A stretch of DNA of 64,000 nt from an uncultured Roseburia sp. (GTDB taxonomy: Bacteria; Bacillota; Clostridia; Lachnospirales; Lachnospiraceae), in NCBI GenBank assembly GCA_947567625.1, contig CANONN010000002.1:1-64000 (forward strand), read 5' to 3'. This document shows, piece after piece, positions 1 to 64,000 of the stretch (position 1 is the first letter of the stretch; each line of letters starts with the position of its first letter). A program made the position numbers and the translations under genes. The notes beneath the pieces are model-generated. The model was not told the DNA's origin, made no database searches, and worked only from the letters and a program-made list of their open reading frames with translations.

Positions 1-54
1 TGCGGACAAACGGTTTTCAAGACCGCCTCGTTATGACCACTTCGATACCTCTCC
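1..54 (-). tRNA. tRNA-Ser(UGA), 5' part, cut by window edge
   Basis: Read on the minus strand the sequence begins with an acceptor strand GGAGAGG, followed by a D-arm and an anticodon arm with stem GCGGT/ACCGT and loop CTTGAAA, giving anticodon UGA (serine, UCN codons). The long variable arm starts just before the window ends. A promoter sits about 55 bases upstream. The 3' half lies outside the window, so integrity cannot be checked. Confidence 0.9.
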
Positions 55-109
55 CTGTTGTTTTGCCGCCCTTTTTGTACCACACATAATTTTAATCAGC
101 GCAAATCAT

Positions 110-138
110 ATGTTACCACCCAGTAATTAGTTTGTCAA
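110..138 (-). promoter_or_regulatory. promoter of the tRNA-Ser gene
   Basis: On the minus strand TTGACA (133-138), a 17-base spacer and TAACAT (110-115) form a near-consensus sigma-70 type promoter. It points at the tRNA and separates it from the upstream ispD operon. Confidence 0.7.
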
Positions 139-446
139 CCGTTATTTATATTTTTTTGTATTTTTTTACTTTTTATGCATGTTTTGTCACGGCAGCAGCA
201 AAAAAACCATTTTCTACCAATAAATCAGGGACTTATGACACGCCCCGTCTTTCATCAATATCTTTACAGCGGGGAATAGCCATAGACAGCGACACGATTC
301 GATCTGTTTCATTTCGTCATAACACAACACCCGATGCCGGTATATTTCTCCTATCGAGATCTTTCTACATTGAAATCAAATCTCTTTCTCCGTCACAATC
401 AAGGTTCCACCCTGCGCTCCAAGGTGGCAGCTGCTCGCCGTATAAC
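139..446. other. intergenic region, no gene seen
   Basis: About 300 bases between the ispD stop and the tRNA promoter. It contains a modest hairpin on the minus strand (CCACC/GGGTGG around 403-425) that could end ispD transcription but lacks a T-tract. Plus-strand open frames here are the antisense of ispD and have no ribosome binding site or family resemblance. Confidence 0.5.
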
Positions 447-1142
447 CTAACCGTTATTTCCATGCATATACATCTCGGCCGCTGCCATATCCTCCGGCGT
501 TGTTATTTTGATATTCCGGTAACTGCCTGCAATCATTTTCACATGCTTACCTGTGATCTGATCAAACACCATGGCGTCGTCTGTGATCGCCGCATCTTCC
601 CGGCGCAGCATTTTTTCATAGGCGTCATAAATGGCCCTATAGGTAAATGTCTGGGGCGTCTGTGCCTGCCAGAGGAATTGCCGCGCGGGAGTTTCAATCG
701 CAAAGTGATCGTCATCCACCACTTTTATCGTATCTTTTACAGGCATCCCCACCACACATGCTCCAAATTGTTTCACCGTCTCCATCGAACGCAAAATCAT
801 ATCCGCGTCAACGAACGGACGCGCACCGTCGTGAATCATCACATAATCCGCACCGTCCGCCGCCTTAAGTCCGGCAAATACAGAATGATACCGTTCTTTT
901 CCCCCGGGTACGATCGCCGATACTTTGGTAAACCCGTACGGCGCAACGATCTCTTTTCTGCAGTAATCTTCTTCCCCCGCTCCGGTCACAAGTACGATTG
1001 CAGAGACACTGCTCTCCTCAAACGCTTTCAGGGAATAATACAACACCGGTTTGCCTGCCAGCAAAAGGTACTGCTTTTGTATGGCGCTGTTCATCCTTTT
1101 GCCGCTGCCCGCCGCCAGCACGATCGCCGTAAATTGTTCCAT
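447..1142 (-). CDS. ispD: 2-C-methyl-D-erythritol 4-phosphate cytidylyltransferase
   Basis: IspD transfers CMP from CTP to methylerythritol phosphate in the non-mevalonate isoprenoid pathway (cytosolic). The 231-residue protein has the usual family length and shows the N-terminal nucleotide-binding loop LAAGSGKRM (residues 9-17), the IHDGARPFV block, QTPQTF, an ITDDA segment and the C-terminal NIKITTPED motif. Its ATG lies one base after the tsaD stop, so the two are translationally coupled. It is the last gene of the minus-strand tsa operon. Identification is firm. Confidence 0.97.
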   Translation of the reverse strand: MEQFTAIVLAAGSGKRMNSAIQKQYLLLAGKPVLYYSLKAFEESSVSAIVLVTGAGEEDYCRKEIVAPYGFTKVSAIVPGGKERYHSVFAGLKAADGADYVMIHDGARPFVDADMILRSMETVKQFGACVVGMPVKDTIKVVDDDHFAIETPARQFLWQAQTPQTFTYRAIYDAYEKMLRREDAAITDDAMVFDQITGKHVKMIAGSYRNIKITTPEDMAAAEMYMHGNNG

Positions 1143-1143
1143 C

Positions 1144-2166
1144 TCAACGTTCCCCCAGCTTTAAATTCGGTATTGCATTCAGATCCATGCCGTCGCGCCT
1201 GCCCGCCATAAAATCATAGTACGCTGCGGCTCCGATCATCGCCGCGTTATCGGTACACAAAACAGGGGACGGATGATAAAATTTTACCCCTTTTTTCGTA
1301 CACGCATCGCGCATTGCCTCCCGAAATACGCCGTTTGACGCCACGCCGCCGGCGATGGCAAACCGTTCTGCCTGAAATTCTTCGATCGCCTTGACCGCAT
1401 TGCCCACCAGAACATCAACGACCGCCTTTTGAAAAGATGCCGCCACATCCGCCTGCACAACCGGAATTCCTTTCATCTTACAGCCGTTTAAATAGTTGAG
1501 CACTGCCGATTTGAGACCGCTGAAACTAAAATCGTAGGGCCCGTCCGCCACCTTCGCACGCGGAAATTCAATGGCATGAGGATCACCCTCGCGGGACACC
1601 TTCTCGATCTTAGGCCCTCCCGGATATCCCAGGCCAATGGCCCGCGCCACCTTGTCAAACGCTTCTCCGGCGGCGTCATCCCTGGTCCTGCCGATGACCT
1701 CATAGGTTCCGTAATCCTGAACTTTTACCAAGTGAGTGTGCCCGCCGGAAACGACGAGGCATAAAAACGGCGGCTCTAGCTCCTTATTTTCAATGTAATT
1801 GGCGCAGATATGTCCCTCGATGTGGTGCACCCCCACAAGAGGAATCTTCTTCCCGTAGCTGATCGCTTTCGCCTCCGCCACCCCGACCAACAGAGCGCCT
1901 ACCAGGCCGGGTCCGTAAGTCACACCGACAGCGTCGAGATCGTCGAGTGTGGTATCCGCCTCGCGCAAAGCCTCCTCGATCACCTGGTTGATCTTCTCAA
2001 TATGCTTTCTGGAGGCAATTTCCGGCACCACGCCCCCATATAATGTATGTAAGGCAATTTGCGAGGATATTATGTTTGAGCAGACCGTCCGCCCGTCCAC
2101 TACCACCGCCGCCGCCGTTTCGTCGCAGGAGCTCTCGATCGCTAATATTTTAATCTGTCTTGGCAT
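1144..2166 (-). CDS. tsaD: tRNA N6-threonylcarbamoyladenosine transferase subunit TsaD
   Basis: TsaD is the catalytic subunit that transfers the threonylcarbamoyl group to A37 of ANN-decoding tRNAs, working with TsaB and TsaE, both encoded upstream in this operon. Seen: the N-terminal [11 protein letters not shown] motif, the metal-binding HIEGH (His115 and His119) and the C-terminal ASNGVFRE and GAAAYYDF blocks. I chose the second ATG of an ATGATG pair (340 aa, the usual length). The open frame extends about 30 codons further up, but that part overlaps the preceding gene and does not look like TsaD. It overlaps the preceding stop by 17 bases with AGAAAGG upstream. Confidence 0.97.
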
Positions 2167-2743
2167 CATCCTCACCTTTCTCCTTGGTCTCGTAAAAGGC
2201 CAGGATTTTCCATTTCCCGTCCGCATCCTTGCGCAGCATATAGGTCTGATAAGCAAATCCAAACGTTTTACTTCCGTTTAAGAAGTAAGAGGCATCCACA
2301 TAGGCATACTTCTGCTTTCCCACCGTTTCATATTTGATCTCGCTCGTCTTGCTGACGCTCCAGTTTAATATTTTTCTGCCATCCTCTCTATATGTGGCAA
2401 TCTCGGCCATAAGCTCCTCGAAATAAGCATCTCTCGGATTTTGCTCCAGCAGATCTTTGTCAAAAAGCTCTCTCGCCATATCTCCCAACTGGTAAAATTC
2501 ATCATCGGAATACTGCTCGCCATAAAAACAGTCGATAATGCGGCTGTACAGCTTGACTACCTCGCGGGGCGTTTCCGGGTATTTCAGGCTAAGATCTCTT
2601 GTGATGATCTGCTGCACCTCCGTCAGTTCTATCTCGCTTTCGACGTTTTTGCTGCCTCTCATAACCGTAAAATAATAGAATAACCCGACAATTACTGCCA
2701 CACATACCACACAAATACCTGTTAAAAGTAATTTCTTTTTCAT
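2150..2743 (-). CDS. membrane-anchored small protein, DUF6715-like
   Basis: A 197-residue protein with a short basic N-terminus, one membrane segment (about residues 5-28) and a roughly 165-residue extracytoplasmic domain of mixed helices and strands. The layout (YxxY-rich, ending in KWKILAFYE) resembles NTF2-like folds. From memory I associate it with DUF6715, found in Lachnospiraceae near RNase Z and tsaD genes; I could not verify this. It lies between rnz and tsaD and overlaps tsaD by 17 bases. The start is preceded by a GGAATGGAGG ribosome binding site of the family B type. No function is known to me. Confidence 0.75.
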
Positions 2744-2783
2744 ACGAATCCTCCATTCCGAGCGCTATAAATAACTCTGTTTC
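2744..2783 (-). repeat. family B intergenic cassette, short remnant
   Basis: The 40-base gap between the RNase Z stop and the next start carries GTGAGAAAC, AGTTATTTAT, AGCGCTCGGAATGGAG. This matches the right end of the longer family B cassettes elsewhere in the window (GTGTGA..., CTATTTGTG, stem, GGAATGGAG). Only the tail with the Shine-Dalgarno remains. Confidence 0.45.
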
Positions 2784-3716
2784 TCACGAATCCTCTAGAA
2801 TGGATTCCTCTTCAAATACCAACTCCACGCTCTTGCCGTCCTCTCCCAGATAAGTATGCGGGAATATCTCTCTGACTTTCGGCATATATTCTCTGGCATG
2901 TACCAGAGACGGTGAGAAGTGGGTCAGCCACAGGCTGGCTGCGCCGGCATCCCTCGCCAGTTTTGCCGCCTCATAAAAGGTCATATGCTTTTTTTGTTTT
3001 GCCTTTGTCAGCATATCCGGCTCCGCATACATCCCCTCGCAGATAAACAAATCGGCTCCGCTCGCACAGCGCGCGATCTGCTCCGCCGGTCTTGTATCCG
3101 TACAGTATGTAACTTTTATCCCTTTTCTGGGTGCCCCCAACACCATCTTGGGCGTAAAGACACGACCGTCCTCATCCGTCATCGTCTCCCCTTTTTGCAG
3201 ACGGCTCCAGAACTTTTGCGGAATCTGACGCGCGATCGCCTGCTCCACCATAAACTTTCCGGCACGCTTGATTTCAACCGTATAACCATAACACAAAACA
3301 TTGTGATTTACCCGAAAAGCGTGAATGTGGTAGCCGTTGATCATAAAGTCCTGCTCCGGCTCTGTGATCTCCAGAAAACACAGGGAAAAGGGCAGCTCCG
3401 GTGCGATGGTGCGCAGCGCATTGACTACCCTCTCTAATCCTTTTGGCCCAATCAGCGTCAACGGCTCGGTTCGCTCCGCATTTCCCATGGTGAGAAGCAG
3501 CCCCGGCAATCCGCTGATATGATCTGCATGATAATGTGTAAAACAAATAATATCAATCGGTTTAAACGTCCATCCTTTTGCTTTAATCGCAATCTGCGTG
3601 CCCTCCCCGCAGTCGATCAGCAGGTTACTGCCATTATAGCGCATCATCGCCGCCGTCAGATAACGATAAGGCAGCGGCATCATACCCGCTGTTCCAAGCA
3701 AACATACATCTAACAT
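2784..3716 (-). CDS. rnz: ribonuclease Z family metallo-beta-lactamase fold hydrolase
   Basis: RNase Z trims the 3' end of pre-tRNAs. The 310-residue protein has the zinc motif THYHADH (His61, His63, Asp65, His66), a later CTDTRP and FICEGMY (metal ligand Asp/Glu region) and the C-terminal LTHFSPS histidine block. The N-terminal LGTAG and DCGEGTQ stretches are typical of the ElaC/RNase Z branch. It sits in an operon of tRNA-modification genes, which fits. Some ElaC relatives have other phosphodiesterase activities, so the exact substrate is inferred. Confidence 0.9.
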   Translation of the reverse strand: MLDVCLLGTAGMMPLPYRYLTAAMMRYNGSNLLIDCGEGTQIAIKAKGWTFKPIDIICFTHYHADHISGLPGLLLTMGNAERTEPLTLIGPKGLERVVNALRTIAPELPFSLCFLEITEPEQDFMINGYHIHAFRVNHNVLCYGYTVEIKRAGKFMVEQAIARQIPQKFWSRLQKGETMTDEDGRVFTPKMVLGAPRKGIKVTYCTDTRPAEQIARCASGADLFICEGMYAEPDMLTKAKQKKHMTFYEAAKLARDAGAASLWLTHFSPSLVHAREYMPKVREIFPHTYLGEDGKSVELVFEEESILEDS

Positions 3717-3817
3717 AAAATAACCACACCTTTCCGCTAATTTGAACGGAGTGGAACTTCACAGTGACATATTTTTCCAGCCAGTCAAAACAGAAATACC
3801 CCTGCCTTTGGCCAAAC

Positions 3818-4048
3818 TTATACGAACTCCGTCGCATCCTTGATCTCCGGCGGTATCACAAAAGAATTCTCCAGGCGCTTACAGCACTCCTCACAGATAT
3901 CTACATGGTAAATCTTGCCGTCACGGTTATCGGAAAAATAGCCCCACTGTTTTTTTATATTCAAATAAGAAACCTTATCTTTTTCACTCTCTTCACAAAT
4001 CAGTCTTCCACAACAATTGCAATAAATATTCGTTCCGTTCTTTGCCAT
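3818..4048 (-). CDS. small zinc-ribbon-like protein, function unknown
   Basis: A 76-residue protein with two cysteine clusters, CNCCGRLIC near residue 10 and CEECC near residue 54, spaced as in a four-cysteine zinc ribbon. It has no membrane segment. It lies between rimI and rnz, in the direction of the operon, with a plausible GGAAT ribosome binding site. I do not recognise a named family; the metal-binding role is inferred from cysteine spacing only. Confidence 0.7.
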   Translation of the reverse strand: MAKNGTNIYCNCCGRLICEESEKDKVSYLNIKKQWGYFSDNRDGKIYHVDICEECCKRLENSFVIPPEIKDATEFV

Positions 4049-4161
4049 GATTCCTCTTATTCCTCCGCTTAAGCAACATTCTTTCCATTTGTCTTATCAT
4101 ACATTTGTCGTTCACTCTAACAAACAGTATGATAGAAATGCCGCTAAAAATCCAGTGGGAA

Positions 4162-4599
4162 TTACTGGCCGTATATCATAATATAGGCATCCTCCACAGG
4201 AGCCTCATAAAAATTTTTTCGCAGGCCGCAGCGCAAAAAATCATTTCTCTCATAAAGCCTTATCGCCGTATCATTGGACACCCTCACCTCAAGCACAATT
4301 TTGGGAATGGAGCGCAACTCAGCCTCTTTTTTCATGGCGCAAAGCAACATGCCGCCGATTCCCCGGCAGCGCGATGCCTGGGCTACCGCAACGTTTGTGA
4401 TCTCGGCTTCATCCAGCGAAAGATACATCCCGCAATACCCCAATATTTTCTGTTCCTCCTCCGCGACATAAAAAGCGGTATTGGGAAGGCTTAGCGCATC
4501 CAAAAATCCCTTGCTGCCCCACGGCCTTGAAAATATTTGCTGTTCCAACCGCACGACCTCATCCACATCTCTTTTCTGCATAATTCTGACTGCCGCCAT
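4162..4599 (-). CDS. rimI: ribosomal protein alanine N-acetyltransferase-type GNAT enzyme
   Basis: A 145-residue GNAT acetyltransferase. RimI acetylates the N-terminal alanine of ribosomal protein S18 in E. coli. Seen: FSRPWG near the N-terminus, the LSLDEAEITNVAV strand and the acetyl-CoA loop RCRGIGGMLL (residues 77-86), then NDTAIRLYERNDF, all characteristic of RimI. Neighbouring tsaB and tsaD match the common tsaB-rimI-tsaD arrangement of Firmicutes. Confidence 0.93.
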   Translation of the reverse strand: MAAVRIMQKRDVDEVVRLEQQIFSRPWGSKGFLDALSLPNTAFYVAEEEQKILGYCGMYLSLDEAEITNVAVAQASRCRGIGGMLLCAMKKEAELRSIPKIVLEVRVSNDTAIRLYERNDFLRCGLRKNFYEAPVEDAYIMIYGQ

Positions 4600-4680
4600 G
4601 CCAAATCATCCCTTCCTGATTTCGTCTATTTGCCCTGGGATAAATTCCTATCAGAATGAACTGCTGCCGCCGGCAGAAAT

Positions 4681-5376
4681 TTACCTGGCATTTTTTTCGC
4701 GTTCTGCCTGGGACAGCCTTAGATATTCCGGCTTATGATCTCTGGCATGTTCGCATTTCCCATCCCGATAGTACTGCAAGGCCAAGGCCGCCACGGCTCC
4801 GGCGCGCTGCTTATTGACATGTGCCGGCGCAAAGTAAAACGGTACGGCGATCGTCTCCTGCAAGTAGGGAGCAAATACCCCGACGCCGTCCCCCAGAAAT
4901 ACGACCGGCTCCCCTCTCCCATTGATATCGGCCACAATCTCGTCAATTCCGACCGCACATTGGGCGCGCAGTACCTTAAGCTTCTCCCCGTCAAAACGAT
5001 ACAGCCCCGTGTAAGTCTGATTGCGCCTCGCATCCATAAGCGGACACACGATATCGCGACTGCCCACCAGATTGTACGCCAGGGCGTCTACCGTGGGCAC
5101 GGAAATCAACGGTTTCTCCAAGGCAAGCCCCAGCCCTTTGGCCGTGGCGGAACCGATGCGCAGTCCGGTAAACGAACCGGGACCGCCCGCAACGGCAATC
5201 GCGTCAATCGAAGACAGCTCCAGCTCGATCATCCCAGCAACCTCGTCCAGCATAGGCAGCAGCGTCTGAGAATGTGTCTTTTTATAGTTGACCGTATATT
5301 CACCGAGCAGATGTTGATCCTCCACCACAGCCACGCTCGCCACCAGGCCGGAGCTGTCGATCCCCAAAATTTTCAT
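4681..5376 (-). CDS. tsaB: tRNA threonylcarbamoyladenosine biosynthesis protein TsaB
   Basis: TsaB is the scaffold partner of TsaD in t6A synthesis. The protein starts MKILGIDSSG and has GGPGSFTGLRIG (about residues 67-78), the TsaB/TsaD family ASKHA-fold loop. The 231-residue length is normal. An ATG four codons upstream (5388) is possible, but the AGAAAGG site lies only two bases from it and 14 bases from the chosen ATG, so both spacings are imperfect. A family B cassette separates it from tsaE. Confidence 0.95.
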   Translation of the reverse strand: MKILGIDSSGLVASVAVVEDQHLLGEYTVNYKKTHSQTLLPMLDEVAGMIELELSSIDAIAVAGGPGSFTGLRIGSATAKGLGLALEKPLISVPTVDALAYNLVGSRDIVCPLMDARRNQTYTGLYRFDGEKLKVLRAQCAVGIDEIVADINGRGEPVVFLGDGVGVFAPYLQETIAVPFYFAPAHVNKQRAGAVAALALQYYRDGKCEHARDHKPEYLRLSQAEREKNAR

Positions 5377-5388
5377 ATAAATAACCAT

Positions 5389-5457
5389 ACCTTTCTCTCA
5401 ACCTGCAAACTTTGGGCGACAGGCACAAATTTGCGTGTGAAAAATTTATTTTTCACA
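5389..5457 (-). repeat. family B intergenic hairpin cassette (tsaE-tsaB)
   Basis: The gap begins with a perfect inverted repeat, GTGTGAAAAAT facing ATTTTTCACAC, directly at the tsaE stop. The TGA stop of tsaE is part of its left arm. A second stem follows (GCAAATTTG / CAAAGTTTGC), then the AGAAAGG ribosome binding site of tsaB. The layout matches cassettes ahead of other genes in the window. Confidence 0.7.
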
Positions 5458-5902
5458 CTAACTCCTCTATGATTTCACGGACGGTTATCTTCCGGTAATC
5501 AAATCCTCGTTCCAAATCTTTTTCTATGGTAATCTCACTGCGTCGCGGGGGCAAGATCGGCTCTATCAGGTCCGCCCACTCGATGATACACAGCCCTTTG
5601 CCATAAAAGTAATCTTCGTAACCGATTTCGTCCATCTCTTCGACATCGCCGATACGGTATACGTCAAAATGATAAAAGGGCATACGCCCTCCCTCATACA
5701 CTTGTACAATGGTGAATGTGGGACTGCAAACAGCCTCTTTGATGCCAAGTCCCCTGGCGATTCCCTGTGTAAATACCGTTTTCCCCACACCCAGGTCTCC
5801 TGTCAGTGTATACACATCTCCCGGAGCAGCCAGACATCCAATTTTTGCCCCGAGCTCTTCCGTCTCCTCCGCAGAATACGTCTCATAAACTGTCTCTCCC
5901 AT
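5453..5902 (-). CDS. tsaE: tRNA threonylcarbamoyladenosine biosynthesis ATPase TsaE
   Basis: TsaE is a small P-loop ATPase needed for turnover of the TsaB-TsaD complex. Seen: Walker A GDLGVGKT near residue 36, the SPTFTIVQVYEG block, HFDVYRI and IEWAD, all diagnostic. I chose the ATG at 5902 (149 aa), which has GAGG five bases ahead; a GTG two codons up is the alternative. It follows the YcxB-like gene closely. Its TGA stop lies inside a family B hairpin arm. Confidence 0.96.
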   Translation of the reverse strand: MGETVYETYSAEETEELGAKIGCLAAPGDVYTLTGDLGVGKTVFTQGIARGLGIKEAVCSPTFTIVQVYEGGRMPFYHFDVYRIGDVEEMDEIGYEDYFYGKGLCIIEWADLIEPILPPRRSEITIEKDLERGFDYRKITVREIIEELV

Positions 5903-5909
5903 CGACACC

Positions 5910-6404
5910 TCACACTTTCATTTTCAGACGGTACTTTGGCAGCTTCTTGGTCGCCAGTTCCGCCAGCGGCCCCCAATGCTCCCCCAACTGTGCCCTTGGT
6001 ATTACAAAGGCGTTCACTCTGCCGCTGTAGATCAGCACCTGACTTTTGTTGGCTGTCATCTTATAGATCTGCTCCCAGGGGAGCGCCGCGTTTTCCCCTT
6101 CCTGTGAAACAGTGATTCCCTCTTCCGCAATCTGATAATGCAGTGGCTTTTTCAGGGAATCCGTTGTCATAAAGCGCTTCTTGGAACGCAAATACAGCCC
6201 TGCCGGCAGATATACCAGCAAGACAATGCCAAACACAATATAAAGCACACAGTGCAGCGGTTCGGTTTTGCCGTAAATCACCCCCGCCGCCACAAACAAA
6301 ATACCTGCCAAAACGGACAACCAGCCCTGAAAACCGGTATACGTCTGATACAGATTAAAGCGGTACATATCTTTCTGTGTCAAGGTAATATCAAATTCGA
6401 TCAT
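5910..6404 (-). CDS. YcxB-like domain membrane protein
   Basis: A 164-residue protein with two membrane helices (about residues 28-48 and 52-72) followed by a cytosolic domain with the pattern YQIAEEGI, LPWEQIYKM, FVIPRAQL typical of YcxB-like proteins. The open frame can begin at a TTG 14 codons upstream; I chose the ATG starting MIEFDITL because the family normally begins with this strand. Function of the family is unknown. It is the first gene of the tsa operon. Confidence 0.8.
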   Translation of the reverse strand: MIEFDITLTQKDMYRFNLYQTYTGFQGWLSVLAGILFVAAGVIYGKTEPLHCVLYIVFGIVLLVYLPAGLYLRSKKRFMTTDSLKKPLHYQIAEEGITVSQEGENAALPWEQIYKMTANKSQVLIYSGRVNAFVIPRAQLGEHWGPLAELATKKLPKYRLKMKV

Positions 6405-6494
6405 ATTGCCGCTGCCATCCCTTCTAAATCTCGCGCCTAGATACAAAATCCTGGTAGTCCGCCATATTGGCCTATCAAAATCTTATTGTGTTTC

Positions 6495-6523
6495 AGTATA
6501 ACATTTTTTTTTGCAAAAAGAAA
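6495..6523 (-). promoter_or_regulatory. possible promoter of the ycxB-tsaE operon
   Basis: Minus strand TATACT (6495-6500) as -10, with TTTCTT 17 bases further up as a weak -35 and an A-rich tract between. It lies about 90 bases before the first operon gene. Confidence 0.4.
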
Positions 6524-6551
6524 GAGGCACTTTCGTTCAATTTGCCTCGGC

Positions 6552-6640
6552 TGTAACAGTTTTGCCTCGGCTTCCCTGCTATTCAGCATTACTGGCTGCT
6601 AACTGCACAGCAGGTGCGCAGTTGCAGGCGGAATTGTTAC
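6552..6640. repeat. family A structured intergenic repeat, copy 1
   Basis: Starts TGTAACAGTTTTGCCTCGGC and ends with the partly complementary GGCGGAATTGTTAC. Inside, CTGCACAGCAGGTGCGCAG forms a small hairpin that is also found, with other stem bases, in copies 2 to 4. It lies between the end of the cobalamin-uptake operon and the tsa operon promoter. Confidence 0.6.
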
Positions 6641-6647
6641 CTTCACC

Positions 6648-7754
6648 TTAACTATTGCTGACCGCGATACCCGCCTCCCTCGCGCGCGCTAACAGTCTAT
6701 AATTTTCCATGTTTCCCGTGCCAAACTGCGCAGCCGGACAAATGACCCGCCTGCATGTGCAAAGCAGCTGCCATGCCTCTTGTGCCCGGGCAGCCGATAC
6801 CGGCTCAAATGCCTGCTCGCTCACCACCTTGACTGCCAGCGCTTTGGCAACCGGGTATTCGATGTCATTTTGGTGAATCACTCCTGCATAAAAGGCAACA
6901 TGCTGCCGCTGTAGCCGATGATACACGGGAATTGCCTGCCCGCCGCCGCCGATGACAAAAACCTCCGGCTTTCCATTGACCCCCTCCAGCTCCAAAAATC
7001 CGAGCTGCGCATGGTAGCTGCCCTTGTCTATCCCGTACAGCTTTGCGATGTAGGAAGCCTCCAGCACCTCCTCCGGCGCGCCAACCCGGTCGACCCGTCC
7101 ATCCTTGATACATATCACGGTGTCCGATATTTTCTGAGCCAAATCCAGCTCATGCAGCGACATGAAAACAGCCAGATTTTTCTGCCGCACCAGCTCCTCT
7201 AAGATTGACAACAGCTCCAGCTTATGGCGAATATCCAAAAATGAGGTCGGTTCATCTAAAATCAAAAGCTCCGGTTCCTGGCAGATTGCGCGCGCCAGCA
7301 TGACCCGCTGTCTCTGGCCGTCGCTGACGTCCTCGAAAGGGATATCGGCCAACTCTTTGGCCTGTACCATATCGAGAGCTTGCCGCACGTTCTCTTTGTC
7401 GAGCGCCGACAAAAAACCCATGCGGCCCGTGTAAGGATATCTTCCGGTTGCCACGACCTCGCCGCAGGTCATAAGCTCCGTGTGGATGCGCCCGGTCATG
7501 ACCATCGCTGTTTTTCGCGCCAGCTCTGCCGCGGTGTAGCGTCCCAACAGCCGCCCGCCGAGTGTGATTTCCCCATCCAGCAGCGGAAGCTGCCTGGCAA
7601 AGCTTTTTAAGATCGTAGATTTACCGGAGCCGTTCGCCCCGATCAAGGTTGTAATACAGCCGCGCCGCAAAGAGAGCGCAATATTCTCCACCACCGCCCG
7701 CGCCCCATACCCGACGGTTACGTTTTGCGCACATAAATATGACGTGTTTTTCAT
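6648..7754 (-). CDS. cobalamin/iron-complex ABC transporter ATPase with extra C-terminal domain
   Basis: The ATPase of the BtuCD/FecE class. Walker A GANGSGKST (39-47), Q-loop region, signature SDGQR (144-148), Walker B LLILDEPT (164-171) and the switch histidine SLHELDL (199-205) are present. After the ATPase core (about 250 residues) comes a domain of about 108 residues beginning EVFVIGGGG (264-272), looking like a small Rossmann-type fold, which typical BtuD/FecE proteins lack. I chose the ATG preceded by AATGGAG; the longer open frame is only leader. Context (cobalamin riboswitch, CbiK) argues for corrinoid or cobalt-related uptake, not siderophores, but substrate is inferred. Confidence 0.9.
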   Translation of the reverse strand: MKNTSYLCAQNVTVGYGARAVVENIALSLRRGCITTLIGANGSGKSTILKSFARQLPLLDGEITLGGRLLGRYTAAELARKTAMVMTGRIHTELMTCGEVVATGRYPYTGRMGFLSALDKENVRQALDMVQAKELADIPFEDVSDGQRQRVMLARAICQEPELLILDEPTSFLDIRHKLELLSILEELVRQKNLAVFMSLHELDLAQKISDTVICIKDGRVDRVGAPEEVLEASYIAKLYGIDKGSYHAQLGFLELEGVNGKPEVFVIGGGGQAIPVYHRLQRQHVAFYAGVIHQNDIEYPVAKALAVKVVSEQAFEPVSAARAQEAWQLLCTCRRVICPAAQFGTGNMENYRLLARAREAGIAVSNS

Positions 7755-7980
7755 ACGATTCTCCATTCTGGAGCGTTTGCGCGACAGGGCGGCGCAAATC
7801 TCAAATCTTGCGTATCGCGAACAAGTTCGTGCGCCATCCGTGCTATTTGTAACGCTCCAGCACAAATAGTTGGTATACTGCTTGCCGTATTGCGATGATC
7901 TCATCTGCGATCAGGGCATATCCCCGGCTCTGACTCAAATTGCCGGTTGAAAAATCAACGATCAAGCTGATTTTTCAACC
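7755..7980 (-). repeat. family B intergenic hairpin cassette, long copy (permease-ATPase gap)
   Basis: The gap between permease and ATPase genes begins with a hairpin (GGTTGAAAAATCA facing TGATTTTTCAACC, 7945-7980) that includes the permease TGA stop. It ends with a long element closed by CTGGAGCGTT (7768-7777) and AACGCTCCAG (7851-7860), followed at once by AATGGAG and the ATG. An inner stem carries CGAACAAGTTCG. The last 115 bases closely match 57602-57712. Confidence 0.8.
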
Positions 7981-8991
7981 TAATTTCCTCTTTTTCACCA
8001 TCATACAGATGACAACCGGCGCCCCAAAGACCGCCGTGACCGAGCCGATGCTAAGCTCCGTCGGTGCAAACAACGTGCGCGCAATCAAATCACACGCAAG
8101 ACAAAAAACCGACCCGCCAAGGAAGCAGGCCGGTATTAGCGCCAGCGGCCTTGAGGTGTGAAACAATGCCCTCGCCAGATGGGGGACCGCGATTCCGACA
8201 AAAGAAACCGGCCCGGCAAACGCCGTCACGCAGGCGGAAAGCACGCCGGAGAGCACAAGCAGCATGGCTCGAAACAGGCGGACGTTTACGCCCATATTGG
8301 CGGCATACGCCTCCCCGAGCTGATAAGCGCCTATGGGTTTCGACAACAAGATCACAATCGCCATCGTAACAAAAATGACCGCGGCCATCATCTGAATATG
8401 CGTCCAGTTCATACCGGAAAAGCTGCCCAATGACCAGTTATGTAAATTGACAATGTTGCTGTCGTCGGCAAATGTGACGGCGAAATCCGTGACGGCAGAG
8501 CAGATATAACCGATCATCACGCCGCAGACCACCAGCATGGACATATTTCCCAGCTGATTGGCAGCCAAAAGCACGAACCCTATGGCGATCATCGAACCAA
8601 AAAAAGCCGCCAGCATCATGGCAGCGGAACTGATGGCAATTCCCCGCTCAAGCAGCGCGATCATAGTGAGCGCCACGGTCAGTTTTGCTCCCGATGAAAT
8701 GCCGAGTACAAAGGGGCCCGCTATGGGGTTGTGAAAAAAGGTCTGGAGCAGATAGCCGGACACCGCCAGCGCCCCGCCCAAAAGCACGGCCGCGAGTATG
8801 CGGGGCAAGCGTATATCCCAGATAATGCGGCCTGCCGTTCCGTCTCCGACACGCTTTAAGAGAATCGCAACGATTTCACGCGGCGGCACGCTCACACTGC
8901 CTGCACCCACACTCCACACAAAAAAAATAAGCAGCAAAACCGCCAGCAGGATAAAGGCTGCCGCACAGCGGATAAAATATTTCTTTTGCAT
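7975..8991 (-). CDS. BtuC/FecCD-type ABC transporter permease
   Basis: A 338-residue polytopic membrane protein (about 9-10 helices) with the family landmarks RLPRILAAVLLGGALAVSG, NPIAGPFVLGISSGA, GSFSGMNW and FAGPVSFVGIAVPHLAR. It forms the channel of the importer with the ATPase encoded next. I chose the ATG at 8991, which has GGGAGGAAGT just before it; a GTG upstream lies inside that site. The gene is cotranscribed with the binding protein 24 bases upstream. Confidence 0.94.
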   Translation of the reverse strand: MQKKYFIRCAAAFILLAVLLLIFFVWSVGAGSVSVPPREIVAILLKRVGDGTAGRIIWDIRLPRILAAVLLGGALAVSGYLLQTFFHNPIAGPFVLGISSGAKLTVALTMIALLERGIAISSAAMMLAAFFGSMIAIGFVLLAANQLGNMSMLVVCGVMIGYICSAVTDFAVTFADDSNIVNLHNWSLGSFSGMNWTHIQMMAAVIFVTMAIVILLSKPIGAYQLGEAYAANMGVNVRLFRAMLLVLSGVLSACVTAFAGPVSFVGIAVPHLARALFHTSRPLALIPACFLGGSVFCLACDLIARTLFAPTELSIGSVTAVFGAPVVICMMVKKRKLG

Positions 8992-9015
8992 ACTTCCTCC
9001 CACTTCTTTGCCTTT

Positions 9016-10404
9016 CTACCGTAAGCGATACAGATAGGTCAAGTCCTCATCCCCGACGTCTTCGTCTGTCAGCACGTTATAGAAATCCAAGATCAGGTCG
9101 CAAAGCCCCGTGCTCTGCTGAAACATATTTTTCCCTGTGCACCAGACATTTTTATTTTTTACGGCCTTAAAATCGGCAAACAGACTGCTCTTCGCCACCA
9201 GTTCATCCAGCATGAGCAGCTCTTTGTCTATGGCGCTGTTATAGATCAAAATATCCGCATCTTTTGCGGCGGCATAAAAAGCCTCCATCTGAATCGTTTC
9301 CGTTGACAGCACATTCTCTTCTGCTGCCAGCTCTGAGAACACATAATCTCCCCCCGCCATTTCCAGCATTTGAGCCACATAGTCTTTTGATTTGCGCACA
9401 TTGACGCTTCCGTTGGACGTAACATAAAAAAACGCGACTGTCTTTTTCCCGCTTTCCGGCGGCTTTAACTGCTGCAACAGTGACTGCTGCGCGTTAAAAT
9501 AATCCTCCGCCTCACGCTCTCTGTTCAAAAGCGCGCCGTAAAGCTTCATCCATTCCATGCGGCCCAGCGGGTGCGTTTCGTAGCTGGAATATTCCACCAG
9601 CACCGGGATTCCGGTGTTTTCCAGCTGCTCTTTTACCTCCGGCGTGTGATAAATCATCGTCGACTCGATTGCCAGCGTGCACTGCTCCGACAAAATAAGC
9701 TCATAATCGGGCGTACTGTATTTGCCGGCAAATAAAATTTCTCCCTGCTCCATCGCCGCGCGCGCTTCCTCAATATACCAGGCGGACGCATCTATCCCGG
9801 ACAGCCGTATCGCATCTATACAGTCCAATGCGCGAAACAAATCCATCGCCGATGTAGCTGCAAGGTAAATGTCAGTAAGCGGCTGCCGTAAGACTGCCAC
9901 GTCCTCCGGCAGTCCCGCCGGCACCGGCGCGCCCTCTGGCACTACGAGATAACGATTGTTCTGCGCGATCGTGATTAATTTGTAATTATTGTCATAATAA
10001 TCGACTGTAAACTGAGTGGCGTAGGAGAGCGTCATTTCGCCGTTTTTGTGCATATCTTCCCATTCGACAGCATTTTGATCTACCAAAAAACTGCTCTCTG
10101 TCCTATCATCTGACGCCAGATCTGTGCTCTCGTCTCTGCCTGGCGCAACATGATCTGCGCCCTCTTCCCCATCCGCAGCAGACAAATCCGTGTTCTCTTC
10201 CCTATTTGAAACGTTTTGGTTTGCGTGCTCTGCGGGTCGGCCAGACACCCCACAGGAGGAGATGATTCCCGCACATGCCAGCCCAAGCAGCACGATTCCT
10301 GCCGCCCTTCGCACACACCGCCGCTTTCCCCGGCACATACTGTTTTCGCGCTTCGCCGCTTCCGGCCTCCTCCAAAGTCCCCCTGACACCTTTCCACTTT
10401 CCAT
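9016..10404 (-). CDS. ABC transporter substrate-binding lipoprotein (BtuF/FhuD fold)
   Basis: A 462-residue extracellular binding protein. The N-terminus has an unusually long basic part, a hydrophobic stretch and a lipobox ISSC (Cys51), then a charged linker of about 70 residues rich in D, E and T before the binding fold (LTDIYLAATSAMDLF, YSTPDYELILSEQCTLAIES, FFYVTSNGSVNV). ATG at 10404 has GGAG 12 bases ahead; an internal ATG (10338) gives a more normal signal peptide but has no clear ribosome site. It belongs to the class III periplasmic-binding family for B12, haem or siderophores; context favours corrinoids. Confidence 0.85.
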   Translation of the reverse strand: MESGKVSGGLWRRPEAAKRENSMCRGKRRCVRRAAGIVLLGLACAGIISSCGVSGRPAEHANQNVSNREENTDLSAADGEEGADHVAPGRDESTDLASDDRTESSFLVDQNAVEWEDMHKNGEMTLSYATQFTVDYYDNNYKLITIAQNNRYLVVPEGAPVPAGLPEDVAVLRQPLTDIYLAATSAMDLFRALDCIDAIRLSGIDASAWYIEEARAAMEQGEILFAGKYSTPDYELILSEQCTLAIESTMIYHTPEVKEQLENTGIPVLVEYSSYETHPLGRMEWMKLYGALLNREREAEDYFNAQQSLLQQLKPPESGKKTVAFFYVTSNGSVNVRKSKDYVAQMLEMAGGDYVFSELAAEENVLSTETIQMEAFYAAAKDADILIYNSAIDKELLMLDELVAKSSLFADFKAVKNKNVWCTGKNMFQQSTGLCDLILDFYNVLTDEDVGDEDLTYLYRLR

Positions 10405-10411
10405 ATGTATC

Positions 10412-11494
10412 TTATTCTCCTTTGATCGTCGCAGAATCAAAGTACAGGGTATAGTCGATCTCATGCGGCGTGCTCATGGCCGTCGTATCCGCCGTAATCG
10501 GCATATTCCAGTCAAACCCTGCAACCGGTATCAGAAATGTACTGTTTCCCTCTGTATTCACCGGCTCAAAGCGCTCACCGTTTACCAGCACATAATCATA
10601 GTTGGGACTGCCGAAAATGATTGTCGCAGTCGCTTCGCCATCCTCCACCACCAGCTTGGCGGGGGATTCCACCTTCGTCTTACCCGAGCCGCCCGCCAAT
10701 GTGACGGCAATCCAATAGGTTCCGTCCATCAGACTCAAATCCTCCACCGCCTTTATCATTCCCTGGGCAAAAGCCTCCTGCGGCAGGGAATCGGCGCGAA
10801 ACAGAAGCGTTCTGTCGTACCATTTTTCTTTCTTTTTACTGAACGCCGCGCAGGAAATCCCCTGATCTAACGCCTCCACCGGAACGGTAAATGTGTGCGC
10901 ACCGTCGGCATTTTCTTCGTAAGCTATATAACTTTCCTCCGTCGCGCCAGCGGCCTGCTCGGCACTGCCCATGTAAAGATACCGATATCCGGTTCCTCCC
11001 ATCGTCATGACAGCCGTCATATCGCCATTTTCGACTTTCAGCTCACATGCTGTGATCCGAAACATGGACGAGCTTGAATCCACCGTCACCTCATAGACTC
11101 CGTCTCTGATATCGCTCCCATTTATGGGAACCATGCCGTCTTCCACTACCTCCTGCGGCGTGGCCATCTCATCGGCGCCGGCCACGTCGGAGGCAGTTTT
11201 TGCCGTTTCCTCCTGCGGCGTGGCCATCTCATCGGCGCCGGCCACGTCGGAGGCAGTTTTTGCCGTTTCCTCCTGCGGCGTGGCTATCTCATCGGCGCCG
11301 GCCACGTCGGAGGCAGTTTTTGCCGTTTCCTCCTGCGTGTCCTGTATATCATCTGCAAGCGCCTCACTCTGCCCTACAGCGGTCCTTGTGACGCCGGCTG
11401 CCGCGTCATGATTTGACGTATCTGCTGTCCCGCAGGATATGCACACCTGCGATATCATCCATAACGCCAAAAATATTCCTGCCTTTTTTCTCAT
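10412..11494 (-). CDS. twin-domain surface lipoprotein of the cobalamin-regulated operon
   Basis: A 360-residue exported protein with a signal peptide ending in CISCG (probable lipid-attached Cys21), a repetitive linker made of three 20-residue copies rich in E, T, A and D, and then two related domains of about 105 residues. Both domains follow the same pattern: DGxYxxxV, a VENGDMTA or VEDGEATA strand, a GSxxYxY turn, a FxVPV or FLIPV strand and a closing TLLFRADS or TLYFDSA. The twin beta-rich design suggests a ligand-binding or NEAT-like sandwich, but I do not recognise a named family. Position between CbiK and the binding protein suggests it hands over metal or tetrapyrrole. Confidence 0.75.
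   Translation of the reverse strand: MRKKAGIFLALWMISQVCISCGTADTSNHDAAAGVTRTAVGQSEALADDIQDTQEETAKTASDVAGADEIATPQEETAKTASDVAGADEMATPQEETAKTASDVAGADEMATPQEVVEDGMVPINGSDIRDGVYEVTVDSSSSMFRITACELKVENGDMTAVMTMGGTGYRYLYMGSAEQAAGATEESYIAYEENADGAHTFTVPVEALDQGISCAAFSKKKEKWYDRTLLFRADSLPQEAFAQGMIKAVEDLSLMDGTYWIAVTLAGGSGKTKVESPAKLVVEDGEATATIIFGSPNYDYVLVNGERFEPVNTEGNSTFLIPVAGFDWNMPITADTTAMSTPHEIDYTLYFDSATIKGE
11151..11330. repeat. three 60-bp in-frame tandem repeats in the lipoprotein gene
   Basis: Three almost identical 60-base units (11151, 11211, 11271) encode a 20-residue linker unit containing ETAKTASDVAGADE. They differ by about one base (the third has a changed codon giving I for M). Near-perfect identity suggests recent expansion and likely copy-number variation between strains. 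Confidence 0.9.
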
Positions 11495-11618
11495 ATTTCC
11501 TCATCATTCCGCCGCTTAAACGGCATTGCAATTCATGACTAATCGTTACTGTTTTATTCACAAACAGCGGCTTGATTACCGAATTTGTACAAGCCACCAA
11601 ATGATTATATATGTAGAA

Positions 11619-12710
11619 CTATTTCAGCTGTCCCATGGCATCCTTCGCATGCTGCACAAACATATCCTGAATTGCCTCCAGGCTGCCAAGTCCCTCAACA
11701 ACGCACTCTACTTCATAGCCCGCCGCCTCAAATGCCGTTTTCCAGGAATCCTCCTCCCCGCCGGCCATATCGTTATTTGCATGATCTCCGGCAACGATCA
11801 TCAGCGGGCGAAGCACTACTCTCTCATAATCGCCCGCCTGCACCATAGCCAGCACATCATCCAGCGTCGGTGCGGCCTCCACGGTTCCGATAAAATAGTT
11901 GCCATAGCCAGCCCCGGTGAGCATCTTTTGCATTTTGGCATAGACGGCATTGGAGTCGGCCTCCGTTCCATGCCCCATAAAACAGATCGCAGTCTTACCG
12001 TCGTCGTAAGCAGCGGTCGCATCTGTGATAGCCTTTATCACGCTTTTAAAATCTTCCTCCGATGTCAAAAGCGGTTCCCCGACTGCTACCTGTTCAAACG
12101 AATCGGCATATTCCGCCGCCTCATTGACCAAATCGTTGTACTCCAGGCCATTCATCAAATGCGTCGGCTGGATGACCAGCGTTTTCACGCCATTGGCGAC
12201 GGCACGCTCCAACGCCTCCCTCACATTGTCAATCGCTACCTTGTCGCGTGACTTGACATGATCAATAATGATCTGGCTGGTAAACCCCCGGCGCACGGAG
12301 TAATCCGGGAAATTGTCGGCTATCTTTTCTTCGATCGCGCCGATCGTCAATCTCCTGTTATCGTTGTAGCTCGTTCCGAAGCTGACGACCAAAAGCTCTT
12401 TTTCTCCGATTTCATCCTGATTTCTCGTATCGTCCAAAGATGCGTCCCCCGTATCGTAATTTTCTTCCTCTGCTCTCTGTGCCTTTTGTCCCGCTGCATC
12501 TGCCTGTCTGTCATTCTCTGCCGTGTCGTCATTTTCCGGCTCTTCCGTTTGTCCCACGGCAAACTGCGCATCTTCGCCCATCCTCTCGGAAACGTTATCC
12601 TGACGCACAGGCTCTCCATTCGCCGCGGTATCATTTTTCTCCCCGCAGCCGGCGGCCGCACTGATCAAGCAGACGCCGGCCAAAATCATTGCAAGCACTC
12701 TTTTTTTCAT
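11619..12710 (-). CDS. cbiK: exported CbiK-type sirohydrochlorin cobaltochelatase lipoprotein
   Basis: CbiK inserts cobalt into sirohydrochlorin in anaerobic B12 synthesis. The catalytic part (about residues 104-363) shows LLVVSFGTSYND, the active-site histidine in QPTHLMNG (His184) and the second in CFMGHGTE (His247), plus PLMIVAGDHANND. Unlike cytosolic CbiK it starts with a signal peptide and lipobox (Cys22) and an acidic linker of about 80 residues, so the enzyme should sit outside the membrane. Exported CbiK proteins are known in some anaerobes (CbiK-P of Desulfovibrio). It is the first gene after the cobalamin riboswitch; the ribosome site AAGGAGG is strong. Confidence 0.92.
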   Translation of the reverse strand: MKKRVLAMILAGVCLISAAAGCGEKNDTAANGEPVRQDNVSERMGEDAQFAVGQTEEPENDDTAENDRQADAAGQKAQRAEEENYDTGDASLDDTRNQDEIGEKELLVVSFGTSYNDNRRLTIGAIEEKIADNFPDYSVRRGFTSQIIIDHVKSRDKVAIDNVREALERAVANGVKTLVIQPTHLMNGLEYNDLVNEAAEYADSFEQVAVGEPLLTSEEDFKSVIKAITDATAAYDDGKTAICFMGHGTEADSNAVYAKMQKMLTGAGYGNYFIGTVEAAPTLDDVLAMVQAGDYERVVLRPLMIVAGDHANNDMAGGEEDSWKTAFEAAGYEVECVVEGLGSLEAIQDMFVQHAKDAMGQLK

Positions 12711-13012
12711 TTTGTTCCTCCTTCTGACCTATCCTGTCAATGCCCCGTATTCACGGCATTTTCGTTTTCTAACCGCTTAAACATAGGAGCGGTTGCCGAT
12801 TCCGAATTATACCTTGAAACGCCACAGATTTATCTCTGACGCCTCCCGTGCAGATTTGGGCTGCACATCGGTATACCGCACACGAAACATTGGCTATACC
12901 GATCCTCGAAATTTTTACAAGATATACAAAAGAAGCTCATGCAGCAGCCGAGTGCCATACGCACCCGCGCACACGAAAAAAACTGTCAGCGGAAATCGAC
13001 TGACAGAGTAAA
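12711..13012 (-). other. long 5' leader between the riboswitch terminator and cbiK
   Basis: About 300 untranslated bases of the cobalamin-regulated transcript. It contains hairpins such as CGGTATAG/CGGTATACCG near 12870-12900 and GTGCAG/CTGCAC near 12850-12868. A TATAAT sequence near 12805 might be an additional -10 box. I see no coding region. Confidence 0.4.
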
Positions 13013-13052
13013 AAGCCTACAGATATCCCATGTGGATACCTGTCATACGGTA
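13013..13052 (-). terminator. terminator of the cobalamin riboswitch (attenuator)
   Basis: On the minus strand ACAGGTATCC, a four-base loop and GGGATATCTGT form a stem followed by AGGCTTTTT. It lies 40-80 bases after the aptamer, where a transcription terminator for B12-dependent attenuation is expected. Confidence 0.7.
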
Positions 13053-13089
13053 CGACCAATTACTCGTGATCCGGAATCTATATTCCTGT

Positions 13090-13250
13090 ACCAATAGCTG
13101 GCAGGTTTCCTGGCTTACCGATCATCATACAAAACCGTCTTCCCAATATACTCAGTGACTGTGTCTTACACGCGGGTTTTGCACTCCTGGCTTACAGTGA
13201 CGAGATCGCACAGGACTTACACCTGTTTCCCTTTTAACCGTTATCTTAAA
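13090..13250 (-). promoter_or_regulatory. cobalamin riboswitch
   Basis: On the minus strand the conserved blocks of an adenosylcobalamin aptamer are present in order: GGGAAACAGGTGTAAGTCCTG, the CGTCACTGTAAGCCAGGAGTG core, and the closing B12 box AAGCCAGGAAACCTGCC near 13095-13125. It controls the downstream cbiK and uptake genes, presumably turning them off when B12 is plentiful. Subclass cannot be set by eye. Confidence 0.95.
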
Positions 13251-13288
13251 CGATCGTAAACGCATCAAAGAAATGCGCTTACGATCAT
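13250..13288. other. strong hairpin upstream of the cobalamin riboswitch
   Basis: CGATCGTAAACGCAT and ATGCGCTTACGATC form an almost perfect stem of 14 pairs with a short loop. It lies inside the leader transcript just before the aptamer. It may shield the aptamer 5' end or act as a boundary; no T-tract follows. Confidence 0.5.
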
Positions 13289-13339
13289 GCCTCCGGCAAT
13301 ATATAAGTAACGGCACCACCTATTATTTCGATTGCAGTT

Positions 13340-13368
13340 ATCATATCATTTTAGGAAATAAAAGTAAA
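13340..13368 (-). promoter_or_regulatory. promoter of the cobalamin-regulated operon
   Basis: Minus strand TTTACT (13363-13368), 17 bases, TATGAT (13340-13345). It lies just past the ribU stop and would start transcription about 70 bases before the aptamer core. Confidence 0.6.
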
Positions 13369-13370
13369 GA

Positions 13371-14003
13371 CTATCTTGTTCCCTTTAAAATCGGCGAAAG
13401 CGGCTTATACACAATAAATGTGAGAATTACGGAAAACAATCCTTTCAAAATGGTAAACGGCATATTAAAGCATACCAGACACTGGAAAATGTTTTTTACG
13501 GACGGTACGATCAACTGATACGCCGCCAGAATCAAATTTTTGTCCATAAAATTGTAATACACCGGATAAACAAGAAAATAATTCGATACCACACTGAACA
13601 GTCCCATGATAACAGCGCCTGAGAGCGAACCGACCAGAGCCATTTTCTTGCTTTTTTTGCGTTTGTAAATCAATCCTGCCGGCAGCACAAACGCTACGCC
13701 AAGGATAAAGTTGGAAAGCTCGCCCACACCCCCGGTGGTGCTGATAAACAGGTGCAGCAGATTTTTGATCAGGCAGATCAGCACACCGCACACCGGGCCG
13801 AATGTAAAGGAACCGATCAAAGCCGGTAGCTCCGACAAGTCCATTTTGATAAACGACGGCATAAACGGTACGGAAAAGTCGAGAAACATCAAAATATACG
13901 CTACCGCGGACAGCATCGCTGTCATCGTCAGATAGCGAACGTTTACGCGCTTTTTCTCTCCTCTTTTTTCTCCCATATTGGTTTTTTTTTGTGATATGTC
14001 CAT
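13371..14003 (-). CDS. ribU: riboflavin ECF transporter substrate-binding component
   Basis: RibU is the membrane S-component that binds riboflavin and works with a shared energy-coupling module encoded elsewhere. The 210-residue protein has about six helices and the family features DFSVPFMPSFIKMDLSELPALIG near residues 42-64 and NLLHLF. The FMN riboswitch upstream confirms the substrate. GGAG lies nine bases before the ATG. No EcfA or EcfT gene is in the window. Confidence 0.94.
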   Translation of the reverse strand: MDISQKKTNMGEKRGEKKRVNVRYLTMTAMLSAVAYILMFLDFSVPFMPSFIKMDLSELPALIGSFTFGPVCGVLICLIKNLLHLFISTTGGVGELSNFILGVAFVLPAGLIYKRKKSKKMALVGSLSGAVIMGLFSVVSNYFLVYPVYYNFMDKNLILAAYQLIVPSVKNIFQCLVCFNMPFTILKGLFSVILTFIVYKPLSPILKGTR

Positions 14004-14029
14004 ATGATTTTTCTCCTTTTCTCTGCAAA

Positions 14030-14170
14030 ATTCATGGGATTTTCTGAAAGCCTGTGCAATCGCGCAGGGAAGAGACCGCTTCCTCTGCGCAATCGAGTAG
14101 GTGAGATTTTTCCCCTACTCGCCGCGCGGGGTGCGTGCAGCAAAGCTGCTAATTTCCTTACGCACCCCTG
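14030..14170 (-). other. structured ribU leader with three hairpins
   Basis: Between the riboswitch terminator and ribU lie three strong stem-loops: GGGGTGCGT/ACGCACCCC (14128-14168), GAGTAGG/CCTACTC (14094-14120) and TGCGCAG/CTGCGCG (about 14055-14088). None has a T-tract. They resemble the stacked hairpins of family B cassettes and sit right before the ribosome site. A role in translation or RNA stability is inferred. Confidence 0.5.
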
Positions 14171-14177
14171 CACATAA

Positions 14178-14214
14178 AAAATCCCGGGACATGATACCGC
14201 TCCGGGACTACGCT
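14178..14214 (-). terminator. terminator of the FMN riboswitch (attenuator)
   Basis: Minus strand GTCCCGGAG, a loop and TGTCCCGGGA followed by TTTTTTA. It lies about 70-100 bases after the aptamer and is the expected intrinsic terminator of an FMN-dependent attenuator. Confidence 0.75.
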
Positions 14215-14284
14215 GCATTGTAAACATACAAAAGAATCTGCCGCTCCTCCTGCATCTCTTTTGGTACGCTCATTCGTTATGCGC

Positions 14285-14464
14285 TCTTCTCTCATCCAGA
14301 CTGTACTGTCGGTCCCAGAATCTCACTGGGTCGGCTGCCCTAGTGTACTAAAAATTCATTCTGCGCCATTTAGCTGAAATGAACGGGTCAGTACACCCGC
14401 AGTTCACGGACTTTCCGGCACTGCCGGATTCACCGTCGGTCGGGAATCACACCCTGCCCCGAAG
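14285..14464 (-). promoter_or_regulatory. FMN riboswitch (RFN element)
   Basis: On the minus strand the RFN signatures appear in order: CTTCGGGGCAGGGTGTGATT, CCCGACCGACGGTGAATCC, AGTCCGTGAACTGCGGG, and the closing GGGACCGACAGTACAGTCTG then GATGAGAGAAG. It precedes ribU and should repress it when FMN is abundant. Confidence 0.96.
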
Positions 14465-14489
14465 AATTTCTTATTTGTTTGCAAGCTGT

Positions 14490-14518
14490 ATTATAATACT
14501 GTTTTATTGACATTGCAA
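14490..14518 (-). promoter_or_regulatory. promoter of the ribU transcript
   Basis: Minus strand TTGCAA (14513-14518), 17-base spacer and a perfect TATAAT (14490-14495), ending about 20 bases before the FMN aptamer. Confidence 0.75.
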
Positions 14519-14576
14519 GGATTTTCACAGGTTTTGAGCGGAAGTTTTATTCGGGAAAATTTTCCATTATCTATGT
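14501..14576. repeat. imperfect direct repeat, left copy (ribU promoter region)
   Basis: The stretch TGTTTTATTGACA-TGCAAGGATT, then GGTTTT, AAGTTTT, TCGGG and TTTCCATT, recurs in the same order at 16428-16503. The two copies flank the AT-rich segment that holds the JAB-like gene and the broken AIPR gene. Only this copy keeps the TATAAT of the ribU promoter. Confidence 0.6.
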
Positions 14577-14823
14577 AAATTGGCATATCTCTACATATAT
14601 TTACATGAAAATGGTGTAAATTTTGGTGTAAATTCGGATGCCTGTTTTCAAGGTTGTAAATTTTTCTGTGTCAAAGGAGGAAAAATCCTTCCGGTAAGAT
14701 TCAGATATGTACATCGGGCTGTCGAATTCTAAATCATTTTGTGGATATGGATATGTTAAATACTCTGTAACCGTTACAGCCGATATAATATATTCACTAT
14801 TTGTTTTTCTTTCCAGAACTTCT

Positions 14824-15210
14824 TCATTCTTGGATAATACAGCTCACTTTGCGGTTATAATTTTCTTTTTTTACAAGATATGAAATATTCCCTAAATTTG
14901 TAATTACCACCATCATCTTAACTGTACCATTACTAAGAAAAAATTTTACATCTTCCAATGAAAATTTTGATAATGATGGATGGTTATGGAGTACCATAAC
15001 AACACATTGAATAGATGTGGTTATCAAATGGTATGCCACTGTATTCATACATGGATCAACAGAATGTTCATCTCCCAAAGCAACTCCCATAAATTCTTTT
15101 CCTTCAGCAAGCAAATTCCTATAATCCAGACTATAAGTAAGCGCTACCTCATTAGAATCATTATCATTTTTAGAAATCATCAATACTTCCAGAGCTAATT
15201 CCTGTAGCAT
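14824..15210 (-). CDS. RadC-like JAB/MPN domain protein
   Basis: A 128-residue protein with the JAMM signature in relaxed form: LHNHPSL followed after four residues by FSLEDV (His-x-His, Ser and Asp ligands), and an upstream Glu in EGKEFMGVALG. This is the core of RadC/JAB proteins, zinc metalloproteases or nuclease-like factors common on mobile DNA. A full RadC has an N-terminal helix-hairpin-helix part that is absent here, so it is either a short standalone JAB protein or truncated. The open frame continues about 12 codons upstream without a start. The region is AT-rich compared with its neighbours. Confidence 0.65.
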   Translation of the reverse strand: MLQELALEVLMISKNDNDSNEVALTYSLDYRNLLAEGKEFMGVALGDEHSVDPCMNTVAYHLITTSIQCVVMVLHNHPSLSKFSLEDVKFFLSNGTVKMMVVITNLGNISYLVKKENYNRKVSCIIQE

Positions 15211-15241
15211 CAAATATTCGCTTTCTGGAATCTCCCTGTAT

Positions 15242-15352
15242 CTAACTTAATGGTACTTTTTCGATAGCCATATCCGTAATCATAATTTTATTGGTGCGCT
15301 TTTGAGCCATTTCTAAATCATTAATGGGTATCTTTTCATTTTCAGATTTCAC
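15242..15352 (-). CDS. possible 36-residue open reading frame
   Basis: A GTG start with AGAGGG seven bases ahead opens a frame running to a TAG at 15242. The product is hydrophilic, begins MKSENEKIPIN and has a lysine/arginine-rich middle. It sits just before the JAB-like gene and might be a coupled small gene or the remains of a longer one (the frame stays open upstream to about 15390). No family recognised. Confidence 0.3.
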   Translation of the reverse strand: MKSENEKIPINDLEMAQKRTNKIMITDMAIEKVPLS

Positions 15353-15501
15353 TTCTAATCCCTCTCTCTTTACATTTAGAAAAAAAGATTCCACATGTAC
15401 AAAAAGCAAAATTACGATATAACATTATCTGTTTTCAGATATTCAATCAAACTTCCTTTTTGCATGATATCTGCTGCGTCGATATTTCTTGTCAATTTTA
15501 T

Positions 15502-16008
15502 TCATTTAAAAAGATTTTCAATTTTATACAATGCCAATGCACTGGTGTAATATATGATTGGTTTGTCCGAACTTTTAAAAATTTTATTGCCAAATCGTTT
15601 TACAACAGCACCATATTGACCAGATACAGCTCTTGGTTCGTCTAAAAACATTGCAGCAATTGTTTTTATTTGTGTAGAAATAGAAATAATTCTATTTTGG
15701 GGAATATCACTGTTTCTATATTGACCTGTCCTGCGTTCATAAACTAAAGATTCTTGCGTTGTAAAGGTTTTATAAAACTCTACAAGGTTCTTTTGAAATG
15801 TTGACAATGCTTCTAACTGTTCTTTTTTAATTGCAGTTTGACTGTTAGTAGCCTTAGTTATTTCATCTAAATCAAAATCATTGGTACCGTATATATTATT
15901 AACAACACAATAATTTGAAAAATACTCAAATAGTAGTGCAGAATCATTAAAACTCAAACGAAAATCATTCTAAAAGGCATCTAACATACTTTGAGTAATC
16001 CTATCCAT
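15502..16008 (-). pseudogene. AIPR family abortive-infection protein, broken
   Basis: AIPR proteins (about 550-600 residues) give abortive phage resistance. A clear start (GGAGGAATAAAA then ATG, 16008) encodes MDRITQSMLDAF, then an in-frame TAG (15970-15972), and the frame continues NDFRLSFNDSALLFEYFSNY, typical of the AIPR N-terminus. After about 30 more residues it jumps to sequence typical of the C-terminal half (KATNSQTAIKKEQLEAL, YERRTGQYRN, then an AMFLDEPRA block). The central catalytic part is missing and the end is short. Nonsense codon plus internal deletion mark it as inactive. Family assignment is by motif memory. Confidence 0.6.
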
Positions 16009-16265
16009 TTTTATTCCTCCGATGGTGTATAAAGTATTATAATTATATCCTTTTAACTGACTTTTTTCAACAGTATGTCCATACATAATATTCACCTCAT
16101 AAATAAAAAACTTATGTTTGTAAATAGTATTCCCCAATATAAATAAAAAGTCAGAAAAAATCATTCTGAAACTACAATAGAATTGTTCAAAACATACCAA
16201 CCATAAAAAATGGCAGATAATTATCTTTGTCCAAATCCATCTGTTTCATACCATTTCTATAATAA
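16009..16265. other. AT-rich intergenic stretch, no gene seen
   Basis: Lies upstream of the AIPR remnant. It is AT-rich with no convincing open frame; the frame covering it has no ribosome site and merely runs into the AIPR start. Confidence 0.4.
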
Positions 16266-16409
16266 TGTAACAGTCCAGCCTTGGCTTCCCTGTTACGGAA
16301 TCCTCTCCATTTAATGTTTGCCTGCGGCAAAGGAGCGGATTCCTGGCTGTTCGGCACTACCGGCCGCTAACTGCGCAGCAAGTGCGCAGTTTAAGGTTGA
16401 ACTGTTACA
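16266..16409. repeat. family A structured intergenic repeat, copy 2
   Basis: 144 bases with terminal inverted repeats TGTAACAGTCCAGCCTT and AAGGTTGAACTGTTACA. Inside are two hairpins: GGAATCC...GGATTCC (with GTTTGCCTGCGGCAAA between) and CTGCGCAGCAAGTGCGCAG. This is the cleanest copy in the window and shows the element boundaries. Confidence 0.75.
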
Positions 16410-16427
16410 TAATAACGCTCTTTTACC

Positions 16428-16503
16428 CATGTTTTATTGACAGTGCAAGGATTATCGCCGGTTTTATGTGCAAGTTTTCATCGGGTAAATTTGCCATTGT
16501 ATA
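16428..16503. repeat. imperfect direct repeat, right copy
   Basis: Matches 14501-14576 in the same orientation with scattered substitutions (TGTTTTATTGACAGTGCAAGG, then GGTTTTA, AAGTTTTCATCGGG, TTGCCATTGTAT). It no longer carries a TATAAT in the ribU position. See the left copy. Confidence 0.6.
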
Positions 16504-16581
16504 AAATCTTGTCTTATGTAATAATAATACAAACTATAGATAAAAGAACGAAACAAAACGCAACGGAAAGGAATACATCTT

Positions 16582-17595
16582 ATGAAAACAACCATTTCCT
16601 CTGCCAAAACATATCAGGAGAGTTTATTCAATACCAAAAAGCATCTGGCATACCCCTGTATTGCAGAAGACAGATACCAGGAACAGATGGAGCAGCTTGT
16701 AGAACCCTATTTGAAGCAGCGAATCTCAAGCGGCACAAAAGACGGCCTTTATTATGAGTTTTACGAACATCCCTCGCCCAAAGCAACCATTGTCATCAGT
16801 TTTGGCTTCACGGAATCCTGTGAAAAATATCACGAATTAATCTATTACATGCATCGTGAAGGCTATCAGGCTGCTATCATAGAACACCGTGGCCACGGGA
16901 AATCGCTGCGCGAGGTAAATGATTGGCAGCTTGTCCATGTAGAGGATTTTAACCAGTATGTGGACGATCTGCACCGCTTTATACAAACGATTGTACAACC
17001 AAAAGCCGGAAATCTCCCGCTCTATCTCTATGCGCACTCCATGGGAGGCTGTATCGGTACATTATATTTGGAACAACATCCTGACGTTTTTAAAAAAGCG
17101 GTTCTAAATGCCCCGATGCTCGGCATTTATATCGGACGCATACCTGACTTTATCGCACGAATCGTCTGCCGTGGAGCCATCACATGCGGGAAACAGAAGA
17201 AGAAACTATTTACCATGAATGATTTTGACCCGCAGGAACCGTTTGCAAACAGTGCCGGGGATTCCCCGGCCCGTCACCATTATTATCAAAAGCTGCGCCG
17301 GGAGAACGAGGCATACCGTACAAACTGTGCCACCTACAACTGGGCTTATCAGGCACTGCGTGCAGGTAAACGCGCCATCGCGCCTGAAAATGCCGCCAAT
17401 ATTCAAATTCCGGTGTTGTTATTCCAGGCTGCGAATGACACTTTTGTCCGGGCCAAAGAGCAAAACCTGTTTCTTGGCCGCATACAAAATGGCAGAAAAG
17501 TCATCGTTGACTCCCGGCACGAGATTAATCGGATGACGAGTGACCGTCTGGAACCTTATCTGGCAGAACTATTTGAATTCTATCAAGCCGGTTAG
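16582..17595 (+). CDS. alpha/beta hydrolase, lysophospholipase/monoacylglycerol lipase type
   Basis: A 337-residue cytosolic serine hydrolase. Seen: the oxyanion region ISFGFTESCEKYHELIYYM, an HRGHGKS turn, the nucleophile elbow AHSMGG (about residues 152-157), the acid in QAANDTFV and the histidine in SRHEINRM near the C-terminus. This layout fits the PldB/monoglyceride lipase group. It stands alone on the plus strand; AACGGAAAGGAATACATCTT precedes the ATG. Substrate unknown. Confidence 0.88.
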   Translation: MKTTISSAKTYQESLFNTKKHLAYPCIAEDRYQEQMEQLVEPYLKQRISSGTKDGLYYEFYEHPSPKATIVISFGFTESCEKYHELIYYMHREGYQAAIIEHRGHGKSLREVNDWQLVHVEDFNQYVDDLHRFIQTIVQPKAGNLPLYLYAHSMGGCIGTLYLEQHPDVFKKAVLNAPMLGIYIGRIPDFIARIVCRGAITCGKQKKKLFTMNDFDPQEPFANSAGDSPARHHYYQKLRRENEAYRTNCATYNWAYQALRAGKRAIAPENAANIQIPVLLFQAANDTFVRAKEQNLFLGRIQNGRKVIVDSRHEINRMTSDRLEPYLAELFEFYQAG

Positions 17596-17691
17596 CACTA
17601 TACCGGCAGAATTTTCCCTCAAAACATCAAACGGATGCGTATACGAATTTCAATTTATACCATAAAAAGCCGTTTTAGTTACCGGATAACC

Positions 17692-18189
17692 TTAGGTCAT
17701 AGCCTCTAATTTTACAGAGGTGCCATTCACGGAGATACCGATCATATTTCCCGAAAAAACTACAAAACCAAATGTTACCCCGATGACCGCATTGCCGCCA
17801 ATTTGGTTGGATTCCGCTATCATATCAAATAGCGCTGCCTTTTTTGCCGCCTTTAACTTTTCTGAGTACCCTTTTGATTCTGTGCCAAAAAGGTCGGATA
17901 TACCTGCTTTAAAATCCGCCAAAAAACCTGTACCCATAACGCTCTCACCCGAAACCAGGCCAAGGTATTTTGTTATCTGATATCCCTCAAAACAATATCC
18001 TGTCGTCAATTTATGGTTTTTTACTTCCGGCCTACAAAAAGGATTTTGCGCTTCCGCTTGTGCCGCTATCACATGTAAGGTCTCTTCACCCAGCAGCGAT
18101 TCATCTAAAATTTTGCCGCATTGCCAGCACATATTTGCATCTATCATTTCTTGAGAAAGTGTTATTCCACAATCGGGACATTTATTCAT
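17692..18189 (-). CDS. zinc-ribbon plus YbjQ domain protein
   Basis: A 165-residue protein with an N-terminal zinc ribbon (CPDCG at residue 4 and CWQCG at residue 22) joined to a C-terminal YbjQ (DUF74, putative heavy-metal-binding) domain: TTGYCFEGYQI, LVSGESVMGTG, AESNQIGGNAVIGV. YbjQ proteins form pentamers and their role is unclear. The gene is monocistronic with its own promoter. Confidence 0.88.
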   Translation of the reverse strand: MNKCPDCGITLSQEMIDANMCWQCGKILDESLLGEETLHVIAAQAEAQNPFCRPEVKNHKLTTGYCFEGYQITKYLGLVSGESVMGTGFLADFKAGISDLFGTESKGYSEKLKAAKKAALFDMIAESNQIGGNAVIGVTFGFVVFSGNMIGISVNGTSVKLEAMT

Positions 18190-18225
18190 AGTTTCGATTC
18201 CTCCGCAAAAATATTTTATCTGTTA

Positions 18226-18254
18226 ATTATACCATAAAAATCTGTTTGAAACAA
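18226..18254 (-). promoter_or_regulatory. promoter of the YbjQ-domain gene
   Basis: Minus strand TTGTTT (18249-18254), 17 bases, TATAAT (18226-18231), 37 bases before the start codon with GGAGGAATCG in between. Confidence 0.7.
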
Positions 18255-18282
18255 TTAGTCGATCCGTTCCGCTTCCGCCGAA

Positions 18283-18428
18283 TGTATCCGTTCATCGTTC
18301 GGCTTCCCTGTTACGGAATCCGCTAAAATTTGCAAATTTGCCTGCGGCAAAGCAGCGGCTTCCCTGCTATTCGTCACTACTGGCTGCTAACTGCGCAACA
18401 GGCGCGCAGTTGCAGGCTGAACTGTTAC
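18283..18428. repeat. family A structured intergenic repeat, copy 3
   Basis: Begins TGTATCCGTTCATCGTTCGG and ends GCAGGCTGAACTGTTAC, with the internal CTGCGCAACAGGCGCGCAG hairpin and the GCCTGCGGCAAA block of copy 2. It sits directly downstream of the blaR1 stop. Confidence 0.65.
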
Positions 18429-18455
18429 CGCCTAATTATCTGATTGTTTGGTATG

Positions 18456-20789
18456 TTACTGCACTCCGCGCAGATACGGTTCCACAAGATTTGAGGCATG
18501 TGCATACAGTGTATCGTACCACTGCTGCCCCGTCTCCGCCGTCGCGGCATCCACAGGGAGCTTACCTTTCAGCTGCAAAAGCTCTTCACAAACAAGCGCC
18601 ATGATTTTGCCCGCAAGACCGGTTTCCTTTCCCTGTGCGAAACGGCCCAGGCAGCGGCAAAGCGTATACTCGCCATAATATATTAGTTCCTGGTACGAGG
18701 TAACATGGTCATCAATGTAATCCTTAGGATTCGACGAAGCCATCGGTTCGGCGCAGATTTCTTCCAAAAGACCGTCAACAACGGCGTCCACGTCAAGGCC
18801 GCTCTGCCGTACCGCCTGCCGATAACAGTTCTGTTTCTGCCGGATTATAAATTTTTGGCTGTCAATACCGTCTTTTGCGGCCTGTGAGGGAAACTTATCA
18901 CGAATGTCAGGCACAAAGTAACTGCCGTCGCGAGGTTCCCAATATTCTTGCAGCCGATAACCGTCCCCGCTTATCTCAAATGTAAGCGCAATCGGGATAT
19001 GACTGCCGCCCACAGTATCCATTCCCTTTTCGGTAGATTTGTACTCCTCATAGAGAACCCATCCATAGTAAGTCACCACATCACCCTGAGACGGCGCCGC
19101 AGGCACGGTCTCCAAAGTGACAAAATCACAACACGCCAGATCGTAGTCACTGGCAGAAAAAGACTGATTTTTTTCCAGTATCGCATCCGTGATCGCTTTC
19201 GCCGCCGCATCTGTTCCTGTCTTAACGTTCATTTCCGACACACCCTCAAAAATACTCCATGTTCCATTGATATACAAATCAACGGTATCTCCCTCCCCAT
19301 ATCGATAGCCGTAACCCGTGCCAAAATTTGATTGATTGTTCTCTGTGGGACGCTGCGAAGCATCCACGGCAGAAGTAATTTCTCCGTCAAAGTCTTTTGC
19401 TTCATTTGACTCAGCGTAAACGTTTCCTGTATCATAGTAACATTTGTCGTCTATCATTACCATTGGAATAATGTCATATTTTATCTCCCCTTCTGCCTCC
19501 CTATCTGCCGTTTTTTCCGCCTCGTCCTCAATCCTCACGTCCACATCCTCCACGCGCACATAGACGACAATGTCTTCCTCTGCCGGATTGCCCAAGACAA
19601 CGCCAACCCGAAACCACGCGCCCTTTTCCACGCGCATCTCCACCGGCAGGCCAGGTGTCAGATCAGCTGGCATATACGCGGTTTTTTCCTTTACCTGCAC
19701 AGGTTCCAATACCACCTGCGTATCGCCAAGATTTTCTCCTGCCCAAAGCGTGATTCTGTTTTTGCGCGGCGAGATTTCTTCTTCCGAATAATAAAATGCT
19801 TCCTCGCTGCCGGCGGGAATTACAATTCTAATATCAAAACGATGTTGCTTTGGATTTGTCAGAAAGCAGACGGCCACTATGGCGCACACAGCGATGGCTG
19901 CAAGCATGATCCAGAACGCCGGCTTTTTATAGTGCAGAACCGTTTTTACCCTCTCCTTTACCCCCACTTCGCCAAAAGCGAGCGGGCAGTCCATCGCGCG
20001 TCTCTTTTGCACACTACAGGCAAGCAGGACATTGGCATACGCCTTTTTCCCGTCCATGTCCATGTCTTTGATTACCTTTTCGTCACAGGCGAGCTCGATA
20101 TCCCGGCAAAACAAAAGATACGCCGCCCACACCAGCGGGTGAAACCAATAGACCGCAAGCAGCAGAAAACCGAGCAGCTTCCACCAGTGATCTTTTCGCA
20201 TTAAATGCGCCTGCTCGTGTGCAAGCACATACTCTGTCTGCCCGCCGTCCATGCCGGAATAGAGATATATCCGCGGCCTTATGACCCCCAGTATAAAAGG
20301 CGTTTTCACCTGGTCACATATCCAGATATTATCCCGCAGCCAGACCGCTTCGCGCAATTTCCTGCGCAGCCGCCAAAAGCTTGCCAGCGCATAGCCAAGT
20401 ATGGCAAACATCCCCGCCATCCAGATAACTCCGGCAGCCCACATGGCAACGTGCAGCGGGTTCACGCTGGCCTCGGGGGACTGGGCCAGTGACCCGTTTA
20501 TGACCGGATTTAAGGCGCTATTGACCCATGATACCCCGCTGTGAATCAACGGCTGCTGCTCGTAGCGGACATCTGTGGCTCGAATCGTCTCCGCGCTCGG
20601 AATCAGACAAAACGAGCTCTCGACCGTAACCGGACATAACAGACGCACTGCCACAATCGCCCACAATATACAGGTGAACCGTCTGGGCGCACGTTTTAGA
20701 ATAAGCCGCAGCACCATGACAGCTGCAATCAACCAGCCCGCGGCAACGCCCATATTAAAAAGCTTGATAAAGATCACATCCATACTCAT
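18456..20789 (-). CDS. BlaR1/MecR1-type M56 membrane metalloprotease sensor
   Basis: A 777-residue sensor. The N-terminal 320 residues hold four membrane helices and a cytosolic M56 zinc protease with HEQAH and the later ELACDEKVI metal ligand. Normal BlaR1 has a C-terminal penicillin-binding sensor; here the roughly 450-residue outer part lacks an obvious STxK/KTG signature and instead looks like a mixed-fold domain of unknown ligand. Activated M56 protease is expected to lead to cleavage of the BlaI-type repressor encoded just upstream; the two overlap by ATGA. No beta-lactamase gene is nearby, so the signal is probably cell-envelope stress or a peptide. Confidence 0.88.
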   Translation of the reverse strand: MSMDVIFIKLFNMGVAAGWLIAAVMVLRLILKRAPRRFTCILWAIVAVRLLCPVTVESSFCLIPSAETIRATDVRYEQQPLIHSGVSWVNSALNPVINGSLAQSPEASVNPLHVAMWAAGVIWMAGMFAILGYALASFWRLRRKLREAVWLRDNIWICDQVKTPFILGVIRPRIYLYSGMDGGQTEYVLAHEQAHLMRKDHWWKLLGFLLLAVYWFHPLVWAAYLLFCRDIELACDEKVIKDMDMDGKKAYANVLLACSVQKRRAMDCPLAFGEVGVKERVKTVLHYKKPAFWIMLAAIAVCAIVAVCFLTNPKQHRFDIRIVIPAGSEEAFYYSEEEISPRKNRITLWAGENLGDTQVVLEPVQVKEKTAYMPADLTPGLPVEMRVEKGAWFRVGVVLGNPAEEDIVVYVRVEDVDVRIEDEAEKTADREAEGEIKYDIIPMVMIDDKCYYDTGNVYAESNEAKDFDGEITSAVDASQRPTENNQSNFGTGYGYRYGEGDTVDLYINGTWSIFEGVSEMNVKTGTDAAAKAITDAILEKNQSFSASDYDLACCDFVTLETVPAAPSQGDVVTYYGWVLYEEYKSTEKGMDTVGGSHIPIALTFEISGDGYRLQEYWEPRDGSYFVPDIRDKFPSQAAKDGIDSQKFIIRQKQNCYRQAVRQSGLDVDAVVDGLLEEICAEPMASSNPKDYIDDHVTSYQELIYYGEYTLCRCLGRFAQGKETGLAGKIMALVCEELLQLKGKLPVDAATAETGQQWYDTLYAHASNLVEPYLRGVQ

Positions 20790-21148
20790 CCCTCCTGCGC
20801 ACGGTCAATCATTCTGCGTATCTCCTCAACCTCCTCCGGCGTCAATGCTTGTTGGTTCGTAAAGGCGGCAAGAAACGCCGGGAGCGAGCCGTCAAAGGTA
20901 TCCTCCACAAATTTCCTGCTCTGCATGGAATGAAACTGCGCGCGCGATATCAGGCATGTCACCGTTCCCTTGTTGTTTTCAAACAGCCCTTTGTCGCACA
21001 GCCTTTTTAAGACGGTATGCGTCGTAGTCCGCTTCCATTGAAACGCTTCTGCCGCCAGCTTCACCAATTCCGACGATGTGATCGGCGCGCGCTCCCATAT
21101 GATATCCGCAAAACGCGCCTCAATCACCCCCAACTGTATCTCCGCCAT
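20786..21148 (-). CDS. BlaI/MecI/CopY family transcriptional repressor
   Basis: A 120-residue winged-helix repressor. Seen: the MAEIQLGVIEARFADIIWE start, WKRTTTHTVLKRLCDKGLF (recognition helix and wing) and a C-terminal dimer segment. I chose the ATG with GGAGG seven bases ahead; the longer frame has two other in-frame ATGs too close to that site. It overlaps blaR1 and presumably represses this operon through the dyad in its promoter. Confidence 0.93.
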   Translation of the reverse strand: MAEIQLGVIEARFADIIWERAPITSSELVKLAAEAFQWKRTTTHTVLKRLCDKGLFENNKGTVTCLISRAQFHSMQSRKFVEDTFDGSLPAFLAAFTNQQALTPEEVEEIRRMIDRAQEG

Positions 21149-21188
21149 ATCCATTCCTCCGTTCATACTACACACTGTCGTCTATATT

Positions 21189-21218
21189 AAGACTACTCTA
21201 TGTAGTCCCTTTTGTCAA
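21189..21218 (-). promoter_or_regulatory. blaI-blaR1 promoter with BlaI-type operator
   Basis: Minus strand TTGACA (21213-21218), 17 bases, TAGTCT as -10. A perfect dyad GACTAC-tctat-GTAGTC (21191-21207, palindromic on both strands) covers the spacer and -10. A second looser half-site pair (GACGACAGTGTGTAGT) lies just downstream. BlaI/MecI repressors bind TACA/TGTA-like dyads, so autoregulation is likely. Confidence 0.65.
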
Positions 21219-21236
21219 GTGCTTTGATCAACCCGT

Positions 21237-21404
21237 CGTTACTCGATGTAACCGTTCAGCTCAGGACTTTGCACTCGCTGCAAAGTCCGTAAGAACGCGT
21301 ATATCTAGACAAGCAGGAATCCGGCTCTTTGGCGAAGACAAACTTTATATGAGACGGATTCCGTAACTATGAAGCCGAGGGCTGAATAGTAACTACTCGA
21401 TAAC
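21237..21404. repeat. family A structured intergenic repeat, copy 4 (inverted)
   Basis: On the minus strand this has the same order as copy 2: TTACTATTCAGCC near one end, a GGAATCC...GGATTCC hairpin with a GTTTGTCTTCGCCAAA centre, a GGACTTTGCAGCGAGTGCAAAGTCC-like hairpin, and GAACGGTTAC at the other end. The second stem differs from copy 2 on both sides yet stays paired. It separates the divergent blaI and MATE genes. Confidence 0.65.
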
Positions 21405-21522
21405 CGTTCCTCTCTCGGCCTTACGGTCGCTGAACGGTTCCTTTACACGCTGCGCCTGTTTTGTGCTATACTATGTAATGTGATGATTGCGAACGGCAAA
21501 ACCAGGCTAAAAATTCCGTTCC

Positions 21523-21552
21523 TTGCAGGAGTCGGAATTGTCGCGCTATACT
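21523..21552 (+). promoter_or_regulatory. promoter of the MATE transporter gene
   Basis: TTGCAG (21523-21528), 18 bases, TATACT (21547-21552), about 30 bases before the ATG. Confidence 0.6.
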
Positions 21553-21580
21553 ACAACTAGATTGGACGGACGAAAAAAAT

Positions 21581-22936
21581 ATGCAAAAAGTTGATTTTGA
21601 AAACGGCTCTATCGCCAATAATATCATACAGACCTCACTGCCATTGCTGGTGGCGCAGGTGATCAGTCTTTTGTACAGCATTGTAGACAGGATTTATATT
21701 GGAAGAATCGACGGTTATGGCACACAGGCGCTTGGCGCAATCGGGCTGTGCTTCCCGATTATTATACTCATCGGCGGTTTTACCAATATGTTTGGCCTTG
21801 GGGGCGCGCCGTTATTCTCCATTGCGCTGGGAAAAAACGACAGAAAAAAAGCCGCTGCCGTACTGAATACAGCATTTCGGCTCGAAATGATAACAGGCGC
21901 TTTCCTTATGCTATTCTGTGAGCTGTTTGCCTCACAGCTCTTATCGATTTTTGGCGCGGCGGCAGACGAGCTTCAATTTTCTGTCCCCTACATCAGAATC
22001 TATCTGGCGGGGACGATCTTTACCATGATTTCCACCGGCATGAACCCCTATATCAATGCGCAGGGATACGCCACGGTCAGCATGAAATCCGTATTAATCG
22101 GAGCCGTCTCAAATATAGTCCTCGACCCCATCTTTATTTTTACACTGGGCCTTGGGGTAAAGGGAGCCGCTGTTGCAACCGTGATCTCCCAATTTTTATC
22201 TATGCTGTTTGTTTTCAGATTCCTTTTGGGTCCTAAAAATGAGTTTGTGATATGTTTCCGCAAATTTTTTGCGCTCCCTTACGCAAAAGAAATCGTCAGC
22301 CTTGGCCTGTCGCCCTTTATCATGCAATGTACCAATTCACTGGTATCCGTGGCCTGCAACAACGTACTGATGCAAACCGGCGGCACGCTCTATGTGTCTG
22401 TTATGACAATTATTTCTTCGGTACGACAGATACTGGACACACCCATCATGGCCATTACAGAGGGGGCTTCACCAGCCATTTCCTATAATTACGGCGCGGG
22501 AAAATCAAAAAGAGTCCTAAATGCCATCCTTTTAATGGCAGCGGCTGCAATCCTGTATACTTGTCTGATGTGGGTGTTGATTGAGAGATTCCCGCTGTTG
22601 TTTATTAAAATCTTCAGCGACGACACCGCCCTCAAACAGCTGGCGCTTCGGCCGCTTCACTTGTATTTCCTGGCTTTTGTCTTCCAGTCGTTTCAGTATT
22701 GCGGGCAGACTGTGTTCAAGGCACTGAACCGGAAAAAACAGGCCATTTTTTTTAGCCTGTTCCGAAAAGTTATCATGGTGATTCCGCTCACCTTTCTGCT
22801 GCCTTTTGCCTTTGATATGGGAGCAGACGGCGTCTTTATGGCGGAACCCATCTCCAACGTGATCGGAGGGCTGGCCTGTTTTACAACGATGGCGGTAACC
22901 ATTATCCCGGAGCTGAAGCATAAAAAAACCGCTTAA
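21581..22936 (+). CDS. MATE family multidrug efflux transporter
   Basis: A 451-residue membrane protein with about 12 helices in two homologous halves. Seen: QTSLPLLVAQVISLLYSIVDRIYIG near the N-terminus, GGFTNMFGLGGAPLFSIALG, and ITEGASPAISYNYGAGK in the second half, all typical of DinF/NorM-like MATE pumps. These use sodium or proton gradients to export cationic compounds. It is divergent from blaI-blaR1 and stands alone. Confidence 0.93.
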   Translation: MQKVDFENGSIANNIIQTSLPLLVAQVISLLYSIVDRIYIGRIDGYGTQALGAIGLCFPIIILIGGFTNMFGLGGAPLFSIALGKNDRKKAAAVLNTAFRLEMITGAFLMLFCELFASQLLSIFGAAADELQFSVPYIRIYLAGTIFTMISTGMNPYINAQGYATVSMKSVLIGAVSNIVLDPIFIFTLGLGVKGAAVATVISQFLSMLFVFRFLLGPKNEFVICFRKFFALPYAKEIVSLGLSPFIMQCTNSLVSVACNNVLMQTGGTLYVSVMTIISSVRQILDTPIMAITEGASPAISYNYGAGKSKRVLNAILLMAAAAILYTCLMWVLIERFPLLFIKIFSDDTALKQLALRPLHLYFLAFVFQSFQYCGQTVFKALNRKKQAIFFSLFRKVIMVIPLTFLLPFAFDMGADGVFMAEPISNVIGGLACFTTMAVTIIPELKHKKTA

Positions 22937-22960
22937 AAGGTACATGGGAACTTCGGTTCC

Positions 22961-23668
22961 CTAATCCATCACTATCTCCTCCACCGTCACAAATACATAC
23001 CCCTGTTTTTGCAGCTCATCCACGATCGCCAGGGCTGCATCCACAGAGGACTTCGACGCATCGTGAAGCAGGATGATATCATTTTCCTGCACTTTTTTCA
23101 CTACTCTCTCTATCACTGCCGCCGTGTTTGTTGTTGCCCAATCTCTGGGGTCAATGTCCCAGAGCACTTCTATCATTTTCGTCTCATAGTCGAGGTTGCT
23201 TTTCCAACAGCCAAACGGCGGGCGGATATACTCAGGGTATTCCCCGGTAATATCATAGATCGCCGTGTTCGTCTTATCGACCTGCTCTTTGGCCGCCGCA
23301 TCGCTGAGATTGCAGAGATTGACATGCTCATAGGAATGCGTGCAGATCTTATGCCCCTCCTCATAGATTCTCTTGACAATATCAGGATACTTTTCCACTT
23401 CACTGCCAAGCAAAAAGAACGTGGCTTTCACACCGCGTTCCCCTAGTCCGTCCAGCAAAGTCTCGGTAAAATCAGGATTGGGGCCGTCGTCAAACGTCAA
23501 TGCTATTTTCTTCTTCATCTCCGGGGCGTCTTCCATCTTCCCGGATACCTGCATCGTCCCCGCATGGCTGCCGTTATACCACAGTAACAGCGCCGCCGTG
23601 ACGACAAACAGCCCCCCGCCAATCAATCTGGTTTTATATTTTTTTAAGTACGCCAAAAATATCTGCAC
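22961..23668 (-). CDS. membrane-anchored polysaccharide deacetylase (NodB domain)
   Basis: A 235-residue protein with one N-terminal membrane helix (about 15-33) and an extracytoplasmic NodB domain: TFDDGPNPDFTETLL, HSYEHVNL (metal histidines), RPPFGCW, LWDIDPRDW and IILLHDA. It likely removes acetyl groups from peptidoglycan or another N-acetyl glycan. The open frame extends to 23800, but a TATAAT at 23702-23707 lies within that extension, so I start at the GTG (23668) preceded by AAAGGAACG. Confidence 0.88.
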   Translation of the reverse strand: MQIFLAYLKKYKTRLIGGGLFVVTAALLLWYNGSHAGTMQVSGKMEDAPEMKKKIALTFDDGPNPDFTETLLDGLGERGVKATFFLLGSEVEKYPDIVKRIYEEGHKICTHSYEHVNLCNLSDAAAKEQVDKTNTAIYDITGEYPEYIRPPFGCWKSNLDYETKMIEVLWDIDPRDWATTNTAAVIERVVKKVQENDIILLHDASKSSVDAALAIVDELQKQGYVFVTVEEIVMD

Positions 23669-23805
23669 GGCCGAATCGTTCCTTTTCCTCGCTGTCAACC
23701 TATTATATGCAGATCTTGGCAAAAACATGTTATCATTCAGGCTGCCGTGGCACTTTGCTGTTTTGGCCGCGGTTATGCGTATGTAAACGGCCGCAGCCAT
23801 AAAGT

Positions 23806-24657
23806 TTACAGAGACTTTATTCCTTTGTCCTCCGGCAGCTCACCGCGATCATCGTTTTCATCACCGTAAAGATCGGCATCACTGTAACCGTCGTAAGTAT
23901 CATAGCTGTTATAATAGTACGGATAACTCTTATAAGAAGGATCATTGATCGCAGAAAAGCTAAAAAATAAATAAGTGACAATACATAACAGGAATGAGAC
24001 GCCCGCCGTGATGATGCCGACGATCGGGAACGCTCGCTGTCCGCCCTTTGCCAGCTGAATAATAGCAAATATAATGGCGAGGACACCGGTCACCCAATTG
24101 AGGCAGGTGCAAAACAGTAAGAGCGATATAATGCCCAGAATCATGGCCGCAATCCCAAAACCGTTGTCGGCATCGCGCTTATCATTCTGTCCTCCGCGAT
24201 AGCCATAGCCGTTATTCTGGCCGTAGCCGCCACCGCCAAACTGGCCGTAATTTCCGGCGTTTTGACCGTAATTTCCGGCGTTTGAACCGTAGCTTCCTCC
24301 GCCGAACTGACCGTAATTACTGCCAAACTGCCCATAATTTCCGGTGTTTTGACCGTAGCCTCCGCCGTTTGTGCCGTAGCCGCTGCCGCCCTGCCCATAG
24401 CCTGCGCCTCCCTGGCCGTAACTGCCGCCATTGTGCCCGTAGCCTGCGCCTCCCTGGCCGTAACTGCCGCCATTGTGCCCATAGCCTGCGCCTCCCTGGC
24501 CGTAACTGCCCGTTTGGCCGGCGCGATAACTGTTTCCATAGGCATCCCGTGTCGGCGGTACATTTTGAACTTCCAAGTTGACCGGCTTATCCAACGTCAT
24601 CTTATTTTCTTCCCCGTCTCCTGTTCCCCCCGTACTGCCATATCTGTTTTCATCCAT
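23806..24657 (-). CDS. Gly/Tyr-rich tail plus DUF4190-like membrane protein
   Basis: A 283-residue protein. Residues 1-155 are a low-complexity cytoplasmic part built of GYGQGG, GSYGQ and NYGQ units. Residues about 165-235 hold two or three membrane helices with DNGFGIAAMILGIISLLLFC and LAIIFAIIQLAKGG, the pattern of DUF4190. A short acidic, tyrosine-rich C-terminus follows. Such proteins are common in Lachnospiraceae with unknown role; the tail might phase-separate or bind RNA, which is speculation. It is three bases after the C_GCAxxG gene. Confidence 0.8.
   Translation of the reverse strand: MDENRYGSTGGTGDGEENKMTLDKPVNLEVQNVPPTRDAYGNSYRAGQTGSYGQGGAGYGHNGGSYGQGGAGYGHNGGSYGQGGAGYGQGGSGYGTNGGGYGQNTGNYGQFGSNYGQFGGGSYGSNAGNYGQNAGNYGQFGGGGYGQNNGYGYRGGQNDKRDADNGFGIAAMILGIISLLLFCTCLNWVTGVLAIIFAIIQLAKGGQRAFPIVGIITAGVSFLLCIVTYLFFSFSAINDPSYKSYPYYYNSYDTYDGYSDADLYGDENDDRGELPEDKGIKSL
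24401..24510. repeat. 42-bp coding tandem repeats in the Gly/Tyr-rich gene
   Basis: Two full 42-base units (24401-24442, 24443-24484) and a partial third, encoding YGHNGGSYGQGGAG-type units. The near identity suggests copy-number change over short times. Confidence 0.85.
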
Positions 24658-24660
24658 ATG

Positions 24661-25146
24661 CTACTCTCCTTTATCTATGGTTTCCTGTGCAACTTGTTCT
24701 GGTGGATGTGCAAGTAAATACTCCTCAAGAATCGCCGCCGCGTCCCCGATCACCTCTTTGCAGGGCCGTTTTTTATAATATTCCGGCGTGCGCTCCTCCG
24801 GCGTCGGGGCCTCCCGCTTGACGCCAAGCCCCAACAGCTCACGACAGACGATGGAACCGTGCTGCGCTTCAAAAGCCTTGGCAAGCTCCTGTACCCTGGC
24901 ATAATGATCTGACTTTTCCTGCCGCGCCTTCGGGTTGGCATAGCCATACAGCATACCGATCACCAGAAACATACCGGAAACCGAACCGCACACTTCCCGC
25001 AGCCTGCCCATGCCGCCGCCGAACGAGCAGGACATCCGCGCGGCAGTCTCCCGGTCAAAAGGCAGCATATCTTCAAACGCCAGGACCAGCGCCTGCGTAC
25101 AATTATAGCCCTCCTCAAACAAGGCCATCGCTTTCTCTCTTCTCAT
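24661..25146 (-). CDS. C_GCAxxG_C_C family redox-type protein
   Basis: A 161-residue protein of the C_GCAxxG_C_C family. Seen: YNCTQAL near residue 16, SCSFGGGMGRLREVCGSVSG (about 40-59) and RPCKEVIGDAA near residue 128. The conserved cysteines are thought to bind metal or do redox chemistry; many members sit beside electron-transfer genes, but here the neighbours are a glycosyltransferase and a DUF4190 protein. The ATG overlaps the glycosyltransferase stop by one base (TGATG), so the two are coupled. Confidence 0.9.
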   Translation of the reverse strand: MRREKAMALFEEGYNCTQALVLAFEDMLPFDRETAARMSCSFGGGMGRLREVCGSVSGMFLVIGMLYGYANPKARQEKSDHYARVQELAKAFEAQHGSIVCRELLGLGVKREAPTPEERTPEYYKKRPCKEVIGDAAAILEEYLLAHPPEQVAQETIDKGE

Positions 25147-26159
25147 CAATTGAAACCTACGACTTTCTGTGAGATCTTATATGCCGCGACAGAAATCTTC
25201 CTTCCGCCTTTGCCGGGCAGATTCATTGTATTGCCCATGATACCCGCGCGCAGATGATGAAACAGCCGGATATCTCTTTTCTTGATATAGCCCCACAATT
25301 CACGCTTTTTCTCCAAATTTTCCTCTGTCCCGGAGCGAATCAGCATAATGGTGGAAATGACCGTGATGATCTCCAGATAGTTAAACATATAATGACGCAG
25401 TTTACGGTCTGTGATCTTCCACAAATCAAACTCATCCACCATACACTTATTGACACGAATCTGCTGGTCGATACGGCCGATCATCACATCCTCATTGACC
25501 GACTGGTCGCTGCGGCCGATATAGTAGCGGTAAAAATCCACATCCATGTAATACAGGTTGTGTACGCTGGGCAGCGGCTTATACACATAGATATTATCGA
25601 CATAAAATGTGTGCTCCGGCAGCTTTAGGCCACATTCGTGCAACAGCTTGGTGCGGTAAATCACAGAGTGCATCAAAATATACTGTCCCTTGCGGAAACG
25701 GCCCGCTTCCCCCCATGTAAATATTTTATTTTTGGGAAGGTTGGAATAGTGCATCACCTTTTTGCGCTTCGCGCCCACCTTCTCGTAGACATAATTAGAT
25801 ATCATCATATCGAGCACTCTCTCACCGCCCGACAGTTCCCGCAATTTCTCGAGAATCTTTTGGTAAGCCTCAGGGTCGACCCAGTCGTCGCTGTCCACCA
25901 CTTTAAAATAAAGACCGGTCGCGTTTGCGATACCGGTATTGACCGCGCCCCCGTGGCCGCCGTTTTCCTGGTGAATCGCCCGGACAATGCCCGGATATTT
26001 GCGCTCATACCAGTCGGCTATATCCGGCGTGCTGTCCTTTGACCCGTCATCAATAATCAAAATCTCCACATCCTCACCGCCGGGAAGCAGCGACTTGATG
26101 CAATTTTCCATATAATCCTGCGAATTATAGCAGGGTATCGCAAATGTAAGCAGTTTCAT
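25146..26159 (-). CDS. family 2 glycosyltransferase
   Basis: A 337-residue cytosolic GT-A enzyme: TFAIPCYNSQDYMENCIKSLL at the N-terminus, EILIIDDGSKDST, the KVVDSDDWVD metal motif (about residues 90-99) and a C-terminal helical part. It is like enzymes that add sugars to surface glycans or lipids. It heads a short minus-strand operon with the C_GCAxxG and Gly/Tyr-rich genes. Donor and acceptor unknown. Confidence 0.9.
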   Translation of the reverse strand: MKLLTFAIPCYNSQDYMENCIKSLLPGGEDVEILIIDDGSKDSTPDIADWYERKYPGIVRAIHQENGGHGGAVNTGIANATGLYFKVVDSDDWVDPEAYQKILEKLRELSGGERVLDMMISNYVYEKVGAKRKKVMHYSNLPKNKIFTWGEAGRFRKGQYILMHSVIYRTKLLHECGLKLPEHTFYVDNIYVYKPLPSVHNLYYMDVDFYRYYIGRSDQSVNEDVMIGRIDQQIRVNKCMVDEFDLWKITDRKLRHYMFNYLEIITVISTIMLIRSGTEENLEKKRELWGYIKKRDIRLFHHLRAGIMGNTMNLPGKGGRKISVAAYKISQKVVGFN

Positions 26160-26559
26160 ACTCTTAACCCACGCCTTTCCTTACCGAAATTTATAACTGC
26201 CCTCGTCCCTAACTTAACATGGTAAACGACAGAATCGACTGCCGTTGACGGTACAAGGATTTAGTAATGCCCCAAACCACTTAAGTTTACCTAATTTATA
26301 TTATTATACACGGTTTGTATTCATATTCCAACTTTATTTTTTCTTAAATTTATATCTACAAATTTATATCCGCTCTTTTCCTTTTATAACGCTTCAGACA
26401 AGCGCACCTGCCGCTGTTTTCCCGCCCGGGATGATGAAAACTAAAGAACGGCATGGGGGAAACATTATTTTTCTTCTATACAAAAAAACAAAAATGTGTT
26501 ACGTTTCCTATAGCGCCGGTTACAAATTTGAATCGCAGTAAACGGCTCTGACATGGAGG
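26160..26559. other. divergent intergenic region, no gene seen
   Basis: About 400 bases between the glycosyltransferase and aminotransferase genes. A short stretch TTGACGGTACAAGGATTT (26248) echoes the ribU-region repeat. Open frames are short and lack ribosome sites. Confidence 0.4.
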
Positions 26560-26699
26560 ATTACTGTGAAAAATCATCTTGATAGCTGATTTTTCACAGA
26601 CAAATTTGTGCCGAAGCGTCACAAATTTAAATCGCATTGCCGAATCTGACATTCGGCTTGCGTTCCTGCGCGATAAATCGCTTCGGAATGGAGATAACT
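26560..26699 (+). repeat. family B intergenic hairpin cassette before the aminotransferase
   Basis: Contains CTGTGAAAAATCA facing TGATTTTTCACAG (26564-26600), then CAAATTTGTG, a long stem closed by CCGAAGCG (26611-26618) and CGCTTCGG (26679-26686) with an inner GCCGAAT/ATTCGGC hairpin, and AATGGAG before the ATG. From about 26619 on it is nearly identical to 61236-61303 ahead of a GT-D gene. Confidence 0.85.
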
Positions 26700-27887
26700 A
26701 TGAAAAACACACACCGCAAATCGTATCTGTCCGATGTTGTCCGGCATATCCCGGACTCCGGCATCAAGGACTTTTTTGACATTGCCAACACAATGGAGGG
26801 CGCCCTGTCGTTGGGCGTGGGGGAACCGGATTTCCCGACACCGGCATATGTGCGCGACGCCGCGATCGCTTCCATTAAGAAAGCACAGACAAAATATACG
26901 GACAACCGCGGCACCGTTGAACTGCGCGCTGCCGCCGCCGACTATCTGGAAAAATTCGGCCTCCACTACGATAAAGCAGACGAGGTCTTAATTACCATGG
27001 GCGCCAGCGAGGGCATCGACTTAGCGCTGCGCGCCCTGGTAAATCCCGGCGAGGAAGTTCTCGTGGTGGAACCGTCGTATGTCTCTTACATACCATGCGT
27101 GGAGCTCTGCGGCGGCATACCGGTCTCCATTCCCCTGACAGCAGAACACAATTTCCGCCTGACCCCGCAGGAGCTGGAAGAAAAAATAACGCCGCGCACT
27201 AAGGCGCTTATCATTTCCTTTCCCAACAATCCCACTGGCGCAATCTTAGAACAGCAGGATATCGAAGCGCTCCGCGAGGTCGTGATCGCACACGATCTTT
27301 TTGTCATCACGGACGAGATCTATGCGGAACTGACGTATCAAAACCCGCACGTATCGATCGCGGCCCTGCCCGGCATGTATGAGCGCTGTGTGGTTTTAAG
27401 CGGATTCTCAAAGGCGTTTGCCATGACAGGCTGGCGCATGGGCATCGCTGCGGGTCCGGCGGAAGTGATCTTCCACATGAACAAAATTCACCAGTTTACC
27501 ACCATGTCAGCCGGCACCACCTCACAGTATGCGGCATTGGAGGCTCTTACAAACCCGCTGCGCGAGCAAACAATCGCTAACATGCGGACGGAATACGATG
27601 CGAGACGACGGCTGATGGTAGACGGCTTCCGCCAGATGGGGCTCTCCGTCACGGAGCCCGGCGGAGCATTTTATGTATTCCCCTCCATCCAAAAAACCGG
27701 CCTCTCCAGCATGGAATTTTGCCGGAAACTGCTGGAGGAACAGCGGGTCGCCGTCATCCCGGGCAGCGCCTTTGGCGACTGTGGGGAAGGATATATCCGC
27801 TGCTCCTATGCCTATTCTAAGGAGGTCATACGCCAATGCCTGGATAAAATTGCCGCTTTTGTCGCCGAGAAAGGATTCCCATGTTAA
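26700..27887 (+). CDS. PLP-dependent class I/II aminotransferase
   Basis: A 395-residue fold-type I aminotransferase of the aspartate/aromatic group. Seen: SLGVGEPDFPTPAYV, TMGASEGIDLALRAL (PLP phosphate site), FPNNPTGA, ITDEIYAEL and the PLP lysine in SGFSKAFAMTGWRMG (about residue 237), plus the C-terminal RCSYA arginine. The open frame's first 21 codons are translated cassette sequence; the true ATG has GGAG in AATGGAG. It overlaps mutY by seven bases. Exact substrate cannot be set. Confidence 0.92.
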   Translation: MKNTHRKSYLSDVVRHIPDSGIKDFFDIANTMEGALSLGVGEPDFPTPAYVRDAAIASIKKAQTKYTDNRGTVELRAAAADYLEKFGLHYDKADEVLITMGASEGIDLALRALVNPGEEVLVVEPSYVSYIPCVELCGGIPVSIPLTAEHNFRLTPQELEEKITPRTKALIISFPNNPTGAILEQQDIEALREVVIAHDLFVITDEIYAELTYQNPHVSIAALPGMYERCVVLSGFSKAFAMTGWRMGIAAGPAEVIFHMNKIHQFTTMSAGTTSQYAALEALTNPLREQTIANMRTEYDARRRLMVDGFRQMGLSVTEPGGAFYVFPSIQKTGLSSMEFCRKLLEEQRVAVIPGSAFGDCGEGYIRCSYAYSKEVIRQCLDKIAAFVAEKGFPC

Positions 27888-29143
27888 AAGATTTTGATTT
27901 AGAACCGGCTATCGCGCCTCTGTTAAAATGGTTCACACAAAATGCCCGCAGCCTTCCGTGGCGCGACCATCCGTCGCCCTACCATGTGTGGCTGTCCGAG
28001 ATCATGTTGCAGCAGACGCGCGTGGAGGCAGTCAAACCTTACTATGCGCGCTTTTTAAAGTCACTGCCGGATATCGCTTCCCTCGCGCACTGCCCGGAGG
28101 AGAGACTCTTAAAGCTGTGGGAGGGATTGGGCTATTATAACCGGGTGAGGAATATGCAAAAAGCCGCGCTTCAGGTGATGGAGGACTACGACGGCTCGCT
28201 GCCGCCAGATTACGAAAAGCTGCGCTCTCTCAAAGGCATCGGCAGCTATACCGCAGGAGCGATCGCTTCCATCGCCTACGGAATCTATGTCCCCGCTGTG
28301 GACGGCAATGTTTTGCGCATTTTAACGCGGTTGACAGCGGACAACACCGACATTGCCAGAGCGTCATTCCGCAGCCAGGCGGAAACCGTTCTCTCCACCC
28401 TGATGAATCGGCTAAAACAGCGGGAAAATGACTATCCCCATGTGTTAAACCAAAATCTTGCCGGCATGCTCAACCAGGCGCTGATGGAGCTGGGCGCCAC
28501 CGTCTGCCTGCCAAACGGCGAACCGCTCTGCGGCGTCTGCCCGTGGAACGGCGTTTGCCTGGCCCAAAAACGGGACATCATCCACACGCTTCCGGTAAAA
28601 AGTAAACCCAAAGCGCGCCGCCAGGAAAAGCGCACCGTGTTTCTCATCCGGCAGGGAAACCGCATCGCTCTGCACCGTCGGCCCGCATCCGGGCTGCTGG
28701 CGGGGCTTTACGAGTTCCCGAACATAGAAGGGCATTACCCTCCCGAAAAAATAAAGGCACTCTTCGCTGAAAAAAACCTTGCGATTGCCAGCCTCGAACC
28801 CCTCACGGATGCCAGACACATTTTTTCGCATATCGAATGGCAGATGGCCGGTTATGCCGTCTGGCTCCCCGCAAAGACCTGCGCACCTGAAAACGCTTCC
28901 GGCGATACGCAGCCTTCCCTCTCGAGTGAGCGCGCTTCCGACGATGCGCAGCCTTCCCTCTCGAGTGAGCGCGCTTCCGGCGATACGCAGCCTTCCCTCT
29001 CGAGTGAGCGCGCTTCCGGCGATGCGCCAATTTTACCGGCCCCGGCAGAACTTATTTTCGTGGAACCAAAGCAGGCGCTGCGCGACTACGCAATCCCCTC
29101 CGCATTTGCCGCTTATGCCAAATATCTGGAATTTATGAATTGA
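27881..29143 (+). CDS. mutY: A/G-specific adenine glycosylase
   Basis: MutY removes adenine mispaired with 8-oxoguanine. Seen: catalytic Glu40 in LSEIMLQQTRV, the helix-hairpin-helix LKGIGSYTAGAIAS (117-130), catalytic Asp141 in AVDGNVLRIL, and the iron-sulfur cysteines 209, 217, 220 and 226. The C-terminal NUDIX-like 8-oxoG recognition domain (about 245-420) is interrupted by three 13-residue repeats of ASGDTQPSLSSER type, making the protein about 50 residues longer than usual. The repeats fall at a probable surface loop, so the enzyme may still work. Confidence 0.95.
   Translation: MLKDFDLEPAIAPLLKWFTQNARSLPWRDHPSPYHVWLSEIMLQQTRVEAVKPYYARFLKSLPDIASLAHCPEERLLKLWEGLGYYNRVRNMQKAALQVMEDYDGSLPPDYEKLRSLKGIGSYTAGAIASIAYGIYVPAVDGNVLRILTRLTADNTDIARASFRSQAETVLSTLMNRLKQRENDYPHVLNQNLAGMLNQALMELGATVCLPNGEPLCGVCPWNGVCLAQKRDIIHTLPVKSKPKARRQEKRTVFLIRQGNRIALHRRPASGLLAGLYEFPNIEGHYPPEKIKALFAEKNLAIASLEPLTDARHIFSHIEWQMAGYAVWLPAKTCAPENASGDTQPSLSSERASDDAQPSLSSERASGDTQPSLSSERASGDAPILPAPAELIFVEPKQALRDYAIPSAFAAYAKYLEFMN
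28895..29027. repeat. 39-bp coding tandem repeat inside mutY
   Basis: Units at 28895-28933, 28934-28972 and 28973-29011 plus a partial fourth. Units 1 and 3 appear identical; unit 2 differs at two bases. All keep the frame. A copy change here would lengthen or shorten MutY by 13 residues without a frameshift. Confidence 0.9.
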
Positions 29144-29168
29144 CAAACCGGACAAAAGGCGGTATGCT
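29140..29168 (+). promoter_or_regulatory. promoter of the crotonase gene
   Basis: TTGACA (29140-29145, overlapping the mutY stop codon), 17 bases, TATGCT (29163-29168). A GGAGG site follows before the ATG at 29225. Confidence 0.7.
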
Positions 29169-29224
29169 AATTTTAGCTTTATTGTTAATTTTTTATCAAA
29201 CGATGCAGGAGGTTTTAAAAGACT

Positions 29225-30028
29225 ATGAGTGAATTTAACAATTTAAAATTAGAAGTTGCCGACGAGATTGCCGTATTGACGATTTCCCGCCCGGCAGCCA
29301 TGAATGCCTTAAACAGCGAGACATTGGACGAATTAAACACCGCCTTATCCGAGATCGAGGTCCGCGATGACGTCAAGGTTGTCATTCTGACCGGCGGCCC
29401 GGACAAAAAGGGCAACGAGTTCAAGTCTTTCGTTGCAGGCGCAGATATCGCGGAGATGGTAAACTTTACGGCGGCAGAGGCGAGGGCTTTCGGCATGAAA
29501 GCATCGGTTCCGTTCTTTAAATTACAGAATATGCGCCAGGTTACGATCGCGGCTGTCAACGGCTTCGCGCTCGGCGGCGGATGTGAAATCTCCATGGCAT
29601 GTGATATCCGCATCGCCTCCGAAAATGCATCATTCGGACAGCCTGAGACCGGTCTTGGCATCATTCCCGGCTTTGGCGGCACACAGAGACTTGCCCGCTT
29701 AGTCGGCATGGGCCGCGCAAAAGAGCTGATCTTCACCTGCGATTCCATCGACGCCGCGGAAGCTTACCGCATCGGCCTTGTCAACAAGGTAGTTCCGACC
29801 GAGGAATTGATGCCGACCGCAAAAGCTATGGCGGCAAAGATCATCTCCAAGGGCAGCTACGCCGTATCGATCGCCAAAGCAGCGATCAACAACGGCTACG
29901 ATATGGACATTAAAAACGCAGTCGAGATGGAGGCAAACCTCTTCGGCGTTACCTGCTCCACCAACGACAAGAAAGAGGGCATGAGCGCATTTTTAGAGAG
30001 ACGCGCTGCCAACCTGACCGATTTTTAA
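29225..30028 (+). CDS. crt: enoyl-CoA hydratase/crotonase
   Basis: A 267-residue crotonase-fold enzyme. Seen: the oxyanion-hole segments KSFVAGADIAEM (about 67-78) and NGFALGGGCEISMACD, and the paired catalytic glutamates in FGQPETGLGIIPGFGGTQR. It resembles clostridial short-chain enoyl-CoA hydratase of the butyrate pathway. The usual partners (bcd, etf, hbd, thl) are not in the window, so the pathway role is inferred. Codon use looks highly biased, as in strongly expressed genes, and the promoter is strong. Confidence 0.93.
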   Translation: MSEFNNLKLEVADEIAVLTISRPAAMNALNSETLDELNTALSEIEVRDDVKVVILTGGPDKKGNEFKSFVAGADIAEMVNFTAAEARAFGMKASVPFFKLQNMRQVTIAAVNGFALGGGCEISMACDIRIASENASFGQPETGLGIIPGFGGTQRLARLVGMGRAKELIFTCDSIDAAEAYRIGLVNKVVPTEELMPTAKAMAAKIISKGSYAVSIAKAAINNGYDMDIKNAVEMEANLFGVTCSTNDKKEGMSAFLERRAANLTDF

Positions 30029-30050
30029 TGGTTACATAACAAGACTACAC

Positions 30051-30082
30051 TTACTATTCAGGCTTTGGACCGTGAATCGTAA
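30051..30082. repeat. family A repeat, minimal copy
   Basis: TTACTATTCA faces TGAATCGTAA around a 12-base centre, the same ends as family A copy 4 without the internal hairpins. It lies just after the crotonase stop. Confidence 0.4.
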
Positions 30083-30129
30083 CTAACTATATGAATTTCT
30101 CCGGGACACAGATTTCCGGCCACGGCAAG

Positions 30130-30165
30130 CGCATGAGTATATGATATTCATGCGTTTGTCTATCT
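30130..30165 (+). terminator. possible terminator after the crotonase gene
   Basis: CGCATGAGTAT and ATATTCATGCG form an 11-base-pair stem with a three-base loop followed by TTTGTCT. The T-tract is short, so termination strength is uncertain. Confidence 0.4.
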
Positions 30166-30232
30166 CTGAGCCGCCACAGGCAGCTTGGGCAGCGCCCAGA
30201 TCTATCGTGTTGTCATACAGAAAGGAACCATT

Positions 30233-31111
30233 ATGCGCATTATAAAAAAAATTAGCATATTATTGTGTCTTTGCCTGTCACTCTCTTTTTTACCGACACA
30301 ATATTGGCCGACTTTTCATACCACAGACACGGTGGAGGCCGCGACACTCAATTTGAATGTCTCATCCAAAAAGCTCTACATTGACGAGAAATATACACTA
30401 AAAGTAAAAGGTTCCAAAAAATATGTGATGTGGAGATCGAGCAACAAAAAAATTGCCTCCGTCTCCTCCAAGGGCGTTGTCACTGCCAAAAAAACCGGAA
30501 TCGCTACGATTACGGCAACGGTGGGTGCCGGTTCATCCGGCAAGAAACTTAAATGCAAAATAACCGTTCTCTCCAGACTGTCCGTAAAAAACAACGTGAT
30601 CCGCTGTTATCCAGACCAATACCAGCAAATCAAGATCAAGGCAAATAAATTAAAAAGCAACGAAGTTTTCGGACTTGAATACGAAGCAAACAACGTCGCT
30701 GTGGGTAAGTTGTATAAAAAGTCCAACTATTATAACCTCATCGTAGAGCCCGACGGGCTTGGACACACACAGCTTGTTGTCCGTATCTACAAGCAGGACA
30801 ACATTTTCCCCACTGCACAAAACGATTCGATCACATTTGATATATTCAGCTACCCCGATAAAAGCGGCTGGATATCGGCGGATGATCTCGATGCTTTTGG
30901 CATCAGCATAATTGACTGTTTGGACGGAACTTTTGGTGTACTGTGCTCAAATACATCTTCTGGCGGTTTTGTGACCGATGCGCGGACCTTAGATCCTGCA
31001 TGCGATAAGCAGACGGGCACCAATACATATGTGAATGACGGTCTGCGCTATAAGATACAGGGCAGACAAGTTTATCTCTCGACCACCGATATGGAAAAAC
31101 TGTATTTTTAG
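30233..31111 (+). CDS. secreted protein with BIG2 (bacterial Ig-like) domain
   Basis: A 292-residue exported protein. The signal peptide covers about residues 1-35 (KKISILLCLCLSLSFLP, cleavage near VEAA). Residues 38-115 form a BIG2 domain: LNLNVSSKKLYIDEKYTLKV, WRSSNKKIASVSSKGVVTAKKTG, ATITATV. A second, less clear beta-rich half follows. There is no LPxTG or lipobox, so it is probably released or loosely wall-bound. I start at the ATG with AAAGGA eight bases ahead. Confidence 0.85.
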   Translation: MRIIKKISILLCLCLSLSFLPTQYWPTFHTTDTVEAATLNLNVSSKKLYIDEKYTLKVKGSKKYVMWRSSNKKIASVSSKGVVTAKKTGIATITATVGAGSSGKKLKCKITVLSRLSVKNNVIRCYPDQYQQIKIKANKLKSNEVFGLEYEANNVAVGKLYKKSNYYNLIVEPDGLGHTQLVVRIYKQDNIFPTAQNDSITFDIFSYPDKSGWISADDLDAFGISIIDCLDGTFGVLCSNTSSGGFVTDARTLDPACDKQTGTNTYVNDGLRYKIQGRQVYLSTTDMEKLYF

Positions 31112-31214
31112 CATCCATCGTGTACCATTCGCTCAGCTATAACAGGAAATAAACGTTTGACAAGACATCGCGCAAAATGATAAGAGAGACCTACGAACAC
31201 AAAGGAGGCAGACT

Positions 31215-32030
31215 ATGTTTGACAAAATGATCGGATTTATCGGCGCTGGGAATATGGGCAGCGCGATTATCGGAGGAATCCTCTCCTCCTCGCTCGCAAC
31301 CACGGGACAGATCATCGCCAGCGCCCATTCCATATCTACTTTAGAAAAAATCAAATCCAAATACTCCATCGAGACAACCAAATCCAACAAATTTGTCGCG
31401 GGCCAAAGTGATATTTTGTTTTTGGCAGTAAAACCAAACAAATTTGACGAGGTAATCCCGGAAATCAGAGATCACCTTAAAACCGGCTGTATCGTTGTCT
31501 CGATCGCCGCAGGGAAATCCATCGCCGCAATCGAGTCATCGTTTGGCGCGAACATCAAATTGGTGCGCGCTATGCCAAACACCCCCGCACTCGTAGGCGA
31601 ATCCATGAGTGCGCTGTGCGCCAATAAAAATGTGACTGTGGACGAACTAAAACAGGTTTCCACGCTGTTTACATGTTTCGGCAAATGTGAAGTCGTGCCC
31701 GAGGGCCTTTTTGACGCGGTGATTGCGGTTTCCGGCTCCTCTCCCGCCTACGTCTATCTGTTTATCGAGGCGATGGCGGACGCAGCCGTCGCGGAAGGTA
31801 TGCCCCGCGCACAGGCTTACAAGTTTGCCGCCCAATCCGTCTACGGCGCAGCCAAGATGGTTTTGGAAACCGGAGAGCATCCGGGCGCGTTAAAGGACGC
31901 CGTCTGTTCCCCGGGCGGGACTACCATCGAGGCCGTATCTGCACTGGAAAAGGGCGGCCTGCGCAACACCGTAATCACGGCGCTTCGCACATGTGCACAA
32001 AAATCGCGCAGCATGAGTATGGAAAAATGA
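31215..32030 (+). CDS. proC: pyrroline-5-carboxylate reductase
   Basis: ProC makes proline from pyrroline-5-carboxylate with NAD(P)H. The 271-residue protein has the Rossmann start IGFIGAGNMGSAIIGG, the LAVKPN block, RAMPNTPALVGESMSAL and the C-terminal signature region AAQSVYGAAKMVLETGEHPGALKDAVCSPGGTT (in parts). AAAGGAGG precedes the ATG. It is a typical stand-alone gene. Confidence 0.96.
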   Translation: MFDKMIGFIGAGNMGSAIIGGILSSSLATTGQIIASAHSISTLEKIKSKYSIETTKSNKFVAGQSDILFLAVKPNKFDEVIPEIRDHLKTGCIVVSIAAGKSIAAIESSFGANIKLVRAMPNTPALVGESMSALCANKNVTVDELKQVSTLFTCFGKCEVVPEGLFDAVIAVSGSSPAYVYLFIEAMADAAVAEGMPRAQAYKFAAQSVYGAAKMVLETGEHPGALKDAVCSPGGTTIEAVSALEKGGLRNTVITALRTCAQKSRSMSMEK

Positions 32031-32051
32031 AGCCGCGCTTAATGTTTTAGG

Positions 32052-32128
32052 AGGGTAGTGTGAAAAATCAGCTCGATAGCTGATTTTATCACACGGCTAT
32101 TTGTGACGTTCTCGGAATGGAGGATTTT
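32052..32128 (+). repeat. family B intergenic hairpin cassette before the GH13 gene
   Basis: GTGTGAAAAATCAGCT facing AGCTGATTTTATCACAC, then GGCTATTTGTGACGTTCTCGG, AATGGAGG and the ATG. The long closed stem of other copies is reduced to its right half. Compare 53861-54010, which has the same ACGTTCTCGG arm with its partner. Confidence 0.8.
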
Positions 32129-33445
32129 ATGTGGGCTTATGAAAGCGTATTTTATCAGATGAATGTTTTGCATTTATGTGGCGCTCCCGGCGAAAATGAC
32201 GGCGAATCAGGGCGCCGTATCTTAAGAATCAAGGACTGGATACCCCATATTAAGAATCTTGGGGCGGATGCGGTGTTTCTCTCTCCTGTGTTCTCCTCTG
32301 ACACTGGCGGTTACGATATCAACGACTATCGCGCGATCGACTGCCGTCTCGGCTCTCGGGAAGACTTCAAAGAGATCTGCCGCGCCCTGCATCTGGCGGG
32401 CATACGCGTCGTACTCGACGGCGTGTTCCATCAGGTCAGCCGCAATTTTTTTGCCTTTGCGGATGTGTGCAGGCACAGGGAAGCCTCTCCCTACGCCGAT
32501 TGGTTTTTTATCGATTTCGACGGGGATAACGACTTTAAAGACGGTTTCTCTTACAAATGTGACAAAGAACGCCCGCAGCTGGCAGCGTTAAACCTCCAAA
32601 ATAAAGATGTGGTCGCATATCTGCTGGACAGTATTGAGCTCTGGATTGAAGACTTTGGCATCGACGGGCTCTGTCTCGACGCCGCGGATGGACTGGACAC
32701 CGGTTTTCTGCGCAGTCTCCGCAGCTTCTGTGACAACCTCAAACCGCAGTTCTTTTTGATCGGCGAGGTGACGCAGGGCGATTACAATGTCCGCATGAAC
32801 GATACCATGCTGCACTCCGTGACCAACTTCGAGTGCTATAAAGACCTCTGCGCCAGCTTTCACGCGTTGAATCTGTTTTTGATCAACCGTTCGCTTCTGC
32901 GGCAGTTTGGACCGGACAACTGGTCGATGTACAAGGGTGCGCACCTGCTCTCTTTCGCGGACAACCATCAGCAAAGCCGCATCGCGAGCCTGCTGGACAA
33001 CGAAAATCACCTGCCCCTCATCTACGGCATGTTGTTTGCCATGCCCGGTATTCCCTGCATCTACTATGGCAGCGAGTGGGGCATCACGGACGAAGAAAAT
33101 GCGGCGTCACACACTCCAACGATTGACCTGTCAGCGCTCTCGCCACAGTGGAGCGCGCTGACAGATTTTATTGCCCGGCTGGCGGCGGTCAAAAAGACTT
33201 CGGATGCCTTAAACTACGGCTCGTTCCGCTCCGTGCTCCTCACCAACCGTCAATGTATCTTTGAGCGCAAGGCGGAGCATGAGCGTCTCCTCATCGCCAT
33301 CAACGCCGACAGCGCGCCTTTCGACGCACACTTTGACGCCGGCTGCGGCTTTGCCGAGGAGCTGCTCACAGGCACGATGCACAATTTTAAAGGCGGCAGT
33401 ATCCTGCCGCCCTGCTCTGTCTCCTACTGGAAGATGCAAAATTGA
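32129..33445 (+). CDS. GH13 alpha-amylase family protein with altered active-site motifs
   Basis: A 438-residue cytosolic protein with the TIM barrel and C-terminal beta domain of GH13 (maltodextrin-acting) enzymes. Region I reads DGVFHQ (97-102) where relatives have DGVFNH; region II reads GLCLD (180-184) where Arg normally precedes the nucleophile; region IV reads NHQ (279-281) where NHD carries the third catalytic Asp. The nucleophile Asp184 and acid/base Glu213 (IGEV) remain. Three conserved positions altered at once suggest loss or change of activity. Start chosen at the ATG after AATGGAGG. Confidence 0.85.
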   Translation: MWAYESVFYQMNVLHLCGAPGENDGESGRRILRIKDWIPHIKNLGADAVFLSPVFSSDTGGYDINDYRAIDCRLGSREDFKEICRALHLAGIRVVLDGVFHQVSRNFFAFADVCRHREASPYADWFFIDFDGDNDFKDGFSYKCDKERPQLAALNLQNKDVVAYLLDSIELWIEDFGIDGLCLDAADGLDTGFLRSLRSFCDNLKPQFFLIGEVTQGDYNVRMNDTMLHSVTNFECYKDLCASFHALNLFLINRSLLRQFGPDNWSMYKGAHLLSFADNHQQSRIASLLDNENHLPLIYGMLFAMPGIPCIYYGSEWGITDEENAASHTPTIDLSALSPQWSALTDFIARLAAVKKTSDALNYGSFRSVLLTNRQCIFERKAEHERLLIAINADSAPFDAHFDAGCGFAEELLTGTMHNFKGGSILPPCSVSYWKMQN

Positions 33446-33468
33446 TCTGTATTCCGAGACAGTCCTTT

Positions 33469-35259
33469 TTAATTTTTCTTACCCAATGTCACGGGCAGCA
33501 CCTGCTCCACATATTCTCCGTTGGATGCGCGCAAGATGGTGACATCCACCGTCGTCCCCGCCTTATAGTACTCAATGGTGGCGGACAGCGCATCCATAGA
33601 CTCGATGGTTCTGCCGTCAAACTTCGTGATAATATCCCCTTTCTGAATCCCGGCAAGCTCCGCACCCGAACCCGGTATGATCTGCGCCACAAATACACCC
33701 GACGGCATACTGTAGGTATTCGCCACGTCGCTTGTGACATCCACGCCGCGCACACCGAGATAAGCGCTCTCAGACTCGTCAACTTTTTCCTTGGTAATCA
33801 AGTCTTCGATAATCGGCATCGCCGTGCTGATGGGAATCGCGTAACCGATGCCCTCCACATCCGTGTCGGAATATTTGACGGAATTGATACCGATCACCTC
33901 ACCGGCCGCATTGAGCAGTGCGCCGCCGCTGTTTCCCGGATTGATGGCCGCGTCTGTCTGTAACAGCTCCGCCGTATAGCTCGTCTCATTGTCGGAGATC
34001 GAAACTTCCCTGTTCAAAGCGCTGATGCAGCCGGTCGTCACGGACTGCCCATATCCCAGCGCATTGCCGATCGCAACCGCAGCCTCACCCACACGAAGCT
34101 CATCCGACGATCCCATTGTCGCAACCTTGATGGCGTTCATCGTATCGCTGTCAATACTGCCAAGCGCTACCTTAATCACGGCCAGATCGGTCGAAGGGTC
34201 CGTCCCCTTTACCTCCGCGCTCACCGTGGAATCGTTGTTGAATGTCACCGTCAGGCTGCTTGCGCCGTTTACCACATGATTGTTTGTCACAATATACAGA
34301 TAGTTGTTATCCTGGCTGACAATGATTCCCGAACCACAGCTGGTATTCTCATACGCCTGCGGCATACCGCCCCAAAAGCTCGGATACTCAATCCTGCTCA
34401 CATTGGTGATTGCCACGATAGACGGCATGGTTGCGTCCACGATATCCGATACATCCGTTGCAACGTAATTGGAAGCCGTCGCCATTTTCTGCACTTTTTT
34501 GTCGGGGTCCACCGTGCTTAGCACACTGTCGCTGCCCTCGGCGATGGAAGCCGTCGGTTCACCGGCGATGCGCCCCCCAAGGTAATGGATTCCCTCAAAC
34601 ACCGTGCCGGACACGGTTCCGAATACCAGCGCCAGCGCCGCACACTTGGCAACTTTGACGCCGAATCCCTGTTTCTTCTCTCTCTTCTTCTTGCCGGTAC
34701 CGCCGTCCGACGCCTGATTCAGATTCTGATAACTGTTGCTGCCCTGATAGATATTACCCTGGCCGCTGCCGCTCTGATATGCATTGCCCTGATAGATATT
34801 GCCCTGGCCGCTGCCGCTCTGATATGCATTGCCCTGATAGCCGTTATTCTGCTGGTATGCGCCGTTATAACCGCAGCTTCCCTGTCTGACGCCGTAACCG
34901 GCATTGTAACCGCCTGTCTCTGCCTGGCCGCTGCCCGCACCTGCCTGCTGGCCGGCCACATTCGTCTGGCCGCTGCCCGCACTTGCCTGCTGACCGGCCA
35001 CATTCGTCTGACCGCTGCCCGCACCTGCCTGCTGGCCGGCCACATTTGTCTGGCCGCTGTATGTGTTCTGACTACCGTATACCGTCTGCGTATTGGAAGA
35101 ACTCGGATCGTTCTGGCTGCCCTGACTGCTATAACTGTTCGTTCCGGCGCTCCCGTTGTCCCTCGTTATGGCATCCCTCTCTCCTTCCACGGAAGCGTTT
35201 GCGCCTCTGTCCTGTCCATAGGCATAAAAATCATTATCGTTATAATTATTGCTGTTCAT
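33469..35259 (-). CDS. HtrA/DegP-like serine protease with repetitive N-terminal tail
   Basis: A 596-residue membrane-anchored S1C protease. Residues 1-190 are a Gln/Gly/Ser/Asn-rich cytoplasmic tail with two sets of tandem repeats; one membrane helix follows (about 203-225). The protease domain shows NNHVV (His), STDLAVIKV (Asp) and INPGNSGGALL (Ser). A PDZ domain closes the protein (YLGVRGVDV, IQKGDIITKFDGR). HtrA proteins handle misfolded exported proteins and surface stress. The long tail is not part of the usual family. Confidence 0.94.
   Translation of the reverse strand: MNSNNYNDNDFYAYGQDRGANASVEGERDAITRDNGSAGTNSYSSQGSQNDPSSSNTQTVYGSQNTYSGQTNVAGQQAGAGSGQTNVAGQQASAGSGQTNVAGQQAGAGSGQAETGGYNAGYGVRQGSCGYNGAYQQNNGYQGNAYQSGSGQGNIYQGNAYQSGSGQGNIYQGSNSYQNLNQASDGGTGKKKREKKQGFGVKVAKCAALALVFGTVSGTVFEGIHYLGGRIAGEPTASIAEGSDSVLSTVDPDKKVQKMATASNYVATDVSDIVDATMPSIVAITNVSRIEYPSFWGGMPQAYENTSCGSGIIVSQDNNYLYIVTNNHVVNGASSLTVTFNNDSTVSAEVKGTDPSTDLAVIKVALGSIDSDTMNAIKVATMGSSDELRVGEAAVAIGNALGYGQSVTTGCISALNREVSISDNETSYTAELLQTDAAINPGNSGGALLNAAGEVIGINSVKYSDTDVEGIGYAIPISTAMPIIEDLITKEKVDESESAYLGVRGVDVTSDVANTYSMPSGVFVAQIIPGSGAELAGIQKGDIITKFDGRTIESMDALSATIEYYKAGTTVDVTILRASNGEYVEQVLPVTLGKKN
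34742..34831. repeat. 45-bp coding tandem repeat in the htrA-like gene
   Basis: Two adjacent 45-base units (34742-34786, 34787-34831) coding for NAYQSGSGQGNIYQG units, nearly identical. Confidence 0.85.
34930..35055. repeat. 42-bp coding tandem repeat in the htrA-like gene
   Basis: Three 42-base units encoding GQTNVAGQQAGAGS with a single Gly-to-Ser change in the middle unit. It is separate from the 45-bp repeat further along the tail. Confidence 0.88.
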
Positions 35260-35397
35260 ACAAATTGCTCCTTCCCTGCCGGCTGAAAAGTTCTGCCGGG
35301 CAATGATTATTGATCTGTATTTATTTTCCTTTGATAGTAAAGAGTCTAGCGGATATTTGTGTTCGATCTGTGTTTATTTTTTCATCAAATTATGTCT

Positions 35398-36819
35398 TTA
35401 TGAAAGAAATCCGCCGGCAGCCAAATATGCCGGTATCTGCACCCCAAAATGCAGAATACCTGTAAAAAGCGCCAGGCCAAACGCCCATCTCCGGCGTTTG
35501 GTGTTCTCGATCTGCAAAAACAGGCCCGCGGTCAAAAAAATAACGCACAGATCGGTGAGATAAAACACGCGGGCTCCCGACGCGTACATCGTCGGTGAAA
35601 AATACATGATCGCCTCGCTGGCAATCCCCGCCAGATAAACGAGCGCCATCGTCACCGGCGCTCTCGCGGCCAAGACAAGCAGCACAAGCGTATAGACAAG
35701 CGCCGCACTCCACCAAACCATCGCAAAAATATTGCCCGCGGTCAGTTCCGACATGGCGGGGAGCGAGAGAACCTGGCCCCCGGCCGCCGCCTCTCCCATT
35801 CCCATGTCGCAGAACAGGGAAACGCCAAAAAATCTTAAAACCCCGGCCACAGCAAATATTGCGAGAGGCCAAAGGAGAACGCGCTTTTTTCGCTCCCACA
35901 GCACAAACGCCAAAAACATCCATAAGGCACACAGCACGACACTGTTTTCGTTGGCAAAAGAGGACAGCAGCCATTGCAGCGTGAGAAAAAGGTGTTCGCC
36001 GACTGACAGGGTATCAAACATGGGCATCCAGGTTTGCGTTTCCTGCGCAATGCGCAGCTCATTGCCCGGGGCTAAAAACAGCGTCGCAAAAGACAGCGCC
36101 GTGAGAGCCGTCTGTACCGCAAGCAACACCGGCACCGCCCTCCTCTTTCCAAGCAGCACGGCACAAGCTATGATCTCCAGGGTCAGAAGCACCGCCCCCA
36201 TCTGCTCGATCGACATGGCGGCAATCACGCAGCAGGGCAGCGCATACCAACCGGCATACCACGGCGCTCTTTTCCGGCCAAAAACTGCGTCCGCCGCCGG
36301 AAAGAGGGCAAAGATACCGCAGGTGAAAGACCAGGTATAAAATATGGAACCGTTCACCCACACCGCCGCATAACCGAGCGTCATGGCGTCCATCCAGAGA
36401 TATCCGCAAAAACAAATCAGTACGGCGCCAAACCATGCGCGCGCGGCCCCGGCCGCTTCTCCCTCTCTTTCCCGGCCGCGGCTGGGCAGGCATGCTTCAT
36501 CTCCCACCCTATGGGAATCGCCCCGCACTATCCTACCTGCAAGGCCCGCGATACCGACCGGCAGGCATAAAAGCATGGCAGCGTTTACCACCCGCCAGAA
36601 CCAAATCCCGCTGCGGAATGTGACCCACACGAGGGCCTCCGCCGCCATTCTGCCCACCCACGTCTCATAGCGCCATGAGAGGTACTCAAACAATCCCATC
36701 TGATTCGCATATTGATAAAAAAAGGCATCGTCGCCGTCGGAATATCCCACAAAACTCAAAACAAAGAGGATGCCGACAAACATCAATGCCCCAAAAATCA
36801 TGAAATTTCGTTTTTTCAA
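35398..36819 (-). CDS. multi-pass membrane protein, DUF6056-like
   Basis: A 473-residue protein with about 11-12 membrane helices. The early GYSDGDDAFFYQYANQMG loop with its acidic pair is characteristic of GT-C-like or DUF6056 proteins that sit in polysaccharide loci. It may be a polymerase or a lipid-linked sugar transferase for the glycan made here; this is inferred from fold and position. It is the last gene of the 40.3-35.4 kb operon. Confidence 0.75.
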   Translation of the reverse strand: MKKRNFMIFGALMFVGILFVLSFVGYSDGDDAFFYQYANQMGLFEYLSWRYETWVGRMAAEALVWVTFRSGIWFWRVVNAAMLLCLPVGIAGLAGRIVRGDSHRVGDEACLPSRGREREGEAAGAARAWFGAVLICFCGYLWMDAMTLGYAAVWVNGSIFYTWSFTCGIFALFPAADAVFGRKRAPWYAGWYALPCCVIAAMSIEQMGAVLLTLEIIACAVLLGKRRAVPVLLAVQTALTALSFATLFLAPGNELRIAQETQTWMPMFDTLSVGEHLFLTLQWLLSSFANENSVVLCALWMFLAFVLWERKKRVLLWPLAIFAVAGVLRFFGVSLFCDMGMGEAAAGGQVLSLPAMSELTAGNIFAMVWWSAALVYTLVLLVLAARAPVTMALVYLAGIASEAIMYFSPTMYASGARVFYLTDLCVIFLTAGLFLQIENTKRRRWAFGLALFTGILHFGVQIPAYLAAGGFLS

Positions 36820-36834
36820 TAGACTCGCTCCATT

Positions 36835-37803
36835 TCAATCTTCATTCCAAACCCTGTGCCAATAATCCCGGCTCATGGTGTATTTTAGAATACGCTTTCT
36901 GCTAAGCTTCCGATAGCGCTTGCCCATGGCATAGCCCGCATATTTTGCCGCGCTCTGCAGCACCAGCGATACGATCAGCCAGGGTTTTTTGACCGCGCAC
37001 AGATGCTTAGCGGTACGCCTCACCAGCCGCATGCCCTCAGACTCCGAGCTGATCTTCTCAAATATCTCCGGGTGCTGCTGCTGTGACACCGCCAGGTCAA
37101 AATTGCGGTGAAACTGCTGCGCCATCGTATAATTGTGGGAGTGAATGACCCGCGCTCCCGCCGCGTAATACACTGCATAACCGCGCATAATCGCTTTCGC
37201 CGCATATAACATATCTTCGTTAAAGATCACGGGTTCCTCAAAGCCGCCCAATTCCCGATAGATATCCAACCGGTACGCGGCGCAGACATCGGAGCAGAAA
37301 AAGGTCTTAATTCCCAGAGTGCCGATATCGTCAATGCACTTCTTTTTGCTCTCGTCCGGGTAATTAAACTGCCTGGTAAAACGCTCGATCACGGAACAAT
37401 CGCCGCGCGGAAGCTGTCTGGCATAGGCAGCCGCCACAGCCCCCTCCCCGCTATCCGACAAATCAAAGCACGCCGCCAGACGCTCCACCAAAACTGCATC
37501 CGCCGGCACCGCATCCTGCGTCAGAAACAATACGATATCCGCCTGCGACTGCAAGGCCCCGCGCTTTCGGGTTCCGCCATGGTCAAACTCCTCGCGGGCG
37601 ATATGGCAGATCTCCGCGGGAAACGGCAGCCCGTCCAAAATCCGTGTGAACGCATAGTTCTGATCTGCGTCCCGCCATAAGCGCTCGTCCGTGTTAATAA
37701 TAAAAAGCCTATGAATAAGAAAGGTCTGCTCCTGCAATTTATGCAGAAGCAGACAAAATGTCTCGTCCGGCCGATACGTCGGAACAATCACATCTACTTT
37801 CAT
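36835..37803 (-). CDS. family 2 glycosyltransferase, rhamnosyltransferase-like
   Basis: A 322-residue GT-A enzyme: DVIVPTYRPDETF at the start, the FLTQDAVPAD metal-motif region (about residues 93-102), EFDHGGTRKRG as in rhamnosyltransferases, and FNEDMLYAAKAIMRGY. The ATG overlaps the LCP gene stop by one base (TGATG). It likely extends the lipid-linked glycan started by the sugar transferase two genes upstream. Rhamnose as donor is a guess from motif similarity. Confidence 0.88.
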   Translation of the reverse strand: MKVDVIVPTYRPDETFCLLLHKLQEQTFLIHRLFIINTDERLWRDADQNYAFTRILDGLPFPAEICHIAREEFDHGGTRKRGALQSQADIVLFLTQDAVPADAVLVERLAACFDLSDSGEGAVAAAYARQLPRGDCSVIERFTRQFNYPDESKKKCIDDIGTLGIKTFFCSDVCAAYRLDIYRELGGFEEPVIFNEDMLYAAKAIMRGYAVYYAAGARVIHSHNYTMAQQFHRNFDLAVSQQQHPEIFEKISSESEGMRLVRRTAKHLCAVKKPWLIVSLVLQSAAKYAGYAMGKRYRKLSRKRILKYTMSRDYWHRVWNED

Positions 37804-38900
37804 CAATATCCGTCTCCCTGACCGAATCCGGTGTCGCCGATGATCTTTGCACTGTTGGTTTTCACCGTCTCGGTCGGCACATAATTTTCATCCGCATACA
37901 AAAACGTATGAAGCTGAATGACATTGGACTCGAGATCGCACGGAATCACACAATCCCCTTTCGACCCAAGCTTCTTGGTATTCTTGGTAAACGGAAAACC
38001 GGTCGTCTCCCCAAGGCTGTAATTGAACACTTTCGCTGCCAGAGATATCAGCTCCGTATTGGAAAAACTGGTCTTAATATCGCCAAACACTTCGTTGAGC
38101 AGGCTGTTGAGCGTCTTAAGATCGGACTTTTGCGCTTTCTTAATCATCGCCGTGAGCACGGTACGCTGACGCTCGGTTCTCTTGTAATCGTCGCCTGTCG
38201 TGTAACGGATACGCGCATACGCGCAAGCCTGCACACCGTCCATATTGTAGGTGCCCGCTCCCGGCAGATACTCGGATTCTTTCTTGGTCAGCTTACTGAT
38301 CTCGTCCATATAGCCGTACATCAAAACGGCTTCCTCGTCGGTGACTGTCACCTCCACACCGCCGAGCAAATCCACGCACTCGACAATCGCATTGAAGTCT
38401 ACCGTCACATAGTCGGTGATATCCATATCAAGGTTTTTATTCAACATATTGATCGCCTGCTCCGGCCCTCCGGCCGCATAGGCTGAGTTACATTTTTTAA
38501 AGGTTCCGCTGCCGATATCGAGGTAAGAATCGCGGTATACGGACACCAGCTTTACATCATGCGTATCGTTGTTGATGCTGGCAATCATGATCACGTCGCT
38601 GTTTCCCTTTGATAACTTGCCGTTGGAACGGTTATCAAGTCCAAACAGCGCAATCGTTGTATAGCCCTCCATGATCTTTACCGATTCTTCGGGAAGCCCC
38701 TCGTTGATCTCGATGTTTTCCGGGGTAAATGTCACGTCTTTTTCAATGCGCGACAGCTTCATTACGACAAATGCAACTACTGCAAGAACCAGCAGCACCA
38801 GCACTTCGACGATCAGCAAAATCACCTTTTTCTGCTGCTTTTTTTTCTTTGCCCCCGCTTTTGTTCCCCCCGTAGTTTTTCCCTGTCTTGTTCCACTCAT
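37803..38900 (-). CDS. LytR-CpsA-Psr family glycan-wall ligase
   Basis: LCP proteins attach lipid-linked glycans to peptidoglycan. The 365-residue protein has a lysine-rich cytoplasmic start, one membrane helix (about 26-48) and an outer LCP domain with LFGLDNRS, NSDVIMIASIN, VYRDSYLDI, VDLLGGVEV and ARIRYTTGDDYKRTERQR, whose Arg and Asp bind the pyrophosphate. Position right after the initiating sugar transferase fits a capsule or wall-polysaccharide system. Confidence 0.94.
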   Translation of the reverse strand: MSGTRQGKTTGGTKAGAKKKKQQKKVILLIVEVLVLLVLAVVAFVVMKLSRIEKDVTFTPENIEINEGLPEESVKIMEGYTTIALFGLDNRSNGKLSKGNSDVIMIASINNDTHDVKLVSVYRDSYLDIGSGTFKKCNSAYAAGGPEQAINMLNKNLDMDITDYVTVDFNAIVECVDLLGGVEVTVTDEEAVLMYGYMDEISKLTKKESEYLPGAGTYNMDGVQACAYARIRYTTGDDYKRTERQRTVLTAMIKKAQKSDLKTLNSLLNEVFGDIKTSFSNTELISLAAKVFNYSLGETTGFPFTKNTKKLGSKGDCVIPCDLESNVIQLHTFLYADENYVPTETVKTNSAKIIGDTGFGQGDGY

Positions 38901-38913
38901 AATCTCTTATCTC

Positions 38914-40332
38914 CTAATATGCATTTTTATTGATAAATCCTCTGAAAACTGTCATAAACAATATCTTTATGTCCAGTCCCACTGTCCAGTTTTCGATATA
39001 ATAAAGATCGTACTCGATTCTCTTACGGATGGAGGTATCTCCTCTATAACCGTTGACCTGCGCCCATCCGGTTATCCCGGGACGCACCTGATGCTTTATC
39101 ATATATCTTGGTATCTCTTCGCGAAACTTTTCCACATACTGCGGACGCTCGGGCCGCGGCCCCACCAGGCTCATATTGCCCTTTAGAACATTAAAAAACT
39201 GCGGCATCTCGTCCAAGCTTGTCTTTCTCAAAATCCTGCCGATCTTCGTGATACGCGGATCGTGCGGCGTCGTCCAGCCCTTTTGCTCTTCTTCCTCGGT
39301 CTGGACATACATCGTGCGAAATTTATACATCCAAAAAGGTGTGTTGTGCAGACCCACCCTCTGCTGTTTAAAGATCAGCGGCCCTCTCGAGGTAGTCTTG
39401 ACCGCAATCGCCGTTATCAGCATGACCGGCGAAAACAGTGCGATACAAAAGATCGACCCGACGATATCGAGGCAGCGCTTCATCAGTGCGCGAAACGTAT
39501 CCGACAACGGCACATACCGGATATTGATTACCGGCAGTCCCAAAAGGTCTTCCGTGTACGGCTTCGTCGGTATGATATTGCCGTAATCGGGAATAAACTT
39601 GGTGTGTACGCCGGACTTCTCGCACTCCGCCACGATCTTCTCCAGTTTATAGTATTCCTCGAGTCCGAGCGTGATCGCGATCTCATCCAGTCGGTTTTCG
39701 GGCAAAATCAGCGGCAGATTGTCGATATCGCCGATCACCTTTATCCCTTTGTAAGCGGTTCCCGGCGCAATATTGTCATCTAAAACACCTTTGATACTGT
39801 ATCCCCACTGCGGATTTTGCTGGATTCTGTCAATATACTGCTCTGCCGCCCGCGAATATCCCACCAACAGGATATGTTTCAGGTTGTATCCGTTTTTGCG
39901 GATGCTCCTCAACACATGGCGTATCAGCAGTCTCGCCGCTTCCTCGAGAACAATGTTTGTAAAATAGAAATAAAAAAACATCTCCCGCGAAAAGTTCTGA
40001 AACTCCGCAAAATAGGATTGCAGTGCATACAACACGGCAAATGCTAACAGCAACCCCACCGTATTGGCCATAAAAATATTGGAAAACTCCAGACGCCTCC
40101 CCTGCACCCGCTTGGGCGTGTACAGATGAAACGCGTAATACAGCAGGATATAGCCCGGTATTATGACAATCAAAGCCCGCATATAGAACTCAAAGGACAG
40201 CACACCCGCCCCATGCTCTAAAATACCACTAACGAACTTAAGCCACCATGCAAATGCATAAGAAAAAAACACCACGAATCCGTCGACAATGACATGCAGC
40301 TTGTTCAAGTGCTTCTGATTATCTTTTATCAT
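38914..40332 (-). CDS. polyprenyl phosphosugar transferase (WcaJ/WbaP-like), glycan initiation
   Basis: Transfers a sugar-1-phosphate from a nucleotide sugar to undecaprenyl phosphate, the first step of surface glycan assembly. The 472-residue protein has four N-terminal membrane helices, a Rossmann-like cytosolic part (KHILLVGYSRAAEQYI) and the C-terminal catalytic domain: KRCLDIVGSIFCIAL, PLIFKQQRVGL, YKFRTMYV, KTSLDEMPQFFNVLKG, LVGPRPERP and VRPGITGWAQVNGYRG. It starts its own operon. Confidence 0.95.
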   Translation of the reverse strand: MIKDNQKHLNKLHVIVDGFVVFFSYAFAWWLKFVSGILEHGAGVLSFEFYMRALIVIIPGYILLYYAFHLYTPKRVQGRRLEFSNIFMANTVGLLLAFAVLYALQSYFAEFQNFSREMFFYFYFTNIVLEEAARLLIRHVLRSIRKNGYNLKHILLVGYSRAAEQYIDRIQQNPQWGYSIKGVLDDNIAPGTAYKGIKVIGDIDNLPLILPENRLDEIAITLGLEEYYKLEKIVAECEKSGVHTKFIPDYGNIIPTKPYTEDLLGLPVINIRYVPLSDTFRALMKRCLDIVGSIFCIALFSPVMLITAIAVKTTSRGPLIFKQQRVGLHNTPFWMYKFRTMYVQTEEEEQKGWTTPHDPRITKIGRILRKTSLDEMPQFFNVLKGNMSLVGPRPERPQYVEKFREEIPRYMIKHQVRPGITGWAQVNGYRGDTSIRKRIEYDLYYIENWTVGLDIKILFMTVFRGFINKNAY

Positions 40333-40415
40333 ATTGTCATCCCTATAGATTGCAGAAACTGCTTATCATCAAAGCAATGCTTCCGCCTCATGACTTTTTA
40401 ACATCACCATTTAAA

Positions 40416-40444
40416 ATAATACAATAATTTCCATGAAAGCACAA
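40416..40444 (-). promoter_or_regulatory. promoter of the glycan-initiation operon
   Basis: Minus strand TTGTGC (40439-40444), 17 bases, TATTAT (40416-40421), about 85 bases before the sugar transferase start. It shows that this unit can be expressed apart from the GT2 genes upstream. Confidence 0.6.
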
Positions 40445-40517
40445 CTCTTTTTTCCAAAAGAACTCTTGCGAGATTCTTAATATTTTCTTTATCCGCCCGA
40501 TTTTAGGCGGCAGACGC

Positions 40518-41480
40518 CTACCTGTGAAGCAGGATACGGCCGATATTTAAGATCATTTCCGCCTCAATCGCACAGTAATTGGGTATATTTTTGAACCGAA
40601 ACGGCGCCTTTTTGAGCGTTTTAAGGCCGCATAAACCATCCTTTATGCCTCTTGCGTACTCTCCCCCAAATCCCTTTTTCACAAAAAATGCCAGCTTCAC
40701 CATAATCCCCACGCTAAGAAACGGGAGATTGATCAACCACTGCAAAAACGGCATATTTTTGAATATGACATAGATCGAATTGCGTGCCGCCAGATATACT
40801 TTTTTGTCGTTGTAGCGGGTTCCGGTGGTAGCGCTGCCCACATGATAGACGCGCGCCCGCGGCGCATAATAGCTGCGATAGCCCAAGACGCGCGCGCGAT
40901 ATCCCCAGTCGACATCCTCAAGATACGCGAAATGTGCCTCGTCAAGTCCTCCGACTGCCTGTACGGCCCGCATATCAAAGATCGACGCGCCGCCGCAGGC
41001 AGAAAAGATACGGCACTCTTTCTGGTACGCCTCGATCGGCCTGCCTTTGCCCCGCGCGACTGCCCATCCGAGCAGTGTATAGAGGTCCCCGGCATTGTCG
41101 ATCCTCGTGCGTGCGCGATAGTCAATCATGCATGCGCTGCAGGAACATGCGTCCGCGTGCTTTCTGATTGCCAGAAGCATCTCCTCCACAAACGTCTCCT
41201 GGGCCTCCGTGTCGTTGTTTAACAACAGCACATAAGGTGTGGCGGCTTTTGCCAGACCGATGTTGACGGCCCCGCAAAACCCCCTGTTTTCGGGCAGACA
41301 CACCATCTCCATCGAAAGGATATCGGAGGAGAGCTCTGTGCTGCCGTCGGTGGAACCGTTGTCTATCACCAAAAGTGTAAAATCACGGACCGTCTGTCTC
41401 TCCAGGGTCCTAATGCAGTTTTTCAGCAATTGCTTCCCGTTGTAGTTGGGAATCACAACCGTAACCTCTTCTCCTGTCAT
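40518..41480 (-). CDS. family 2 glycosyltransferase
   Basis: A 320-residue GT-A enzyme: VVIPNYNGKQLLKNCIRTL, VIDNGSTDGS, LLNNDTEAQ as the metal motif (about 85-93) and FAYLEDVDWGYRARVLG. The C-terminus is basic with a hydrophobic stretch, as in membrane-associated rhamnosyltransferases. It is the last gene of the operon starting at 46.2 kb, eight bases after the preceding gene. Confidence 0.9.
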   Translation of the reverse strand: MTGEEVTVVIPNYNGKQLLKNCIRTLERQTVRDFTLLVIDNGSTDGSTELSSDILSMEMVCLPENRGFCGAVNIGLAKAATPYVLLLNNDTEAQETFVEEMLLAIRKHADACSCSACMIDYRARTRIDNAGDLYTLLGWAVARGKGRPIEAYQKECRIFSACGGASIFDMRAVQAVGGLDEAHFAYLEDVDWGYRARVLGYRSYYAPRARVYHVGSATTGTRYNDKKVYLAARNSIYVIFKNMPFLQWLINLPFLSVGIMVKLAFFVKKGFGGEYARGIKDGLCGLKTLKKAPFRFKNIPNYCAIEAEMILNIGRILLHR

Positions 41481-41487
41481 TTCGCTC

Positions 41488-43455
41488 CTAACTGTTATCT
41501 CTCAGCGAATAGTTATGATATACCCGGGAAAGATTCTCGTTATAATAAGGGTCTCCATTTTTCAGTATAGAAATCCAATGATTTCGCATATATTCAATTT
41601 CTTTTTGAAAACGCGCCACTTTCTCCTGCGAATCCTCCGACCCTCTCGACTTTGACTCGTAGTGGTATGCCTCCACCCTTGGATGATACACGACCAGATA
41701 CCCAAGGCTGCGCACTTTCAAACAGAAATCCACATCATTGAAGGCAACGGAGAGCCGCTCCGTAAAACCTCCCGCCGCCTCATAGACACGGCGCTTCGTC
41801 ATCATGCAAGCCGCCGTCACGGCGCTGTAATCAATTTGCAGCGAAGCCTTGTGCAGATAACCGCCGCGCTCCCCGGACATCCCCGCAAAGAGGTTGTCCG
41901 CGATACCCCTGGCATTGCCGCCGATTCCTACCGCGATGCCCGCATGCTGAATCGTGTGGTCGGGATAGTACAGTTTGGCTCCCACAATCCCCACCTCGTC
42001 GCGCTGGCAGGTGGCAAGCATCTCCGTAAGCCAGGAAGGGCCCATCAGCTCGATATCGTTATTGAGCAGCACAAAATAGCTGCCCTCCGCCTGCGCGGCC
42101 CCGAAATTATTGAGCTTGGAATAGTTAAACTCCTTTGGCCAATAGGCCACGCAGACACGCTGTCCCTCTGGAAGCAAACCCTCGCGGGTTTTGGGCGTGA
42201 TCTCCTCGCCCGTTAAGCTGTCTTTGTAGCGCGCGCCTGTTTTTTCTTCGGGCGCCAATGTCTTATAATAATCAAACGTTTCTTCCCTGCTATTATTTTC
42301 TACAATTATGATCTCATAATTCTTATAATCTGATTTTTTGATCGAATGGATACATTTTTTTAATGTGTCCACCTCGTCTCTGCTCGGAATTATGATGGAA
42401 ACGAGCGGTTTGGCGCGGAGCGTGTAATACACGGCATAAAACCCCATGTCTTTCGTCGCACGGACACTTCCCTCAACTCCCATGCGCCTTAAATGGTCCT
42501 CGATCGCGCGTCTGCCCGCCTCCACGGCATACTGCTTGCCAAACGGATTTTCCGACGTGGAATCCTCGTGACAGCGCCAGTGATATAAGATGCGCGGCAC
42601 ATGGCCGATATGCCCGGCTATTTCCGCACAGCGCAGAATAAAGTCGTAATCCTGCGCGCCGTCGTATTCGCTGCGGATACCGCCCACACGCTCCACGATC
42701 TCCTTTTTCACCAGCAGAAAGTGCGTGATATAGTTGTTGGAGCGCAGCAGATCGATGTTGATATCGGGCTTAAGGTGCGGCTGAAAGTGCGTCTTTCCCT
42801 CCATGTCCACCTTGTCCTCATCCGTATAAATCATGTCATACTCTGCCGCCCTGCCCTCGCCCTGCGGGACAAAGCCGGCCGCCGCCGGGGTTCCGGTCTT
42901 TGGCCCCTCCCCGCGCATCAAGCGCACCGCCTCATAGAGCGCATCGGGCGCCAGCAGGTCGTCATGGTCTAAAAAAGCAATCCACTCGCCTTTCGCCATG
43001 GCAAGCGCCGCGTTGGTGTTTCCGGCGATGCCAAGATTCTCCGCAAGCTTCTGATATTCCACCCGCTTGTCCGCCTCGATATAAGGCTTTAAGATGTCTC
43101 TTAAGTCCCTGCGCCGTCCGCTCTCTTCCTGCCCATCGCCGCTGCCGTCCGCAAGACATAGCTGCCACTTGCCGTAGCTCTGGGCCTGCACCGACCGCAC
43201 CATCTGCGTCAAAAAACGCTCCGGCGTCCGGTAAAGCGGCACCACAATACTGATTAACGGAGCATCCTTCCAGGCGGACGCAAATTTGCGCTGACGCGCA
43301 AGCTCATCATCCGTCACCGCATGGCGGTCATACCATGGGCCGTAGGGCACCGTCTGGGGCTCCATCTTCTCCTTGAGACGAATCCAAAACTCTCTCCAAC
43401 CGTAATGCCTTAAATAGCGCACTCCCTTTATGACCTTAGAAAAAGTGAATTTCAT
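41488..43455 (-). CDS. double-headed family 2 glycosyltransferase
   Basis: A 655-residue protein with two GT-A domains. Domain 1 (about 67-340): ISIVVPLYRTPERF, LDHDDLLAPDALYE, YTDEDKVD, ILYHWRCHEDST. Domain 2 (about 360-620): VSIIIPSRDEVDTL, LLNNDIELMGPSW, FNDVDFCLKVRSLG. Each has an Asp-rich metal motif, so it may add two sugars or build an alternating linkage, as known for rhamnan and O-antigen synthases of this type. It is a paralogue of the 820-residue protein two genes upstream. Confidence 0.9.
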   Translation of the reverse strand: MKFTFSKVIKGVRYLRHYGWREFWIRLKEKMEPQTVPYGPWYDRHAVTDDELARQRKFASAWKDAPLISIVVPLYRTPERFLTQMVRSVQAQSYGKWQLCLADGSGDGQEESGRRRDLRDILKPYIEADKRVEYQKLAENLGIAGNTNAALAMAKGEWIAFLDHDDLLAPDALYEAVRLMRGEGPKTGTPAAAGFVPQGEGRAAEYDMIYTDEDKVDMEGKTHFQPHLKPDINIDLLRSNNYITHFLLVKKEIVERVGGIRSEYDGAQDYDFILRCAEIAGHIGHVPRILYHWRCHEDSTSENPFGKQYAVEAGRRAIEDHLRRMGVEGSVRATKDMGFYAVYYTLRAKPLVSIIIPSRDEVDTLKKCIHSIKKSDYKNYEIIIVENNSREETFDYYKTLAPEEKTGARYKDSLTGEEITPKTREGLLPEGQRVCVAYWPKEFNYSKLNNFGAAQAEGSYFVLLNNDIELMGPSWLTEMLATCQRDEVGIVGAKLYYPDHTIQHAGIAVGIGGNARGIADNLFAGMSGERGGYLHKASLQIDYSAVTAACMMTKRRVYEAAGGFTERLSVAFNDVDFCLKVRSLGYLVVYHPRVEAYHYESKSRGSEDSQEKVARFQKEIEYMRNHWISILKNGDPYYNENLSRVYHNYSLRDNS

Positions 43456-43470
43456 AATGCCGCTCCCGTT

Positions 43471-43668
43471 TTAATGCTTTCCTTTTTGGTGAATATACAT
43501 CCAGCCATCCGCATAATCCTGCCTTTCTACCTCCGTCATCTGCGTATACGCGCCAAAATCCAGCTTAACCGGCGACATTTCTCTGCCCTTGCATTTATAG
43601 CACTCCACACCTTTTCTGCGGGAGACCACACGCATCCACCCGCAGGAGGGACAAATATACACTTTCAT
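43471..43668 (-). CDS. small zinc-ribbon protein in the glycan operon
   Basis: A 65-residue protein with YICPSCGWMR near the start and ECYKCKGREM about 15 residues later, a four-cysteine zinc ribbon (rubredoxin-like spacing). A YADGWMYIHQ tail follows. It lies between two double-headed GT2 genes, 15 bases before the second. Small ribbon proteins in such loci are not characterised to my knowledge; it might be a partner of the large enzymes. Confidence 0.75.
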   Translation of the reverse strand: MKVYICPSCGWMRVVSRRKGVECYKCKGREMSPVKLDFGAYTQMTEVERQDYADGWMYIHQKGKH

Positions 43669-43744
43669 CATATCATGTACTCACCTTTCTTACATTCCGC
43701 AGTTGCCGCACCGCAGACATACGCGGCCGGCCTACGCGCCGCGG

Positions 43745-46207
43745 TCAGCGGCGCAGTGAAAAATCTGAATTGTCCAGCGTCAGATTGCGGTTATAGTAAA
43801 TATCTCCATCCTCGATCACGGTCCGCCAGCGGCTAAGCAGCAATTCAATCTCCCTGTTGAAGCGTTCCACTTTCTCCGGCGAATCTTCCAATCCCCGCGA
43901 TTTGGACTCGTAATGGAAAAGTTCCGCGTAGGGATTGTAGACCACCAGCTTGCCCATAGCTCTCACTTTCAGACAGAAATCAATATCATTAAACGCGACA
44001 CCGAGCTCCTCCGTAAATCCGCCGACCGCCTCGAAAACACTGCGCTTTACCATCATACAAGCCGCCGTCACCGCGGAGTAGTCCTGCGCACAAAGGATTC
44101 GGCCCATATACCCGGTGTCAAAACGCTGCTTGCCGATAAATGCATGTCCGGCCGTGCCGCCGAACCCCAGGACTACCCCGGCATGCTGGATGCTCCCGTC
44201 CTCATAGAGCAGCTTAGCGCCGACGATGCCCACATCATCCCTCATGCAGCAGCCGAGCATTTCACGGATACAGCAGCCGTCGATCATCTCGGTGTCATTG
44301 TTTAGCAGCAAGAGATATTCCCCGGCCGCCGCCTCGGCGCCGAAATTATTGATCTTAGAAAAATTAAACTCACCTTCATACGTCAGGACCGTAAGATTAT
44401 TGTGAACCGCCTGCAATTCTCTGTAGTAGGCAAATGTCTCCTGCCGGGTGCTGTTATTTTCCACCACTATGATCTCAAAGCGCCGATAATCCGACTTTTT
44501 GTAGATCGCGTTCAGACACTTTGACAGATCGTCCACATGGTCCATATTGGGAATAATAATTGAGACCAGCGGTTCGGCTTCCCACTGATAACGTGTGCGG
44601 TACAACCCGTAAAACTGTGCGTTTTCCACGACCGCGGGCACACCGATGCGCCTATAATGGGCCTCCACGGCACGCCGCCCCGCCTCATACGCATACAGCT
44701 TGCTCTCCGGGTTGGCGGCGGTAGAATCCCTGTGACACCGCCAGTGATATAAGATACGCGGCACATGGCAGATTTTTTGGGCCTGCTCGCAGCAGCGCAA
44801 AATAAAATCGTGGTCCTGCGCGCCGTCGTATTCACCCGACAACCCTCCGACGCGCTCTAAAATACTGCGCTTTACGGCAAACAGATGACAGATATAATTG
44901 ACGCTGCACAACAGATCAATATTAAAGTCCGGCTTAAAATGAGGCTCAAAATATTTTTTGCCCTCCATATCCACCTTATCCTCATCGGAGTAGAGCACAT
45001 CAATGTCCGGCTGCCCGTTCAGCGCCCTGGCAAATTCGTACAGGGCGTCGGGCGACAGGATATCATCGTGATCCATTAGAACGATATAATCTCCGGTCGC
45101 CATCTTGATGGCGGCGTTGGTATTTCCGGCAATCCCCGCGTTTTGTATGAGCGTGCTGTATCTAACGCGGCCGTCGTTTTTTTGATACCCGGCCACGATG
45201 GCGGAAAGCTCGCGCAAAACTTCTTCCTCCCTGCTGCCGTCCGCCAGACATAGCTCCCAATCGGGGTAAGTCTGGCTTTGCAGCGACTCGATCATATCCC
45301 TAAGAAAAGCCGGCTTCGTTTTGTACATCGGCACGACGACAGAAAACTTTGGCCGAAATGCAAAGTCCTTTTGCCGCTTTCTTTGCCCTGCGAGCTCTTC
45401 TTCTGTCACCATGTATTTTTTGCGCCAATTCTCATAAGTATTCGGTTGTTTTTTGTTCAGCTTTGTATGAATTTTGCGTATGGTAGCCGTAAGACCGTTG
45501 CGGTTCAAATAGCGCATCGCGTCCCCGGCCGCCTTTGCGGCATCCGAAGTTCTGCTGCCGCCGTCCCATTTTTTGATGCGCGTGCAGGTACAATTTTTTG
45601 CCCCGCGCATCTCCAGATAAAACTTCTTTTCCCTGTCCGCAATTCCCTCGGCCTGTACCAGAAAACCCGGCTTTGCGTCTTTTTCACACTCCGGGTAGAT
45701 GCCCATCAGGTCTTTCCTGTAATAGTGGTCAATCTTCACCGGCAGCGGCTGTTTTTTTCCGTCCAGAAGCGACAGTTTCACTTCACCGCCGCCCATGCAC
45801 CAGCCGCTGACTGCAATTTTCCCCTCTTCTCTGCGGCTGTTTTCTATATAGTAATGAATATCATGTTCCAATTTGCGCAGTTTTTTGACCGAAAAGACGA
45901 CGTCCCTGCTGCTTTTCCCGCGATAGGTGGTGTGAATGGAAAACCGGTGTCCCTCCCTCCAGTATGGCGGCAGCGAAACGATGCCTACCACCTCCTCCTG
46001 GATTTCATTGACACTGCGAATATATTTCTGGCGCACCTCCGCGCCTTTGTTTACCAGCTTTACCACCGGCAGCTCCTTCCCGTCAAATACGGCGGTCAGC
46101 GTATGGTCTTTTGTGGCGCCGTCATAGAACCACCCCACAAACACCAGTGTGTCCGCCTCCGAGAGATGAAACCGCATCTCCTCCACAAAAAATCTATGTG
46201 TATCCAT
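43745..46207 (-). CDS. double-headed family 2 glycosyltransferase with N-terminal beta domains
   Basis: An 820-residue protein. Residues 1-210 form two beta-sandwich-like units (HLSEADTLVFVGWFYDG and EGKIAVSGWCMGGGEVKLSL) without a catalytic motif, perhaps for carbohydrate binding. GT-A domain 1 spans about 285-530 (FSVVVPMYKTKPAF, LMDHDDILSPDALYE, YSDEDKVDMEG). GT-A domain 2 spans about 555-800 (VSIIIPNMDHVDDL, LLNNDTEMIDG, FNDIDFCLKVRAMG). It opens the operon and is closely related to the 655-residue enzyme. Confidence 0.9.
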   Translation of the reverse strand: MDTHRFFVEEMRFHLSEADTLVFVGWFYDGATKDHTLTAVFDGKELPVVKLVNKGAEVRQKYIRSVNEIQEEVVGIVSLPPYWREGHRFSIHTTYRGKSSRDVVFSVKKLRKLEHDIHYYIENSRREEGKIAVSGWCMGGGEVKLSLLDGKKQPLPVKIDHYYRKDLMGIYPECEKDAKPGFLVQAEGIADREKKFYLEMRGAKNCTCTRIKKWDGGSRTSDAAKAAGDAMRYLNRNGLTATIRKIHTKLNKKQPNTYENWRKKYMVTEEELAGQRKRQKDFAFRPKFSVVVPMYKTKPAFLRDMIESLQSQTYPDWELCLADGSREEEVLRELSAIVAGYQKNDGRVRYSTLIQNAGIAGNTNAAIKMATGDYIVLMDHDDILSPDALYEFARALNGQPDIDVLYSDEDKVDMEGKKYFEPHFKPDFNIDLLCSVNYICHLFAVKRSILERVGGLSGEYDGAQDHDFILRCCEQAQKICHVPRILYHWRCHRDSTAANPESKLYAYEAGRRAVEAHYRRIGVPAVVENAQFYGLYRTRYQWEAEPLVSIIIPNMDHVDDLSKCLNAIYKKSDYRRFEIIVVENNSTRQETFAYYRELQAVHNNLTVLTYEGEFNFSKINNFGAEAAAGEYLLLLNNDTEMIDGCCIREMLGCCMRDDVGIVGAKLLYEDGSIQHAGVVLGFGGTAGHAFIGKQRFDTGYMGRILCAQDYSAVTAACMMVKRSVFEAVGGFTEELGVAFNDIDFCLKVRAMGKLVVYNPYAELFHYESKSRGLEDSPEKVERFNREIELLLSRWRTVIEDGDIYYNRNLTLDNSDFSLRR

Positions 46208-46278
46208 GTACTGCCCCTTCCTGCCGTACTGATTCTACTCTTTTCTATACAGAATTTCCATTTTTTGCTTATTTTATA

Positions 46279-46307
46279 ATAGTATCATTTTATGTTAGCA
46301 GTTGCAA
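46279..46307 (-). promoter_or_regulatory. promoter of the double-headed GT2 operon
   Basis: Minus strand TTGCAA (46302-46307), 17 bases, TACTAT (46279-46284), about 70 bases before the start codon. A TTGACA lies 23 bases further up. Confidence 0.6.
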
Positions 46308-46437
46308 GGCTGTTTTGCTATTGCTGTCAAGCTTTCACTATTACGCCTTGACAAACTATTTTGCGCATCTCTCTTTACATTGCAGAGTGTTTCTGGTATT
46401 TTAGGTCTATTAAAATACACTTGACAGGAGGCATTCT

Positions 46438-47349
46438 ATGTATCCATCATCCTTTCGCATTTCAAAGTTATGCTCTGCGGCGCTTTTGCTCCTATTTGGC
46501 CTAATCTTGTACACGGTTGCAAAGCAGACAGCCCCACCCGCCGTCTCCGGCGGCGAATATCTGATCACTCAGTACGCGGATGCCTCCGGCGCGCAGGGCA
46601 CATGCTATACGATCGAGAATGAAGACGAGTTCTATATTATCGACGGCGGCTGGGCAGAAAATGAGGCGGCTCTGCGCGGCATCATCGCCGCCCATGGCAA
46701 CCATGTGAACGGCTGGGTGATCTCCCACCCGCACAGGGACCATGCCGGCGCTTTTAACGCCATCTATCAAAACCCGGGGGATATCGTCGTCGACGCCGTC
46801 TATGACAATGGTTTTGACTACGATTTTATCGAGTCTGTCGGGGAACCCTACGATGATATCACTGTGATGGAGCGCTATGTCGCGCTGACCGCAAATGACC
46901 CGAAGGTGACACATTTAAAGCGCGGCGATGTTTTTTCCCTTGGCGCGCTCTCCGCCAAAGTGCTGAACGCCTGGGACGAATATGTCCTCTATACGGTCGG
47001 CGACGAAAAGGATTATCAGAACAACGGTTCTCTGCTTCTGCTGATTGAGAATCAAAACAGCGGCATCCTTTTTTGCTCCGACATCAAGTATGATATGAAC
47101 GATCTGCTGAGGGAAATGGCGCTGCCGGAGATCTCCTGCGACTACGTGCAGGTCGGACACCACGGAAACTGGTCGTTTTCCGCGGATTTCTATGAACAAA
47201 CCGGGGCGTCGGTGTTTCTATTTGACGCTCCTGCGGAGATTACGGAGAGTGGAAACTTCCCGGCCAAGGAGCTGAAAGACGGGTTTGTGGAAAAAAACGG
47301 CACCGTCTATGATTTCTCGACAGCGCCCAATCATTTGATATTAGATTGA
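46438..47349 (+). CDS. membrane-anchored metallo-beta-lactamase fold hydrolase (ComEC-like)
   Basis: A 303-residue protein with an N-terminal membrane helix or uncleaved signal (about 10-27) and an outer MBL domain: IDGGWAENE, SHPHRDHAGAF (zinc motif), ILFCSDIKYD and VQVGHHGNWS. The SHPHxDH plus GHHG pattern is that of the ComEC C-terminal hydrolase family (nucleases, phosphodiesterases, or phosphorylcholine esterases). In a glycan locus it could remove a phosphate-linked decoration; this is speculation. GACAGGAGG precedes the ATG. Confidence 0.85.
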   Translation: MYPSSFRISKLCSAALLLLFGLILYTVAKQTAPPAVSGGEYLITQYADASGAQGTCYTIENEDEFYIIDGGWAENEAALRGIIAAHGNHVNGWVISHPHRDHAGAFNAIYQNPGDIVVDAVYDNGFDYDFIESVGEPYDDITVMERYVALTANDPKVTHLKRGDVFSLGALSAKVLNAWDEYVLYTVGDEKDYQNNGSLLLLIENQNSGILFCSDIKYDMNDLLREMALPEISCDYVQVGHHGNWSFSADFYEQTGASVFLFDAPAEITESGNFPAKELKDGFVEKNGTVYDFSTAPNHLILD

Positions 47350-47453
47350 TAACAATTGATCGCTTATTGATCATTTCTGAAAAAAACAACTTGCATATTG
47401 ATTCATTCTATGTGGTATAAAGTTTCCAAGCGATTCATCTATAAGTTATCGCA

Positions 47454-48512
47454 TTACCGCTGTAGGAACCTTCCCTTAAGTTTGAGCCCAATACCACAGA
47501 CTTTATCGACAAACCACGCCTCCGGCCCATGCAGGATAGCCACGCGCAGACAGTCAATGACACTTCCGAGTGCAACAATAAGGACGGCAATCCCGATTAA
47601 GACCAGCTCATACCAGACGGATTCGCGCCACTGCACATAGTCAAAGAGATAGCGGCTGATGATGGCGCGCAGCGTCCACTCAAAGATAAACACCGCGGGC
47701 ACATGCCTGGCCAGTCGGTTGACAAATTTATTTTCAAAATAAACGTTACGGAACATCAGGAAAATAAGCACGGCCTGCGCAACGGTAAACAGGGTGTTAT
47801 CCCTGGCGAAACGGTTCTGTACCACGCCCGTCGCCACATAGAGCGCGCCGTTTAGGCAAAAGTTGACTGCCGCCACGGCCGCAAAGCAGCCAAGGAGTTT
47901 TCCGGTGGAATAGCGTTTTTCTTTTTGATAGACACCGATATAGCGCCCCATGAGATAGAGCATCACCATATGGACAATGCCTTTTCCCCCGTCGCCGTTG
48001 ATATCAAAGAAGAAAAAGGTGGTGACCCCCGAAAAAATCACAAGCATCGTAAAGATTAACTGCTGCAGCCTCATTTCTCCTTGCTTTTCCACCATCTCGT
48101 TTAGAAAAGGACTTAAAAACGCGAGCGCAAAGTAACAGGTAAAATACCAGGAGCGCTTGCCGATGACCGGCAGCAGGTAGGACAATATTTCCTCGCCGCC
48201 GGGTCTTGCTCCCCATGCCAATTGCAGCGCCAGGCTAATCCAGCAGTAAAAAATCAGCATCAGGTCAAGCCGCATCATTTTTTTGATATTGAGGCGAATC
48301 CCATAGTAACCGGAAATCAAGATAAAACAGGAAACGCCGATGTTTCCGATGACGGCCGCGAAGATGCTAATCCACGCACTGACCTCGTTGTTTTCATAGC
48401 TGGCGCTGGCATGCATCCAAAATATCAATACCAGGCATACGATACGCAGCAGTTCGATCGCGGAATTTCTACCTGCCGTTGCTTTTACAGTTGTGCTTTT
48501 TTCTATATTCAT
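47454..48512 (-). CDS. acyltransferase family 3 membrane protein
   Basis: A 352-residue protein with about 10 membrane helices and the AT3 family start NSAIELLRIVCLVLIFWMHA (conserved His in the first helix), then CFILISGYYGI. Such enzymes O-acetylate or otherwise acylate surface sugars, using a cytosolic acyl-CoA. It is a clear paralogue of the gene at 60119 (same NSAIELLR and CFILISGYFGIR blocks). Start chosen after AATGGAG. Confidence 0.88.
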   Translation of the reverse strand: MNIEKSTTVKATAGRNSAIELLRIVCLVLIFWMHASASYENNEVSAWISIFAAVIGNIGVSCFILISGYYGIRLNIKKMMRLDLMLIFYCWISLALQLAWGARPGGEEILSYLLPVIGKRSWYFTCYFALAFLSPFLNEMVEKQGEMRLQQLIFTMLVIFSGVTTFFFFDINGDGGKGIVHMVMLYLMGRYIGVYQKEKRYSTGKLLGCFAAVAAVNFCLNGALYVATGVVQNRFARDNTLFTVAQAVLIFLMFRNVYFENKFVNRLARHVPAVFIFEWTLRAIISRYLFDYVQWRESVWYELVLIGIAVLIVALGSVIDCLRVAILHGPEAWFVDKVCGIGLKLKGRFLQR

Positions 48513-48621
48513 AGCGTGCTCCATTCTGTTGCGTTTTGAAAATGTCTTTTATCCTTCTTCTCATTATTTTCACACTTTTGGCAGATACATCCGTTAAATC
48601 CTTACCACTTACCATACGCAC

Positions 48622-49713
48622 TTATTTCCGTTCATCTTTTTCCTGCTGCTGCAACTGAAACAACATCTTTTGTGTTTCAATCTCTGCCTTTAATTCTTCT
48701 TCCGTAGGAAGATACAACTTATACTTCGATGCAAAAAGTTGTTCATTTCCCTGAAGAATGGAGTATCTTGCTATATCTTCATCTGTATCTGAACACAATA
48801 CGATTCCTATCGTTGGGTTATCTCCCTCACTACGCTTTAACTCATCATACATGCGAATGTACATATCCATCTGCCCCACATCTTGATGCGTAATTTTCTC
48901 TGTCTTTAAATCAATTAACACAAAGCATTTTAAGATATAATTATAGAATACCAAATCAATATAATAATCTTCTTTTTCCGTCCTTATATGCTGTTGCCTT
49001 GCAACAAAAGCATATCCCTTTCCCAGTTCCATTAAAAACTTCTGCAAATTAGATAATATACTTGATTCCAAATCACTTTCTGTAAAGTCATTGCTTTGTG
49101 CCATTCCTAAGAATTCTGCTATAACTGGATTTTTTATAAATTCATACTTATCATTTTGATAATTGCCAGTCAACATTCTCATTTCCGCTTCAACTATATC
49201 AGGCTTTTGCGTCCGAAGCATCCTATAATAGTACTGAGAAGCTATGTTTCTCTGTAATGTCCGCACACTCCAAGTCTGCTGATATGCTTCTTTTTCATAC
49301 CATTTTCTAGCTTCCATATCTTCTACCTGCAACAGAACTCTATAATGTGTCCATGACAAAACCTGTCCGGAGGATTTTGGACTCAGTGCGTCCAAAATGT
49401 CAGGAAAGACCTCATAAAACTTCTTAAACTTGTATAAGCTGCTCACATCAAAGCCTTTTTTGTATTCTTCTGTCAAAGCCTTTGACAATGTTTTCATTAT
49501 CTCTTTTCCGTAGTTGTCTGTCCGGGTGTGTCCTTTCAATTCCTCTTCAACAATACGGTATCCGATCAACCAATTTCTTTTAACTAACGTAGTATTCACT
49601 GACTGATACGCCTGATGTTGTGCCGCATCTATGATATTTTTCATATCTGACAAAATATTATCTGTGTTTGAATAATTCATAGATGTTATTATTTCCATTT
49701 TAGTATCACTCAT
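48622..49713 (-). CDS. YhcG-type PDDEXK nuclease-domain protein
   Basis: A 363-residue protein with an N-terminal DUF1016 domain (YQSVNTTLVKRNWLIGYRIVEEE, SSLYKFKKFYEVFP, VLSWTHYRVLLQVED) and a C-terminal PDDEXK nuclease fold (DYYIDLVFYNYILKCFVLIDLKTEKI, where Asp, Ile-Asp-Leu-Lys provide the catalytic set). YhcG proteins occur singly or with restriction systems and are thought to act on nucleic acids. The gene is AT-rich relative to its surroundings, suggesting acquisition. Start chosen at the ATG with GGAG seven bases ahead. No partner genes are adjacent. Confidence 0.9.
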   Translation of the reverse strand: MSDTKMEIITSMNYSNTDNILSDMKNIIDAAQHQAYQSVNTTLVKRNWLIGYRIVEEELKGHTRTDNYGKEIMKTLSKALTEEYKKGFDVSSLYKFKKFYEVFPDILDALSPKSSGQVLSWTHYRVLLQVEDMEARKWYEKEAYQQTWSVRTLQRNIASQYYYRMLRTQKPDIVEAEMRMLTGNYQNDKYEFIKNPVIAEFLGMAQSNDFTESDLESSILSNLQKFLMELGKGYAFVARQQHIRTEKEDYYIDLVFYNYILKCFVLIDLKTEKITHQDVGQMDMYIRMYDELKRSEGDNPTIGIVLCSDTDEDIARYSILQGNEQLFASKYKLYLPTEEELKAEIETQKMLFQLQQQEKDERK

Positions 49714-50091
49714 GCTAGTTCTCCTATTATAGATGCCAATAGACATTCTGTACGTTTCTCAATCTACTTGATATCATGAATAGCATCTTCCACGTTTCGC
49801 ATCTTCACTGATTTATTACATACCTGTTCGCTGATTCTTAACATTAGCTTATTACATTGATTCACTAAAGTCAAATTAAACTATCCATTCATATTGATAC
49901 GTTCCTTGAACCGCTTCAACGACAGGCAAACCTTCGCTTCATAATCCAGCCCATAATATTTTTCCTTTTCTGTCAAATGATTCAATGAAAGTGCCCTGTT
50001 CCATGAAAAAATTCATATAAAAATACCAGACAAATGTAACGTTTCCGCCAAATTTATCTGGCATTTTTTGCATGAGATCTACATAGAACTT
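49714..50091. other. AT-rich gap with a possible gene remnant
   Basis: On the minus strand, 50003 down to 49881 keeps one open frame without a start codon. Its product reads like a C-terminal tail (LNHLTEKEKYYGLDYEAKVC, then LSLKRFKERINMNG and a stop). It resembles coding sequence more than random frame but no family is recognised. The rest of the gap holds nothing I can identify. Confidence 0.35.
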
Positions 50092-51144
50092 TTAGCGCCG
50101 CTTCCTCCGCCACAATTCCTTTGCCTTATCCAGTAAAAACCCAAGCGCAAGACAACCGCAGACCGAAGCCGAGATGCGCGCCGTGTGATAGAGAATAAAT
50201 GTAATGCCGGTAAGATCGGAAATATGAATCACCTTGCCCGCGATCATCTCAAAGATCTCGAGCCCTAAGATATGAAACGCCAGCAATACAATGGTATTTT
50301 TTCCGATGTAACCTATAAATGTGCCGACAAAATGATTCTGTATGAACTTCCCCATCCAAATGCAGATCATAGACCCGCTGACGCCGACCAAAATAAACAG
50401 CGGTACGCTAAGTGCCTGGTATTTACCGTACTCGCGCACAGACATGTTGATGCCGGGATTACAGTAGCTGAGCACGATGTAAGCGGCCAAAACCAACAGA
50501 AACGACAGGGGACTCGTCTTCTTCTCAAAATAGCCTGCCCTGCCAAGGAAAGTTCCCGCCAGCATAAAAATTGTTCCCACGCAAGCGAGATCAAGGCTCC
50601 ACGGCAGCAGCACCGGGATGTCGGCGAGCAGTATGGTAACCGCCGTAAGAACTGCCAGGCTTATGGTCAAAAATTTAACACTCTTTAAGCAGCGGTCGAC
50701 CAGCGCATGGTACAGAAGACTGGTTACAAAAAACGCCGTCAGATACCACATGGCGCCATTGGCAACCGTAAACAGATAGACATTGTCCACGGAGCGGGTG
50801 GTATCATACAGACAGTACCGCGAATAGAGCACACCGAACGCAGAGCGAAGCGTCTCCGCAAAGTTTCTGCCCAAAAGCGCATAAAACGCCAGCAGCACCG
50901 CACTGTAGCCAAAATAGGGCAGCAACAGCCGTGACGCTTTCCTGCCGATATTTTCTCTGTAGCTGCGCCCCTCCTTGTATATGTAACCGGACACAACAAA
51001 AAACAGCGGGATATAGTAATTGATCAGATAGGAGCTCAGACCGCAGCTGTGTGAAATAATCACCAGCAGCAGTCCGATTCCCCTTGCAATATCGAGATAT
51101 GGATAACGTTTCACGGCAGTCCCCTTTCTATCGACATAGCGCAT
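50092..51144 (-). CDS. acyltransferase family 3 membrane protein
   Basis: A 350-residue AT3 protein with about 10 helices: YPYLDIARGIGLLLVIISHS (active-site region), YIPLFFVVSGYIYKEGRSY, then repeated hydrophobic segments. It differs from the pair at 47454 and 60119. The ATG has AGGTG five bases ahead and follows the asparagine synthase stop by eight bases. It is the last gene of the long minus-strand glycan operon and probably decorates the glycan with acetyl groups. Confidence 0.9.
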   Translation of the reverse strand: MRYVDRKGTAVKRYPYLDIARGIGLLLVIISHSCGLSSYLINYYIPLFFVVSGYIYKEGRSYRENIGRKASRLLLPYFGYSAVLLAFYALLGRNFAETLRSAFGVLYSRYCLYDTTRSVDNVYLFTVANGAMWYLTAFFVTSLLYHALVDRCLKSVKFLTISLAVLTAVTILLADIPVLLPWSLDLACVGTIFMLAGTFLGRAGYFEKKTSPLSFLLVLAAYIVLSYCNPGINMSVREYGKYQALSVPLFILVGVSGSMICIWMGKFIQNHFVGTFIGYIGKNTIVLLAFHILGLEIFEMIAGKVIHISDLTGITFILYHTARISASVCGCLALGFLLDKAKELWRRKRR

Positions 51145-51152
51145 TGTTTCAC

Positions 51153-53024
51153 CTACACGGCAAATTCCTGCTTGATCATGGCCCGCTCCCACAGATACGG
51201 CTGTATCCGGTTCCAGATATCCGCGGCCTCATGGAACGTGGCATCGGGTTTTTCCAAAAATTCTGCCAAATCGCGCCGCACCTTCTGCGGATTTGGCACC
51301 AGCTCGCAGCTTGCAAACGCCGCGTCCGCGACCGTATCCAAAAAGAATTGGCGGTAGGGCCCCCGCATCCAGTCTAAAATCGGCGCATTAAAGCCGAGCT
51401 TCGTGCGCCGGTACGCGATTTCGTTGGGCATAAACGACGCCCCCGCGTCGCGGACGATGGACTTGGAAAAGCCGCCGTGCAGTTTGGATTTCCAGCCGAT
51501 CGAAAAAGCAAACTCAACGATGCGGTAATCGAGAAACGGCATACGAATCTCAATGCCGCTCGCCATACTGTCCCGGTCGTAATTGCGCAAAAGTGTCGGC
51601 AAGATGGTCTCGTGTGTGGAGACAAACAGCGTTTTATTGAGGTTGTCCAGCCGCTTCCAGTTCGGATGGGAGGCATATGCACTCTTTACCTCCCCGCGGC
51701 GCAAAAGCTTTTTGACATAATACTTCATCATATAATCGCGGTAGAGCGCATTTTTTAACCGCTTAAATTCGTCCGACTCCTCCGAAAGCCCCTCTTCGCG
51801 GCTCTGGTTTAAATATGCTGTCGTGATCTGGTTCACCTGAGCTTTCGTTTTGGCGTCGGGATACGCCTTTAATATATCGAATCCATAGCCGGCGAACAAT
51901 TCATCAGCCGCATGGCCGTCCAGCGAGACGGTGGTGCCATACTCCCGCTCTTTTTTGTAGAGCGCCATCATCGGCACCTGCGGGTTGCCCCAAAGCTCCT
52001 CAAAGCAGTAAAGCTGGCGCAAAAAATCTTTCTCCGACACCGCGTCGTCAAGCTCCATAAATGTATGACCGATGCCAAGGAAGTCTGTCACCTGTCTGGC
52101 ATACTTCGTCTCGTCAAGCTCCGTCCCCGGGAAACATGCCACATAGGCATGCTGCCAGTCGGCGTTGACGCGCGTATCCTTTCTGTGCTTGGAAATATGG
52201 GACATGGCACAGATTACGGTGGAGGAATCCAGGCCGCCGCTTAACCCCGTGCCAAGCGTCACATCGCTGCGCATACGAATCTTGCAGGCGTCCAGAAACA
52301 ATTCCCGAAACATCTCTACCTGATCGCGGTAATCGTCCGGCACTTTCACCAAGTGGTCGAGCGTATTCCAATAACGCACGACCGTAAGATTTTTGTTTTT
52401 TATCCAGGCGTTATGCCCTGCCGGAAAACGTCGGATTCCCTCGATCAGGCAGTCCGGCTGATTTTCATAGTGATTATCCGAAAAATAGCGGGCAAAGAGC
52501 GCCCGGTTTGGCCGCACTTCGGGCAGCAGCGGCAGCAGCGCCTTCATCTCCGAGGCGAACGCAAACCCTCCTTCCGGCAGCTCTGCATAAAACAGCGGTT
52601 TCACGCCAAAACGGTCACGGGAGAGAAAAAGCGTCTGCTCTGCGGCATCCCAGATTGCAAATGTCCACATTCCGTTAAAGTGCTCGACGCACGTTTCCCC
52701 CCACTCGCAATAGGACGCCAATATCACCTCCGAATCGCTGTCCCCGCGAAACGCATATCCTTTTTTCTTCAGCGCTTCCCTGATCTCCACAAAATTGTAG
52801 ATTTCTCCGTTGTAGGTCAGATGATAGCGGTCGTTTCCATACGCCATCGGCTGGCTGCCGTTCCCCGACAGATCAAGAATCGAAAGTCTGCGATGCCCTA
52901 GCGTCACCGCCCCCTCCTGCCATAAGCCGAACCCGTCGGGTCCGCGGTGCGTCATGGTATTGAGGCACTTCATCGCCAGTTCTCTGTCCACCTGCTGATT
53001 GATTACACCATATATTCCACACAT
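51153..53024 (-). CDS. asnB: glutamine-hydrolysing asparagine synthase family protein
   Basis: A 623-residue AsnB-type enzyme. The N-terminal Cys2 nucleophile follows the start (MCGIYGVINQ), with THRGPDGFG and YNGEIYNF of the glutaminase domain (1-210) and the PP-loop LSGGLDSST near residue 260 of the synthase domain, plus LDGHAADELFAGYG. The open frame extends 71 codons upstream but Cys2 must be exposed, fixing the start. In surface-polysaccharide loci such enzymes often amidate a sugar acid (WbpS-like), an alternative to asparagine synthesis. Confidence 0.9.
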   Translation of the reverse strand: MCGIYGVINQQVDRELAMKCLNTMTHRGPDGFGLWQEGAVTLGHRRLSILDLSGNGSQPMAYGNDRYHLTYNGEIYNFVEIREALKKKGYAFRGDSDSEVILASYCEWGETCVEHFNGMWTFAIWDAAEQTLFLSRDRFGVKPLFYAELPEGGFAFASEMKALLPLLPEVRPNRALFARYFSDNHYENQPDCLIEGIRRFPAGHNAWIKNKNLTVVRYWNTLDHLVKVPDDYRDQVEMFRELFLDACKIRMRSDVTLGTGLSGGLDSSTVICAMSHISKHRKDTRVNADWQHAYVACFPGTELDETKYARQVTDFLGIGHTFMELDDAVSEKDFLRQLYCFEELWGNPQVPMMALYKKEREYGTTVSLDGHAADELFAGYGFDILKAYPDAKTKAQVNQITTAYLNQSREEGLSEESDEFKRLKNALYRDYMMKYYVKKLLRRGEVKSAYASHPNWKRLDNLNKTLFVSTHETILPTLLRNYDRDSMASGIEIRMPFLDYRIVEFAFSIGWKSKLHGGFSKSIVRDAGASFMPNEIAYRRTKLGFNAPILDWMRGPYRQFFLDTVADAAFASCELVPNPQKVRRDLAEFLEKPDATFHEAADIWNRIQPYLWERAMIKQEFAV

Positions 53025-53098
53025 AATTTTCCACATTCTGCGCTGCTTTTGGGTTTCCGGTTTGCGGTCGCAGCGCGGACGCAAACTTCGGGTAAACA

Positions 53099-53860
53099 TT
53101 AATGTTTCTTTGAATGGCAAAATCCCCGCTTCCCTTCCCTGAAAATCAGCCACAGATAGCGGGTATTGGTCACAAAATAGCGGCGAAACAGGCGCTTGGG
53201 GTCCTGTAGCAGCCGATACAGCCATTCCAGGCTGCATTTTTGCATCCAGCGCGGCGCGCGCTTAATATTGCCGGCATGATAGTCAAACCCCGCGCCCACG
53301 CCGATCATGACGCCGCCCACGCTGCCTTTGTGCCGGTACATCCAGTTCTCCTGTTTGGGGGCGCCAAGCCCCACCCAGATAATGTCCGCTTTGGACGCGT
53401 TGATCTTTTCCACGTCAGCCGCATCCTCCTCACGGCTTAGCTGTCGAAACGGAGGCGACACCATGCCCGCAATCTGTAAATGCGGATATCTTTCGGTGAG
53501 CTTTTGCCTAAGTAGAGCCAGCGTTTCCTCGGTCGCACCATAAAAATAATGACGAAGCCCATTGTCCCGCGCGAACAGCGCCAGCATCAAATCAGGCCCC
53601 GTCACCCGCTCCGCCTGCGGGAAACCGTGCTTCCTGCTGTAGACGGACAAGGGCTTGCCGTCCGGCAGCACAAACGCGGCCTCCCGCTGCACGACGCGGT
53701 AATTGAGGTCGTCATGTGCCATCACCGTGGTGTGCACATTGCCCACACAGATATATTCGCCGCGCAGCCCTTCGATATCTTTCTCGATGCGCGCCACCGT
53801 ATCCTCCATCCGCGTCACCAAAACATCCGTCCCTAAAATGTTACAACATTGATTTTTCAC
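53099..53860 (-). CDS. WecG/TagA/CpsF family glycosyltransferase
   Basis: A 253-residue GT26 enzyme that adds N-acetylmannosamine-type or related sugars to a lipid-linked acceptor. Seen: NVHTTVMAHDDLNYR, LPDGKPLSVYSR, RVTGPDLM, FYGATEET, WVGLGAPKQENWMYRH and GVGAGFDYHAGNIKRAPRWMQ. The start is the GTG after GGAATGGAGATTAGT, giving the normal family length; the longer frame is translated cassette. Second sugar addition after the initiating transferase is the usual role. Confidence 0.93.
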   Translation of the reverse strand: MKNQCCNILGTDVLVTRMEDTVARIEKDIEGLRGEYICVGNVHTTVMAHDDLNYRVVQREAAFVLPDGKPLSVYSRKHGFPQAERVTGPDLMLALFARDNGLRHYFYGATEETLALLRQKLTERYPHLQIAGMVSPPFRQLSREEDAADVEKINASKADIIWVGLGAPKQENWMYRHKGSVGGVMIGVGAGFDYHAGNIKRAPRWMQKCSLEWLYRLLQDPKRLFRRYFVTNTRYLWLIFREGKRGFCHSKKH

Positions 53861-54010
53861 ACTAATCTCCATTCCGAGAACGTTTACGTTCGAGGAACCG
53901 CAGGAGAAATCTGCGAATGCAGTTTCTCCTGTCGGATCAGGGCTTATTTGTGACGTTCTCGGCACAAATAACCGTGTGATAAAATCAGCTATCAAGCTGA
54001 TTTTTCACAC
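53861..54010 (-). repeat. family B intergenic hairpin cassette, complete copy
   Basis: Three stems: GTGTGAAAAATCAGCTT/AAGCTGATTTTATCACAC-type hairpin (53974-54010, supplying the TGA stop of the upstream gene); a stem closed by CCGAGAACGT (53874-53883) and ACGTTCTCGG (53953-53962); and inside it AGGAGAAA/TTTCTCCT (53902-53930). AATGGAG follows directly. After the Shine-Dalgarno a second GTGTGAAAAATC appears, whose GTG is the start codon of the next gene. Confidence 0.85.
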
Positions 54011-54820
54011 TACTACCTCCAAAGGAATCCCCCCAATATAGGACGGCAGGAGGCTAAATGTGCTGTTAAAGCTTCCCAGAATCTTTTTTCCCCTCGAGAG
54101 CGCCAACATTTCAATATAGGCATCCACCAGCCCCTCTTTTGAATTGCGGTCGATCACACCGTTCTCGTAAAAAATCAGTTTATCCGCCGGCATCTGCCGC
54201 TTAAGCTCTTCCTTTACCCCGGCGTCATCCGTGGCAATGAAAAAATTTGCATCCGCATCGGCTTCCAGCTCGCGGCGCATATACTCGACAAACAGCGACA
54301 GCGGGCTTTTGGCGATCGCCTCCACATGATCGGTTCTGCGGATATGCACGCCGACCGTGTGGGCGCCGATCTTTGCGAATAGCTCTTTTCCTTTTTCCTC
54401 CACGCTTTTGGCGGGCTTTAAAAAAGTATAACAGGATGCGTCGAGCTCACAGATCGGCCCAAACGACTTAAGATAGATGCGCGGCGTATCCCGGATTACG
54501 TTCTGTAATCCCTCATATCCACGCTGCTTTTTGATCTCCTCGACCTCGCCGCACTCTAAGAAGCGCTCCGAACCTCTGCGCCATTTTTTCATGACAAAAC
54601 TGCCCGCAAAATGAGCCAAAGGCTCCTTGGAATAACCGTTCTCACTTACCTCGATCACGCGCATAGGCAGCTCAAAGAGCTCCGCCGCACGCACATTACA
54701 CCCGACTTCCCGCTTCCACATAACAATCAATTCTCTGTTTAATTTCCTTGCCACCGCGTAAGCAGACCCCAAGCCCAAAAGCTTATTGCCTAACCCCGCG
54801 CAGGGTTCTATTATAATCAT
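54005..54820 (-). CDS. fucosyltransferase-like glycosyltransferase (HxRRxD type)
   Basis: A 271-residue protein starting IEPCAGLGNKLLGLGSAYAVAR, a GDP-sugar-type entry seen in fucosyltransferases, with HIRRTD (159-164), the GDP-binding motif I of alpha-1,2/alpha-1,6/O-fucosyltransferases, ATDDAGVKEEL and a GSFNSTFSLLPSYIGGIP end. It resembles NodZ/GT23 or GT11 relatives. Its TGA stop is provided by the following cassette. GGGAGG precedes the ATG. Donor GDP-fucose is inferred. Confidence 0.8.
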   Translation of the reverse strand: MIIIEPCAGLGNKLLGLGSAYAVARKLNRELIVMWKREVGCNVRAAELFELPMRVIEVSENGYSKEPLAHFAGSFVMKKWRRGSERFLECGEVEEIKKQRGYEGLQNVIRDTPRIYLKSFGPICELDASCYTFLKPAKSVEEKGKELFAKIGAHTVGVHIRRTDHVEAIAKSPLSLFVEYMRRELEADADANFFIATDDAGVKEELKRQMPADKLIFYENGVIDRNSKEGLVDAYIEMLALSRGKKILGSFNSTFSLLPSYIGGIPLEVVV

Positions 54821-54834
54821 ACGCTAACCTCCCT

Positions 54835-55034
54835 GCCGCGACTCAAATCCGCGCGGAGAATCCAACGTCATATATGACGTTGCCATGCATGGCGTGTTTT
54901 TGGGGATTCTCCAATGCGAACTTGTTCGCATTAGAGACTTAGAACTTCTTAGCGCGTGAACTTGTTTCACGTTAGCGCCCTCTGGCGTGAGCAAAAGCTC
55001 GTTTACGAGCTTTAGAAGTTCTTCTCACACTCCA
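54835..55034 (-). repeat. family B-type nest of hairpins between exporter and fucosyltransferase genes
   Basis: 200 bases packed with stems: GGAGAATCC/GGATTCTCC enclosing AACGTCATATATGACGTT; AATGCGAACTTGTTCGCATT; GAACTTCT/AGAAGTTC enclosing GTGAACTTGTTTCAC and AAAGCTCGTTTACGAGCTTT. The centre motif GAAC-TTG-TTC is shared with other family B copies (7820 area). A GTGTGAGAAG lies next to the exporter stop. Confidence 0.65.
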
Positions 55035-56762
55035 TTACTGTAGATGAATCGAACCGTCCTCCACTTTGTACACCACATCACAGTTTTCAATCGTCGAGAG
55101 ACGGTGCGCGATAATGAGCATCGTCATCTTGCCCTGCAATCCGTCGATCGCCTCCATGACCGCCGCTTCCGTCTCCGTGTCGAGCGCCGAGGTGGCCTCG
55201 TCAAGTACCAATACCTGCGGTCTGCGGTAAAGGGCCCTGGCAATGCCGATACGCTGTCTTTGTCCGCCGGAGAGCCGCACTCCCGCTTCCCCGATCATCG
55301 TGTCTAACCCCTCGTCGAGCGAACGCACAAATTCATCGAGCTGCGCCTGCTTTAGCGCCTCCCAGATTAGCGCGTCATCAATCGTTTCAGCCTGTCCGAA
55401 CGCAATATTGTTGCGAATCGTGTCGTCGAGCATATAGATCGTCTGGGGTATATAGCCGATCTTTTCATGCCAGCCGCGGTAAGAGACGGCGATATCGGTG
55501 CCGTCGACCGTGATCCTGCCCTCTTTCGGCTTTAAAACGCCGAGAATCAAATCCACCATCGTCGTCTTGCCCGCGCCGGACGGACCGATAAACGCCACGG
55601 ACTTATTCTTGGGAATCGTCACGTCAATATCCCGCAGCACCGGTTCCTCCACATCAGGGTAGGTAAACGTCATATGCTCCACCCGAATTTCACGCTCAAA
55701 AGGCAGAGAGGCATAATCGGCTTTTTTCTCGACGTCAATCTCCAAATCCCGGATACCGACATACTGCTCGCCGATCTTGTGGATGACGACGCCGTTGTGA
55801 ATGATAGACGCCAGATACTCCGACATTTTGTTTGCCGAGGGAAGCAGCGAAAAGGCCGCGGCCGCAAATACGCCCAGCACCCCGACAAAATGCGCCGGGT
55901 CAGCCCCCGACATATTGACGCGCACCGCGATCGCCGCCATCAGCCCGCCGATACAGAGCGCTTCCATCATCGGCTTGGGGATCGAACTCAAAAACGAATT
56001 TTGCTTGATCACATAAGTGTAAAGGCCGTTTTGTTTACAGAACTCTCCTTCAAAGTATGCCTCCCGGTTGGCAATCTTAATCTCCTTGATGCCGCCAAAC
56101 GCCTGCTGCATACACTGTAAAATATTGGCATTGTAGATGCGGCGCTCGTCCCCGAAGCGCGCGAGCGTCCGCTTGAGCCGTTTCATAAACAGAAGCACCA
56201 AAAGCACCATGCCAAAGGCGATGCCCAGCGTAATCACAGGGTCGGTCACAATCAAAAAGATCACTAACACCGCGCTGGTACATAGCTCCGCCGCAAGCTG
56301 AAGCATATTTAAAACGGCGGCGTAAAACATTTCGGGATCATTGTTGATGTCGCGCATCAGCTCTGCGCTGTTGTGGTTCAAAAAGAACGTATAATCCTTG
56401 CTGATGTAATAGCGCATCATCTGGTTTTGCATGTCCTGCTTGCCGTAGTAGGAAAACCGGTACTGCATGTTGTTCATGAAAATAATGAACCCGTTTTTGC
56501 CGATATACACCACGATAATCAGCACCGCAAGCGCCGTGATTAACTGTGTGGAATCCGTCATACCGAGCGCATCATAAAAATAACGGACATACCGGTTGGC
56601 AAGCAAAACCTCCGGCGTTGTCACCGCCTGTATAAACGGCAGCAAAATCGACACGCCAAGAAGGCTGACCGCAGAGTTGATCAGTATCAAAACCGCCATA
56701 CCCAAAAGCCTGCGTCTTTGTCTGCCGTCAAAAACTTTAAATACACTCTTAATTAAATCCAT
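55035..56762 (-). CDS. ABC exporter with fused permease and ATPase (MsbA/PglK-like flippase)
   Basis: A 575-residue half-transporter. Residues 1-320 hold six membrane helices; the ATPase (about 345-575) shows Walker A GPSGAGKTTM, the LSGGQRQRIGIARALY signature, Walker B VLVLDEATSALD and the switch His in IIAHRLSTIE. PglK-like ABC flippases move lipid-linked oligosaccharides across the membrane, and position in the middle of this glycan operon supports that. No Wzx is in the window, so this is the best candidate flippase. Start chosen after GAATGGAG. Confidence 0.9.
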   Translation of the reverse strand: MDLIKSVFKVFDGRQRRRLLGMAVLILINSAVSLLGVSILLPFIQAVTTPEVLLANRYVRYFYDALGMTDSTQLITALAVLIIVVYIGKNGFIIFMNNMQYRFSYYGKQDMQNQMMRYYISKDYTFFLNHNSAELMRDINNDPEMFYAAVLNMLQLAAELCTSAVLVIFLIVTDPVITLGIAFGMVLLVLLFMKRLKRTLARFGDERRIYNANILQCMQQAFGGIKEIKIANREAYFEGEFCKQNGLYTYVIKQNSFLSSIPKPMMEALCIGGLMAAIAVRVNMSGADPAHFVGVLGVFAAAAFSLLPSANKMSEYLASIIHNGVVIHKIGEQYVGIRDLEIDVEKKADYASLPFEREIRVEHMTFTYPDVEEPVLRDIDVTIPKNKSVAFIGPSGAGKTTMVDLILGVLKPKEGRITVDGTDIAVSYRGWHEKIGYIPQTIYMLDDTIRNNIAFGQAETIDDALIWEALKQAQLDEFVRSLDEGLDTMIGEAGVRLSGGQRQRIGIARALYRRPQVLVLDEATSALDTETEAAVMEAIDGLQGKMTMLIIAHRLSTIENCDVVYKVEDGSIHLQ

Positions 56763-56779
56763 CGTCTTTCTCCATTCTA

Positions 56780-57598
56780 TCACATGATCAACCAATCCTT
56801 AAGGCTCATCTGACGGCAGCCCGGGTACTCTGGCACGATCACTGTCTTATCGGGATTGCTGTTTAAATAGGCGGCCCATGTCGAAAATGAGCTGTTGGAA
56901 ATGATCTGATTCTGACATGCCGCCATCAGGAAAAACTCGTCGATATCGCTAAAATCGCCCAAATCGGCCGCGTATGTCAGCTTTTCTTCCCCTGCAATCT
57001 GCGCGAGCGCTTCTCTCGCCTTTGGCATATCGTTGGTAAATACCAGATAGGTAAGTTGCGGCTTTAACTGCCGCATCTTCGCGATCGCCGTCTCAAAAAA
57101 CGCTCTGCCCGGCCCTACGATATCGCCGCCCCTCACATGAACTGCACAGGTAGGCGCTGCTTTCAGTTCTTCTGTCAGCTTTTTTACACGCTCGCCCTGC
57201 GGATAAGCCGGCGTCATCATGGCGGTAATTTCGTCGAGATAATCCGCAAAATATTCCAAAAACTGCCAATATCCGTGCAGATATCGGCTGCGCAGACCGC
57301 GGTGCGGCGCAAAAACGCGCGCGTCCACCGCATGAATATCGCGCTCCTTTACCACTTGGTACTTGAGATTGCGCCTGAGCCTCTTATAGATCTTCTGCCA
57401 GACCGTGCGGTTGGGAAACGATTCTCTCCCGTCATAGCGCAGATGAAACTTGTCCAGTTCAAAATCACGCAGCGTGGAGTTGTCACACTCGGAGGTGTCA
57501 AGCAACAGCTTTTCTCCTCCGCGCCTGGCCGCCGCGTACCCACAGGCATAGTTGAATAACTGATTCCCCATGCCGTCTCCAATCTTAACTACAATCAT
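56780..57598 (-). CDS. alpha-1,2-fucosyltransferase family 11 glycosyltransferase
   Basis: A 272-residue GT11 enzyme: GDGMGNQLFNYA (7-18), HVRGGDIVG (154-162, GDP-fucose-binding motif HxRxxD), FTNDMPKARE and the C-terminal SNSSFSTWAAYLN (with the conserved SSFS). This is the bacterial alpha-1,2-fucosyltransferase pattern found in gut bacteria that make H-antigen-like surface glycans. The first ATG overlaps the ribosome site; I use the second. No GDP-fucose synthesis genes are in the window. Confidence 0.92.
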   Translation of the reverse strand: MIVVKIGDGMGNQLFNYACGYAAARRGGEKLLLDTSECDNSTLRDFELDKFHLRYDGRESFPNRTVWQKIYKRLRRNLKYQVVKERDIHAVDARVFAPHRGLRSRYLHGYWQFLEYFADYLDEITAMMTPAYPQGERVKKLTEELKAAPTCAVHVRGGDIVGPGRAFFETAIAKMRQLKPQLTYLVFTNDMPKAREALAQIAGEEKLTYAADLGDFSDIDEFFLMAACQNQIISNSSFSTWAAYLNSNPDKTVIVPEYPGCRQMSLKDWLIM

Positions 57599-57772
57599 AC
57601 TAATCTCCATTCTGGAGCGTTTGCGCGACAGGGCGACGCAAATCCCAAATATTGCATATCACAGAAAAATTCGTGCGTCATCCGTGCTGTTTGTAACGCT
57701 CCAGCACAATATAGCCAACGTGAACAAATTCACGTGTGATAAAATCAGTGATCAAGCTGATTTTTCATACTA
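57599..57772 (-). repeat. family B intergenic hairpin cassette before the GT11 gene
   Basis: Begins at the DegT gene stop with GTATGAAAAATCAGCTT facing a GATTTTATCACAC arm, then a CGTGAA/TTCACG hairpin, then a long element closed by CTGGAGCGTT (57612-57621) and AACGCTCCAG (57695-57704), then AATGGAG. It is the close relative of 7755-7870 (same closing stem, same GCGCGACAGGGCG strand). Confidence 0.85.
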
Positions 57773-58876
57773 ACGCTCCAAGATCAAATCGCAGATTCTG
57801 TCCACATCCTCCAGGGACAAGTCCGCGTACAGCGGCAGGGTCAGCACCTTGCGCGATACGTCGAGCGCCACCGGCGTATCTTCGACAGAATAGCGATCGC
57901 GGTAACATGCAAAGCTGTTTGTGATCGGATAAAAGTATTTGCGGGTAAAAATATGCTCTTTTTTTAATTTCTCACTGATGGCATCGCGGTCCGCGTAAAA
58001 CACGGACGGGTCAAACAATACCGGAAAATAGGCATAGTTGGGCTTTACCTTATCCTGCGGGGCAGACAATTTTAAACCTGGCACCCCTAAGAGGCGCTCT
58101 CTGTAGCGCGCGACCACGCGCCCGCGCTTTTCGATCTCTCTGTCCAAATGGCGCAGGTTGCAAAGTCCCATCGCCGCCTGAAATTCGTTCATTTTGGAAT
58201 TGGCGCCCACCGCGTCGACCGTCACCTCATCGCGGATGCCAAAATTCTTTAAGCCGTACAAATCTTCTTTCAAGCCGTCCGCATCCCCGTTAAAGCAGAC
58301 CGCGCCGCCCTCGATCGTGTGAAATACCTTGGTGGCATGGAAACTAAACATCGAGGCGTCGCCGAACGCGGCCACGCCGCGCCCCTGATATTCCACGCCG
58401 AATGTGTGCGCCGCGTCATAGATCACCTTCAGATGATGGCGCCGGGCAATCTCCTCGATCGCCTCCACGTCACAGAGATTACCGTAGACATGCACCGGCA
58501 GGATAGCGCTCGTGCGCTCCGTAATCAATGACTCGATCTTTGTCGCATCAATGGTATAGGTGTCGGGGTTGATGTCGCAGAACACCGGTTTTAATCCGTT
58601 TCTGACGATCGCATGCGTCGTCGAGGCGAACGTAAACGGCGTGGTGATCACTTCCCCGGTAAGTCCCATCGCCTGAAGCAACAGCTCCAGCGCCATATGG
58701 CCGTTCGCAAACAGCGACACATGGTCCACTTTCAGATAGCGCTCCAGTTGTTTTTCCAGCTCGCAGTGCTTCTTTCCCATATTGGTAAGCCAGCGGCTGT
58801 CCCATATATCTTTGATCTCCTCCACATACTCTGCAAATTCCGGCATGGAGGAGCGCGTCACTAATATATCTCCCAT
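57770..58876 (-). CDS. DegT/DnrJ/EryC1/StrS family sugar aminotransferase
   Basis: A 368-residue PLP enzyme that makes amino sugars from nucleotide keto-sugars. Seen: ANGHMALELLLQAM (about 57-70), TTPFTFASTTHAIV, YDAAHTFG (Asp154) and the PLP lysine Lys183 in SFHATKVF, with EGGAVCFNGD after it. It implies a deoxyamino sugar in the glycan. It heads the minus-strand operon and has its own promoter. Start chosen at the ATG after AATGGAGATCAAA. Confidence 0.93.
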   Translation of the reverse strand: MGDILVTRSSMPEFAEYVEEIKDIWDSRWLTNMGKKHCELEKQLERYLKVDHVSLFANGHMALELLLQAMGLTGEVITTPFTFASTTHAIVRNGLKPVFCDINPDTYTIDATKIESLITERTSAILPVHVYGNLCDVEAIEEIARRHHLKVIYDAAHTFGVEYQGRGVAAFGDASMFSFHATKVFHTIEGGAVCFNGDADGLKEDLYGLKNFGIRDEVTVDAVGANSKMNEFQAAMGLCNLRHLDREIEKRGRVVARYRERLLGVPGLKLSAPQDKVKPNYAYFPVLFDPSVFYADRDAISEKLKKEHIFTRKYFYPITNSFACYRDRYSVEDTPVALDVSRKVLTLPLYADLSLEDVDRICDLILER

Positions 58877-58935
58877 TTTGATCTCCATTCTGGACTCTTT
58901 ATAAAAATGCTCTCTCTATTCAATCTATACGTTCC

Positions 58936-58964
58936 ATGATAATAAATATGTTAATTTTTGTCAA
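58936..58964 (-). promoter_or_regulatory. promoter of the degT-GT11-exporter operon
   Basis: Minus strand TTGACA (58959-58964), 17 bases, TATCAT (58936-58941). It is back to back with the plus-strand promoter at 58977. Confidence 0.75.
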
Positions 58965-58976
58965 TCTTTCCAGTGC

Positions 58977-59004
58977 TTGACACATCTTTCTGTTACGCTA
59001 TAAT
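58977..59004 (+). promoter_or_regulatory. promoter of the plus-strand glycan genes
   Basis: TTGACA (58977-58982), 16 bases, a perfect TATAAT (58999-59004). The two divergent promoters are about 12 bases apart and may share control. Confidence 0.8.
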
Positions 59005-59069
59005 GTTAGTATGTTTGGAAATACTAGAAATAATGAGCGAGAAAATACGAAAAGAGAGGTTTTATTTAT

Positions 59070-60107
59070 ATGGCAGATACCACTTCCGTGATTATCCCCG
59101 TGATCGTACACCATGAGACCGGCGAAAAAGGCCAGTCCGGCGGCAAAAAGAATCAGGAATATTTAAAATACTGCATCCTGCAGGCTAAAAAGTACAACGA
59201 AAAAGTCGTGCTTCTGGGCGACAAATATAACCGGCCCTGGTGCGATGACTGGCACAATGCGGATGATTTCATCACCGACAAATGGCGCGAATTCCACGCG
59301 GTCTTTGAAAATCTTTCTTTCTACCCCCAGGCTTGGGCGGAGGGCATTTTCAAGCGGTTTTACCTGATTTTGGAATATCTGGACCGAAACAATTTTGAAA
59401 ACTGCGTCATTCTCGACAGTGACGTTCTCCTATATCTCAATGTCAGCGCCTACGAGCCGTTTCGCCGCTGCAAGGCGGCGGCCGAGACGCCTCTCGAGCA
59501 GGACATGCCCCTCCTCGAAAAAGGCAACGGCCTCAAATGGAAAACCTGCGCCGGTTTTTCCTATTTTACGAGGGACGGCCTGCGTGAGTTCTGCGATTTC
59601 TGTATTGATATGTACAAAAATCACAAAGACCTCCTTATGAAAAAGTGGAATGTGCACCGCAAATATCAGATTTACGGCGGTGTCGGCGAGATGGCTCTGT
59701 TGCATCTTTGGATACAGACTCTTCCCGCCGGCGATTATCTGAATCTTCTCAAAGATGACGAAAACCACTGTGTGTTTGACAACGCGGTGGGCGCTTCCGG
59801 CGGCTATCTCGAAAACCAATACGAATTCATCCGCCGCCTGTCGGTGAAGAATCTGCACTGGGAAAACGGCAGGCCCTACTGCTACACGGTGCGGGAACAC
59901 CAAAAAACTTACTTTTTAAATCTGCACTTTGTCAGCATCACTAAAATATTTATGCAGGGCATCTGTGAGCATCAGCGCTACTCGGCGGGCGCAAAGTTAT
60001 ACACTTACTATTTGAAAGCGCGCGGCGTGCTCGCCGACATCAAGCACGGCAATACCAAATTTCAGCAAAAACGCAAAATACGACAGCACCAAAATCACGC
60101 TTCATAA
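59070..60107 (+). CDS. putative GT-A glycosyltransferase of unknown family
   Basis: A 345-residue cytosolic protein. The N-terminal IIPVIVHHETG, VVLLGDKYN and then VILDSDVLLY (DSD at 116-118) match a nucleotide-sugar-binding fold with a DxD metal motif. KTCAGFSYFTRDGLREFCDF and GGVGEMALLHLW follow, as in mannosyl/galactosyl-type enzymes that act on glycan tips. I do not recognise a specific family. It is the first gene of the plus-strand group; GAGAGG precedes the ATG. Confidence 0.7.
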   Translation: MADTTSVIIPVIVHHETGEKGQSGGKKNQEYLKYCILQAKKYNEKVVLLGDKYNRPWCDDWHNADDFITDKWREFHAVFENLSFYPQAWAEGIFKRFYLILEYLDRNNFENCVILDSDVLLYLNVSAYEPFRRCKAAAETPLEQDMPLLEKGNGLKWKTCAGFSYFTRDGLREFCDFCIDMYKNHKDLLMKKWNVHRKYQIYGGVGEMALLHLWIQTLPAGDYLNLLKDDENHCVFDNAVGASGGYLENQYEFIRRLSVKNLHWENGRPYCYTVREHQKTYFLNLHFVSITKIFMQGICEHQRYSAGAKLYTYYLKARGVLADIKHGNTKFQQKRKIRQHQNHAS

Positions 60108-60118
60108 AAAGGAGTCCT

Positions 60119-61168
60119 ATGAAATCACGACCAACTTCCGGGGAACGCAACTCCGCCATCGAACTGCTTAGACTGCTCTGCATTTTCGGCATCCTTATGA
60201 TGCATGTGTTCGGAGATTTGCAGACGCCGCTCTCCACGTTAAACACTGCGGCGCATGTACTCGTCAATTCTCTGTTTAATACCGGCGTCACCTGTTTTAT
60301 CCTGATCTCCGGTTATTTTGGCATACGATTTTCCATCGAAAAACTGGTACGGCTGGATTTGATGGTCATCTTCTTCTCCGTCCTTGGAACCCTTGCGACA
60401 GAGGAGTTTGCTGTCAAAGCGTTAGTCAAGGCAGCTTTCCCGGTGCTCACCAGACAGTACTGGTTTATCACCTGCTACTTTGCGCTCTGTATTCTGGCCC
60501 CCTTTCTCAACCGCGCAGCGGAAAAGATGACAAAAGAATGGTTTGGCAAATTGCTGTTTGCCCTTTTGTTTCTTTTTTCTGCCGTTCCCACGTTCGGTTT
60601 TTACGATATCATGCAGGACGCCGGCAAGGGTCTGGTACATTTTGTGATGATCTATCTGCTGGGGCGCTATCTGGCGCTGTATGAAAACCACTCCCACAAA
60701 ACCAGCCGGCTTCTCTTAGGGCTGCTGCTGTGCGTAGGATTTATCTTTGCGGCGGATTTGGCGCTCACGGTGCGCGGCCATGCGGTATACAATACCTTTT
60801 CCAGAGACTGCTCGCTGTTTATCGTCCTCGCCTCCGTTTTGCTGTTCTTTCTGTTTTGGCAAATGCGTTTTCACAGCGCCTTTGTCAACCACATCGCCGG
60901 GGATGTCCTTGCGGTCTATGTGCTCGACCGCTTTATCCGCGCGATACTGAATGACTTTGTAAATCCGGGCGCATACGCCGCCCACCCTGCCCTGCTCTTT
61001 CTCGCTGCTGGCTATGTACTGGCCGTGATGGCAATTGCTATCCTCTTAAATGAACTGCGGAAATTCACAATCGGACGCCTGGAACCTTGGCTTGTGAAAT
61101 GGATTACACTTGCCATCCATAAAATCGGAGCTATCCTTTTGTCCCTATTTCACGTCATCCGCCACTAG
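60119..61168 (+). CDS. acyltransferase family 3 membrane protein
   Basis: A 349-residue AT3 protein with about 10 helices, start NSAIELLRLLCIFGILMMHV (catalytic His in the first helix) and CFILISGYFGIRFSIEKLVRLD. It is a paralogue of the protein at 47454 with the same opening blocks, so the two probably modify related sugars. AAAAAGGAG precedes the ATG, 11 bases after the previous stop. Confidence 0.9.
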   Translation: MKSRPTSGERNSAIELLRLLCIFGILMMHVFGDLQTPLSTLNTAAHVLVNSLFNTGVTCFILISGYFGIRFSIEKLVRLDLMVIFFSVLGTLATEEFAVKALVKAAFPVLTRQYWFITCYFALCILAPFLNRAAEKMTKEWFGKLLFALLFLFSAVPTFGFYDIMQDAGKGLVHFVMIYLLGRYLALYENHSHKTSRLLLGLLLCVGFIFAADLALTVRGHAVYNTFSRDCSLFIVLASVLLFFLFWQMRFHSAFVNHIAGDVLAVYVLDRFIRAILNDFVNPGAYAAHPALLFLAAGYVLAVMAIAILLNELRKFTIGRLEPWLVKWITLAIHKIGAILLSLFHVIRH

Positions 61169-61170
61169 CC

Positions 61171-61303
61171 GCATTGCCGAATCTGATATTCGGCTTGCGT
61201 CCCTGCGCGATAAATGGCTTCGGCACAAATTTAAATCGCATTGCCGAATCTGACATTCGGCTTGCGTTCCTGCGCGATAAATCGCTTCGGAATGGAGATT
61301 ACT
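61171..61303 (+). repeat. family B intergenic cassette, tandem double copy
   Basis: The unit GCATTGCCGAATCTGAYATTC... to GATAAATNGCTTCGG occurs twice in a row (61171-61225 and 61233-61290), then AATGGAG and the ATG. The second copy matches 26620-26699 almost base for base. The first differs at three bases and lacks the ribosome site. Confidence 0.85.
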
Positions 61304-62236
61304 ATGACAAAAAAATTCTTATATCTGCGCTATTATCTTAAACATTTGCGCCACAAACTGCGCGCGAAGCGCGGAGGCGAGTACGCCTATATGCACACGC
61401 CTTTTCTTGGCAAAATGCCGCCTTCCGACGAGGAGGCAAATACTCTGATCAAACAGAAAATAAAAAGCGGGCAGCCTTTCGCGCTCTGCCGGCTGGGCAG
61501 CGCTGAATTCACCCTGATGCAGCTCTACGACGAATACAGGATGTTCCGCCACAACAGACTGCACCAGAGCAATATGTACAGCCTCTTTCACGAGAGTATC
61601 GAGGAAATCGACCGCTGGTGTGCGCTCACCAAAAAAGATATGACAGACGTCGACATCATGGCGTATTTTGAGGATCATCCGATCGAAGAATATCTGATTC
61701 GCACCTATTGCAGGCAGGCCGCGTTAATCCGTCTGGAGCAAATTGAAACGTTCCTCTATGACGAGCCCTGGACGCTGGCGCTCGAGGGCAAACGGGTGCT
61801 GATTATCAGCCCGTTTGTGGAAACCATCAAACAGCAGTACCCGCGCATGGATAAAATCTATGAGGGGCAAAAGGTCCTGCCGTCATTTGAACTTTTAACA
61901 CTGAAATCCGTCTGGTTTTCCGGCACGGATGACGATTTTGACACTTATTTTGATGCCCTGGATTATCTCTATACCGAGGCGATGAAGATTGATTTCGATA
62001 TCGCGCTGTTAAGCTGTAGTACGTTTGGCTTTAATCTCGCCTGTATGTTTAAGCGCGCCGGCCGACAGGCCATTCAGTACGGCGGCGCCCTGCAGGTTTT
62101 GTTCGGCATCAGGGGCGCGCGCTGGGACAATTCGCCCTACACCAAATATTATAACGATTACTGGGTGCGCGCGCCAAAGACCGAGGCGCCGAGCAAAAGC
62201 TTTCAGAAAAAGCTGGACAATGGATGTTACTGGTAA
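61304..62236 (+). CDS. GT-D fold glycosyltransferase
   Basis: A 310-residue protein. FALCRLGSAEF (59-69) is the glycine/glutamate motif of GT-D enzymes (the DUF1792/SP_1767 group), followed by LIISPFVETIKQQYP and SCSTFGFNLACMFKRAGRQAIQYGG, and a RGARWDNSPYTKYYNDYWVRAP end typical of the group. These add glucose to surface glycoproteins or glycans. The frame upstream of the chosen ATG is cassette sequence. Confidence 0.85.
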   Translation: MTKKFLYLRYYLKHLRHKLRAKRGGEYAYMHTPFLGKMPPSDEEANTLIKQKIKSGQPFALCRLGSAEFTLMQLYDEYRMFRHNRLHQSNMYSLFHESIEEIDRWCALTKKDMTDVDIMAYFEDHPIEEYLIRTYCRQAALIRLEQIETFLYDEPWTLALEGKRVLIISPFVETIKQQYPRMDKIYEGQKVLPSFELLTLKSVWFSGTDDDFDTYFDALDYLYTEAMKIDFDIALLSCSTFGFNLACMFKRAGRQAIQYGGALQVLFGIRGARWDNSPYTKYYNDYWVRAPKTEAPSKSFQKKLDNGCYW

Positions 62237-62321
62237 GAAAAAAGTCTTTATCTGGCATATAATGTATGATACAATAAATTAGCATGTCTGAATATGCAAG
62301 TGTAAAGAATGGAGGATGATC

Positions 62322-63440
62322 ATGAAGAAACGTATTGCAGTAATTGGTATGCTTACAATAGCAGCGCTATCGTTTGCAGCCTGCGGAAAAGACAAAGGGG
62401 AGGAAGATCTGTCCACAGAGATGGAGGAACTCACCGAAGTCGCAGAAAATACAGAGACGGCATCAGAGACCGAAGAGGAGGAGGTGCTGCCCGAAGGGAT
62501 GTACCGCAGTGAGCTGACGAACGAGCTGATCGACGAGAGCCTTAAAAATCAGCGCCCGATTGCGGCTATGGTGGACAACGAGTCGATTGCGCTGCCTCAT
62601 TACGGCATGTCGGAGGCGGATGTCGTCTATGAGATGATGAACAGTACGCTAAACGGGCGCATCACCCGCTTTATGGTGCTGGTAAAGGACTGGGAAAAGA
62701 TCAAGCAGCTGGGCAGTATCCGCAGCGTGCGTCCGACCAATGTACTGTTGGCTTCCGAGTGGGGAGCGATACTCTGTCATGACGGAGGGCCGTTCTATGT
62801 GGACGAGTATATGGCCGACCCTTCCATCGACCATTTCAGCGGTACATTCTCCCGTGTGGACAACGGTAAAAAGAGAGAGTACACCGAATATATCGTATCC
62901 GGGGATATGGAAAAGAATTTTGAGAGAACCGACGTATCAAGGGAATATCTGTCCTATTACGAAGGGCCTCATTATCAGTTCGTCAAGGGCGATGCACAGG
63001 TAGATTTGACCGATCATACCGATCAGATCGCGGCGGGTAAAATTGAACTACCGTTCCAGCACAACGGTTCCTATGTGGAATACGATAAGGACAGCGGCGA
63101 ATATCTGTATTTTGAGTACGGTAAGGCGCATGTCGACCCGGGCAACGACAATAAGCAGCTCGCGTTTAAAAACGTCTTGATTCAGAGCGCCGGATTTACG
63201 CAGTATGACGAGCACGGCTATATGATATTTGATGTCGTCTCCCAGGGCGGCGGTTACTATGTCACCAACGGCAACGCCATTCCCGTTTCCTGGAAAAAAG
63301 AGAGCATGACGTCGCCGACCCGCTACTACGACACCCAGGGCAACGAGATCACCTTAAACACAGGTAAAACTTATGTCGCGCTGGTCCCGGTAGACAATTG
63401 GCCGGAAGTAAAAATTGACGGCGTTGAAATTGGGCCGTAA
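62322..63440 (+). CDS. DUF3048 domain lipoprotein (YerB-like)
   Basis: A 372-residue lipoprotein: signal peptide and lipobox FAAC (Cys21), an acidic Glu/Thr-rich linker (23-60), then the DUF3048 domains with RPIAAMVDNE, LPHYGMSEADVVYEM, RITRFMVL, GSIRSVRPTNVLLASEW, CHDGGP and FDVVSQGGGYYVTNG. Function of YerB-like proteins is unknown; they are envelope proteins. GGAGG lies six bases before the third-codon ATG. Confidence 0.92.
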   Translation: MKKRIAVIGMLTIAALSFAACGKDKGEEDLSTEMEELTEVAENTETASETEEEEVLPEGMYRSELTNELIDESLKNQRPIAAMVDNESIALPHYGMSEADVVYEMMNSTLNGRITRFMVLVKDWEKIKQLGSIRSVRPTNVLLASEWGAILCHDGGPFYVDEYMADPSIDHFSGTFSRVDNGKKREYTEYIVSGDMEKNFERTDVSREYLSYYEGPHYQFVKGDAQVDLTDHTDQIAAGKIELPFQHNGSYVEYDKDSGEYLYFEYGKAHVDPGNDNKQLAFKNVLIQSAGFTQYDEHGYMIFDVVSQGGGYYVTNGNAIPVSWKKESMTSPTRYYDTQGNEITLNTGKTYVALVPVDNWPEVKIDGVEIGP

Positions 63441-63457
63441 ACCTCTGCAATATCAAG

Positions 63458-63517
63458 AATCCGTACTGCCAGCCAGGAACGCGTTTCAAAATGCGTTGGC
63501 TGGCAGTACGGATTTTT
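63458..63517 (+). terminator. intrinsic terminator after the DUF3048 gene
   Basis: AATCCGTACTGCCAGCCA and TGGCTGGCAGTACGGATT form a stem of about 17 pairs with a loop that itself pairs (ACGC/GCGT), followed by TTTTAG. As the arms are symmetrical it can also end the minus-strand gene arriving from the right. Confidence 0.9.
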
Positions 63518-63546
63518 AGTATGCTTTTCCATTTTTCTTATACGAT

Positions 63547-64000
63547 CTATGCAAATCTCATCTGTCTGGCGCCAAGCAATGACTGAAACGCATCATACAT
63601 TGACAGCGTAACATAATTGGACAACTTCAATTTTTGCTCTGTTCTTGTCAAGTCATCAAATGTCAAAGAATCCACAATTTTGTCAAAATCGATGCGCGTA
63701 AGAACTTTCTTTGTATACGGTCTTTTTGCATCTAAAAACGCTATATTTGTAAGAAATCTCTGAACTCTCTCTGAATTCAATAAAAGCATTGCAACGTATG
63801 CCAAATCATAACTGTCGAAACATATAAAATAACTTGTATCGTCTATCATAACAGGCTTATTGTCATCAGAATACAACACAGAAAACAACGGCTGTTTGTA
63901 GAAACCGCTGACCCCCACTTTGAATTTTGAATAGGAATAATCGCCTACACCAAACATAGAAAATGGAGGCGCACCACGATAAATTGAACTCTTTCTATTA
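63547..64000 (-). CDS. C-terminal part of a restriction-modification type N6-adenine methyltransferase, cut by window edge
   Basis: The frame stays open to the right edge and its product begins NRKSSIYRGAPPFSMFGVGDY, then KVGVSGFYKQPLFSVL, KPVMIDDTSYFICFDS, LLNSERVQRFL and DAKRPYTKKVLTRID. This is the C-terminal target-recognition part of Eco57I/type IIG-like or type II methyltransferases. The catalytic domain must lie outside the window. It is AT-rich compared with the glycan genes, suggesting acquisition. An internal ATG is not the true start. Confidence 0.7.
   Translation of the reverse strand, partial: NRKSSIYRGAPPFSMFGVGDYSYSKFKVGVSGFYKQPLFSVLYSDDNKPVMIDDTSYFICFDSYDLAYVAMLLLNSERVQRFLTNIAFLDAKRPYTKKVLTRIDFDKIVDSLTFDDLTRTEQKLKLSNYVTLSMYDAFQSLLGARQMRFA

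Follow-up and report, generated by a model that had tools for sequence, protein, structure and literature searches.

Short structured repeats, dispersed through the genome of an uncultured Roseburia sp., sit between the Shine-Dalgarno sequence (SD) and the start codon of unrelated genes, run in the sense direction and carry an SD of their own. We interpret them as a non-autonomous spreading element of about 113–175 bp that occupies the SD-to-start segment, a reading to which we give a probability of roughly 0.72. The analysis covered the window, the whole stretch of 64,000 nt, in which the index copy lies on the minus strand and is read from 54010 to 53858. All copies follow one plan or a derivative of it (Table 1): hairpin 1 (HP1), hairpin 2 (HP2) with a loop of 9–10 nt, usually a hairpin 3 (HP3), the word AATGGAG, about 6 nt of spacer and the start codon. 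Pairing of the HP2 loop with the antiloop, the stretch immediately upstream of AATGGAG, gives a pseudoknot; in the index copy the loop is the reverse complement of the antiloop. The original prediction had described a long stem that differs in sequence from copy to copy yet remains paired. The pairing was correct, and its real form is this pseudoknot between the HP2 loop (TTTGTG-loop-CACAAA) and the bases before AATGGAG. Loop and antiloop define the subfamilies a (CCGAGAACGT), b (CTGGAGCGTT), c (CCGAAGCGT), d (GTCAGAGC) and e (TCTGCGCGC), to which a short subfamily f is added. At the left end of the index copy, the foot of HP1 contains both the TGA stop of the upstream frame (54005-54820) and the GTG start of a 7-codon frame.

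Table 1. Coordinates of the index copy, its parts and the further copies and remnants in the window
Feature	Position	Strand	Remarks
Index element, subfamily a	53858..54010	-	From the foot of HP1 to the GTG start of the WecG/TagA/CpsF-type gene
WecG/TagA/CpsF-type gene downstream of the index element	53099-53860		GTG start
Left SD, GGAGG	54016..54020	-	Adjoins the index element upstream; by reading
HP1, index copy	53974..54010	-	37 nt
HP2, index copy	53941..53973	-	Strands GGTTATTTGTG / CACAAATAAGCC
HP2 loop CCGAGAACGT, 10 nt	53953-53962	-	5' strand of pseudoknot
HP3, variable domain, index copy	53898..53935	-	
Antiloop ACGTTCTCGG	53874..53883	-	3' strand of pseudoknot, directly 5' of the SD
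AATGGAG, element-borne SD, index copy	53867..53873	-	6 nt upstream of start codon
Element, subfamily b	57596..57770	-	Loop CTGGAGCGTT / antiloop AACGCTCCAG; upstream of glycosyltransferase-11 gene
Composite of subfamily-d head and subfamily-b body/tail	7752..7980	-	Upstream of ABC-transporter ATPase gene
Element, subfamily c	26564..26702	+	Loop CCGAAGCGT / antiloop CGCTTCGG; upstream of aminotransferase gene
Shortened form (HP1, TTTGTG, antiloop, SD)	32058..32128	+	Upstream of alpha-amylase-family gene
Two tandem subfamily-c tails (doubled tail)	61174..61306	+	Upstream of a gene
Short subfamily f	5389..5458	-	Between tsaE and tsaB; tail GAGAAAGG instead of AATGGAG
AATGGAG remnant, CCAG-AATGGAG	58883..58889	-	Upstream of DegT/DnrJ aminotransferase gene
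AATGGAG remnant, CTCGG-AATGGAG	2751..2757	-	Upstream of a gene
AATGGAG-only remnant	48519	-	Upstream of a start
AATGGAG-only remnant	62308	+	Upstream of a start

Each of the seven intergenic gaps named in advance carries this design or parts of it, and the covariance model R1, built partly from the window copy at 26564, matched all seven at E 3e-5 or better. Departures from the shared design with a constant AATGGAG end are the differing tail at 5389-5458, the shortened copy at 32058-32128, the doubled tail at 61174-61306 and the composite at 7752-7980. The subfamily-c copy follows a subfamily-d tail in tandem. Remnants consisting of AATGGAG alone were likewise found upstream of other starts, as had been proposed. 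Words resembling GTGTGAAAAATC (up to three mismatches) occur 104 times in the window against 67.9 expected, and AATGGAG words 22 times against 9.6, each count being reached in 0 of 100 shuffles.

Beyond the window, BLAST searches of the own genome returned at least 44, 37 and 40 matches with three subfamilies as queries and at least 43 and 41 with two further subfamilies, the searches overlapping one another. With a cut-off of E 0.01, R1 returned 101 matches in this 3.4-Mb genome, reduced to 80 non-overlapping places once overlaps, including back-strand matches of the palindromic HP1, had been removed; the weakest of these may be chance matches. Two other places are 100% identical to the index copy over 148/152 bases and lie upstream of different genes. 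Chance or artefact is ruled out by the copy number, the identical copies upstream of different genes and the covariation described below. Copies also stand in tandem, for example at 26532-26702 of the window and elsewhere in the genome (C4:64455-64798; C51:17619-18010). In subfamily e3, near-identical copies (AGATTGAAAATTAAAATTTTCAATC...AATGGAGAAAATT-ATG; L079-L084) precede six different genes of the own genome, which suggests recent spread. In the shortened forms (window 32058-32128; L050; L066), TTTGTG or a variant is followed directly by antiloop and SD. In the subfamily-c-like ones among them, the antiloop exactly matches the inverted HP2 loop, suggesting that the loop was inverted and the part between the resulting direct repeats then lost. 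Small GC-rich hairpins followed by ATGGAG or GAGAGG and a start codon (L047 ~1513, L044 ~1491, L071 ~708, L093; for example GCCGCC-AAA-GGCGGC-ATGGAG) may represent this design at its smallest.

The structure of the element is under selection. The nested fold of the index copy is far more stable than its shuffles (z -7.5; 0 of 200 as stable) and that of the subfamily-c copy also stands out (z -5.1), while the fold of the subfamily-b copy was not better than shuffles (z -1.1; 28 of 200 as good). The pseudoknot was assessed in 73 elements from the own and other genomes, which were collected by a TTTGTG-type hairpin followed by an AATGGAG-type word and a start codon, with pairing ignored. Mean loop-antiloop pairing was -13.3 kcal/mol as compared to -8.75 (sd 0.36) with permuted partners, and 72 of the 73 reached -8 or better against a permuted mean of 38.0 and maximum of 46. 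Subfamily e came barely past -8, and the sole failure was a false anchor on the strand opposite a real copy.

Covariation was counted in an alignment of 28 rows, namely the index copy and 27 of the 41 non-redundant copies with a recognised head; the other 14 were excluded by eye because they belong to subfamily e, carry an additional hairpin or a long insert, or have a head that is incomplete or unusual, and one alignment gap within the loop was shifted by script before counting. The figures, shuffle control included, are inflated by kinship among the rows, which slid controls and permutation remove incompletely: for the pseudoknot, 94.2% of cells are paired, 7 of the 10 pairs changed on both sides, and pairing falls to 22-41% when the strands are slid; for HP1, 96.4% are paired with 6 pairs changed on both sides; and HP2, at 95.8%, is mostly invariant, with 2 double-changed pairs as against 4 and 3 in two slid controls. 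Over the whole structure, counted in the 21 rows that have 9-nt loops and no long insert, 94.1% of cells are paired with 8 double-changed pairs, compared to 36-49% pairing in slid controls, and of 500 shuffles none did as well on four of five measures and one on the fifth. Several copies break pairs of the pseudoknot or HP1, and the pseudoknot contains G-U wobble pairs. According to these data, the covariation that had been anticipated holds above controls for the loop/antiloop as well as for the whole structure. In energy models that do not include pseudoknots, the unpaired probability of the SD was 0.577 with the pseudoknot bases withheld, as compared to 0.408 for shuffles handled in the same way (the element exceeding its shuffles in 53 of 64 copies), and 0.428 versus 0.370 with nothing withheld (39 of 64, p 0.047), suggesting that the predicted fold tends to leave the SD free.

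Regarding position, 40 of 53 places tested in the own genome, drawn from 56 of the 80, lead at the right end into an open sense frame 60 codons long or longer, such that most copies tested are oriented with the downstream gene. Of the 13 places lacking such a frame, five continue into a further repeat and for one the model end was misplaced. Few copies without covariation, or random orientation relative to genes, had been named as the outcomes that would speak against the original prediction, and both came out opposite. Junctions were analyzed in a set of 65 copies, derived from 86 candidates for which pairing and a nearby start codon were required and of which a motif rule dropped 21; the set probably includes one noise match (window, minus strand, ~47.7 kb), and the right end is misplaced in L071 and L213 at the least. 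In this set, preselected for a nearby start codon, the right SD lies 4-7 nt from the start in 63 copies, mostly at 6 nt.

The left end showed a similar arrangement. When the 19 bases beside HP1 were paired with what we take to be the 16S tail, the mean for 60 non-tandem copies was -7.5 kcal/mol, with 83% at -5 or better, as compared to 23% of 240 upstream windows (mean -2.9; p 4e-19) and 45% of shuffled versions of these flanks (mean -4.8). The flank consensus is GGRG, with a G-rich core at -8 to -5 and TA at -2/-1, and this core places the left SD about 6 nt from the NTG at the foot of HP1, like at the right end. A start codon is found at the HP1 foot in 63 of the 65 copies, the left end being free of start-codon selection. 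The short frame that begins there has 7 codons in 25 copies, 20 in 10, and other lengths, some exceeding 40, in the rest; its translation would be expected to start from the left SD and to run most often over 7 or 20 codons. The right GGAG is preceded by AAT in 46 of the 65 copies and the left SDs vary, indicating that the right SD belongs to the element. Among 39 left flanks with GGAG, 13 have AAT or CAT in front of it, resembling in this the SD that the element carries, so that some copies may follow unrecognised tails. The SD that precedes the left end, together with its start codon at the HP1 foot, was overlooked by the original prediction; the two mark the SD-to-start segment as the insertion site.

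An upstream frame ends near 43 of the 65 copies, and for 20 of these the stop codon of that frame falls at the element's left end or within it. Such an arrangement might be expected of an RNA-processing or mRNA-stability module of operons, in which HP1 at the upstream stop would be cut or would block exonucleases and the pseudoknot would protect the downstream message; ERIC and Correia repeats are indeed described, in the available part of one source, as changing mRNA processing (PMC3049150). As at least one copy follows a non-coding T-box-like leader (L219) and no gene, we consider this explanation rather unlikely.

Ten genes were queried in relatives of the genus. Seven of them were followed, all but hemA, cbiD and an ACT-domain gene, the true starts of the followed genes being located via protein similarity. 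Apart from TsaE and TsaD-family TsaB, the gene names used here (tgt, glmU, valS, rpiB, pyrC, HI0933-like) are presumptive. For tgt, a subfamily-a copy separates ACGGAGGATT from ATG in the genome G032, and its near relative G064 reads CAGGAGGGTTTT-ATG at the same place and is empty, as are five others among the matches listed. The empty sites of the other genes come from fairly distant species; among the matches listed, tsaB was occupied in the own genome only (1 of 10), glmU in 1 of 9, valS in 1 of 8, the HI0933-like gene in 1 of 3, rpiB in 3 of 7 and pyrC in both genomes (2 of 2). For tsaB, the gene junction differs as well: tsaE and tsaB overlap (ATGA) in the relative G035, and in the own genome tsaE now terminates at the TGA of HP1 in the copy at 5389..5458. 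R1 reported seven occupied orthologous loci and none at empty ones; it missed two shorter rpiB elements (L113 and L114), both of which were read by eye. In another family of the order, an element (L219 1216-1645) lies between the T-box-like leader, which at 85.5 bits is under the gathering score of 93, and a gene reading as valS; valS in the own genome also carries an element, of a different subfamily.

These comparisons bear on the possibility that the repeat is a host cis-regulatory leader (riboswitch, thermosensor or translational coupling device) recruited to many genes, whose pseudoknot would gate the SD upon a signal or upon ribosomes finishing the upstream gene. Strong covariation, an SD beside the pseudoknot, the sense orientation of most tested copies and a short frame behind the left SD in 63 of 65 would all suit such a leader. 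However, the downstream genes in the window are unrelated (aminotransferase, ABC ATPase, amylase, glycosyltransferases, tsaB), most relatives examined have the same genes without the element, whose distribution is patchy, identical copies precede different genes and the length of the short frame is not conserved. A regulatory leader is thus improbable, and spread is favoured over a gene-specific leader, as the original prediction had argued.

The junctions may hold a trace of how a spreading element enters its site. Common flank words of 9-12 nt occur in 7 of the 65 copies, the same segment standing on both sides over 12 nt in L027 and L038, 11 nt in L059, 10 nt in L152 and L195 and, by reading, ~16 nt in L213, the copy with a misplaced right end. 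Across the set, own-flank similarity is in small excess (mean common word 5.43 versus 5.12; 38 of 2000 permutations as high). For the index copy and its two identical relatives, right-hand sharing runs through the start codon and the next base (GTGA), and left-hand sharing starts at TAGTGTGA. Neither terminal inverted repeats, in the copies and the alignment, nor a target duplication of fixed length were seen by reading; the ends are HP1 and AATGGAG, and the inverted pair that the element does have, loop and antiloop, is internal. SD-spacer-start-like junctions, some exact direct repeats and tandem stacking fit integration into an SD-start segment that is duplicated in the process.

On these grounds, we propose that the AATGGAG at the right end would replace the SD of the gene, and because the element brings this SD along, the downstream gene should stay translatable. 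The displaced SD would remain at the left end, facing the start codon at the HP1 foot. The RNA is predicted to form two or three hairpins and the pseudoknot of the HP2 loop with the bases just 5' of the SD, and the pseudoknot may lock the body of the element away from the SD and keep it free, which would make insertions before housekeeping genes bearable. Mobility as a unit could follow, for instance, from a circular form entering by homology or from a recombinase recognising the SD-start segment. The SD-spacer-start segment would then act as a short homologous attachment site with a varying point of exchange, and this arrangement would explain the SD and start on both sides, the fixed strand, the tandems and the lack of a fixed duplication. 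Whether the repeats represent a class of mobile element that uses a translation-initiation signal as attachment site, rebuilds it on both sides and keeps the new SD open by a pseudoknot RNA we regard as close to, and somewhat below, an even bet.

A different route would be that of a single-stranded DNA repeat mobilised by an IS200/IS605-type or RAYT enzyme, with the hairpins serving as single-strand signals and the RNA fold being incidental. The hairpin at one end, the fixed strand, the GGAG-like left flank and the terminal inverted repeats not seen would be in keeping with it, and REPs are described, in the accessible part of the source, as RAYT-mobilised (PMC3733652). Among the nine carriers of index-copy matches, four (G023, G026, G028, G043) have matches to Y1_Tnp (PF01797). 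In contrast, there were 0 matches in the own draft genome G000 (93% complete) and 0 in the carriers G002, G006, G015 and G032, five of the nine in all and each an incomplete draft, and twelve genus members without an index-copy match do have the enzyme. A Y1/RAYT partner was thus not found in the own draft genome, and the G-U wobble pairs of the pseudoknot also speak against a DNA signal, making this route doubtful. It is very improbable that the repeat is a small gene whose frame behind the left SD makes a peptide: the start codon is properly spaced in 63 of 65, and the frame reads uninterrupted to the next start in the subfamily-f copy upstream of tsaB and in some copies of subfamily e, but the commonest frame has just 7 codons, lengths vary by subfamily and changes follow the base pairing; a leader peptide was rejected for the same want of a conserved length.

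The species distribution of the element is patchy. The index copy was matched in 9 of 61 genomes, own included. As R1 was run with eight scored candidates per genome and strict filters, its ranges are lower bounds. With a cut-off of E 0.001, at least 35 of the 392 genomes searched in the order had a match, in at least 23 of 173 genera, and a sample of 398 genomes from the phylum yielded a match in the own genome alone. The matches within the order fall in four families; for two of these (f11 and f5) there is a single weak match, that of f11 (L228) not resembling an element in our view. An exact 20-mer was found in 14 named contigs, labelled Lachnospiraceae, 'uncultured Roseburia', Clostridium MAG and uncultured Eubacteriales. 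Plasmid carriage was rejected, one query giving no plasmid match, as was phage carriage after two exact 22-base scans of viral contigs came back empty. Three queries all matched the same three faecal 'Bacteriophage sp.' scaffolds; in two of these, frames near the copies read like what are presumably enolase and Tex, and we therefore take both scaffolds to be bacterial DNA.

We could not match the element to any described family. At gathering score, Rfam reported only an FMN and a cobalamin riboswitch in the window (14280-14470 and 13083-13284, both on the minus strand), and at permissive E-values over 7 and 8 loci the sole match on an element was a chance-level mir-492 in L001 (20.7 bits against a gathering score of 76, E 1.1). 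A known riboswitch was dismissed, as no Rfam match reached threshold over an element, and so was a transcription terminator, there being no T run after HP1 by reading. The titles and abstract openings of the best full-text matches in the literature, drawn mostly from outside subscription journals, described no such element. The bcr1 repeat of the Bacillus cereus group, about 150 bp long, is thought to act as a structured RNA; we know of no SD-to-start position or pseudoknot-SD design for it.

Among better-known repeats, BOX, RUP and SPRITE of Streptococcus pneumoniae are, in the part of the source available, short, structured, present in many intergenic copies, inserted into one another and held to be parasitic (PMC3049150). 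The element resembles them in its many dispersed structured intergenic copies and insertion into one another, with a patchy species range. According to the same partial source, BOX is modular, some BOX elements supply start codons, its ends are tied to the inverted repeats of an IS, and it is enriched between convergent genes (PMC3049150); unlike BOX, the element has no IS-type end repeats that we could see, sits between SD and start, carries an SD and has a covarying pseudoknot. REPs, as far as the accessible text describes them, are GTAG-tagged palindromes mobilised by RAYTs, the GTAG/CGTC palindromes measuring 20-40 bp and many lying downstream of genes (PMC3733652). They share with the element the form of a small palindromic repeat with a short tag at one end, whereas the element is 113-175 bp long, lies upstream of genes and has no Y1 enzyme found in its own genome. 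ERIC and Correia repeats, like the element, are structured repeats within operons with possible effects on mRNA, and are described in the available portion of the source as altering mRNA processing; unlike the element, they are not described there with an SD or an SD-to-start position (PMC3049150).

If the attachment-site reading is true, the element can settle before housekeeping genes without silencing them. Its apparent target is the place where a gene is most vulnerable, and by bringing along the signal that it displaces it seems to make good the harm. Small bacterial repeats are usually thought to persist where they are harmless. Insertions of this kind would have rewired translation for many genes, housekeeping genes included, would form a naturally replicated series of experiments on the tolerance of ribosome-binding sites, and would point to an unknown recombination route that recognises the SD-start segment. 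The genome also offers dozens of covarying pseudoknots beside SDs for testing how structure sets translation.

Two further repeats were observed in the window. A 92-nt direct repeat, in which we saw no resemblance to the element, stands at three apparently intergenic sites (6549-6640, 16317-16408 and 18337-18428), with copies 66% and 85% identical to the reference copy. The second is a long structured repeat (GTGTGAGAAGAACTTCTAAAGCTCG...AAGAAGTTCT...) at 54826-55036 on the minus strand; an R1 match at 54820-54931(-), E 6e-4, was assigned to this different structured repeat and rejected as a copy of the element. It begins right after an AATGGAG and terminates with GGGAGG upstream of an ATG, and its head, or variants of it, also stands behind subfamily-a and -b tails in C14, C17 and C31. 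This repeat is a second family with the same kind of site.
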